From positions 1 to 37,455 of the forward strand of contig CAJWTC010000005.1 of the NCBI GenBank assembly GCA_913046795.1: DNA of 37,455 nt, in the 5' to 3' direction. A model generated the notes under the pieces. The model worked only from the letters and a program-made list of their open reading frames with translations. It did not search any database and was not told where the DNA came from. A program made the position numbers and the translations under genes. This document shows, piece by piece, positions 1 to 37,455 of this stretch. This DNA is from an uncultured Flammeovirgaceae bacterium (GTDB lineage Bacteria; Bacteroidota; Bacteroidia; Cytophagales; MED-G16). The first letter of the stretch is position 1. Every line of letters starts with the position of its first letter.

Positions 1-569
1 GGTTTTGTGTCCCAGTCCTCACAGGCATTAGTAGGTGCACTGAATGTAACATACATATTATCTTCCTTATCAAAAGCTAATGACTTTGCATTGTGCCACC
101 TAATTGGGTAAGGATCTACAAGAATAATTTCAGGTTTACCTTTAGGTATTAGTTCATAAGGGTCAAGTAACTGTCTGTAAACAACAAGCTCGGAAGTATA
201 GTATAGATACCCATCGTTTATTTTCATTTCAGTACCAAACTTCCCATCATTAGGGTAATCTCCAAACCTCTCTATTATATCAGCCTTTCCGTCTCCATCA
301 TTATCTCTCAAGGCTACATTCCCATTTCTTCCTGAAGCCTTTCTTAGTTTGACATATATATCACCATTATTTTTTACTGCTAAATGTCTAGAAGGACCCA
401 CACCATCGGAGACAACAATTGCACCAAATCCTTCGGGAATAAATAACCCACCATTATCCACATCCGGTGAAAGATTTTTGATTATATCTTTATTAGTTTC
501 TGCAATTTTCTTTGTTTCACAATTTGTGAGTAAAGCAAAACAAATTAATAGTAATACTCTTGTATTCAA
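1..569 (-). CDS. PQQ-dependent sugar dehydrogenase-like lipoprotein (partial, 3' end off window)
   Basis: This gene is absent from the ORF track; I translated it from the minus strand. The first 189 residues lie here and the rest runs off the left edge. It starts MNTRVLLLICFALLTNC with a TTG start at 569. An in-frame TAA lies about 30 nt upstream and there is no ATG between, so TTG is the best start. LTNC looks like a lipobox, suggesting a lipoprotein with Cys17 at the mature end. After a short linker come GGLFIPEGFGAIVV, then GPSRHLAVKNNGDIYV, then DNDGDGKAD. This is the first blade pattern of soluble glucose/sorbosone dehydrogenase (PQQ beta-propeller) proteins, which oxidise sugars outside the inner membrane. 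The true substrate cannot be read from this part. It is divergent from the 647 gene, with about 77 nt between. Confidence 0.75.
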   Translation of the reverse strand, partial: MNTRVLLLICFALLTNCETKKIAETNKDIIKNLSPDVDNGGLFIPEGFGAIVVSDGVGPSRHLAVKNNGDIYVKLRKASGRNGNVALRDNDGDGKADIIERFGDYPNDGKFGTEMKINDGYLYYTSELVVYRQLLDPYELIPKGKPEIILVDPYPIRWHNAKSLAFDKEDNMYVTFSAPTNACEDWDTK

Positions 570-646
570 GTTGATATTATTTTCTGTAAAATTATCTTAA
601 TAAATTACCTTTTTGAATTTTTTATTTTCTTTTTTTAGATTGTAGT

Positions 647-1492
647 ATGATTCTAATTAATCTTTTAACTTTTTTAAGTCTAATATTTTTAAATAATGAT
701 AAGTTCATAGAAAATGAATTCATTAGAGTTGAGACTACTTGGGAACTGTTAGAGGAAACAAAAAAAAAATATATTTATGAAGTGTCATTCCTGATAAAAA
801 ATAAAGAGAGAGAGAACGTATATTATATTGGATCAAAAGTTAAGAACATTCAGAAATCTAATGAAAGTAATGGTTATTCTACAGAAGCCAGCGATGGAAA
901 TACAGGGGAGTTAAAAGATCAAGGATCGAAAGTTTCAACTGCAGTTCAGAAGGGATCTTCTTATGTTGATAGTGGCGGTGCTAAGTCTGTTGGAGATCAA
1001 TCTTCACTGTCTGGAGGGGGGGCTGGAAGATCAGACCTAACTGATAGGAAGCCTCTTCAAGTAAAGGAAAATTCAACTAATTTGATCTCTTACGATATAT
1101 TAACTCATTTCTTTTCTTTTAATAATATAAATCCTAAAAATTTAAAATTTTCTTTATTTGATGAAGATCAAAGAACGGTTTCATTGCAATCTCAGTCATC
1201 AGAAACTTTTTCTTACTTTATACCACTAGATAATATTTCTGAATTAGAATATGATGGAGATAATCCTCCCATTATATGTCTAATACCACCAGATGGTATC
1301 ACCCAAAAATCCAGAATAGAAATTTCAAAACGAACGAATCAAAAGCAAAGTGAATTTACTCTGGCTTTTACTAAGGATGAAGTCTATGCAAATAAAATAA
1401 AATTATTACTTGATAAAACTTTTCATTTGAGTTTGGAAGAGGCAGTTAAAAAGTATACGGATTTGCAAAAAATACTAAATGAATCTCTTTAA
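647..1492 (+). CDS. Secreted protein of unknown function with Gly/Ser-rich middle
   Basis: I do not recognise a family for this 281-residue protein. The first 16 or so residues (MILINLLTFLSLIFL) are hydrophobic and could be a short signal peptide or membrane anchor. No lipobox is visible. Residues about 20-68 form one predicted beta-rich segment. Residues about 70-135 are low complexity, rich in Ser, Gly, Asp and Lys (for example SLSGGGAGRSD). A second folded part follows at about 143-281, ending in a charged helical stretch (LSLEEAVKKYTDLQKIL). The layout suggests two small domains on a flexible linker. It overlaps the next gene by 14 nt, so the two are probably translated together, and all three genes of this group encode exported products. 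Function is unknown. Confidence 0.7.
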   Translation: MILINLLTFLSLIFLNNDKFIENEFIRVETTWELLEETKKKYIYEVSFLIKNKERENVYYIGSKVKNIQKSNESNGYSTEASDGNTGELKDQGSKVSTAVQKGSSYVDSGGAKSVGDQSSLSGGGAGRSDLTDRKPLQVKENSTNLISYDILTHFFSFNNINPKNLKFSLFDEDQRTVSLQSQSSETFSYFIPLDNISELEYDGDNPPIICLIPPDGITQKSRIEISKRTNQKQSEFTLAFTKDEVYANKIKLLLDKTFHLSLEEAVKKYTDLQKILNESL

Positions 1493-2198
1493 CAAAATAG
1501 TATTAAAAAATTTTTACAAGCTAATTCTTCTATTTAGTATTCTATCCTGTAGTGAAGATGAAGATATTAGCCTTAATTTAAATGAATATGACTTAGAAGT
1601 TATTTCATATTTTAAAGATATTGCCCTTGGGTTTGAATTTGGCTCTGCTAGTGAGGTTACCAGAAAATGGTGTTCAGAATTAAAAATATTTATAGGCAGT
1701 AATGTTTCAACAGAGTTGTCAAAAGAGCTAAATAAAATAGTAAATGAAATTGAAAATCTAACAACTGATAATCTCTCAATTCAGATTGTAAATGATTCCT
1801 CTCTATCTAATTATTATATATACTTTGGAAGTGGTGAAAAATATGCAAGTATTTTTCCTAGTCAAGAGAATTATATTAATTCAAATTGGGGTCTTTTCTC
1901 TGTTTGGTGGACAAATAACTGCATTGATAGGGGGCATATGTATGTTGATATATTTAGAGCAAATAATACAGAACAAAAACATTTGTTAAGGGAGGAGTTT
2001 ACTCAATCACTTGGTTTAGCAAAAGACTCAAATAGATATCCTTTTAGTATCTTTCAATCTTCTTGGACTAGAACTCTAGCATATACTGATTTAGATAAAG
2101 ATCTAATTAGATTACTTTATCATCCTAAAATGAAAACAGGATTAGACGTAATTAGCGTAGATGAAAAATTAAGAGAAATCTTACTCAGTGAAAAATAA
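1479..2198 (+). CDS. DUF2927-type lipoprotein, protease-like fold
   Basis: A 239-residue lipoprotein: hydrophobic FYKLILLFSILSC puts the lipobox cysteine at residue 24, followed by the acidic SEDED. The C-terminal half matches what I know of DUF2927. There is a conserved EEFTQSLGL (about 172-180), an SIFQ-like stretch after it, and a closing DKDLIRLLYHPKMKTG (about 206-221). In this family the EExxQ sits where zincin proteases have HExxH, so the fold may be protease-like without a normal zinc site. That is family knowledge plus inference; catalysis is not shown. Cysteines 65 and 148 could form a disulfide outside the cytoplasm. The start codon lies inside the end of the previous gene (14 nt overlap). 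The next lipoprotein begins 15 nt downstream, so an operon is likely. Confidence 0.72.
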   Translation: MNLFNKIVLKNFYKLILLFSILSCSEDEDISLNLNEYDLEVISYFKDIALGFEFGSASEVTRKWCSELKIFIGSNVSTELSKELNKIVNEIENLTTDNLSIQIVNDSSLSNYYIYFGSGEKYASIFPSQENYINSNWGLFSVWWTNNCIDRGHMYVDIFRANNTEQKHLLREEFTQSLGLAKDSNRYPFSIFQSSWTRTLAYTDLDKDLIRLLYHPKMKTGLDVISVDEKLREILLSEK

Positions 2199-2213
2199 TC
2201 ACTAAATTCAAAT

Positions 2214-3443
2214 ATGAAGAGAATATCTTTCTTATTATTTTTTGTATATATAATTTTTATTTCTTGTTCATCATCTGAAGATAATGTTGCTACAAAATCA
2301 ATAGTTGGTCAATGGGTCTTTAATGATTATAAAGGAGGTGGGGGAGGAAATCCCTATGGAATGGGAGGAGGTTCTGAGCTTTGTGATATTCATTCAATAA
2401 TATTTGATGTTGATAATTCTTTTAGTCTCTATACAGGAAATTATGTTTTGCTTGGTATTTACAGTATTGATTCAGTGAATAATCAAATTGAACTTTCTAT
2501 AGATGGACAGCAAATTGGAGCAATAACAAATCCTGAAATTAATGAGTCTAACTCCTTGAGTGGAGGATTTAATTTTGATGATTTGTGTGTTGAGGTTCAA
2601 GATGGATACCAAGATGCTGATTATACTAAAGGGACTACCTATGTGCCAGACCCTATTTTTGAAGAGTATTTAATTAATCAAGGTTATGATAGTTATTTAG
2701 ACAGTTATGTTATTACCTCAAGAGTCTCTGAAATTGGTTGGATTGGGGATATGGGATCAACAGATGATGATATCTGTCAAACTGGAAATTGTACAGATGA
2801 GCAGTGGGCAGATTTAGATTATAGGTTTAAAAATAGAATTAAAAATTTATCAGGTATTGAGGCCTTTTCAAATGTTGCTGGTATTAATATTGTTGGTCAC
2901 AAGATTGATAGTATAAACCTTACAAAAAATATTAATTTGACCCATTTTTACGCAAATTTTAATGAATTTAAGTCTGTGAATACAGACCATAACCCTTTGT
3001 TATTGATTTTTTCTATTGATAGTAACAAACCAGATTGGTCTGAGGACATAGAAAATGGATTAATTGAACCTTGGGATACTATAACTAGGTTAGATTTTTC
3101 AAAAAATTATAACATAGAGAGCATAAGTGTTCCTAGCTTAGGACTATCAAATTTAAATCTTGAGATTAATAAAAAAATAACATTCTTAGATTTGTATAAG
3201 AATAACTTTTCTATTTTTGACTTAAGTCAAGTTCCTAGACTTGAGGAGCTTAGAATTCAACAAAACAATTTAATTGAATTAGATGTTAGTGGAAATCCTC
3301 AACTAATAACATTATCTACTGGAGGTAATCAAAATCTTAGTTGCATTCAAGTAAGTGAAGATCAATTAGCTAAAATTAACTCAGGAGAGATGCAGGATTG
3401 GAATATAGATTCGCATACAACTTTCTCACTAATTTGTAATTAG
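2214..3443 (+). CDS. Leucine-rich-repeat lipoprotein with N-terminal lipocalin-like domain
   Basis: A 409-residue lipoprotein with lipobox cysteine at residue 18 (FISC, followed by SSSEDN, a typical flavobacterial outer-membrane export pattern). Residues about 27-125 begin with IVGQWVFNDY, the usual opening of lipocalin-like domains, interrupted by a glycine patch (GGGGGNPYGMGGG). Residues 143-175 hold YVPDPIFEEYLINQGYDS, the linker that commonly precedes leucine-rich repeats in flavobacterial surface proteins. Residues about 205-395 carry irregular repeats (LDFSKNYNIESI, LDLYKNNFSIFDLS, LRIQQNNLIELDVSGNPQL) of the BspA/internalin-like kind. There is no type IX sorting tail; the protein ends in TTFSLICN. 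Likely role: surface binding or adhesion, partner unknown. It is the third gene of the 647-3443 group. Confidence 0.75.
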   Translation: MKRISFLLFFVYIIFISCSSSEDNVATKSIVGQWVFNDYKGGGGGNPYGMGGGSELCDIHSIIFDVDNSFSLYTGNYVLLGIYSIDSVNNQIELSIDGQQIGAITNPEINESNSLSGGFNFDDLCVEVQDGYQDADYTKGTTYVPDPIFEEYLINQGYDSYLDSYVITSRVSEIGWIGDMGSTDDDICQTGNCTDEQWADLDYRFKNRIKNLSGIEAFSNVAGINIVGHKIDSINLTKNINLTHFYANFNEFKSVNTDHNPLLLIFSIDSNKPDWSEDIENGLIEPWDTITRLDFSKNYNIESISVPSLGLSNLNLEINKKITFLDLYKNNFSIFDLSQVPRLEELRIQQNNLIELDVSGNPQLITLSTGGNQNLSCIQVSEDQLAKINSGEMQDWNIDSHTTFSLICN

Positions 3444-3449
3444 AATAAG

Positions 3450-3523
3450 AGGACTCGGAGGGAGTCGAACCCCCAACCTCCTGGGCCGTAACCAGGTGCT
3501 CTATCCAGTTAAGCTACGAGTCC
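3450..3523 (-). tRNA. tRNA-Arg (ACG)
   Basis: The minus strand folds into a full cloverleaf. The acceptor GGACTCG pairs with CGAGTCC. The D stem is GCTT/GAGC. The anticodon stem CCTGG/CCAGG encloses loop TTACGGC, giving anticodon ACG (read as ICG after editing). The T stem is GGGGG/CCCTC with loop TTCGACT. The first residue after the acceptor is T and CCA is not encoded. It sits between the LRR gene and the next barrel gene, transcribed against both. Confidence 0.95.
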
Positions 3524-3531
3524 ATAATTCG

Positions 3532-3539
3532 CAAATTTA
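3532..3539 (-). promoter_or_regulatory. Candidate -7 box (TAAATTTG) for tRNA-Arg
   Basis: TAAATTTG matches the Bacteroidota -7 consensus TAnnTTTG exactly and ends 8 nt before the tRNA 5' end. No clean TTTG -33 box is seen at 19 nt; only TTTA at about 21 nt. AT-rich sequence makes chance matches easy. Confidence 0.45.
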
Positions 3540-3591
3540 ATAATTAATAATAAGTAGTATTAAATTTCTTAAAGATTAGAATTATATCAGT

Positions 3592-3599
3592 TATCTTTG
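3592..3599 (+). promoter_or_regulatory. Candidate -7 box (TATCTTTG) for the barrel gene at 3616
   Basis: TATCTTTG fits TAnnTTTG and lies 16 nt before the ATG, which would leave a leader of about 10 nt. The -33 region has only TTTC-like sequence. Confidence 0.4.
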
Positions 3600-3615
3600 A
3601 CGCTTAAATATAAGT

Positions 3616-4338
3616 ATGAGAATCGCTGTACTTTTCCTTTTAATTTTATTTACTAATAATATATACTCTCAAGATGATAAATCTGTTGAGAAAGAAGTTA
3701 AATCTAGATTTGATATACCTGGATACCTTAAATTAAATTTTGGATTAACAACTCTTAGCGATCCAGATCCTTCAATTAAAACAAATTTGTTTCCGTCGAG
3801 GTCACTGGATTTGTATTACTCTAAACCATTTTTTCTTAGTGACGATTTTTCTTTTAATCCTGGTTTAGGAATCTCTACTGATAAGTTATCTTTTAAAAAT
3901 GATATTACTTTAACTAATTCGATTAACAATGATGGTATAAATCAGACCACGATTGATACTTTAGATTTCACTCCTGACAAAAGCTCACTTAAAGGGACTT
4001 ACTTAATGCTTCCTATTGATTTTAAATATTATTTTGGCTCAGGTAAATACGATAAAGGAAGATTTTTTATAGGAATTGGAGGAGAGATTGGTTTATTGTT
4101 AAACTCATCAACTAAAGTGAAAAATAATGTTAATAATACTGCTAGACAGACAAAAATAAAAGATGATTTTGGTTTAAATCAATTAAAATATGGTATCTCA
4201 TTACAGGTTGGTTCAGGAAATTTCAATATCTACTACAAGATGAACCTATCAGATCTATTTGATAAAAATAATCTACCACAAAATATTGATATAAACCCTT
4301 CAATAAATAAAATAGGTATTTCTTTTTCGATTTTTTAA
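3616..4338 (+). CDS. Outer-membrane beta-barrel protein
   Basis: A 240-residue exported protein. MRIAVLFLLILFTNNIYSQ is a signal peptide with cleavage probably before the Q or D. The rest alternates polar and hydrophobic residues in strands (YLKLNFGLTTL, LMLPIDFKYYFG, RFFIGIGGEIGLLL, KYGISLQVGSG) and ends in IGISFSIF. A terminal aromatic is the usual outer-membrane assembly signal. It fits the broad PorT/OMP_b-brl group of Bacteroidota barrels of 8-10 strands. No substrate can be named. It stands alone on the plus strand. Its stop overlaps the end of convergent rpoN by 4 nt. Confidence 0.75.
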   Translation: MRIAVLFLLILFTNNIYSQDDKSVEKEVKSRFDIPGYLKLNFGLTTLSDPDPSIKTNLFPSRSLDLYYSKPFFLSDDFSFNPGLGISTDKLSFKNDITLTNSINNDGINQTTIDTLDFTPDKSSLKGTYLMLPIDFKYYFGSGKYDKGRFFIGIGGEIGLLLNSSTKVKNNVNNTARQTKIKDDFGLNQLKYGISLQVGSGNFNIYYKMNLSDLFDKNNLPQNIDINPSINKIGISFSIF

Positions 4339-5711
4339 TATTCTTTTCTTAACCTAGCTACAGGTATATTTAACTGTTCTCTATACTTAGCAACAGTCCT
4401 TCTTGCTACTTCGAATCCTTCTTCTTTTAATTTCTTTTCTAGCAGTTCATCAGATAGTGGTCTTTCTTTATTTTCATTATCAATAATATCCTTCAAAAAG
4501 TTTTTCACTACTTTACTGCTTACATATTTTTTTCCTTTCTTTATGGTAGACTCTGAAAAAAAGTATTTAAGAGGAAAGACACCAAAGTCAGTCTGAACAA
4601 CTTTGCTACTAACAATTCTACTTACTGTTGAAACATCCATTTTAATGATTTCTGCGATATCTTTTAAAATCATTGGTCTCAAATCATTTTCTTCTCCATC
4701 TTGAAAAAATTTCTTTTGATATTCAATTATAGCTTTCATTGTTTTATTCAAAGTATTATTTCTTTGATTCAAAGCTTCAATAAACCATTTTGCAGATTGA
4801 ATTTTATTTTTAATAAAGTTATAAGATTCTTTTGAATCACTGTCTTTATCCTTCTTTTTAGAGAGTTCATCAAACATTGATATATAGGTCTTATTTACAT
4901 TTATTTGTTTAGTATCTGAGGTAAACTCAACTACAAATTCATTATCATCTTTCTTAATAATGAAGTCTGGCATTAAGAATTCTGTAGTTGTAGAATCTTC
5001 CATTCCACCTGAAGGAATAGGATTTAGAGTTTTAATATAATTGAATGCTTCTTTGACTTTTTCTTTTGGAGATTTAAACTTTTCATAAATCTTTTCGAAC
5101 TGTTTTCGCTTAAAATCATCGAACGAATTCACTAGTATTTCTTTTGCAATTATTTGTACATCCGAGGGGTCTTCAACTGAATCTATTTGGATAGTGAGAC
5201 ACTCTTCTAAATTTCTAGATGCTATACCGGCTGGCTCTAATTTTTGTATTTTTAGTAATACATTTTTTACCTCATCAAGTTTAAATTCAATATTTTCAGT
5301 GAAAGCAATATCATCTATTACAGACTCGAGCTCTCTTCTTAAATACCCGTCATTTTCTAAAGATCCAATAATTTGATTTGCAATAATTTTTTCATTAGAA
5401 TCTAATTCTATATAATTCAGTTGATTAGATAAATTTTCTCTGAAAGATTCTTTATTTGATATGTTTGATTCTTTTGAATAATCGAATGAATCTTTACTTA
5501 TTTTTTGAGAGGATTTATAATCGAATTGATTTAAATCGTCTAATGTTTCTTTTCCATTATTTTCAATTTCTTCCAAAGCAGGATTTTCTTCTAATTCTTT
5601 TTTTATCTCGGACTCAATACTTGAGTTGGAAACTTGAAGAAGTTTCATAAATTGAATTTGTTGGGGAGATAATTTCTGTGTAAGGTTTTGTCTTAACTCT
5701 AAGCGTGACAT
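4335..5711 (-). CDS. rpoN: RNA polymerase sigma-54 factor
   Basis: A 458-residue sigma-54. The N-terminal activator-interaction region is clear (LRQNLTQKLSPQQIQFMKLLQ, then EEIKKELEENPALEE-like sequence). An acidic linker follows, then the core-binding region with LEPAGIASRNLEECL. The DNA-binding part has a helix-turn-helix (DIAEIIKMDVSTVSRIVSSK) and ends with the RpoN box ARRTVAKYRE at 436-445. All parts needed for recognising -24/-12 promoters are present, and the length is near the family norm. Sigma-54 needs an AAA+ enhancer-binding activator; none is encoded in this window. The gene is single on its strand. See the sigma-54-like sites before dnaK and grpE. Confidence 0.97.
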   Translation of the reverse strand: MSRLELRQNLTQKLSPQQIQFMKLLQVSNSSIESEIKKELEENPALEEIENNGKETLDDLNQFDYKSSQKISKDSFDYSKESNISNKESFRENLSNQLNYIELDSNEKIIANQIIGSLENDGYLRRELESVIDDIAFTENIEFKLDEVKNVLLKIQKLEPAGIASRNLEECLTIQIDSVEDPSDVQIIAKEILVNSFDDFKRKQFEKIYEKFKSPKEKVKEAFNYIKTLNPIPSGGMEDSTTTEFLMPDFIIKKDDNEFVVEFTSDTKQINVNKTYISMFDELSKKKDKDSDSKESYNFIKNKIQSAKWFIEALNQRNNTLNKTMKAIIEYQKKFFQDGEENDLRPMILKDIAEIIKMDVSTVSRIVSSKVVQTDFGVFPLKYFFSESTIKKGKKYVSSKVVKNFLKDIIDNENKERPLSDELLEKKLKEEGFEVARRTVAKYREQLNIPVARLRKEY

Positions 5712-5730
5712 ATTAATTTATTTCTTCTTA

Positions 5731-5738
5731 CAAATTTA
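5731..5738 (-). promoter_or_regulatory. Candidate -7 box (TAAATTTG) for rpoN
   Basis: TAAATTTG matches TAnnTTTG. With a weak TTTC 20 nt upstream it gives a plausible housekeeping promoter, about 19 nt before the rpoN ATG. Confidence 0.4.
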
Positions 5739-5798
5739 TTATAATTAGTCTATTCTTTGAAATAAGATTAAATTATACTTCTTTTACCTCATCAATTT

Positions 5799-7235
5799 AT
5801 GAAAAAAGAAAGGATCAAAATTATAAGTATCGGCAATATCAAAGAGGAGTCTCAAATCCAAGTCATGGGTTGGGTTAGAACAATTAGAAAAAGCAAGAAT
5901 GTATCTTTTATTTCTTTAAATGATGGTTCTACAATAAATAGTCTCCAAATTGTTTTAGATATGAAAGTTTTTGATGAGAAAATAATTGATAAGATTAATA
6001 CAGGGTCTTCATTAAGTGTTAATGGCAAGTTAGTAAATAGTACTGGAAAAAATCAGAAGTATGAGCTTCAGGCTGAAAGTATAGAATTACTGGGAGAATC
6101 AGATCCTGAATTATATCCCATACAACCAAAAAAACATACTTTTGAGTTTTTAAGAGAGGTAGCTCATCTTAGACCAAGAACAAATACTTTTAGTTGCATA
6201 TTTAGGATAAGGCACGCTTGTATTTTCGCAATACATAAATTCTTTAATGAAAAAGGGTTTATTAATATACATACTCCAATAATTACCTCTTCAGATGCTG
6301 AGGGAGCAGGAGAGATGTTTAGGGTCACATCCCTTGACTTAGATAATATTAAAAAAAATAAACTTGATTATACTCAGGACTTTTTTTCAAAACCTGTAAA
6401 CTTAACCGTATCTGGGCAACTTAATGCTGAGCTAGGTGCATTGGCGTTATCTGAGGTTTATACATTTGGACCCACATTTAGAGCTGAGAACTCTAACACA
6501 TCTAAACACTTAGCTGAATTTTGGATGATAGAACCTGAGATGGCTTTTTATGATATTGATGACAATATGGATCTTGCAGAGGAGATGCTTAAATATATTA
6601 TAAGTTATATTTTAAAAAATTGTTCTTCTGATCTTTCATTCTTAGAGAATCTCGAGCTAAACGATGAGAAACAATTACCGCAAGTAAAGAGAAATGAATT
6701 CCCTTTAATTCAGAGGTTAGAAAAGATTATTGATAACGATTTCATAAGAGTTAAGTATGATGAAGCTTTTCAAATTTTAAGAAATTCCAAACCAAATAAA
6801 AAAGGAAAATTTAATTTTAAAGTTGATGAATGGGGTATTGATTTCCAATCTGAGCACGAAAGATATTTAGTCGAAAAGCATTTTAAAAACCCTGTAATTG
6901 TAAGTGATTATCCCAAACAAATAAAAGCATTTTATATGCGATCAAATAGAGATAATAAAACTGTTGCAGCAATGGATGTGCTATTTCCTTCAGTAGGTGA
7001 AATTATTGGTGGATCACAGAGAGAGGAAAGGCTTATGATGCTAGAGAAAAGAATGGAGGAAATGAATGTATCGAAAAGTGAACTCTCTTGGTACCTTGAC
7101 ACTAGAAGATTTGGAACTGTTAAGCATTCGGGGTTTGGACTTGGACTTGAACGTTTAATTCAGTTTGTAACAGGAATGAAAAACATCAGAGATGTTATCC
7201 CTTTCCCAAGAACTCCTGGAAATTGTAGCTACTAG
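5799..7235 (+). CDS. asnS: Asparaginyl-tRNA synthetase
   Basis: A class IIb aminoacyl-tRNA synthetase of 478 residues that charges tRNA-Asn. An N-terminal OB-fold anticodon-binding domain (about 17-105, with [20 protein letters not shown]) is followed by the catalytic core. Motif 2 is visible around [21 protein letters not shown] and motif 3 in [12 protein letters not shown], with the ending [14 protein letters not shown]. The FRAENSNT stretch and the long insert after it separate AsnRS from AspRS. The ATG at 5799 gives a normal N-terminus (MKKERIKI). It lies alone on the plus strand, facing rpoN upstream. Its stop directly abuts the last base of convergent dnaK, leaving no room for a terminator. 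Confidence 0.97.
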
Positions 7236-9176
7236 TTATTTTTTATCGTCGTCTTTTACCTCCTCAAAATCAACATCTGAGATGTCATCACCTTTCTTTC
7301 CGCCAGATGCTTTTTCTTTAGCTGGATCTGAAGAAGACGGGTCTCCTCCTTGTGATGCCTGCTGTTCTTGAGAAGCTTTATAGATTTCTTGACTTGCTCC
7401 CTCCCATGATTTATTAAGAGCTTCAATTGCACTATCTATCTCATCTATATTTTGATTTTTATGCAATTCTTTAAGTTTTTCAAGATCTGTTTGAATAGCC
7501 TTTTTATTTTCCTCAGATAATTTTTCTCCAAACTCTTTAAGTTGCTTTTCTGTCTGGAATATAAGGCCGTCAGCTGTATTTAATTTGTCAACTTTGTCTC
7601 TCTCTTTCTTATCTGTTTCTGCATTTGCCTTTGCTTCATCTTTCATTTTATTAATCTCATCCTCTGATAAACCTGAAGAGGCTTCAATTCTAATATTCTG
7701 CTCTTTACCTGTTCCATTGTCTTTAGCTGAAACATTTAAAATACCGTTAGCATCTATATCAAAAGTTACCTCAATTTGAGGAACTCCTCTTGGTGCTGGT
7801 GGGATACCATCTAAATGAAATCTACCAATTGTTTTATTATCTTTTGCCATTGGCCTTTCACCTTGTAAAACATGTATTTCTACTGCGGGCTGATTATCAG
7901 CAGCAGTTGAAAATGTTTCTGATTTTTTAGTAGGAATAGTTGTGTTAGACTCTATTAATTTTGTAAACACACCATTCAACGTCTCAATACCAAGAGATAA
8001 TGGTGTTACGTCTAGTAACAAGACATCTTTAACCTCACCTGTGAGTACTCCTCCTTGTATTGCTGCACCTACTGCTACTACTTCATCAGGATTGACTCCT
8101 TTTGATGGTTTCTTCTTGAAAAAACCTTCAACTTCTTCCTGAATTTTTGGGATTCTAGTAGTTCCGCCAACTAGTATAACCTCATCTATCTCTGAGAGAT
8201 CTATTTTAGCATCTTTAAGTGCTTTCTTACATGGCTCAAGAGTCCTTTCAATTAATTTCTGAGATAATTGCTCAAACTTTGATCTACTTAGTGACCTTAC
8301 AAGGTGTTTAGGGACTCCATCAACAGGCATAATATAAGGTAAATTGATCTCTGTAGAAGTTGAACTTGATAATTCAATCTTAGCTTTTTCTGCGCCTTCC
8401 TTTAGTCTCTGAAGAGCCATTGGATCTTTTCTAAGGTCTATTCCTTCATCTTTCTTAAATTCATCAGCTAACCAATCAATTAGAACACTATCAAAATCAT
8501 CACCTCCTAAATGAACATCTCCATTAGTAGATTTTACTTCAAATACACCATCTCCAAGTTCTAGAATAGATATGTCAAAAGTTCCTCCTCCAAAATCATA
8601 AACTGCAATTTTTAAATCTTTATCTTTCTTATCAAGACCATAAGCTAAAGCAGCAGCAGTAGGCTCATTAATAATTCTTTTTACATCAAGACCCGCAATT
8701 GTCCCAGCTTCCTTGGTTGCCTGTCTTTCTGAATCATTAAAATAAGCAGGTACTGTAATTACAGCTTCTTTTACTTCTGATCCTAGGTAATCTTCTGCAG
8801 TTGATTTCATTTTCTGAAGTATCATAGCCGAAAGTTCTTGGGGAGTGTATTTCCTAGATCCTATCTTAACTCTCACCGTATCATTTGTTCCTTTTTCAAC
8901 ATCATAGGAAAGGTTTCTTTTCTCCTCGTTTATATCTGAGTACTTTTTACCCATAAATCTTTTAACTGAATTAATAGTATTTTTAGGGTTTGTAATAGCT
9001 TGTCTTTTTGCAGGATCACCTACTTTTCTTTCTCCTTTACCTTCATCTAAAAATGCAACAATTGATGGAGTTGTCCTCTTTCCTTCGCTGTTGGGTATAA
9101 CAACAGGTTCATTACCTTCCATAACAGATACACATGAATTTGTAGTACCTAAATCTATTCCTATAATTTTACTCAT
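7236..9176 (-). CDS. dnaK: Chaperone DnaK (Hsp70)
   Basis: A 646-residue Hsp70. It opens [16 protein letters not shown], the phosphate-1 ATP-binding loop. It has [17 protein letters not shown] and [12 protein letters not shown] (phosphate 2), then [14 protein letters not shown] (adenosine site). The inter-domain linker [15 protein letters not shown] leads into the substrate-binding domain. The C-terminal lid ends in a Gly/Ser/Asp-rich tail closing with [13 protein letters not shown], similar to the EEVKD-like tails of bacterial DnaK. It works with DnaJ and GrpE, encoded about 4 kb away on the same strand but in a separate unit. It follows atpC by 69 nt. The composite TGACA / TGGCA-N6-TTGT element lies in that gap, so it may have its own heat-type promoter. 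Confidence 0.99.
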
Positions 9177-9204
9177 AATATTTTAATTTATTTACTAGTA
9201 TAGT

Positions 9205-9220
9205 GACAAGAATTATGCCA
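9205..9220 (-). promoter_or_regulatory. Sigma-54-like -24/-12 element upstream of dnaK
   Basis: The minus strand reads TGGCATAATTCTTGTC. GG and GT are separated by exactly 10 nt, as in sigma-54 promoters (GG-N10-GC). TGGCA and TTG match the consensus; the -12 C is T. The predicted start would be near 9194, leaving about 18 nt of leader before the dnaK ATG. Confidence 0.5.
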
Positions 9221-9231
9221 TGCTGATATAA

Positions 9232-9244
9232 TGACAAAATGTCA
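9232..9244. promoter_or_regulatory. Palindrome TGACA-AAA-TGTCA upstream of dnaK
   Basis: A perfect 5-bp inverted repeat with a 3-nt centre, placed between the atpC stop and the sigma-54-like element. Its centre is 19 nt from the first G of the -24 GG. It could be the operator of a heat-shock regulator. Confidence 0.5.
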
Positions 9245-9245
9245 G

Positions 9246-9482
9246 TTATTTTTCAATTAACGCGTTTACTTTATTGTTGAGAATTTCAACAATACCACCA
9301 GATACATTAATAGAGTGCTCTTTTTTATTTTCAGTGTATTTAATTGAGCCCTTTTGTAAGGAGCTAATTAGGGGTGCGTGATTATTTAAAACTTGAAATT
9401 CTCCATCTGAACCGGGAAAAATTGCCGATTCTACCTCCCCGCTATAAACTTTTTCTTCTGCAGACAAGATTTCCAAAATCAT
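9246..9482 (-). CDS. atpC: ATP synthase epsilon subunit, short form
   Basis: 78 residues covering only the N-terminal beta-sandwich of the F1 epsilon subunit (MILEILSAEEKVYSGEV, then FPGSDGEFQVLNNHAPLISSLQKG). It binds gamma and the c-ring inside the cytoplasm and couples rotation. The two-helix C-terminal domain that acts as a brake on ATP hydrolysis in E. coli (about 138 residues in total) is missing. Short epsilon subunits are usual in this phylum, so this is a lineage trait and not a truncation; the ORF ends with a normal stop. It starts 5 nt after atpD on the same strand, so the two form a pair. The other ATP synthase genes are not in the window. Confidence 0.93.
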   Translation of the reverse strand: MILEILSAEEKVYSGEVESAIFPGSDGEFQVLNNHAPLISSLQKGSIKYTENKKEHSINVSGGIVEILNNKVNALIEK

Positions 9483-9487
9483 AAGAA

Positions 9488-11005
<1,518 letters not shown>

Positions 11006-11021
11006 TTAAAATAATTTAAAG

Positions 11022-11052
11022 CGAAATTAAATTATAAATCCTATTTAACAAA
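11022..11052 (-). promoter_or_regulatory. Candidate promoter for atpDC (TTTG-N19-TAATTTCG)
   Basis: On the minus strand TTTG (11049-11052) is followed 19 nt later by TAATTTCG (11022-11029). That is one mismatch to TAnnTTTG, at the spacing known for Bacteroidota housekeeping promoters. It lies in the 101-nt gap between the histidine kinase stop and the atpD ATG. Confidence 0.45.
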
Positions 11053-11088
11053 GACTATATAAAAGATATTAATGATAAGATTATCTAA

Positions 11089-12204
11089 TTATTTATTTAG
11101 CTCTATTCTGATTATAGTTTCAATATTTTTTGTTGATTTAAGTACATAGATTTTGCCTTTATGATAATTTTCAATTATTCTCTTAGCCAAAGTAAGACCA
11201 AGACCCCATCCTCTTCTTTTTGAAGTATAACCAGGACTAAATATTTTTTTAAATTCGCCTTTTTCTATCCCTTTCCCATCATCAATAAAATCTATAATTA
11301 CTGAATTTTTTTTATCAACTAAATTTATATTTATCTCGCCATCTTCGCTAACCGCATCTATCGAGTTTTTATATAAGTTTTCAATAACCCAGCTAAATAA
11401 TTGTTCATTATACTCTATATAAACATTATCTAATTTCATTTTGGTTTTTATTTTTAAAGATGTTCTAACCTTTAAATATTTTATAGAATTATTAATTATT
11501 TGACTAAGATTACCTTCCTTTAATTTTGGTTTTGAACCTATGTTTGAGAACCTATCAGTAATAGTTTTAAGTCTATCCAAATCTTTTTCTATTTCTTTTG
11601 AAAGAGTTTTGTTATCTATATTTTTTTTTGATTTTATATATTCATTCCATCCAATCAGAGAAGATAGTGGTGTTCCAAGTTGGTGAGCAGTTTCTTTTGC
11701 GAGACCTGTCCAAAGTCTATCTTTTTCTGATTTACTGGAGTAATAAAATATAAGGTAAAGAGACGATAAAACTAGAATCATAAAAATAATAAGAAAGTAT
11801 GGAGCTATTATTATTAGGTCTAATACATAAGAGTTTTTAAAGAAAATGTATTGTCTTTCATCTTTTTTATTTCCAACTCCTTTAAAATTCACTATTATAG
11901 GATCATATTGATTTCTCATCTTATTAAGCTCACTTATTAGATATGATGAGTCTTTTAGGATTTTTATTTCATCTAAATTTTTATATTCAATTATTTTATA
12001 ATCTCCATCTGTTATAATAACTGGAATCGTTTTGTTTTCAATAAGTATATCTTCAACAAAAATATTAGCATCATCATCTTGATTTGGGTTAGATATATAT
12101 TCTAGGAATTTTCCATATCTTTTTATAGAGGACACCTCTCTTTCCTTAATGTCATCTACAATTTGATTAAAAAAAAAGATTGAAGACACTATGAAAGTGA
12201 CCAC
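11089..12204 (-). CDS. Membrane sensor histidine kinase
   Basis: An inner-membrane two-component kinase. A sensor region of about 110 residues sits between a first helix at the N-terminus and a second at about 129-155 (LIIIAPYFLIIFMILVLSSLYLIFYY). The phosphorylated histidine is in AKETAHQLGTPLSSL (His174 here). ATPase boxes follow: ENLYKNSIDA (N), DDGKGIEKGEF (G1) and GWGLGLTLAKRI (G2). The track starts at GTG 12204, which cuts the first membrane helix. Reading upstream in frame gives NTGRNIRWVISALV before an AAA and a TAA. The only alternative start is CTG at 12246, which would restore the helix. No response regulator is adjacent. It follows dnaJ after about 100 nt and may share its transcript. 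The signal is unknown. Confidence 0.9.
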   Translation of the reverse strand: MVTFIVSSIFFFNQIVDDIKEREVSSIKRYGKFLEYISNPNQDDDANIFVEDILIENKTIPVIITDGDYKIIEYKNLDEIKILKDSSYLISELNKMRNQYDPIIVNFKGVGNKKDERQYIFFKNSYVLDLIIIAPYFLIIFMILVLSSLYLIFYYSSKSEKDRLWTGLAKETAHQLGTPLSSLIGWNEYIKSKKNIDNKTLSKEIEKDLDRLKTITDRFSNIGSKPKLKEGNLSQIINNSIKYLKVRTSLKIKTKMKLDNVYIEYNEQLFSWVIENLYKNSIDAVSEDGEININLVDKKNSVIIDFIDDGKGIEKGEFKKIFSPGYTSKRRGWGLGLTLAKRIIENYHKGKIYVLKSTKNIETIIRIELNK

Positions 12205-12302
12205 AAGAGCGGAGATAACCCACCTTATATTTCTTCCAGTATTCAGTTTTTAAATATTTAATTAATAATCTAAAATAACTATTAATTATTTGAGCTATCT
12301 AC

Positions 12303-13418
12303 TTAGCTCATGAAATCTCTGACTCTCTCAAAAAAACCTTTATCGGATTTACTTGGATTTGGTTTAAAATTTTTAGAATCTTTTAGCTTTAATAATATCT
12401 TCTCTTCTTCAATACTCAATTTTTTAGGTGTCCATATGTTAATATGAATTAGCTGATCACCTGTTGATGATGAGTTGATATCTCTAATTCCTTTACCCCT
12501 TAATCTTAATATTTTTCCGCTTTGAGTTCCAGAAGGAATTTTAATTTTTACTTTGCCATTAATGGTAGGTACTTCTAGTTCTTTACCTAATACAGCATCT
12601 ATAAAGTTTACATATAAATCATAGACTATATTATTGCCATCTCTTTTAAATTCTTCACTTTCTATTTCTTCTATTAGTATAAGAAGATCTCCAGCCATTC
12701 CTCCAGAAGGTGACTCATTCCCTTTACCTGACATTGATAGTTGCATTCCATTAGATACTCCTGAGGGTATCTTTATTTCTATAATTTCTTCCTTATATTG
12801 TAAACCTGTGCTATCTACACCAGGTGGTTTATTATCAATTATCTTTCCTGTTCCACTGCATTGGTAGCATGGAGAAGATGAAACCATTTGTCCAAGCATT
12901 GTATTAACAACTTTATTTACCTTACCTGTTCCATTGCATGCTGGACATGTCTTGAATGTTACTCCAGGAGCTGTAACTAATCTTTTTACCTTAATTTTTT
13001 TATCAACTCCACCTGCTATCTCCTTAATGCTTAGTTTAAGTTTTATTCTAAGATTAGTTCCTTTATTTCTTTGCTGGCTTGATCCGCCTCCAAAGAAACT
13101 ATCAAAAGGACTTCCACCACCAAAAATATCTCCAAATTGATCAAAGATGTCCTCCATATTCATGTTTCCACCTGAGAAACCACCCTGTCCTCCTTTAAAA
13201 GCATTATGACCAAACCTGTCATATTGTTGTTTTTTTTCAGGATTACTTAGAATTTCGTATGCTTCTGCTGCCTCTTTAAATTTTTCCTCAGCTTCTTTAT
13301 TGTCTGGGTTTTTGTCAGGGTGGAACTTTATTGCAACTTTTCTATAAGCTTTCTTGATTTCAGTAGCTGATGCTGACTTGTTGACATTTAAAATATCGTA
13401 GTAGTCTCTCTTTGACAT
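12303..13418 (-). CDS. dnaJ: Co-chaperone DnaJ with reduced zinc domain
   Basis: A 371-residue Hsp40. The J domain (1-70) carries the HPD triad at 33-35, which triggers DnaK ATPase. A Gly/Phe-rich linker follows (about 73-118). The zinc region keeps only two CxxCxGxG motifs, CPACNGTG (158-165) and CYQCSGTG (184-191), instead of four. The sequence goes straight from [17 protein letters not shown] into the first, and no fourth motif follows. The two kept motifs correspond to the second zinc centre; the first is lost. I recall this form from flavobacterial DnaJ proteins. The C-terminal peptide-binding domains are complete, ending [11 protein letters not shown]. Its ATG overlaps the grpE stop (TAATG), so translation is coupled. 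Confidence 0.97.
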
Positions 13419-13897
13419 TATGATCCAATTACAACTTTACCAAATCTCAGAATTTTATCACCTATTAGGTAACCATCTTCTATAATATCAACAACTTTTC
13501 CTTTTAATTTTTTTTCTGATGGGGTACTTGTAATAGCTTCATGAAATTCAGAGTTGAAATCATCACCAACCTTAATTTCCATTTTCTTTAAATTATGCTT
13601 TTCAAGAATCCCTCTTAATTTTTGGAATATTAAATTAATTCCCTCTTCGTCAATAACATTATCAGAATCAGAAGATTTAATTGCCCTCTCAAAATCATCA
13701 GATATAGGTAAAATTTCTTTTAGCAAATCTTTATTTGCTGAATCAATCATTTCAATTTTTTCTTTAGATGTTCTTCTCCTATAATTTTCGAACTCGGAGT
13801 ATAGTCTAAGATATTTGTCTTTAGATTCTTGAAGTTCTAATTTTAGATCTTGACTTTTAGTTGTTTTTGTTTTCTTTGTAGTCTTTTTCTTATTCAT
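13418..13897 (-). CDS. grpE: Nucleotide exchange factor GrpE
   Basis: A 159-residue GrpE that releases ADP from DnaK. A Lys/Thr-rich tail ([14 protein letters not shown]) precedes the long coiled coil ([27 protein letters not shown]), then the four-helix part and the compact beta domain. That domain contains [14 protein letters not shown] and ends [11 protein letters not shown], close to the classical ending ILRPAKVVV. It overlaps dnaJ by one base. A sigma-54-like element lies immediately upstream. If that element is used, the transcript would begin only about 2 nt before the ATG, so a leaderless message or a slightly different start point is possible. Confidence 0.96.
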
Positions 13898-13910
13898 ATA
13901 TTATGTACTT

Positions 13911-13925
13911 ACAATTTCTTTGCCA
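13911..13925 (-). promoter_or_regulatory. Sigma-54-like -24/-12 element upstream of grpE-dnaJ
   Basis: The minus strand reads TGGCAAAGAAATTGT, with GG-N10-GT spacing and the same C-to-T change at -12 as in the dnaK element. It is preceded by a run of 12 T and a second TGGCA. The predicted start is near 13899. Confidence 0.45.
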
Positions 13926-13936
13926 AAAAAAAAAAA

Positions 13937-13949
13937 TGCCATTTTGACT
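13937..13949 (-). promoter_or_regulatory. Degenerate copy of the dnaK palindrome upstream of grpE
   Basis: The minus strand reads AGTCAAAATGGCA. It matches 10 of 13 bases of TGACAAAATGTCA and is centred 19 nt from the -24 GG, the same distance as at dnaK. The inverted symmetry is weaker (3 of 5 arm pairs). Confidence 0.35.
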
Positions 13950-13950
13950 A

Positions 13951-14934
13951 TTATTTATTTAATTTTTTCCAAATCAAATTCTTTAATTTGTCAAGGTTGT
14001 AATTTGTTATACTTGAGATAAAAACTGTTTCATGCTTAAAGTCTAATTCAATCTTTTTTACTTCTTCACTTGTTTTTAAGTCTGACTTTGATATTGCAAT
14101 GATAATATCTTTCTCCATTAACTCTTTATTATATTTATTTAGTTCCTTCCTTAACATCTTAAACTCTTCATTTATTTTAGAGGTTATTGGAATTAGAAAT
14201 AGTAGGATAGAGTTTCTCTCAATATGTCTTAGAAATCTAAAACCTAAACCTTTTCCTTCGGATGCACCTTCTATTATCCCTGGAATATCTGCCATAATAA
14301 ATGATTTGTCATCTTTGAAAGGAACAACACCTAGATTTGGTTTTATTGTAGTAAATGGATAATCCCCAATTTTAGGTTTTGCTTCGGATATAGATGAGAG
14401 TAAAGTAGATTTGCCTGCATTAGGGAATCCAACAAGGCCAACATCTGCCAAAACTTTTAATTCGAGGGTCACCCATTTTTCAACTCCTTTTTTTCCTGGT
14501 TGGCTGTATTGAGGAGCTTGGTTGGTTGATGATTTAAAATGGAAATTACCTAATCCACCTTGCCCACCTTCCATCAAAACTTTTTCATCACCATCATTGA
14601 TTACCTCTAATAATAGCTTCTCATCTTCTGCAGATTTTACTACTGTTCCTAGTGGAACATTAATAATAACATCATTGCCGTCTTTCCCGTGCTTTTTAGC
14701 TCCGCTCCCATTTTCTCCATTCTCTGCCTTTAAATGTTTAGAATACCTTAAGTGTAGAAGAGTCCAAAATTGACTATTGCCTCTCAAAATAATGTCACCT
14801 CCCTTTCCACCGTCTCCACCATCAGGACCACCTAATGGCACAAACTTCTCTCGTCTAAAATGGGAGGAGCCAGATCCACCATTTCCAGATTTACAGTAGA
14901 TTTTAATGTAATCAATAAAATTAGGATTGCTCAT
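13951..14934 (-). CDS. obg: GTPase Obg (CgtA), ribosome-associated
   Basis: A 327-residue essential GTPase involved in 50S subunit assembly and stress control. The glycine-rich Obg fold covers about 1-158 (GGPDGGDGGKGGDIIL, GSGAKKHGKDGNDVIINVP). The G domain follows with G1 GFPNAGKST (169-177), switch PFTTIKPNLGVV, G3 ADIPGIIEGASEGKGLG and G4 AISKSDL. It ends soon after the G domain (KLKNLIWKKLNK), so there is no C-terminal OCT extension, as is common outside Firmicutes. Its ATG overlaps the adk stop (TAATG). It is the last gene of the recR-to-obg run. Confidence 0.98.
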   Translation of the reverse strand: MSNPNFIDYIKIYCKSGNGGSGSSHFRREKFVPLGGPDGGDGGKGGDIILRGNSQFWTLLHLRYSKHLKAENGENGSGAKKHGKDGNDVIINVPLGTVVKSAEDEKLLLEVINDGDEKVLMEGGQGGLGNFHFKSSTNQAPQYSQPGKKGVEKWVTLELKVLADVGLVGFPNAGKSTLLSSISEAKPKIGDYPFTTIKPNLGVVPFKDDKSFIMADIPGIIEGASEGKGLGFRFLRHIERNSILLFLIPITSKINEEFKMLRKELNKYNKELMEKDIIIAISKSDLKTSEEVKKIELDFKHETVFISSITNYNLDKLKNLIWKKLNK

Positions 14935-15500
14935 TAATGGTCAATTTTAGAACATATTGAATCGAATATATTTTCAATTGTACCATGACCATCTATTGGG
15001 TAATATTTACTTTGATTTTTATAATGATTTAGAACAGGAAGAGTTTCTTTTTTATAAACACTTATCCTATTATTTATTTTGTCCTCACTTTGGTCATCTA
15101 CTCTTCCAGATACTAATGATCTTTTTTTAATTCTTGAAATAAGTTCTTCATCCTTTACTTCGAGAGATATTAAACGGTTGATCTCTAATTTTTTAGCTTT
15201 TAGCATTACATCTAGAGCTTCAGCTTGTTTTACTGTTCTAGGAAAACCATCAAAAATAAAACCATTTGAATTTAAATTTTCTTTTATCTTAACTTCAACC
15301 ATATCAATAACAACTTTGTCAGGAACAAGATTTCCTTCTTCCATATACTTTTTTGCCTCTAGTCCAAGAGATGTATTATTTCCAAGATGCATCCTAAATA
15401 GATCTCCAGTAGCAATATGAATTAGATTATATTTTTCAATTAACTTATCGCTCTGTGTTCCCTTTCCTGCTCCCGGAGGACCAAAAATAATTATATTCAT
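14934..15500 (-). CDS. adk: Adenylate kinase, short-lid form
   Basis: 188 residues: converts ATP and AMP to two ADP in the cytoplasm. The P-loop is GPPGAGKGT (7-15). The AMP-binding region includes ATGDLFRMH and the conserved FDGFPRTVKQAEAL. The lid segment after EVKDEELISRIKKRS is short, without the zinc-type cysteines of long-lid enzymes; the usual arginine is in SGRVDDQSEDKINNRI. The length agrees with short adenylate kinases of this phylum. It is coupled to obg by overlapping stop and start and lies 17 nt after the PfkB kinase gene. Confidence 0.98.
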   Translation of the reverse strand: MNIIIFGPPGAGKGTQSDKLIEKYNLIHIATGDLFRMHLGNNTSLGLEAKKYMEEGNLVPDKVVIDMVEVKIKENLNSNGFIFDGFPRTVKQAEALDVMLKAKKLEINRLISLEVKDEELISRIKKRSLVSGRVDDQSEDKINNRISVYKKETLPVLNHYKNQSKYYPIDGHGTIENIFDSICSKIDH

Positions 15501-15517
15501 CTTCTATAAATTAAGAT

Positions 15518-16495
15518 TCAAAGATATAAATCTAAATTGTATCTTTTAGTTTTTTTTATAAGCTCTTTGGGATCGATAGCTTTTACACCTGAATAGTTAC
15601 AAACTATACCACCTGTAACATTACATATTTCACCAATAAACTTTTGAGGTAATTTTAGATAAAATAATATTGTAGCTAATGATATGATTGCATCACCAGC
15701 TCCTGATACATCAACTATTTTTGACTGAAATATATCATGTTTTGAGACCTCTTTTTCAGATAGAATAAGAATTCCTTCTTCAGATAGGGTAATCATTAAG
15801 TGATTTATCGAGTTCTTTTTCATAAATTTTTTACCAATACTCTGAAGGTTTTCAAGGGTTGGGTTGTTTATTTTAAGTGATTTTGTAATTTCTTTTAAAT
15901 TAGGTTTAAATACATCAATATTTTTGTAATCAGTAAAGTTTTTGTTTTTAGGATCCACTGAAATAAATATTTTTTTCTTTGATGTTATTCTGTCAATTAA
16001 TACATTATCAATAACACCTTTATTATAATCTTGAAAAATTAGTATATCGGAAGTTTTGATCTTTTCATTTATTTTCGATAATAATTTGGATCGTGTTTTT
16101 TCATTTAAATTTTCTTTAATCTCCTCATCGATTCTAACAACATGTTTATTGTCAACAATTATTCTTTCTTTAACTGTAGTTTTTCTTGATGGATCTATAA
16201 TAACTCCACTTGTTTCTAGATCATTCTTTTCTAATTTTTTTATTATATCTCTTCCATTCTCATCATCACCTATAACTGTACAGAGAACTGGGATTACACC
16301 TAATTGCTTTAGATTTAGAATTACATTTGCGGCACCACCAAGTTTAGTAGACTTTTTAATTACATCAACAACGGGCACTTTAGCTTCTGGGGATTGTCTA
16401 TTAATATTTCCAATCTTGTAAGAATCTAGCATTGCATCTCCAACTACTATTACCTTAAGTTTTTTGAATTGAGTAAATATGTTTTCAATTTTCAC
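15518..16495 (-). CDS. PfkB-family sugar kinase, heptose-7-phosphate kinase type
   Basis: A 325-residue ribokinase-fold protein. The N-terminal part KVIVVGDAMLDSYKIGNINRQSPEAKVPVV and GGAANVILNLKQLGVIPVL matches the kinase half of HldE (RfaE), which phosphorylates D-glycero-D-manno-heptose-7-phosphate for lipopolysaccharide core synthesis. The ATP and catalytic motif is VDVSGAGDAIIS. The nucleotidyltransferase half of bifunctional HldE is absent (usual full length about 475), so this is a stand-alone kinase. The substrate is assigned by resemblance only; another sugar phosphate is possible. It starts 1 nt after the aminotransferase stop and is followed by adk, inside a five-gene minus-strand run. 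Confidence 0.85.
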   Translation of the reverse strand: MKIENIFTQFKKLKVIVVGDAMLDSYKIGNINRQSPEAKVPVVDVIKKSTKLGGAANVILNLKQLGVIPVLCTVIGDDENGRDIIKKLEKNDLETSGVIIDPSRKTTVKERIIVDNKHVVRIDEEIKENLNEKTRSKLLSKINEKIKTSDILIFQDYNKGVIDNVLIDRITSKKKIFISVDPKNKNFTDYKNIDVFKPNLKEITKSLKINNPTLENLQSIGKKFMKKNSINHLMITLSEEGILILSEKEVSKHDIFQSKIVDVSGAGDAIISLATILFYLKLPQKFIGEICNVTGGIVCNYSGVKAIDPKELIKKTKRYNLDLYL

Positions 16496-16496
16496 T

Positions 16497-17699
16497 CTAA
16501 TTGAGTTTTTGAATTGATCTATTCATCCTTTTACAAGCTTCAATCAAATCACTCTCGCTAGCTGCATATGATAATCTTATACAATTTGGAGCTCCAAAGT
16601 CTTCACCTGGAACTAATGATATCTTTGCATCCTCTAAGAGATACATAGCTAGGTCATTTGATGATTTTATTTCTACACCTTTTTTATCTTTTTTTCCAAT
16701 AATATTATCTATCTCAGGGAAAAAGTAGAAAGCACCCTCTGGTAAATTTACTTTTAGTTTACTTATTTTATTTAGCTTATCAAAAACCAGATCTCTCCTT
16801 TTGAGGTAAGAATTTTTCATTTCAATTGCACATTCATTTCCAGCCCTTAATGCAGCGTAACCTGCTCTCTGAGCAATTGAACAGTTGGCAGATGTGGTTT
16901 GACCTTGCATCTTATTTATTGATTTAGCTATCTCTTTTGGAGCACCAATATATCCAAGTCTCCAACCTGTCATTGCAAAGGCTTTTGAAAATCCATTCAT
17001 TGTAATTGTCCTGTCTGACATACCATCTAAAGAACCAAAACTGCAATGTTCATTTGTGAAATTAATATGTTCATAAATTTCATCTGATATAATTACTATA
17101 TCTGGATAATCAGCCAAGATATCTCTGTATTTATTTAGGTCTTCTCTACTAAAAACAGTCCCAGTTGGGTTACATGGAGAGCTAAATATTATAGCTTTAG
17201 TTTTTTTTGTTATAGCACTTTTTAGTTGGTCTTCTGATGGTTTAAAATCATTACTAATGGAAGTATTTATATATATAGGGACACCTTCAGCTAAGGTTAT
17301 GATTGCAGAGTAACTCACCCAAAAAGGCGAAAAAACTATAACTTCATCTCCTTTATTTAAAATTGAAAACATGACATTTGTTATAGAATGTTTAACTCCA
17401 TTAGATACAATTATCTGGCTAGGATCATATTTTAATTTATTCTCTTCAATAAATTTCCTTGATATCTCTTCACGTAAGTCGGAATAGCCTGCAACAGGTG
17501 GATATGAAAAATAATTTCCTGAATCTATTGCCTCTTTTGCTCCATCACAAATGTGAGTAGGTGTCTTAAAATCAGGCTCTCCTAAACTTAAACTTATTAC
17601 GTCAACTCCCTTTGATCTATATTCTCTCGCTAGGGCAGCCATAGCTAGTGTTGAAGATTCTTCTACTTTTTGTAATCTATTAGATTCAGTTTTGTTCAT
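16497..17699 (-). CDS. Class I aminotransferase, aspartate aminotransferase type
   Basis: A 400-residue fold-type I PLP enzyme. The substrate region SLSLGEPDFKTPTHI and the SYPPVAGYSDLREEIS stretch are typical of the AspC/Ib subgroup. NPTG lies at 177-180. The PLP-contacting aspartate is in ISDEIYEH (Asp206). The Schiff-base lysine is Lys239 in MNGFSKAFAMTGWRLGY. The likely reaction is glutamate plus oxaloacetate to 2-oxoglutarate plus aspartate, but prephenate or aromatic activity is known in the same subgroup and cannot be excluded. Its ATG overlaps the recR stop (TAATG), so the two are coupled. Confidence 0.93.
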   Translation of the reverse strand: MNKTESNRLQKVEESSTLAMAALAREYRSKGVDVISLSLGEPDFKTPTHICDGAKEAIDSGNYFSYPPVAGYSDLREEISRKFIEENKLKYDPSQIIVSNGVKHSITNVMFSILNKGDEVIVFSPFWVSYSAIITLAEGVPIYINTSISNDFKPSEDQLKSAITKKTKAIIFSSPCNPTGTVFSREDLNKYRDILADYPDIVIISDEIYEHINFTNEHCSFGSLDGMSDRTITMNGFSKAFAMTGWRLGYIGAPKEIAKSINKMQGQTTSANCSIAQRAGYAALRAGNECAIEMKNSYLKRRDLVFDKLNKISKLKVNLPEGAFYFFPEIDNIIGKKDKKGVEIKSSNDLAMYLLEDAKISLVPGEDFGAPNCIRLSYAASESDLIEACKRMNRSIQKLN

Positions 17700-18310
17700 T
17701 ACTTTAAATTATAATTAATTCTTGAAGATATGCTTCTTCCTAATGTGACTTCATCTGCGTACTCAATCTCACCTCCAATTGGGATCCCTCTTGAAATTGT
17801 AGTTATTTTAACATTGAATTCAGAAAGTTTTTTTGATATATAGAATGAAGTTGTGTCACCGTCTAGAGTTGGGCTCAAGGCAAAGATAATTTCTTTGATG
17901 TTATTCTCTTTGACTCTTTTAATTAGGGTCGCTATATTAAGCTCTTCTGGCCCAATACCATCGATAGGAGAAATTAATCCTCCAATAACGTGGAAAAGAC
18001 CGTTGTAATGATTTGTATTTTGAATGGCTAAAACATCGGGTGTATCCTCAACCACACATATAATATCTCTATTTATGAATGGGTTATTTTTTTTACATAC
18101 ACAATCATTATCTTCACACATCATATGACAAACATCACAATATTGGGTTTTTTCTTTGAGATCAATTATTGATTTAGATAGGCTTTGACTAAAATTAATA
18201 TCTTTTTTCAGTAGATAAAGAGAGAGTCTTAGGGCAGTTTTTTTTCCGATACCTGGTAATTTTGAGATCTCATTTACAGCTTCTTCAAGTATTTTTGTAG
18301 GTAATTTCAT
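17699..18310 (-). CDS. recR: Recombination mediator RecR
   Basis: 203 residues: works with RecO to load RecA on single-stranded DNA. An N-terminal helix-hairpin-helix (ISKLPGIGKKTALRLSLYLL) is followed by a zinc finger and a Toprim domain beginning ICVVEDTPDVLAIQ. The ending is TLGRSISSRINY. The zinc cysteines are slightly unusual: after CDVC (58-61) the second pair is C70-V-C72, one residue closer than the common CxxC, with an extra cysteine at 65 that may substitute. It is the first gene of the recR-to-obg run. The 90-nt region before it is shared with the divergent symporter. Confidence 0.96.
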   Translation of the reverse strand: MKLPTKILEEAVNEISKLPGIGKKTALRLSLYLLKKDINFSQSLSKSIIDLKEKTQYCDVCHMMCEDNDCVCKKNNPFINRDIICVVEDTPDVLAIQNTNHYNGLFHVIGGLISPIDGIGPEELNIATLIKRVKENNIKEIIFALSPTLDGDTTSFYISKKLSEFNVKITTISRGIPIGGEIEYADEVTLGRSISSRINYNLK

Positions 18311-18400
18311 TCAAAATAAGATATTATAAAATCTAATTTGATTTTTAGATTAACTTAGTAAAATTATAATCTAACATAACCATTTTTTTGATTAAAAAAT

Positions 18401-19828
18401 ATGAATCCAAATATTATATTATTCATATTCATTATTTATTTTCTTATTCTATTACTGATCTCAAATTTTACAACAAAAAAATCAAAATTTAATGATTTTT
18501 TTAATGCTAATAAATCATCACCTTGGTATTTGGTTGCTTTTGGTATGATAGGAACTTCGCTTTCTGGTGTAACATTTATATCTATTCCAGGAGAAGTTGG
18601 TAACTCTAATTTTTCGTATTTTCAACTGGTTATTGGGTACTTATTTGGGTACTATTTTATTTCAAAAGTATTGCTTCCTTTATATTACAAATATAATTTG
18701 ATATCTATATATACTTACCTGGAGAAGAGGTTTGGAGTATATAGTTATAAAACAGGTGCCTTCTTCTTTTTACTTTCAAGAACTATTGGAGCTTCATTCC
18801 GATTATTTTTAGTTGCAGGGGTTCTACAAATTGCAGTTTTTGATCAATTTAATTTACCTTTTTATTTTTCGGTTTTCATTACGATTGTCTTGATATGGAT
18901 CTATACTATTCGCGGTGGTATAAAGACTATTGTGTGGACGGATACCCTTCAGACATTATTCATGATATCTTCAGTTATAATAACTATAGTTTTTATTCTA
19001 AATGAGATGAACCTTACCTTTTTTGAGGTAAAAGATTTACTTATTTCAAGTAACTATTCAAAAGTTTTTGTATTGGATTGGAGAGAAAGTAATTTCTTTT
19101 TAAAGCAATTTCTTTCTGGTGCATTTATTGCGATTGTGATGACTGGTTTAGATCAGGACATGATGCAAAAAAATCTTACTTGTAAAAACTTGAAAGAATC
19201 ACAGAAAAATATTTTTTGGTTTTGTATAATTCTTGTTTTTGCAAATCTGTTATTCTTAACTCTAGGAGCATTACTTTATTTGTATAGTGACTTTTTACAG
19301 TTTAATATCCCAAGTAGTACAGATGATCTTTTCCCTCTCCTTGCAATAAATCATATGGGAGAATTTGCTGGGATAGTTTTTATTTTAGGAATAATTGCAG
19401 CAGCTTATTCTAGTGCTGATTCTGCACTTACCTCGCTTACAACATCATTTTGTATTGACTTCCTTGATATAGAAAAATATAAATCAAAAAAAAGAGTTAG
19501 AGTTTTAGTTCATATAATGTTCTCAATTATATTGTTTTTTGTAATTCTTATTTTTAATGAAATAAATGATCAGAGTGTTATTAACTCTATATTTAAAGCT
19601 GCAGGTTATACATATGGACCTCTTCTTGGTCTTTTCTTTTTTGGGATTTTTACCAAATATAAAATTGAAGATAAATATTCAACTATTGTTTGTGTTATAT
19701 CTCCATTTTTAAGTTACCTCATAAATATTTATTCTCAAGAAATCCTCTTTGGGTATATATTTGGTTTTGAAATTTTAATATTAAATGGGTTAATAACTTT
19801 TACGGGATTATATCTGATTAAAAAGTAA
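18401..19828 (+). CDS. Sodium:solute symporter (SSS family)
   Basis: A 475-residue integral inner-membrane protein with about 13 hydrophobic segments. Family marks include the start FTTKKSKFNDFFNANKSSPW, then GMIGTSLSGVTFISIPGEV in TM2, the TIRGGIKTIVWTDTLQ stretch, GLDQDMMQKNLTCKNLKESQKN and IIAAAYSSADSALTSLTTSF. These resemble flavobacterial SSS proteins of the proline/sialate/sugar type. The solute cannot be read from sequence; sodium coupling is family knowledge. It is a single gene on this strand, divergent from recR, ending 5 nt before the convergent barrel gene. Confidence 0.93.
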   Translation: MNPNIILFIFIIYFLILLLISNFTTKKSKFNDFFNANKSSPWYLVAFGMIGTSLSGVTFISIPGEVGNSNFSYFQLVIGYLFGYYFISKVLLPLYYKYNLISIYTYLEKRFGVYSYKTGAFFFLLSRTIGASFRLFLVAGVLQIAVFDQFNLPFYFSVFITIVLIWIYTIRGGIKTIVWTDTLQTLFMISSVIITIVFILNEMNLTFFEVKDLLISSNYSKVFVLDWRESNFFLKQFLSGAFIAIVMTGLDQDMMQKNLTCKNLKESQKNIFWFCIILVFANLLFLTLGALLYLYSDFLQFNIPSSTDDLFPLLAINHMGEFAGIVFILGIIAAAYSSADSALTSLTTSFCIDFLDIEKYKSKKRVRVLVHIMFSIILFFVILIFNEINDQSVINSIFKAAGYTYGPLLGLFFFGIFTKYKIEDKYSTIVCVISPFLSYLINIYSQEILFGYIFGFEILILNGLITFTGLYLIKK

Positions 19829-19833
19829 AAGTT

Positions 19834-21054
19834 TTATAATCTACTATTTAAGTAATTGTTATAAGCGGATCCAAAAGTATAGCTTAACCCAATTCTAAAT
19901 TCAGTGAAGAAGTCTGTTGCAATCTCTTTTTGCTGAAGAAGTAAATCTTCAATGGAAACGTTTCTCATTGGTAAACTTAACTGGTCTCTTATCAACTCTA
20001 ATTCTCCACCAAGTCTTACTGATAACCCTTCAAAAACTCTTATAGAGAACCAGCTATCTAACCTTAGACTATATTTATCTGGGTCTTGTAAAAATGACTT
20101 TCCAGATAGGTTAGTATTTATTTCTCCCCATGGTTGTCTGAATCTCGTCTCAAATCCAATGAAATGTACATAAACATCTTCTCTGAGCTTGTCATATATA
20201 GTTTTTTCTATATAGTTTCTGTAGCCGTACCCAATTCTATAATTTATTACCATCTCTCTCCTTACGAATTCATTGTAAGGAAAAAAACTATATTCAATTG
20301 CTGGTAAAATATGATATCTAAAATCAATATTTTGATAGGTGTCACTACTAGCTCCAGCACTAAAACCCGCAGACCATTTTTCACTTACACTCCAAACACT
20401 TTTCATTGAAAAAGACTTTCTATTTCTTCTACTAGTAAATATATCATCGTCACTTTCATACCTATCATTTGATCTCTCAAAATCTAAATCAAATTGAAGT
20501 TTTATCTTGTCAGTAACCTTATCTGCATCAAATTGGAGGTTTATATTGGATTTTTTTCTGCTTGTTTCATTTTCAAAATTTGCATCTCCAGCACTTTGGA
20601 AAACCCAATTATTCCATTTATCAGAACTTGATTCAATTTCATCTCTAAGGATAGCGCTGTCATACGTGACACTTATTTTATTAGATATATCAGTTTCAAT
20701 TAGATAATAGACTAATCCAAGTTCAATTCTCTTTTTTAGTTTTGACCTAATTTCATCCCTTGTCATTTTAGGATTTGTATCTACTAAAAGGGATATGTTT
20801 TTATCACTAAAGAATTCATTTCCTATAAAATCTAAAGTATATCGGTTACCATTATTAGCATTTCTATTTCGATAAATAAAAAGCTGGATATTTGCTAGTG
20901 CTTGATCCCTTACGTGATCCACGTAGTTTATTTCTTTTCTTATATATGTCTGATCGCATCTGTCGCATTTAATAAATAACTTAGGTAAAATATCTTGAGA
21001 TTTTAGGACTATGGGTAAAAAGGATAAAATAGATATTAAAAGAAACCTTATCAT
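19834..21054 (-). CDS. Outer-membrane barrel protein with N-terminal CxxC segment
   Basis: A 406-residue exported protein with signal peptide MIRFLLISILSFLPIVLKSQ. It then has LFIKCDRCDQTYIRKEINYVDHVRDQALANIQLFI, a conserved segment I recall from a Bacteroidota protein family without a known function. The long second half consists of amphipathic strands (INLQFDADKVTDKIKLQFDLDFERS, WSAGFSAGASSDTY, SLRLDSWFSIRVFEGLSVRLGGELELI) and ends with FRIGLSYTFGSAYNNYLNSRL. This resembles DUF481-like or similar barrels. The likely location is the outer membrane, with the small CxxC domain in the periplasm. Cysteines 30 and 33 could bind metal or form a disulfide. Function is unknown. It lies just downstream of the alkyltransferase-like gene. 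Confidence 0.75.
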   Translation of the reverse strand: MIRFLLISILSFLPIVLKSQDILPKLFIKCDRCDQTYIRKEINYVDHVRDQALANIQLFIYRNRNANNGNRYTLDFIGNEFFSDKNISLLVDTNPKMTRDEIRSKLKKRIELGLVYYLIETDISNKISVTYDSAILRDEIESSSDKWNNWVFQSAGDANFENETSRKKSNINLQFDADKVTDKIKLQFDLDFERSNDRYESDDDIFTSRRNRKSFSMKSVWSVSEKWSAGFSAGASSDTYQNIDFRYHILPAIEYSFFPYNEFVRREMVINYRIGYGYRNYIEKTIYDKLREDVYVHFIGFETRFRQPWGEINTNLSGKSFLQDPDKYSLRLDSWFSIRVFEGLSVRLGGELELIRDQLSLPMRNVSIEDLLLQQKEIATDFFTEFRIGLSYTFGSAYNNYLNSRL

Positions 21055-21061
21055 AATTTTT

Positions 21062-21391
21062 TTACAATTCTAATTCATTTATAGGATTCCAGAAAACCTC
21101 ATTGAAATTTATTATTTGATTATTCTTCATTTGAATTCCTTCTTCCTTAAGAAGTTTATCCATTTTTTTACCTATAAAGTTATGTTTTCCTGTTAGAATC
21201 CCATTCCTGTTTACAACTCTATGTGCTGGAATGGATTTGTCATTATGTGAACTTTTCATTGCCCAGCCAACTACCCTTGCACTTTTAGTTATTCCCAGAT
21301 ACCTTGCGATAGCACCATATGATGTAACTCTTCCTTTCGGAATTAACCTTACCACGTCATAGACGTCTTCAAAAAAATTTGATTTTTTCAA
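21062..21391 (-). CDS. Alkyltransferase-like protein (ATL, MGMT family without the active cysteine)
   Basis: The ORF track begins this at 21475, inside tRNA-Ser. I place the start at TTG 21391, just after the tRNA, giving [33 protein letters not shown] and 109 residues, the normal ATL length. The DNA-binding helix-turn-helix ([25 protein letters not shown]) is present. The methyl-acceptor motif PCHRV reads [10 protein letters not shown], so the cysteine is replaced by alanine. The protein can bind O6-alkylguanine but cannot remove the alkyl group. In characterised ATLs this binding hands lesions to nucleotide excision repair. It lies 13 nt after the tRNA and may share its transcript. Confidence 0.88.
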
Positions 21392-21404
21392 TTTTTGAGA
21401 TTTG

Positions 21405-21489
21405 CAGAGGAGGAGGGATTCGAACCCCCGGTACCTTGCGGTACAACGGTTTTCAAGACCGCCGCATTCGACCACTCTGCCACTCCTCT
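21405..21489 (-). tRNA. tRNA-Ser (TGA)
   Basis: The minus strand gives acceptor AGAGGAG/CTCCTCT and anticodon stem GCGGT/ACCGT around CTTGAAA, so the anticodon is TGA. A long variable arm (GTACC-GCAA-GGTAC) and T stem GGGGG/CCCTC with TTCGAAT follow. The discriminator is G, as expected for serine. CCA is not encoded. The long variable arm confirms a class II tRNA. Confidence 0.96.
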
Positions 21490-21504
21490 GTTTAATCTTG
21501 GCAG

Positions 21505-21535
21505 CAAAAATATACTAATTAGTAGACTTGCCAAA
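21505..21535 (-). promoter_or_regulatory. Promoter for tRNA-Ser: TTTG-N19-TATTTTTG
   Basis: On the minus strand TTTG (21532-21535) and TATTTTTG (21505-21512) are separated by 19 nt, a full match to the Bacteroidota -33/-7 consensus, ending about 15 nt before the tRNA. The spacer contains the palindrome TACTAATTAGTA, and an outer repeat TTGGCA/TGCCAA brackets the whole element. Confidence 0.65.
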
Positions 21536-21544
21536 AATACCATT

Positions 21545-22465
21545 TTAAATTTTTGCCTTTATTTTTTTTATTGCAATGTCAATACTTGTATTCCACTCGA
21601 AACCTACTAGTATGATCGAAGAGATAACATACACCCATCCCATGTAAACTATTAGGATACCTAAAGAACCATAAAGTTTGTTATAGGTTGGAAAATTATT
21701 AATGTAGAAAGCAAGGGCTAGTGAAATTAAAACACACCCTATTGCAGATATTATTGATCCTGAAGATATAAAAGTCCACCTATTATGGGTAACTGGAGCA
21801 AAATAAAAAATTGATGATACCCCAAGGTAAAAGGATATAAATAATATTGTTATCTTGATAAGCATAATTGTGTAATATTCTATATTATCAAATAAATTAT
21901 AATTTAAAATAATATTTATCAAATAATCTCCAAGAGTCGAGAGAACAATAGCTATCAGTATCACCATAAAAAAGACAAGAGTTAGGATAATAGCAATTAA
22001 TCTTGTCTCAAAGAAACTCCTACTTTCTCTTATTTTATGACAGCTATTAAAAGTTTTAATCAGTGTATTAAATCCGTTTGAAGAGAGGAGTAATGAGAAG
22101 ATAACTCCAAAAGATAATAGCCCACCTCTTTTAGTCTCAACTAAATCAAGGATTGTGTTTTCAGCAATATTATACATATTTAGAGGCATGATCTCTTCAA
22201 GAAAGAAGAGAATTTTTGTGGAATCTATCTCCGGTATTAATGAGTTTATGTAAGGTATTAAGGTGAAGAGGAAAATTATCAACGGGAATGTTGCAATTGT
22301 AAAACTGAATGCAACAGCTAATGATCGTTCGAATATCTCATCTTCTGCCAATTTTTTAATGAATATTTTATAGATATTGTAATATGTTATTTTATTATCA
22401 ACCAAGTATAAGCTCTTGAATAAAGACCTTATAAAATCTACAACTTGCTTCAGTTTATTTTTCAA
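21545..22465 (-). CDS. YihY/BrkB-family inner-membrane protein
   Basis: A 306-residue membrane protein with an N-terminal cytoplasmic part and about six hydrophobic helices ([137 protein letters not shown]). The order and the [26 protein letters not shown] ending are the YihY signature. This group was once misnamed RNase BN and is sometimes annotated as virulence factor BrkB. Its activity is not established. The start overlaps the thioesterase stop by 11 nt, so it belongs to the mltG-thioesterase-yihY unit. Confidence 0.92.
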
Positions 22466-22865
22466 AACTTTTTATGATTATTTCTTCCAATTTTTTAGGT
22501 AGTCTTACAACTTTATTTTTTTTAAGATTAATAAAGGTAAGTTCAGTTTTACCAATATTTGCTAAAACCTTATTTTCATTAAAAATTTCATATTCAAAAG
22601 TGATTACTGAAGATGGTTTCTCCTTGATGTATGTTTTAACACTAACTAACTCATCGTATTTAAGTGGATGTATAAATTTAGAGTTCATATTTATGACAGG
22701 CATTCCTACTCCCTCATTTTCTAGAGTTCTATATGAAAAACCTAGACTTCTAAATAGTTCAACCCTTGCCACCTCATAGAAGTTGGCATATCTTCCGTAG
22801 TATAAGTATCCCATCTTGTCTGTGTCAGAATATCTTACTCTTAATTCTATTTTGCCGACAATCAT
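22455..22865 (-). CDS. Acyl-CoA thioesterase, YbgC/4HBT hot-dog family
   Basis: 136 residues, a single hot-dog domain. The family motif RYSDTDKMGYLYYGRYANFYEVARVELFRSLG carries the aspartate and the following YG of 4-hydroxybenzoyl-CoA thioesterase-type enzymes. It is followed by KFIHPLKYDELVSVKTYI. It probably hydrolyses acyl-CoA or acyl-ACP thioesters in the cytoplasm; chain length is unknown. Its start and the mltG stop share one base (TAATG), and its end overlaps yihY. Confidence 0.9.
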   Translation of the reverse strand: MIVGKIELRVRYSDTDKMGYLYYGRYANFYEVARVELFRSLGFSYRTLENEGVGMPVINMNSKFIHPLKYDELVSVKTYIKEKPSSVITFEYEIFNENKVLANIGKTELTFINLKKNKVVRLPKKLEEIIIKSFEK

Positions 22866-23893
22866 TATCTATAAATTTTTCTTTCATTAAGTGCCCTTTG
22901 AAACTTTCTAGCATTGCTATTATGGTCTCTGAGATTTGTGGCAAATGAGTGATAGCCAGAGAAGTCTTCTTTTGCACAGAAAAAAATATAATTGTGTTTT
23001 TCATAATTTAATACTGCATCAATATATTTTTTTGGAGTTAGTCTAATTGGACCGGGAGGTAGTCCCTTATGAATGTAAGTATTGTATGGTGATTTTATTT
23101 TTTTATGTTTATTTAATACCCTTTTTATTGTAAAGTCATTAGCTGCAAAAACAAGGGTCGGATCTGCTTGAAGCCTCATATTTTTATTTAATCTATTAAT
23201 ATAAACTCCAGCAATTCTGTCTGCCTCATCTAACATTCTTGTCTCTGAGGCAACAATGGAGGCTAAAATTATAGATTCCTTTTTATTTAGGTTTATCTTT
23301 TCAAGCTTTTTCAATCTCTCACTATTCCAGAATTTTTCATATTCTGAGTACATCTTATCTACTAAATTTCTTGGTGAAATATTCCAGTAAACTTCATAGG
23401 TATCAGGAAGAAAAATACTAATAATATCTATCTCATTAAATCCTTTATAATTATCAAGATTTTCATATAGATATGTTGTTAAGTCTTCACTCGAAATCTT
23501 TAATTTCTCAGTTATTTTTTCTGCTAGATCATCTATTTTCCTTGCATAACTAAAAGTAATATTTATTGGGGTCTGATTTCCAGACCTCAGCATACTAATC
23601 ATATTATAGTTGGACATATTAGTCTTAACTTTATATGCACCTATTTTAATATTTGTATCATAGTCCATTAATTTACTTAAAACACTAAATGAAATGACAT
23701 CATTAAGGAGTGTATCCTCAATTAACTGGTTTCTTAGCTCATCAAAATTCGTTTCTTCTTTAATAATTATAAATTTTTCAGTTTGATTTATAAGAAAATT
23801 TGGAGCATATAACATCTGATAAACATATACAGTAGATGTAGTGAGTACAGTTGAGAAAATTATAAAGGGTATTAAAATCTTTTTTTTTGTCAT
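22865..23893 (-). CDS. mltG: Endolytic murein transglycosylase MltG
   Basis: A 342-residue inner-membrane enzyme of the YceG family that cuts nascent peptidoglycan and limits glycan strand length. One N-terminal membrane helix (ILIPFIIFSTVLTTSTVYVYQML) is followed by a small LysM-like part and the catalytic domain. The catalytic glutamate is Glu217 in ILASIVASETRMLDEADRIAGVYINRL. Further conserved blocks are FLPDTYEVYW, LQADPTLVFA, SPYNTYIHKGLPPGPI and the ending YHSFATNLRDHNSNARKFQ. The ATG at 23893 gives a normal length. It is divergent from the wbqC-like gene with 28 nt between, and is the first gene of a three-gene unit. Confidence 0.96.
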   Translation of the reverse strand: MTKKKILIPFIIFSTVLTTSTVYVYQMLYAPNFLINQTEKFIIIKEETNFDELRNQLIEDTLLNDVISFSVLSKLMDYDTNIKIGAYKVKTNMSNYNMISMLRSGNQTPINITFSYARKIDDLAEKITEKLKISSEDLTTYLYENLDNYKGFNEIDIISIFLPDTYEVYWNISPRNLVDKMYSEYEKFWNSERLKKLEKINLNKKESIILASIVASETRMLDEADRIAGVYINRLNKNMRLQADPTLVFAANDFTIKRVLNKHKKIKSPYNTYIHKGLPPGPIRLTPKKYIDAVLNYEKHNYIFFCAKEDFSGYHSFATNLRDHNSNARKFQRALNERKIYR

Positions 23894-23921
23894 GCTATAT
23901 TTACTTGTAAAGATAAAAATA

Positions 23922-24515
23922 ATGATTTTACTTGAACCAGAATATTTGCCAAGAGTAAACTACTTTAAAGATCTCTCGAATAAAAATATTGCATATGAAG
24001 TCAATTTAAAATTTGACAGTTCAAAATTTTTTGATAAGGCCCATCTTTGTAATAAAAATGGGTTTTTTTCAATTAGAGTACCAACAATAATTAAAACTAA
24101 TTCTGAATTTCAAAGAGATATTAAAATAGATTATAAAAAAAATTGGATTAATAGCCATACGCAGTCTCTACAATCTTCTTATGGAAAATTCCCTTACTTT
24201 ATTTTTTATATAGACTCCATTAAGAATATCCTTAACCGTAACCATACTTATTTAGTGGACCTAAATTATGACTTATTGTCACTTTTTTTAGATTTATTAA
24301 ACTTTAACCAAAAACTTTCTAAAACACCTTTAGTTGATATTTTTAGTGATAAAAACACAATATTTAATACTGAAACTAGTTTATCTTCTAATAATGATGT
24401 GCATATAATGAGGAAAGATTTTTTTCTTGGCAAGAATTTTGATTATAAACTTAGTGTACTTGATTTACTTTTTTTAAAAGGACCAGAAAGTGGTTTCTAT
24501 ATAAGAAACTTTTAA
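23922..24515 (+). CDS. WbqC-family protein
   Basis: The track starts at 23841, which would overlap the beginning of mltG and add a stretch unlike the family. I place the start at ATG 23922 (MILLEPEYLPRVNYFKDL), giving 197 residues. The body fits WbqC-like proteins: NLKFDSSKFFDKAHLCNKNGFFSIRVPTI, then KIDYKKNWINSHTQSLQSSYGKFPYFIFYID, and the ending KLSVLDLLFLKGPESGFYIRN. These proteins are found in polysaccharide gene clusters and many Bacteroidota genomes; their biochemical role is not settled. The gene is alone on this strand, upstream of clpC with a 54-nt gap, and next to the envelope gene mltG. Confidence 0.82.
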   Translation: MILLEPEYLPRVNYFKDLSNKNIAYEVNLKFDSSKFFDKAHLCNKNGFFSIRVPTIIKTNSEFQRDIKIDYKKNWINSHTQSLQSSYGKFPYFIFYIDSIKNILNRNHTYLVDLNYDLLSLFLDLLNFNQKLSKTPLVDIFSDKNTIFNTETSLSSNNDVHIMRKDFFLGKNFDYKLSVLDLLFLKGPESGFYIRNF

Positions 24516-24569
24516 AAAAAAATAATTGTGTTTTTTTACTAAAATAGATTATCCTTACGTATATAAAAT

Positions 24570-27092
24570 ATGGAAGCAAAATTTTCAAATAGAGTTAAAG
24601 AAGTTATATCACTTAGCAGAGAGGAAGCGCTTCGACTTGGTCATGACTATATAGGAACAGAGCACCTGTTATTAGGGGTTATAAGAGAGGGAGAAGGAGT
24701 TGCTATAAGTTTGTTAAAAAAATTAGGAATTAGTCTCGAAGATTTAAGAGCTTCAGTTGAGCATAACACTAAAAATACAAGTGTTACTAATTTAAAAAAT
24801 ATGTCAAATATTCCTCTGACAAGACAGACAGAAAAGGTATTAAAGATAACCTACTTAGAAGCCAAGATTTTTAAAAGTAAATTAATTGGCACTGAGCATC
24901 TTCTTCTATCTATACTTAGAGACGAGGATAATATTGCAACTCAAATATTAGATAAATTTGATGTGACTTATGACGTTGTTAAGGAGCTTTTAGAATATCA
25001 AACTAGCAAGCCCCAAGGTTCTACCTCATCGGAACCTTTGGAAGATGACGACCTGCCAAAATCAAAAGGGCCAATATCACCTTCAAAAAAATCTAAATCT
25101 AAAGAAAAATCAAAAACACCTATACTTGATAATTTTGGTAAAGATCTTACAGAGCTTGCCTCAAAAGACAAATTAGATCCAGTCATTGGAAGAGAGAAAG
25201 AAATAGATAGAGTTGCACAAATACTTACTAGGAGAAAGAAAAATAACCCTATACTTATTGGTGAGCCCGGAGTAGGTAAGACAGCAATTGCAGAGGCATT
25301 AGCTCTTAGGATAACTCAGAAAAAAGTTTCTAGAATTCTTCATAATAAGAGGGTAGTTACTCTTGATCTTGCATCTCTTGTTGCAGGGACTAAATACAGA
25401 GGTCAGTTTGAGGAGAGGATGAAGGCTATAATGACTGAGATAGAAAAATCTGATGATGTAATTTTATTTATTGATGAGCTTCATACTATTGTTGGGGCAG
25501 GTGGAGCCTCTGGCTCATTAGACGCCTCTAATATGTTTAAGCCAGCTCTTGCAAGAGGTGAATTACAATGCATTGGCGCTACAACGTTAGATGAGTACAG
25601 GCAATATGTTGAAAAAGATGGGGCCTTAGCTAGAAGATTTCAAGTAGTGGTGGTAGATCCAACAACTACAGAGGAGACTAAGAATATCCTAGATAATATT
25701 AAGGATAAATACGAATCACACCACAATGTGACGTACTCACAGCAAGCTATTGAAGCTTGCGTCAGCCTTTCTGACAGGTATATAAGTGATAGGTTTTTAC
25801 CAGATAAAGCTATTGATTTAATGGATGAAGCTGGCTCGAGAGTTCATATGCATAATCTTGACGTGCCTGAAGTCATAATCGATATAGAAAATAAAATTGA
25901 GGAGATTAAAAATCAAAAAAATCAAGTAGTTCAAAATCAAAAATATGAAGAAGCAGCTCAGTTACGTGACACTGAAAAGAAATTACTAGCTGAACTTGAT
26001 GTTCAGAAAAAAAAGTGGCTTGAAGAATCAAAGAAGAAGAGACATAAAGTAAATGAAAAAAATATTTCTGAAGTAGTTTCAATGGTTACTGGTATTCCTG
26101 TTGAGAGGATAGCTCAGAATGAAAGTAGCAGACTTTTAGGTATGTCAAAAGAATTATCAAAAGAGGTAATTGGCCAAGATAATGCTATTGATAAGCTAGT
26201 GAGAGCCATTAAAAGAAATAGAGTTGGTCTTAAAGACCCTAAAAAACCAATAGGTTCATTTATATTTTTGGGACCAACTGGAGTTGGAAAGACAGAGCTT
26301 GCTAAAGTTCTTTCAAAATATCTTTTTGACAAAGATGATTCTCTCATCAGAGTAGACATGTCAGAATACATGGAAAAATTTTCAATTTCAAGATTAGTTG
26401 GTGCCCCTCCAGGCTATGTAGGTTATGAAGAAGGAGGTCAACTTAGTGAGAAAGTAAGAAGGAAACCATATAGTATAATTCTTTTAGATGAAATTGAAAA
26501 GGCTCATCCAGACGTTTTCAATTTGTTACTTCAGATTCTTGATGAAGGATTTTTAACTGACGGATTAGGCCATAGAGTTGACTTCAGAAATACTATTATG
26601 ATAATGACTTCAAATATAGGAGCTAGAGATGTTCAGGATTTTGGTGCAGGGATTGGGTTTGAGACAAAGTCAAGAGCTGATAATATTAATGAAAACCTTA
26701 AGTCAACTATTGATAAAGCTTTACAAAGAACTTTTAATCCTGAGTTTATAAATAGACTAGATGATATAATTGTCTTTAACTCTCTTACTAGAGATAATTT
26801 GTATAAAATAATCGATATCAATCTTGAAAAGCTTTATAAAAAAGCTAATGAAATTGGTTATACAATTAAGTTATCAAAAGAATGTAAAGACTTTTTGATT
26901 AAAAAGGGTTACAATCCAAAGTATGGTGCAAGACCATTAGAAAGGGCTATCCAAAAGTATCTTGAAGATGTCCTTGCAGAAGAGATTTTATCTGGTAACT
27001 TGAAAAAAGGAGATATTATAAGTGCTGATTTCGATTCAAAAAAGGAAGAGATTAAAATCAAAAAGTTAGATTCAAAGAAGAAGATTAAGTAA
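24570..27092 (+). CDS. clpC: ATP-dependent Clp protease ATPase subunit ClpC
   Basis: An 840-residue Hsp100 unfoldase that feeds proteins to ClpP. Two N-terminal Clp repeats (from [30 protein letters not shown]) precede a Lys/Ser-rich linker near 150-185. AAA module 1 has Walker [10 protein letters not shown] and Walker [14 protein letters not shown]-type coiled insert ([19 protein letters not shown]) separates ClpC from ClpA and ClpB. AAA module 2 has [12 protein letters not shown] and [25 protein letters not shown]. It ends in the small domain [23 protein letters not shown]. No palindrome or TGGCA element like those at dnaK is seen upstream. Its last 8 nt overlap the end of convergent fabG. 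Confidence 0.98.
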
Positions 27093-27834
27093 CTAATCCT
27101 CCATCTACGTTTATTACCTGTCCAGTTATATAAGAAGCTTTTTCAGATGCCAAAAATAGACACAGCTCTGAAACATCGTCTACCCTTCCCGGTCTTTTTA
27201 GAGGAATAGATTCAATCCACTTATCTAGTAATTTTGAACCATCTTTTTTAGTCATATCTGTTTCTATGAACCCAGGAGCAACTGCGTTACATCTAATATT
27301 TCTTGAAGCTAATTCTAAAGCAATAGATTTGGTAAAGCCATTAACTCCAGCCTTAGAAGCGGCATAGTTTGATTGACCAGGATTACCTTTAACACCTACT
27401 ATTGAGCTGATATTAATTATAACACCTTCCCTCTTTCTCATGAATTCTTTAACAGAAGATTTAGTTAAATTAAAGCAAGAGTTGAGATTAATATCTATAA
27501 CTTTTTTCCATGCTTCTTCGTCCATCCTAAGTATTAAATTGTCTTTAGTTATTCCAGCATTATTGATGAGAATATCTAAGCTACCAAAATCATTAATCAC
27601 ATCTTCAACAAGTTTTATGCTTTCTTCAAAATTTGATGCATCTGATTTATATTTTTTAATTTTTAATCCATTTTTTTTAAATTCTTTTTCAATTTTTGCA
27701 GCCTCATCGTCACTAGATAGATAAGTAAAAGCAACATTACAATTTGCATTTACGAATTTCTTAACTATGTCTTTGCCTATACCTTTTGAGCCTCCAGTAA
27801 TTAAAGCGGTTTTATTTTTGAAGTTATATAACAT
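27085..27834 (-). CDS. fabG: 3-oxoacyl-ACP reductase FabG
   Basis: A 249-residue short-chain dehydrogenase. The cofactor loop is ITGGSKGIGKDI; NNAGITKD follows. The catalytic serine is in INISSIVGVKGNPGQ, and the Tyr-Lys pair is in YAASKAGVNGFTKS. The ending [15 protein letters not shown] is that of FabG. It reduces 3-oxoacyl-ACP with NADPH in fatty acid elongation. No other fab gene is near, so another SDR substrate is possible but less likely. It is single on its strand. Its 3' end overlaps clpC by 8 nt, and it is divergent from lpd. Confidence 0.93.
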   Translation of the reverse strand: MLYNFKNKTALITGGSKGIGKDIVKKFVNANCNVAFTYLSSDDEAAKIEKEFKKNGLKIKKYKSDASNFEESIKLVEDVINDFGSLDILINNAGITKDNLILRMDEEAWKKVIDINLNSCFNLTKSSVKEFMRKREGVIINISSIVGVKGNPGQSNYAASKAGVNGFTKSIALELASRNIRCNAVAPGFIETDMTKKDGSKLLDKWIESIPLKRPGRVDDVSELCLFLASEKASYITGQVINVDGGLVT

Positions 27835-27908
27835 ATACTAATATTAATTTTAATACAATTATAAACAAGATATAATAATCAATAGTTTTATAATAAGTAA
27901 TAAGACTT

Positions 27909-27916
27909 TAAATTTG
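27909..27916 (+). promoter_or_regulatory. Candidate -7 box (TAAATTTG) for lpd
   Basis: TAAATTTG ends 12 nt before ATG 27929. The TTG of this box is what the ORF track took as the start codon. If the box is real the transcript starts near 27922, which supports the ATG as start. Confidence 0.5.
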
Positions 27917-27928
27917 TCAAAAAAAAAT

Positions 27929-29317
27929 ATGTCATATAATTTAATAGTTATTGGATCGGGTCCAGGAGGTTATGTTGCTGCTATAAGAGCATCGCAACTA
28001 GGAATGAAGGTTGCTGTTGTTGAGAAAGAATCACTTGGTGGCATATGTCTTAATTGGGGGTGTATACCAACTAAAGCACTACTAAAAAGTGCTCAGGTAT
28101 TTGATTATGTTAATCACTCAGAAAGCTATGGTATCAAAATTAAAGATTCAAGTATTGATTTTGATTCTATTATTAATAGGAGTAGAGGAGTTGCAGATGG
28201 CATGAGCAAAGGGGTTAATTTTTTAATGAAAAAAAATAAAATTGATATTTTAAAAGGTTTTGGTAAAATTATTTCTAAGAATGAAGTTGAGGTAACAGCT
28301 AATGACAAGAAAAAAAATATTCATAAAACAGAAAATATAATTGTAGCAACCGGAGGAAGACCAAGAGAACTTCAAAATGTTAAAATTGATGGAAAAAAAA
28401 TTATAGAATACAGGAAGGCAATGACGCTAGAAAACCAGCCAAAGAAAATGGTTGTAATTGGCTCAGGTGCAATAGGTTCTGAATTTGCTTACTTTTATAA
28501 TAGTATTGGAACTGATGTTACATTGGTAGAATATCTCCCAAATATTTTACCACTTGAAGATATTGACGTCTCAAAACAACTTGAAAAATCTTTCAAGAAA
28601 GCAGGTGTAAATATTATGACAAATACTGAGGTTCTTTCTGTTGATACTATAGGAAAGGGTTGTAAAGTCAATTTTAAGAGTGGTGATAAAGAAGATGTTA
28701 TTCATTGTGATATTGTACTCTCAGCAGTTGGTGTTCAGACAAATATTGATAATATTGGCCTTGAAGAAAATGGTATAATTATAGAGAATGGAAAAATTAA
28801 TGTAGATGATTATTATCAAACAAATATTGAGGGTGTTTATGCAATCGGAGATGTGGTTAAAGGACCGGCATTAGCACACGTAGCTTCTGCAGAAGGAATA
28901 ATTTGTGTAGAAAAGATAGGAGGTCTAAACCCGAGTGTCTTGAACTATGACAACATACCATCATGTACATATTGCAGTCCTGAGGTTGCATCTGTAGGTT
29001 TTTCTGAAAAGCAGGCTATAGATTTAGGTTATGATATTAAAGTAGGTAAATTTCCATTCACTGCTTCTGGTAAAGCTAATGCTTCTGGTCATTCTGATGG
29101 ATTTGTTAAAGTAATATTTGATAAAAAGTATGGAGAGTGGTTAGGATGTCATATGATTGGTTATAATGTCACAGAGATGATTGCTGAGGTTGTTGCCGCA
29201 AGGAAATTAGAAACTACTGCACATGAAATTATTAAGTCAGTTCATCCCCATCCAACGATGTCAGAGGCAATAATGGAAGCTACTGCCGCTGCATATGATG
29301 AAGTAATTCATTTATAA
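27929..29317 (+). CDS. lpd: Dihydrolipoyl dehydrogenase (E3)
   Basis: A flavoprotein that reoxidises dihydrolipoamide in 2-oxoacid dehydrogenase and glycine cleavage complexes. I prefer ATG 27929 ([18 protein letters not shown], 462 residues) over the TTG at 27914. The FAD loop is [13 protein letters not shown]. The redox pair is C-LNWG-C in [19 protein letters not shown] binding is in [16 protein letters not shown], the second FAD motif in [16 protein letters not shown], and the active-site histidine and glutamate in [15 protein letters not shown]. All catalytic parts are present. The end overlaps sucD by 6 nt on the opposite strand. Confidence 0.97.
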
Positions 29318-30181
29318 ATTATTTTTTACTTGCTCTCCGATATTGGCTGGTGATTCAGCAACAATCAATCCACATTCTCTCATTATCTGCATTTTTGCTG
29401 CAGCTGTATCATCTTTACCTCCGATTATAGCCCCAGCATGGCCCATTCTTTTTCCTTTAGGAGCGGTCTGACCCGCTATAAAACCTACAACTGGTTTTTT
29501 GTTTCCATTTTCTTTAATCCATTTTGAAGCTTCTGCTTCATAATTTCCTCCTATTTCTCCTATCATGACTATTCCATCAGTACCATCATCATCCATAAAT
29601 AATTTTATAGCATCTAAAGTTGAAGTGCCAACAATTGGATCTCCTCCAATTCCAATTGCAGTAGAGATACCAAAGCCAGATTTTACTACCTGATCCGCAG
29701 CTTCATAGGTCAAGGTACCTGACTTTGATATTATACCTATATTTCCTTTTTTAAATACAAAACCTGGCATAATACCTACTTTTGCTTCTTCTGGAGTTAT
29801 TATTCCAGGACAATTGGGTCCAATAAGAGTACTATTAGAGTTCTTAATCTGAGATTTTACCCTAATCATATCTTTAACAGGAATTCCCTCAGTAATTGCT
29901 ACAATTACATCAATGTCAGAGTCGATAGACTCTAATATAGCATCTGCTGCAAAAGCTGGTGGAACAAAAATTATTGATACGTTAGCTCCTGTATCTTTTT
30001 TAGCATCATAAACAGTATTATAAACTGGTTTTTGAAGATGTTGATTTCCTCCTTTTCCTGGTGTCACTCCTCCTACTACATTTGTTCCATATTCTATCAT
30101 TTGAGTAGCATGGAAAGTTCCTTCTGATCCAGTGAATCCTTGAACAATAACGTTAGAATTTTTATTAACTAGTATGCTCAT
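29312..30181 (-). CDS. sucD: Succinyl-CoA ligase alpha subunit
   Basis: A 289-residue subunit that binds CoA and carries the phosphohistidine in the TCA-cycle step succinyl-CoA to succinate plus ATP or GTP. It has [29 protein letters not shown] at the CoA site, [35 protein letters not shown] and the phosphohistidine region [14 protein letters not shown]. The beta subunit gene sucC is not in the window. It begins 4 nt after the KdsC-like gene stop, so it is the last gene of the operon headed by the RPE-CBS fusion. Confidence 0.97.
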
Positions 30182-30185
30182 TTAA

Positions 30186-30662
30186 CTATTTTTGGCTCAA
30201 ATATAAGTCACTAAATTCCCTAACACAACCATATCCTCCTTTTGATTCTAGAATTAAAGACACTTTATCTTTAACTGGATCTGAAGCGTCAGCAGGACAA
30301 GCGCTAAATCCAACAATATTTATTATACTCATGTCGTTTATATCATCTCCAATAAAAGCTACTTCTTCAATCAAGATCTTTTCATTGTTCATCCATTCAA
30401 GTAGAACCTTATCTTTAGGATCATTTCCAACATAACAGTGATCTATCCCTAGATAAGAAGCTCTAGATTTTATCCCATCTCCTTTCTCTGAGTGGCTAAT
30501 TATTCCTATTTTAACATTATGTTTAATTAATTCATAGATTCCTACTCCATCCTTTGCATTATATCTTTTTGATTCAACACCATTTTCATCAATATAAATA
30601 CCGTTATCAGTCATGGTCCCATCAACATCTAATACAAGCAATTTTATTTTAGGGATTTTCAT
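30186..30662 (-). CDS. KdsC-like HAD phosphatase
   Basis: A 158-residue HAD-superfamily protein of the C0, tetramer-forming KdsC type. The nucleophile loop is LVLDVDGTMTDNGIYI (Asp12, Asp14). Motif II lies near GIISHSEKGDGIKSRA. Motif III/IV is FIGDDINDMSIINIVGFSACPADA, and the tail SKGGYGCVREFSDLYL covers a neighbour's active site in this family. The family removes phosphate from 3-deoxy sugar acid phosphates (Kdo-8-phosphate, sialic acid-9-phosphate). To my eye IISHS and CPADA resemble the sialate-type relatives at least as much as classic KdsC. Start and upstream stop share an ATGA overlap with the DAHP-synthase-like gene, suggesting it acts on that enzyme's product. Confidence 0.85.
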   Translation of the reverse strand: MKIPKIKLLVLDVDGTMTDNGIYIDENGVESKRYNAKDGVGIYELIKHNVKIGIISHSEKGDGIKSRASYLGIDHCYVGNDPKDKVLLEWMNNEKILIEEVAFIGDDINDMSIINIVGFSACPADASDPVKDKVSLILESKGGYGCVREFSDLYLSQK

Positions 30663-31657
30663 ATTAGATTTCTATTTACAGCCTTACAAATAGGTTTTAG
30701 AGAGTCATACATATCATTAAATTCTTTGAAATTAAGTTGTTGAGACGCATCAGATAAAGCTTTTGATGGATTGGGATGACTTTCTATTAATAGACCATCA
30801 ATTCCCATAGCAACACAGGCTCTAGTCAGATCCGGGACCCCATAGCTGTAACCCATAGCATGGCTTGTGTCAAGTATTATTGGTAAATTAGTGTGTTCTT
30901 TTAGGAATGAAACACCACATAGGTCAAGAGTAAACCTAGTCTTTGTCTCAAATGTCCTAATCCCCCTCTCACATAACATAACATTTGGATTGCCTTCTGA
31001 TAAAATAAATTCTGCTGCTTGTACAAACTCCTGAAGATTTGAACCAAATCCTCTTTTAAGAAGAACAGGTTTTTTTTGCTTTCCTGTCTCTCTTAGAATT
31101 CCGTGATCATACATGGCTTTAGCCCCTATCTGTATTATGTCTGTATATTCAATAATATCTCCAACATGGGATGCGTCTTTAACTTCAGATATTATATTAA
31201 AACCATATTTATCTCTTATATCCGATAACATCTTTAATCCTTCAAGTCCAAGACCTTGGAACGAATATGGTGATGTTCTTGGTTTAAAACATCCTGCTCT
31301 AAGCGTGGTTAATCCGTTTTCTTTTAATAATTCAGCACACTTTTCTATTTGATTCTTACTTTCTATTGAACAGGGACCTGTTATCATTAAAGTATTCTGA
31401 CTATCTCCACCAACTTCAATATTATTTATTTTAACCTTTCTTGTTTCTTTATTATACTTTTTACTTGACAATTGAATGTCGCTATCTATAATAAACGACT
31501 TATCAACTTTATTTTCATATTTTTTGGGTAATATATTATTTTTAGAAGAGGTTATAATTATATATTTACTTTCATCATATATGAGTTTTCCACTTATATC
31601 ATTTGCTATATCTACTGCAGATTCTTTTCTAATATTTTCTTTAAGATGAACTATCAT
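30659..31657 (-). CDS. DAHP synthase-like enzyme (type I-beta), divergent loop
   Basis: 332 residues. A short ferredoxin-like N-terminal domain (MIVHLKENIRKE) leads to the barrel: MITGPCSIES (94-100), AGCFKPRTSPYSFQGLGLEGL (121-141), KPVLLKRGF, LCERGIRTFE (228-237). The family metal ligands are present: Cys96, His266, Glu292 and Asp303. KPRTS is the four-carbon (erythrose-4-phosphate) version, unlike KANRS of Kdo-8-phosphate synthase. The usual IGARNMQNFxLL loop, however, reads IGAKAMYDHGIL, changing an arginine that holds phosphoenolpyruvate, and DPSH reads DTSH. The reaction should be phosphoenolpyruvate plus an aldose phosphate; DAHP for the shikimate pathway is the default, another 3-deoxy acid is possible. 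It has ATGA overlaps with both neighbours. Confidence 0.87.
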   Translation of the reverse strand: MIVHLKENIRKESAVDIANDISGKLIYDESKYIIITSSKNNILPKKYENKVDKSFIIDSDIQLSSKKYNKETRKVKINNIEVGGDSQNTLMITGPCSIESKNQIEKCAELLKENGLTTLRAGCFKPRTSPYSFQGLGLEGLKMLSDIRDKYGFNIISEVKDASHVGDIIEYTDIIQIGAKAMYDHGILRETGKQKKPVLLKRGFGSNLQEFVQAAEFILSEGNPNVMLCERGIRTFETKTRFTLDLCGVSFLKEHTNLPIILDTSHAMGYSYGVPDLTRACVAMGIDGLLIESHPNPSKALSDASQQLNFKEFNDMYDSLKPICKAVNRNLI

Positions 31658-32667
31658 GATTCACTATTTATAAGATTAAAAAAAGTAATTGAACCTTTTA
31701 TTTTTTTATTGTCAACTACAGGGATGAAAGATATTAGAAAATCATGATTTTGAATAGTTTTTAACATATAATTAATATTATCATATGTCCCAATTGTTAC
31801 TGGATTATTATTAATAATATCACTTGCTTCTATATTTTTTATATCAAATTTTTTTTTAATTAAACCCTTTCTTACATCTGCCATACTTATTATGCCAACG
31901 AATTCTTTATTTATATTTTCAACTAAAACATATCCGAAATCATAGTCATTAATTTTTTTAAGAATATCAGATATAGATGATTCTTCATCAATTATTGGAC
32001 ATTCTTCTTTTGATATCATAAACTCTCTAACTTTCAATTCGGAATTTACTACGGAAGATTTCAACTTTAGGAGTGATTTTGCAATGTTTTCTTTAACAAG
32101 AAAAGATCCAGATACCACAGATTGCACACCCAATATTCTCATTACAAATCCTATCTCATCATTTATTCCACCATCCACATGAATTGATTTGCTGGGAAAT
32201 AAACTTTTAAAGTGCCTAATTTTTTTGAAATTAATCATATTAAATTTTCCACCACTTTCCCCCGGTGTAGTGGTCATTAATAGCACATAGCTACAATTAT
32301 CTGAGTATTTTTTAAATACTTCAATATTAGTTTTAGACGTTATTGCCAGTCCGAATTGTGTGTTTTCAAAGTTAGGTATCTCAAATTCATTTTCTTTTAT
32401 ATCTTCAAACTGGTATGCAACGCGTTCTATATTATTTCTAAGTATAAAATTATCATATTTAGATGGTTTCTCAGAAATTATATGTAAATCTATAGTTGTA
32501 TTGCTGACCTTTCTTATCCTTTTAATATCATCCTCTATTTTATCTATTCCAATTTTTTTATCATTAAAATCAATATGAAACATATCTATATTTACCGAGT
32601 CAAGCTCCTCAGTAAGAGTTTCTAGTTTCTTGTTTTTATTAGAGTATAATGAGGCTGATATTTTCAT
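31654..32667 (-). CDS. Ribulose-phosphate 3-epimerase-like barrel fused to a CBS pair
   Basis: A 337-residue fusion. Residues 1-205 follow the RPE (beta/alpha)8 barrel: KISASL for PSILS, MFHIDF for HVDVMDG, TIDLHIIS for DVHLMV, LLMTTTPGESGGKF for LVMTVNPGFGGQ, IHVDGGIND, and VVSGSFLV at the phosphate site. The metal and acid-base residues His31, Asp33, His62 and Asp165 are kept at family-like spacing, so an active site is plausible. Residues 213-268 and 282-335 are two CBS motifs (VREFMISKEECPIIDE, FVGIISMADVRKGL; ASDIINNNPVTIGT, IPVVDNKKIKGSITFFNLI). They resemble the CBS pair of arabinose-5-phosphate isomerase KdsD. CBS pairs commonly bind adenine nucleotides, so allosteric control is likely. 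It heads the operon and is coupled to the DAHP-synthase-like gene by ATGA. Confidence 0.82.
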   Translation of the reverse strand: MKISASLYSNKNKKLETLTEELDSVNIDMFHIDFNDKKIGIDKIEDDIKRIRKVSNTTIDLHIISEKPSKYDNFILRNNIERVAYQFEDIKENEFEIPNFENTQFGLAITSKTNIEVFKKYSDNCSYVLLMTTTPGESGGKFNMINFKKIRHFKSLFPSKSIHVDGGINDEIGFVMRILGVQSVVSGSFLVKENIAKSLLKLKSSVVNSELKVREFMISKEECPIIDEESSISDILKKINDYDFGYVLVENINKEFVGIISMADVRKGLIKKKFDIKNIEASDIINNNPVTIGTYDNINYMLKTIQNHDFLISFIPVVDNKKIKGSITFFNLINSES

Positions 32668-32674
32668 TCCTGAA

Positions 32675-32682
32675 CAAATATA
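32675..32682 (-). promoter_or_regulatory. Candidate -7 box (TATATTTG) for the RPE-CBS operon
   Basis: TATATTTG fits TAnnTTTG and ends 7 nt before the ATG, implying an almost leaderless transcript. No clear -33 box is visible. Confidence 0.35.
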
Positions 32683-32746
32683 CTTTAGATATGTTCATTT
32701 ATGTGAGTTTAATATCTAATTTTAGAATGTTAATAATATCCAATAG

Positions 32747-33589
32747 ATGTCATCTTTATATAGTCTAATATCTTTTTTTCCGCTTAAAATCTTATACTCT
32801 TTATCAACTTTTTTATCAACTTTTCTGCCTTTTATTTATAGAGGAAGGATAGTTCGTAAAAATCTCATGAAATCATTTCCAGATATGCCTGAGGGAGAGA
32901 TACAGAAAATACATAATAGTTTTTATATTAATTTTTGTGATCTTTTTTTCGAAATAATAAAGTCTTACTCAATATCAGAAAGTGAACTCAGTAATAGAGT
33001 CAATTTTAAAAATTTTCATGTGATAAATGAAAAGCTAAGTAATAATAAAAAAGTCCTAGTTTTTGCTTCGCACCAATGTAATTGGGAGTGGCTTCTCCTT
33101 GCATCTCAGCTAAATTTAAGTACACCTCTAAATGTTGTATATAAGAGGATTTCTAATAAAAAGTTTGATAAAGTTATGATGGATTCACGCTCAAGGTTTG
33201 GTTCAGTACTGATTGATTCAAAAAAGGCTTTGCTTTATTTAAAAAGAAATTTAAAAGATGTTAATGTCTTAGCTGTTGTGGCTGATCAGTCACCGACCAA
33301 AAAGAACAGAAAGTCATGGAGGAAGCTATTAAATCAAGATACAGCCTTTTTCAAGTCAGTTGAGTATCTACCTAGGATTATGAATTCCTACGTATATTTT
33401 GCATCAATGCAAAGAACTAAGAGGGGCCATTATTCTGTAAATTTTGATTTGATTAGTGAACCTAATTCAAATTCAAAAAAAGATATATTGTCGGAATATG
33501 TCCTCAAATTAGAAAACCAAATTAAATCAAAACCAGATGAATGGCTTTGGACTCATAATAGGTGGAAATTTACGCAAGATGATATATGA
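32747..33589 (+). CDS. LpxL-family lipid A acyltransferase-like protein
   Basis: A 280-residue protein with an N-terminal hydrophobic helix (LISFFPLKILYSLSTFLSTFLPFIY), then RGRIVRKNLMKSFPDMPEGEIQKIHNSFYINFCDLFFE, a standard opening of lauroyl/myristoyl acyltransferases. The HxxxxE catalytic pair is His109 and Glu114 in FASHQCNWEWLL. VVADQSP is the second conserved block. The ending PDEWLWTHNRWK is characteristic. The likely role is adding a secondary acyl chain to lipid A, or to a related amino lipid, at the inner face of the inner membrane. It is divergent from the RPE-CBS gene and upstream of lepA by 39 nt. Confidence 0.9.
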   Translation: MSSLYSLISFFPLKILYSLSTFLSTFLPFIYRGRIVRKNLMKSFPDMPEGEIQKIHNSFYINFCDLFFEIIKSYSISESELSNRVNFKNFHVINEKLSNNKKVLVFASHQCNWEWLLLASQLNLSTPLNVVYKRISNKKFDKVMMDSRSRFGSVLIDSKKALLYLKRNLKDVNVLAVVADQSPTKKNRKSWRKLLNQDTAFFKSVEYLPRIMNSYVYFASMQRTKRGHYSVNFDLISEPNSNSKKDILSEYVLKLENQIKSKPDEWLWTHNRWKFTQDDI

Positions 33590-33609
33590 TTTTTTAATTA
33601 TAAATTATC

Positions 33610-33617
33610 TAATTTTG
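33610..33617 (+). promoter_or_regulatory. Candidate -7 box (TAATTTTG) for lepA
   Basis: TAATTTTG matches TAnnTTTG and ends 11 nt before the lepA ATG. The -33 region is T-rich but has no TTTG. Confidence 0.4.
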
Positions 33618-33628
33618 ATCTCCTCAAT

Positions 33629-35419
33629 ATGAAAAAAATAAGAAATTTTTGCATTATAGCTCACATTGATCACGGAAAAAGCACTCTAGCTGACAGATTG
33701 TTAGAGTTTACAAGGACTGTTGATAAAAGAGACATGACAAATCAGCTTCTAGATGACATGGACTTAGAGAGAGAAAGGGGTATAACCATTAAGTCACATG
33801 CTATACAGATGAGCCATACTCATCAGAACGAGAGTTATACACTAAACTTGATTGATACACCAGGCCATGTTGATTTTTCATATGAGGTATCAAGATCAAT
33901 TGCTTCGTGTGAAGGTGCGATCTTAGTTGTTGATGCTGCTCAGGGAATTCAGGCCCAAACGATTTCTAATTTATACCTTGCTCTTGAGCAAGGACTTGAG
34001 GTAATCCCAGTCTTAAATAAAATTGACCTTCCCGGTGCGATGATTGAAGAAGTCTCAGACCAAATTGTAGATTTAATAGGCTGTAATATTGAAGATATAT
34101 TACAAGTTAGTGCTAAAGATGGATTAGGAATTGATACTCTTTTAGAGAATATTATTAGCAAGATCCCATCCCCAAGTGGCGATTCAAGTGATGATTTACA
34201 GGCAATGATTTTTGATTCTGTATTTAACTCTTTTAGGGGTATAGAGGTATTATTTAGGGTTTTTAACGGGAAGATTAGAAAGGGAGATAAAGTAAAATTT
34301 GTAAATACAGGAAAAGAATATAATGTAGACGAGATAGGTATTTTGAAATTTGATAAGAGCTCATGTGAAGAAATTTCTGCAGGGAATGTTGGTTATCTTA
34401 TTTCAGGAATTAAAAATGCAAAGGAGGTCAAAGTAGGTGATACCATAACTCATTCTAAAAATGAAAAAATTAAAATTATTAAAGGATTTGAAGATGTAAA
34501 ACCAATGGTTTTTGCTGGAATTTATCCTGTTGACAGTTCGGATTATGAAGATTTGAGAAATTCTTTGGAGAAACTTCAGTTAAATGATGCTTCCCTAGTC
34601 TGGGAACCAGAGACCTCTGCTGCTCTGGGGTTTGGTTTCAGATGCGGATTCTTGGGGATGTTACATATGGATATAATTCAGGAGAGGCTTGAGAGAGAGT
34701 TTGATATGTCTGTAATTACAACTGTTCCTTCTGTAGAATTTCTTTGCTATAAAACTAACCAAGAAAAAGTAAGTATATATGCCCCTTCAGAAATGCCCGA
34801 ACCAAATGAAATTTTAAAGATAGAAGAGCCAATGATATCAGCTCAGATTATAACTAAATCTGAATATATTGGTGGTATAATTAAACTCTGTATTGACAGA
34901 AGAGGAAGTCTGACTAATCAGATTTACCTTTCTAAAGATAGAGTTGAATTATCTTTTACTCTTCCTTTAGCAGAAATTGTTTTTGATTTTTACGATAAAT
35001 TAAAATCTATTTCTAGGGGATATGCATCATTAGATTATGAATTTTCAGATTTCAAACAGTCTAAAATGTCGAAGCTAGATATCATGCTCAACGGAGAGAA
35101 GGTTGATGCTCTTTCGGCAATAGTTCACAGAGATAAAGCTTACTCCTGGGGCAAAAAATTATGTGAGAAACTAAAAGAGTTACTGCCCAGACAGATGTTT
35201 GAAATTGCTATTCAGGCCTCTATTGGTACTAAGATTATTGCTAGAGAATCAGTTAGAGCTTTAAGGAAAAATGTAACCGCTAGGTGTTATGGAGGTGACA
35301 TTACAAGAAAAAGAAAATTATTAGAAAAACAGAAAAAGGGTAAGAAGAGGATGCGACAAGTCGGTAATGTGGAAATCCCTCAGTCTGCTTTTCTTGCAGT
35401 TTTGAAAATAGATGAATAA
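33629..35419 (+). CDS. lepA: Elongation factor 4 (LepA)
   Basis: A 596-residue translational GTPase. G1 is AHIDHGKST near the N-terminus; then [18 protein letters not shown] (G3) and NKIDLPGA (G4). Domains II and III and the V-like domain follow, with the LepA-specific C-terminal domain rich in basic residues ([41 protein letters not shown]). This ending separates it from EF-G and TypA. It binds ribosomes and assists initiation or 30S biogenesis, or back-translocation; the role is still debated. It overlaps folD by 8 nt and leads a lepA-folD-queE-TPR run. Confidence 0.98.
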
Positions 35420-36287
35420 AATAATAGACGGCTTAAAGATATCTTCTGACATAAAAAAGGAGATAAAAGATGAAATTTCTTTGATAAAGCAAAGAGGTGA
35501 CAGGGTACCATCACTGAGTATCGTTCTTGTAGGTAATCACTCAGCCAGTAGTATATATGTTAATGCTAAAATTAGGGCTTGTGAAGAGGTGGGAATTAAT
35601 GTTGAATTAATATCTTTAAACGATAACATTTTAGAGTTAGAATTGCTTGATTTAATTAGAAAATTAAATAATAAAAAGTCATTGGATGGATTTATAGTTC
35701 AGTTACCATTGCCTGATCAGATAAATGTTCAAAATGTAATTGATTCTATTAACCCGGATAAAGATGTTGATGGTTTCACAAATGATAATATTGGTAGCAT
35801 AACATCTGATATTAAAAAATTACTTCCTGCCACAGGCTTAGGTGTTATGACTCTTATTGAAAGGTATAAAATTGATTTAGAATCTAAAAGCTGTGCAATA
35901 CTAGGATCAAGTAGAAATGTTGGAGCTGCCATAGCTCAGATGCTTATGCAGAGAGAAGAAGTGACAGTAACTGTTTGTAATAGTAAAACAAAAAACCTTA
36001 AGAATATAACTAAAAAGGCAGACCTAATTATCTCGGCAGTTGGTAAGCCAAATTTAGTTACTAGTGAAATGGTTAAAGATGGTGTTGTAATCATTGATGT
36101 AGGTATATCTAGGGTACGTGATAAATCCAAAAAATCAGGTTTTAAAATTGTTGGAGATGTTGATTATGATAATGTTTTTGCTAAAGCAAGTATGATAACC
36201 CCTGTGCCTGGTGGAGTTGGTCCAATGACTATAGCTTCATTGATTCAAAATACTTTAAAAGCTCATAAAAATAATGAAGAGGGGTAG
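35412..36287 (+). CDS. folD: Methylenetetrahydrofolate dehydrogenase/cyclohydrolase FolD
   Basis: A 291-residue bifunctional enzyme that interconverts 5,10-methylene-, methenyl- and 10-formyl-tetrahydrofolate. The N-terminal catalytic part contains [30 protein letters not shown], with the Tyr and Lys of the family, and [13 protein letters not shown]. The Rossmann part contains [29 protein letters not shown] and the ending [21 protein letters not shown]. The usual PCTP before the cofactor domain is LPAT here and GRSNVVG is GSSRNVG, both slight changes. It starts inside the lepA end and overlaps queE by 14 nt. Confidence 0.96.
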
Positions 36288-36885
36288 TGTAAATCTTCCT
36301 GTAATGGAGTCATTTTATAGCATCCAGGGAGAGGGTTATCACTCAGGAAAACCAGCATATTTTGTTCGCCTTGCAGGGTGTGATGTGAAATGTACTTGGT
36401 GTGATGTGAAAGATTCATGGTCTAACACTGATGATCAGTTTATACATGTTAAGGAAATTGTTAATGAAATCAATAAATACCCCACAGATTTAATTATTAT
36501 AACTGGTGGAGAGCCATTTTATCATGATTTAGGTCCATTAACTAAGCTCCTTAAAGAGGAAGGAAAATTAGTTCACGTTGAAACCTCAGGCACAGAAAAA
36601 TTTACCGGAACATTTGATTGGATATGTCTATCTCCAAAGAGATTTAAAAAACCTTTAGAAAATTTTTATGAAATTTCAGATGAGTTAAAAGTTATTATTT
36701 ATCAAGATTCTGATTTTAGGTGGGCAGAGAGAATTTCGTCAAAGATGAAAAAAGATATTCAGAGAATTTTACAACCTGAGTGGTCTGTAGAAAAGAAAGC
36801 GAATACAAATATTTTAAATTACATAAAAAAAAATCCATCATGGAGAATTTCCTTACAGACTCATAAATACCTTAAAGTTGATTAG
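36274..36885 (+). CDS. queE: 7-carboxy-7-deazaguanine synthase QueE
   Basis: A 203-residue radical SAM enzyme in queuosine synthesis. It converts 6-carboxytetrahydropterin to 7-carboxy-7-deazaguanine. The start LPVMESFYSIQGEGYHSGKPAYFVRLAGC is the QueE signature. The iron-sulfur cysteines are 36, 40 and 43 in GCDVKCTWCDVK. ITGGEPFYH is the SAM-binding GGEP motif. The ending WRISLQTHKYLKVD is family-typical. The ATG at 36274 lies within folD; no later ATG keeps the conserved start. No other queuosine gene is in the window. Its stop overlaps the TTG start of the next gene. Confidence 0.96.
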   Translation: MKRGSVNLPVMESFYSIQGEGYHSGKPAYFVRLAGCDVKCTWCDVKDSWSNTDDQFIHVKEIVNEINKYPTDLIIITGGEPFYHDLGPLTKLLKEEGKLVHVETSGTEKFTGTFDWICLSPKRFKKPLENFYEISDELKVIIYQDSDFRWAERISSKMKKDIQRILQPEWSVEKKANTNILNYIKKNPSWRISLQTHKYLKVD

Positions 36886-37455
36886 ATATTTATCATTTTT
36901 ATTTTTTATTTTTTTTTCATTGCAGCTGATGGGGCAATCAAAAAGAAATTTGAAGCTTTTTAAGAATGCGAATTCTAATTATGATATTGGTGAATTTAAC
37001 TTAGCAGTAGATATATACAAAAAAATTCTTAAATCTGATCCAGAAAATTGTGATGCTATATATAAACTTGGTTTAGCTTATAAAAAACTAAAGAAGTTCA
37101 ATGATTTTAAATACTATTTTGTAAAATATTCAGAGTTAAGTTGTCCAAAGAATTTGGACTTAGTTCATTTTGAACTTTCAAACTATTTTTTAGGCATTGG
37201 GCGGATCTCTAAATCTAGTTATCATATTAGTCAAATCAAGGAAAAAAAAGTTTTTGATTCATATAATGAACTAATAGATAGGATAGGTTTTATTAAAAAA
37301 TTTGATCAAAATATAATAATTGATCATCAAGAAATTGATTCTGTAGATGGTTTTTCATTGCAGTATTCTCCATCCTACAACTTAGTAGATCAAAATATTT
37401 TTTTTACGGCAAGGGATGGGTATGGCATGTTTGATGATGAGAATATTTACACTCT
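36878..37455 (+). CDS. Exported TPR protein with beta-propeller (PD40-like) start, partial
   Basis: This gene is missing from the ORF track; I translated it. It starts at TTG 36878 inside the queE end and runs off the window; 192 residues are visible. MIRYLSFLFFIFFSLQLMGQ is a clear signal peptide, probably cut before the Q. Residues about 25-125 hold TPR-like helices (NYDIGEFNLAVDIYKKILKSDPENCDAIYKLGLAYKKL). Residues about 165-192 (SLQYSPSYNLVDQNIFFTARDG) look like the first strand pair of a PD40 propeller. TPR plus PD40 is common in Bacteroidota outer-membrane-associated proteins that end in an OmpA domain; that part would lie outside the window. The function is likely envelope-related, with no more precise assignment possible. 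Confidence 0.7.
   Translation, partial: MIRYLSFLFFIFFSLQLMGQSKRNLKLFKNANSNYDIGEFNLAVDIYKKILKSDPENCDAIYKLGLAYKKLKKFNDFKYYFVKYSELSCPKNLDLVHFELSNYFLGIGRISKSSYHISQIKEKKVFDSYNELIDRIGFIKKFDQNIIIDHQEIDSVDGFSLQYSPSYNLVDQNIFFTARDGYGMFDDENIYT

Follow-up and report, generated by a model that had tools for sequence, protein, structure and literature searches.

A sigma-54 promoter with a helically phased upstream palindrome at the chaperone genes of Bacteroidia

Two chaperone units and a sigma-54 gene were identified on the minus strand of the window, the whole stretch of 37,455 nucleotides from an uncultured Flammeovirgaceae bacterium that was analyzed in this study. The first unit contains grpE (159 amino acids, 13418..13897, Pfam GrpE E=5.7e-39), with its ATG at 13897, and dnaJ (371 amino acids, 12303..13418, Pfam DnaJ and DnaJ_C), which overlaps the grpE stop codon; because of this overlap, the two genes probably form one transcription unit. 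The second contains dnaK (646 amino acids, 7236..9176, Pfam HSP70 E=6.7e-261). The rpoN gene (458 amino acids, 4335..5711) scored 416.8 bits against TIGR02395, where the cut-off is 277, and its AID, CBD, and DBD domains were all present; its product is the sigma-54 factor expected to recognize the -24/-12 elements described below.

Upstream of grpE, a composite element was read on the minus strand as a 13-bp box AGTCAAAATGGCA (13949-13937), an 11-nt spacer that is all T here and sets the distance from box to promoter (13936-13926), and a -24/-12 promoter of the sigma-54 type, TGGCAAAGAAATTGTA (13925-13910). The promoter is an exact match to TGGCA-N6-TTGNW, where the GG and the G are 10 nt apart in a TGGCA-N6-TTG context, and its predicted start lies near 13899. 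The box is a degenerate copy of TGNCA-N3-TGNCA, centered at approximately -44 from this start. As claimed in the original prediction, the same composite was found before dnaK on the minus strand, where a 13-bp box with perfect palindrome arms (TGACATTTTGTCA, 9232..9244) is followed after 11 nt by the promoter TGGCATAATTCTTGTC (9205..9220), and the distance from box center to GG was 19 nt at both loci. The agreement of 10 out of 13 positions between the two boxes, however, was only obtained when the dnaK box was read on the plus strand. Compared on their sense strands, TGACATTTTGTCA and AGTCAAAATGGCA agree at 7 of 13 positions, and the part they have in common is the two palindrome arms. A T after the -12 G had also been taken as a promoter variant common to both units, but it was not conserved, with TTGC found at grpE in most relatives.

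The grpE ATG is located 28 nt past the first T of TGGCA. The start predicted some 2 nt ahead of the ATG, another feature described earlier, was recovered in eight of the nine family members checked, the window included. The grpE transcript would thus have practically no leader, with a predicted 5' UTR of approximately 2-3 nt (13897-13899 in the window). Since the distance from promoter to ATG was 28-29 nt in eight of the nine members checked, among them a member of another genus, the selection of a start codon without a leader may be real at grpE.

When considered alone, the box was not in excess in the window, where 24 matches with up to three mismatches were found against 24.6 expected in shuffled sequences. 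The full composite, with the same tolerance, had three matches in 1.23 Mb, one of them in coding DNA. Since the box count in the window equaled the shuffled expectation, conservation was used in place of single-genome statistics. The genomes available for the family are incomplete, that of the window (G000) being 63% complete. Among the upstream regions recovered, the composite was retained in all 13 dnaK regions, each with an 11-nt spacer, and in all 12 grpE regions, where the spacer was 11 nt (eight regions) or 12 nt (four regions) and every box read RGYCA-N3-TGNCA. The box and the promoter remained constant at the dnaK and grpE loci of the family, while the intervening and flanking DNA varied; the grpE spacer was thus conserved in length but not in sequence.

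A scan of 15 family genomes for the composite (up to three mismatches) returned dnaK and grpE, as well as groES in three genomes. A few further matches with three mismatches were found, and those checked were mostly in coding DNA. A reversed control pattern had two matches in these genomes, compared with 33 for the composite. The groESL unit is therefore a third unit of the family that carries the composite at the same spacing, as seen at three groES loci. Records under the names Marinoscillum sp., Flammeovirgaceae, and Cytophagales also contained composite sites that match those of the family exactly, which places the window in a small marine Cytophagales lineage of the Bacteroidota; the class is called Bacteroidia here for this reason. 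The earlier argument that two chaperone units would hardly share such an element by chance was upheld by this conservation, but not by the grpE box alone, which was not above chance level.

The exact pattern TGACANNNTGTCA-N11-TGGCA-N6-TTG was scanned over 84,980 prokaryotic species, allowing only perfect arms and an 11-nt spacer. At least 119 matching stretches were found, where approximately 7 would be expected by chance according to our own arithmetic (2 x 2.57e11 / 4^18). Among the matches listed, the next gene was groES in 30 cases, dnaK in 28 (including a truncated contig whose promoter matches a dnaK promoter exactly), htpG in 21, grpE in 15, lon in seven, and clpB in six, with clpC, hsp20, and secA occurring once each. 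Hence, about 110 of the at least 119 exact matches precede genes of this chaperone and quality-control set. The remaining few among the matches listed were truncated, preceded a ferritin gene, or were unrelated, and nearly all records listed belonged to the Bacteroidota. The outcome that had been named as contradicting the prediction, with abundant matches inside coding regions or ahead of unrelated genes, was not observed in the scans. The proposal of one composite regulatory element common to two chaperone units was supported by the family footprint, by groESL as a third unit, and by the scan of all prokaryotes.

Several individual occurrences were also recorded. With one or two mismatches, the composite was additionally found before htpG, hsp20, clpC, secA, LemA-like, Zn_peptidase_2, and Bax1-I-like genes. 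In an Odoribacter metagenome-assembled genome (L158), an exact composite precedes a ferritin gene, the clearest target outside proteostasis among the exact matches listed. Three records (L117, L122, and L126) carried labels from other phyla or families: those labelled Neomarinimicrobiota (groES) and Lentisphaerae (htpG) have the composite before genes that look like those of Bacteroidota and may be mis-binned contigs, and the match labelled Lachnospiraceae has no chaperone gene downstream. The composite was looked for at the ClpC-like gene of the window (24570-27092) and was absent there, unlike in other Bacteroidia where clpC carries it (L196 and L209).

A scan of the phylum with two mismatches and the N11 spacer only detected the composite in 16 of 118 genomes. 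A narrow distribution, as this count might suggest, was rejected, as elsewhere in the class the boxes occur at other spacers: at loci chosen by gene, spacers of 12, 22-23, 43-45, 54-55, 64-66, and 74-76 nt were found. For this analysis, the upstream regions of dnaK and groES were selected from about 60 class genomes by protein search alone, and not by motif. At 71 of 78 loci, a sigma-54 score of at least 14 was reached no more than 100 nt from the start, compared with 2.6% of shuffled windows. Half-sites, defined as TGNCA where N is A, C, or T, were then counted in 70 non-redundant dnaK and groES promoters of the class, where 209 were found against 22.7 expected, a 9-fold enrichment. Their density was 2.99 per 120 nt, compared with 0.25 in control DNA 500-620 nt upstream. 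Additionally, a second half-site tended to occur 8 bp from each half-site, which gives the unit TGNCA-N3-TGNCA, and this unit was present with up to two mismatches in its eight positions in all 70 promoters.

The half-sites were not placed at random along the DNA. Their distances to the -24 element clustered at 14-18, 25-28, 35-37, 46-48, 57-60, 67-71, 77-81, 87-90, and 98-100 nt, with a period of 10.5-10.6 bp and a spectral power of 84-86, while the maximum among 5,000 random sets was 13.6. The phasing was retained with one site per promoter (power of 29 versus 10). It was locked to the -24 element (power of 84) and not to the start codon, from which the power was 4.1. When the dnaK and groES promoters were taken separately, both were phased with the same phase, at near and far sites alike. 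The TGTCA arm in the window is in phase with the class promoters (5.5 versus 5.6 nt). Each promoter was placed by its best -24/-12 score, so that a few could be misplaced, although a period of 10.5 bp should not arise in this way. Many boxes of the class are positioned at -98 and -108, corresponding to the spacers of 64-66 and 74-76 nt. In many dnaK promoters of the class (for example, L222, L225, L233, and L246), two box clusters were seen about 33-45 bp apart, near -56 and at -90 to -100, while the family of the window has one near site only.

Two familiar heat-shock systems were looked for as the control of these genes. CIRCE (TTAGCACTC-N9-GAGTGCTAA) or a near variant was absent from the window, and CIRCE was accordingly rejected as the control of its chaperones. 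Among Bacteroidota chaperone loci, it was found in one of the 223 loci of the main set, compared with 15 of 30 groES loci from sister classes, and the phased boxes were absent from those 30 loci. Given that CIRCE is common in the sister classes and nearly absent here, the box system appears to take the place of HrcA/CIRCE in this class. The single CIRCE locus of the main set (L291, genome G202) is a Bacteroidia groES without TGTCA boxes in a genome that has kept the orthologue of the activator described below, possibly a local swap of heat-shock systems. In one family of the sister classes (f30; L332, L333, L334, and L336), groES has a strong sigma-54 promoter of the TGGCACG-N4-TTTGAT type without phased boxes, and at L214 and L215 the composite precedes a Bax1-I-like gene; together, these could represent an intermediate state. 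A PF04542 search of the window's genome (63% complete) identified only two genes of the sigma-70 family, and no rpoH was found among them. One, of 290 amino acids, is of the housekeeping RpoD type (162 bits against TIGR02392, cut-off 323), and the other, of 197 amino acids, is ECF-sized. The chaperone stress response of Bacteroidia seems to do without either of the two best-known heat-shock switches.

An AAA+ activator is required before the sigma-54 polymerase opens any promoter. A PF00158 search of 10 genomes of the host genus identified one strong activator of the enhancer-binding type (bEBP, E<1e-60) in seven genomes, among them that of the window (contig C59, E=6.7e-70), and none in the remaining three, which are 54-77% complete. 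Its gene is flanked by miaB and lptE; farther along come a TPR-like gene, secG, and groESL. The protein has an AAA+ domain from residue 17 and a Fis-type helix-turn-helix, without an N-terminal sensor domain, and the two are joined by a linker of about 100 residues (approximately residues 267-365). The orthologue of G006 has AAA+ plus HTH_8. Across the class, an orthologue at E<1e-90 was found in 59 of 60 genomes, the exception being G218, for which no clear orthologue was identified. The recognition segment ISERTLYRK was invariant in the aligned complete sequences. In 35 of the 58 genomes compared, the gene and groES share a strand and are no more than about 4 kb apart. Since most class genomes encode at least two activators of this type, the assignment there is by linkage and not by exclusivity. 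In the host genus, the groESL-linked bEBP is the only known candidate for the chaperone promoters, and among proteins that might bind the box it is the leading candidate.

We therefore consider it likely that the element is a sigma-54 promoter combined with an upstream site for the activator encoded between miaB and lptE, and that it controls a protein-quality-control regulon. This interpretation builds on the element together with its conservation, gene specificity, and helical phasing, on the sigma-54 gene in the genome, and on the single strong activator in the genus, all of which were observed directly. The regulon would include dnaK, grpE-dnaJ, and groESL, and elsewhere in the class also htpG, lon, clpB or clpC, hsp20, and secA. 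The TGNCA-N3-TGNCA palindrome would most likely be bound by the Fis-type helix-turn-helix of the bEBP, which would sit on one helix face relative to the sigma-54 polymerase. During protein-folding stress, remodeling of sigma-54 by the AAA+ ring of the bEBP would open the promoter. The assignment of the box to the bEBP is the simplest reading of the gene specificity together with the same-face phasing. We infer that the bEBP binds the box, that binding activates and does not repress, and that the system responds to heat or misfolded protein.

Like the upstream activating sequences of such activators, the box is palindromic, conserved, and placed ahead of a -24/-12 promoter. Two features of its geometry count against the bEBP: the family boxes are centered at about -44, which is unusual for an enhancer-binding protein, and the half-sites, spaced at 8 bp, are closer together than in classical NtrC- or NifA-type sites. 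The long linker between the AAA+ and helix-turn-helix domains may permit action from a site at about -44. Of the copies in the class, those at about -98 and -108 fall within the enhancer range of approximately 80-150 bp, while the window boxes do not, and for this reason the latter were not classified as classical enhancers.

An alternative, which we regard as possible but rather unlikely, is that the box serves as operator for a different DNA-binding protein, either an HrcA-like repressor or a co-activator, with the bEBP acting from another location or from solution. A site centered at -44 to -56 would overlap the polymerase or border on it, the rigid spacing and phasing fit a short-range contact, and the 13-bp geometry is unlike that of the usual Fis helix-turn-helix site. 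The many class boxes at -98 and -108, however, lie in the classical enhancer range and are awkward for a repressor, and the regulator gene linked to the chaperone units is that of the bEBP, no other having been noticed in a non-systematic survey. It is very improbable that the TGNCA repeats are additional docking sites of the sigma-54 holoenzyme or upstream polymerase contacts: TGNCA does resemble the -24 half TGGCA and is phased relative to it, but the unit is palindromic without a -12 partner, and copies extend to about -110 from the start. Even less credible is a nucleic-acid structure effect, in which the gene upstream would contribute the palindromes as terminator or RNA hairpins. At several groES loci (L271, L285, L287, and L289), distal TGTCA or TGACA sites do lie within a stem followed by a T-run, and there a terminator and regulator sites may use the same bases. 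The dnaK promoters alone, however, show the same period and phase, the arms of the 13-bp box are only 5 bp with a loop of 3 nt, and a terminator is not expected to be phased to the -24 element. Chance resemblance in T-rich DNA, with which the box count in the window agrees, is refuted by the conservation data, and the family footprint, the gene specificity across prokaryotes, and the helical phasing leave it a negligible probability.

The sigma-54 promoter with its candidate activator, encoded between miaB and lptE, can be compared with known systems. CIRCE is likewise a short palindrome at groESL that is conserved in many species, but its sequence differs from the box, and it is a repressor site at sigma-70-type promoters. 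Sites of the NtrC and PspF type are also palindromes upstream of -24/-12 promoters in genomes with a bEBP; the box differs in its 13-bp unit, its closest copy at -44 to -56, its strict 10.5-bp phasing, and its chaperone targets. The RpoH (sigma-32) regulon of Proteobacteria covers nearly the same genes (dnaK, grpE, groESL, htpG, lon, and clpB), whereas the Bacteroidia promoters are of the sigma-54 plus activator type and not of the type read by an alternative factor of the sigma-70 family.

Control of Bacteroidota chaperones by sigma-54 is already published (PMC9723704, PMC12316311). In Flavobacterium psychrophilum, mapped start sites with the sigma-54 motif SM4 were reported at groESL, lon, dnaK, grpE-dnaJ, htpG, skp, and clpB, and groESL, lon, dnaK, grpE-dnaJ, and htpG formed one co-expression cluster (PMC9723704). 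These are also -24/-12 promoters at Bacteroidota chaperone genes, but SM4 is a sigma motif only, and no palindrome or inverted repeat, activator assignment, or phasing was found when the main text of that study was searched (PMC9723704). Similarly, a survey of sigma-54 regulons with a PSSM found predicted promoters enriched at the groEL/ES, grpE, dnaJ, dnaK, and hsp20 COGs in Bacteroidota, while an upstream activator site, the box, the phasing, and the activator were not found in its text (PMC12316311). A statement on B. thetaiotaomicron and F. psychrophilum in that survey, which sounds experimental, cites a paper on nitrogen recycling in Blattabacterium (PMC12316311). In the literature searched, which was mainly open-access and included no preprints, no description of the phased box was found, so that an earlier one is possible, and no paper was found that names either a DNA site or a protein controlling the chaperones of Bacteroidia.

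Bacteroidia are dominant in the human gut and in a large part of the polymer-degrading community of the ocean. There is perhaps an even chance that they have exchanged HrcA/CIRCE and RpoH for sigma-54 and a dedicated activator encoded beside groESL, acting through phased 13-bp boxes at distances down to -44. With a heat-shock element and a named candidate activator, chaperone control in Bacteroidia becomes directly testable in laboratory strains. The element also offers a strict helical-phasing rule for short-range sigma-54 activation and renders a stress regulon readable from any Bacteroidia genome. If true, a class-wide heat-shock regulon would be run by an enhancer-binding protein that acts beside the polymerase, and not solely through long-range looping.
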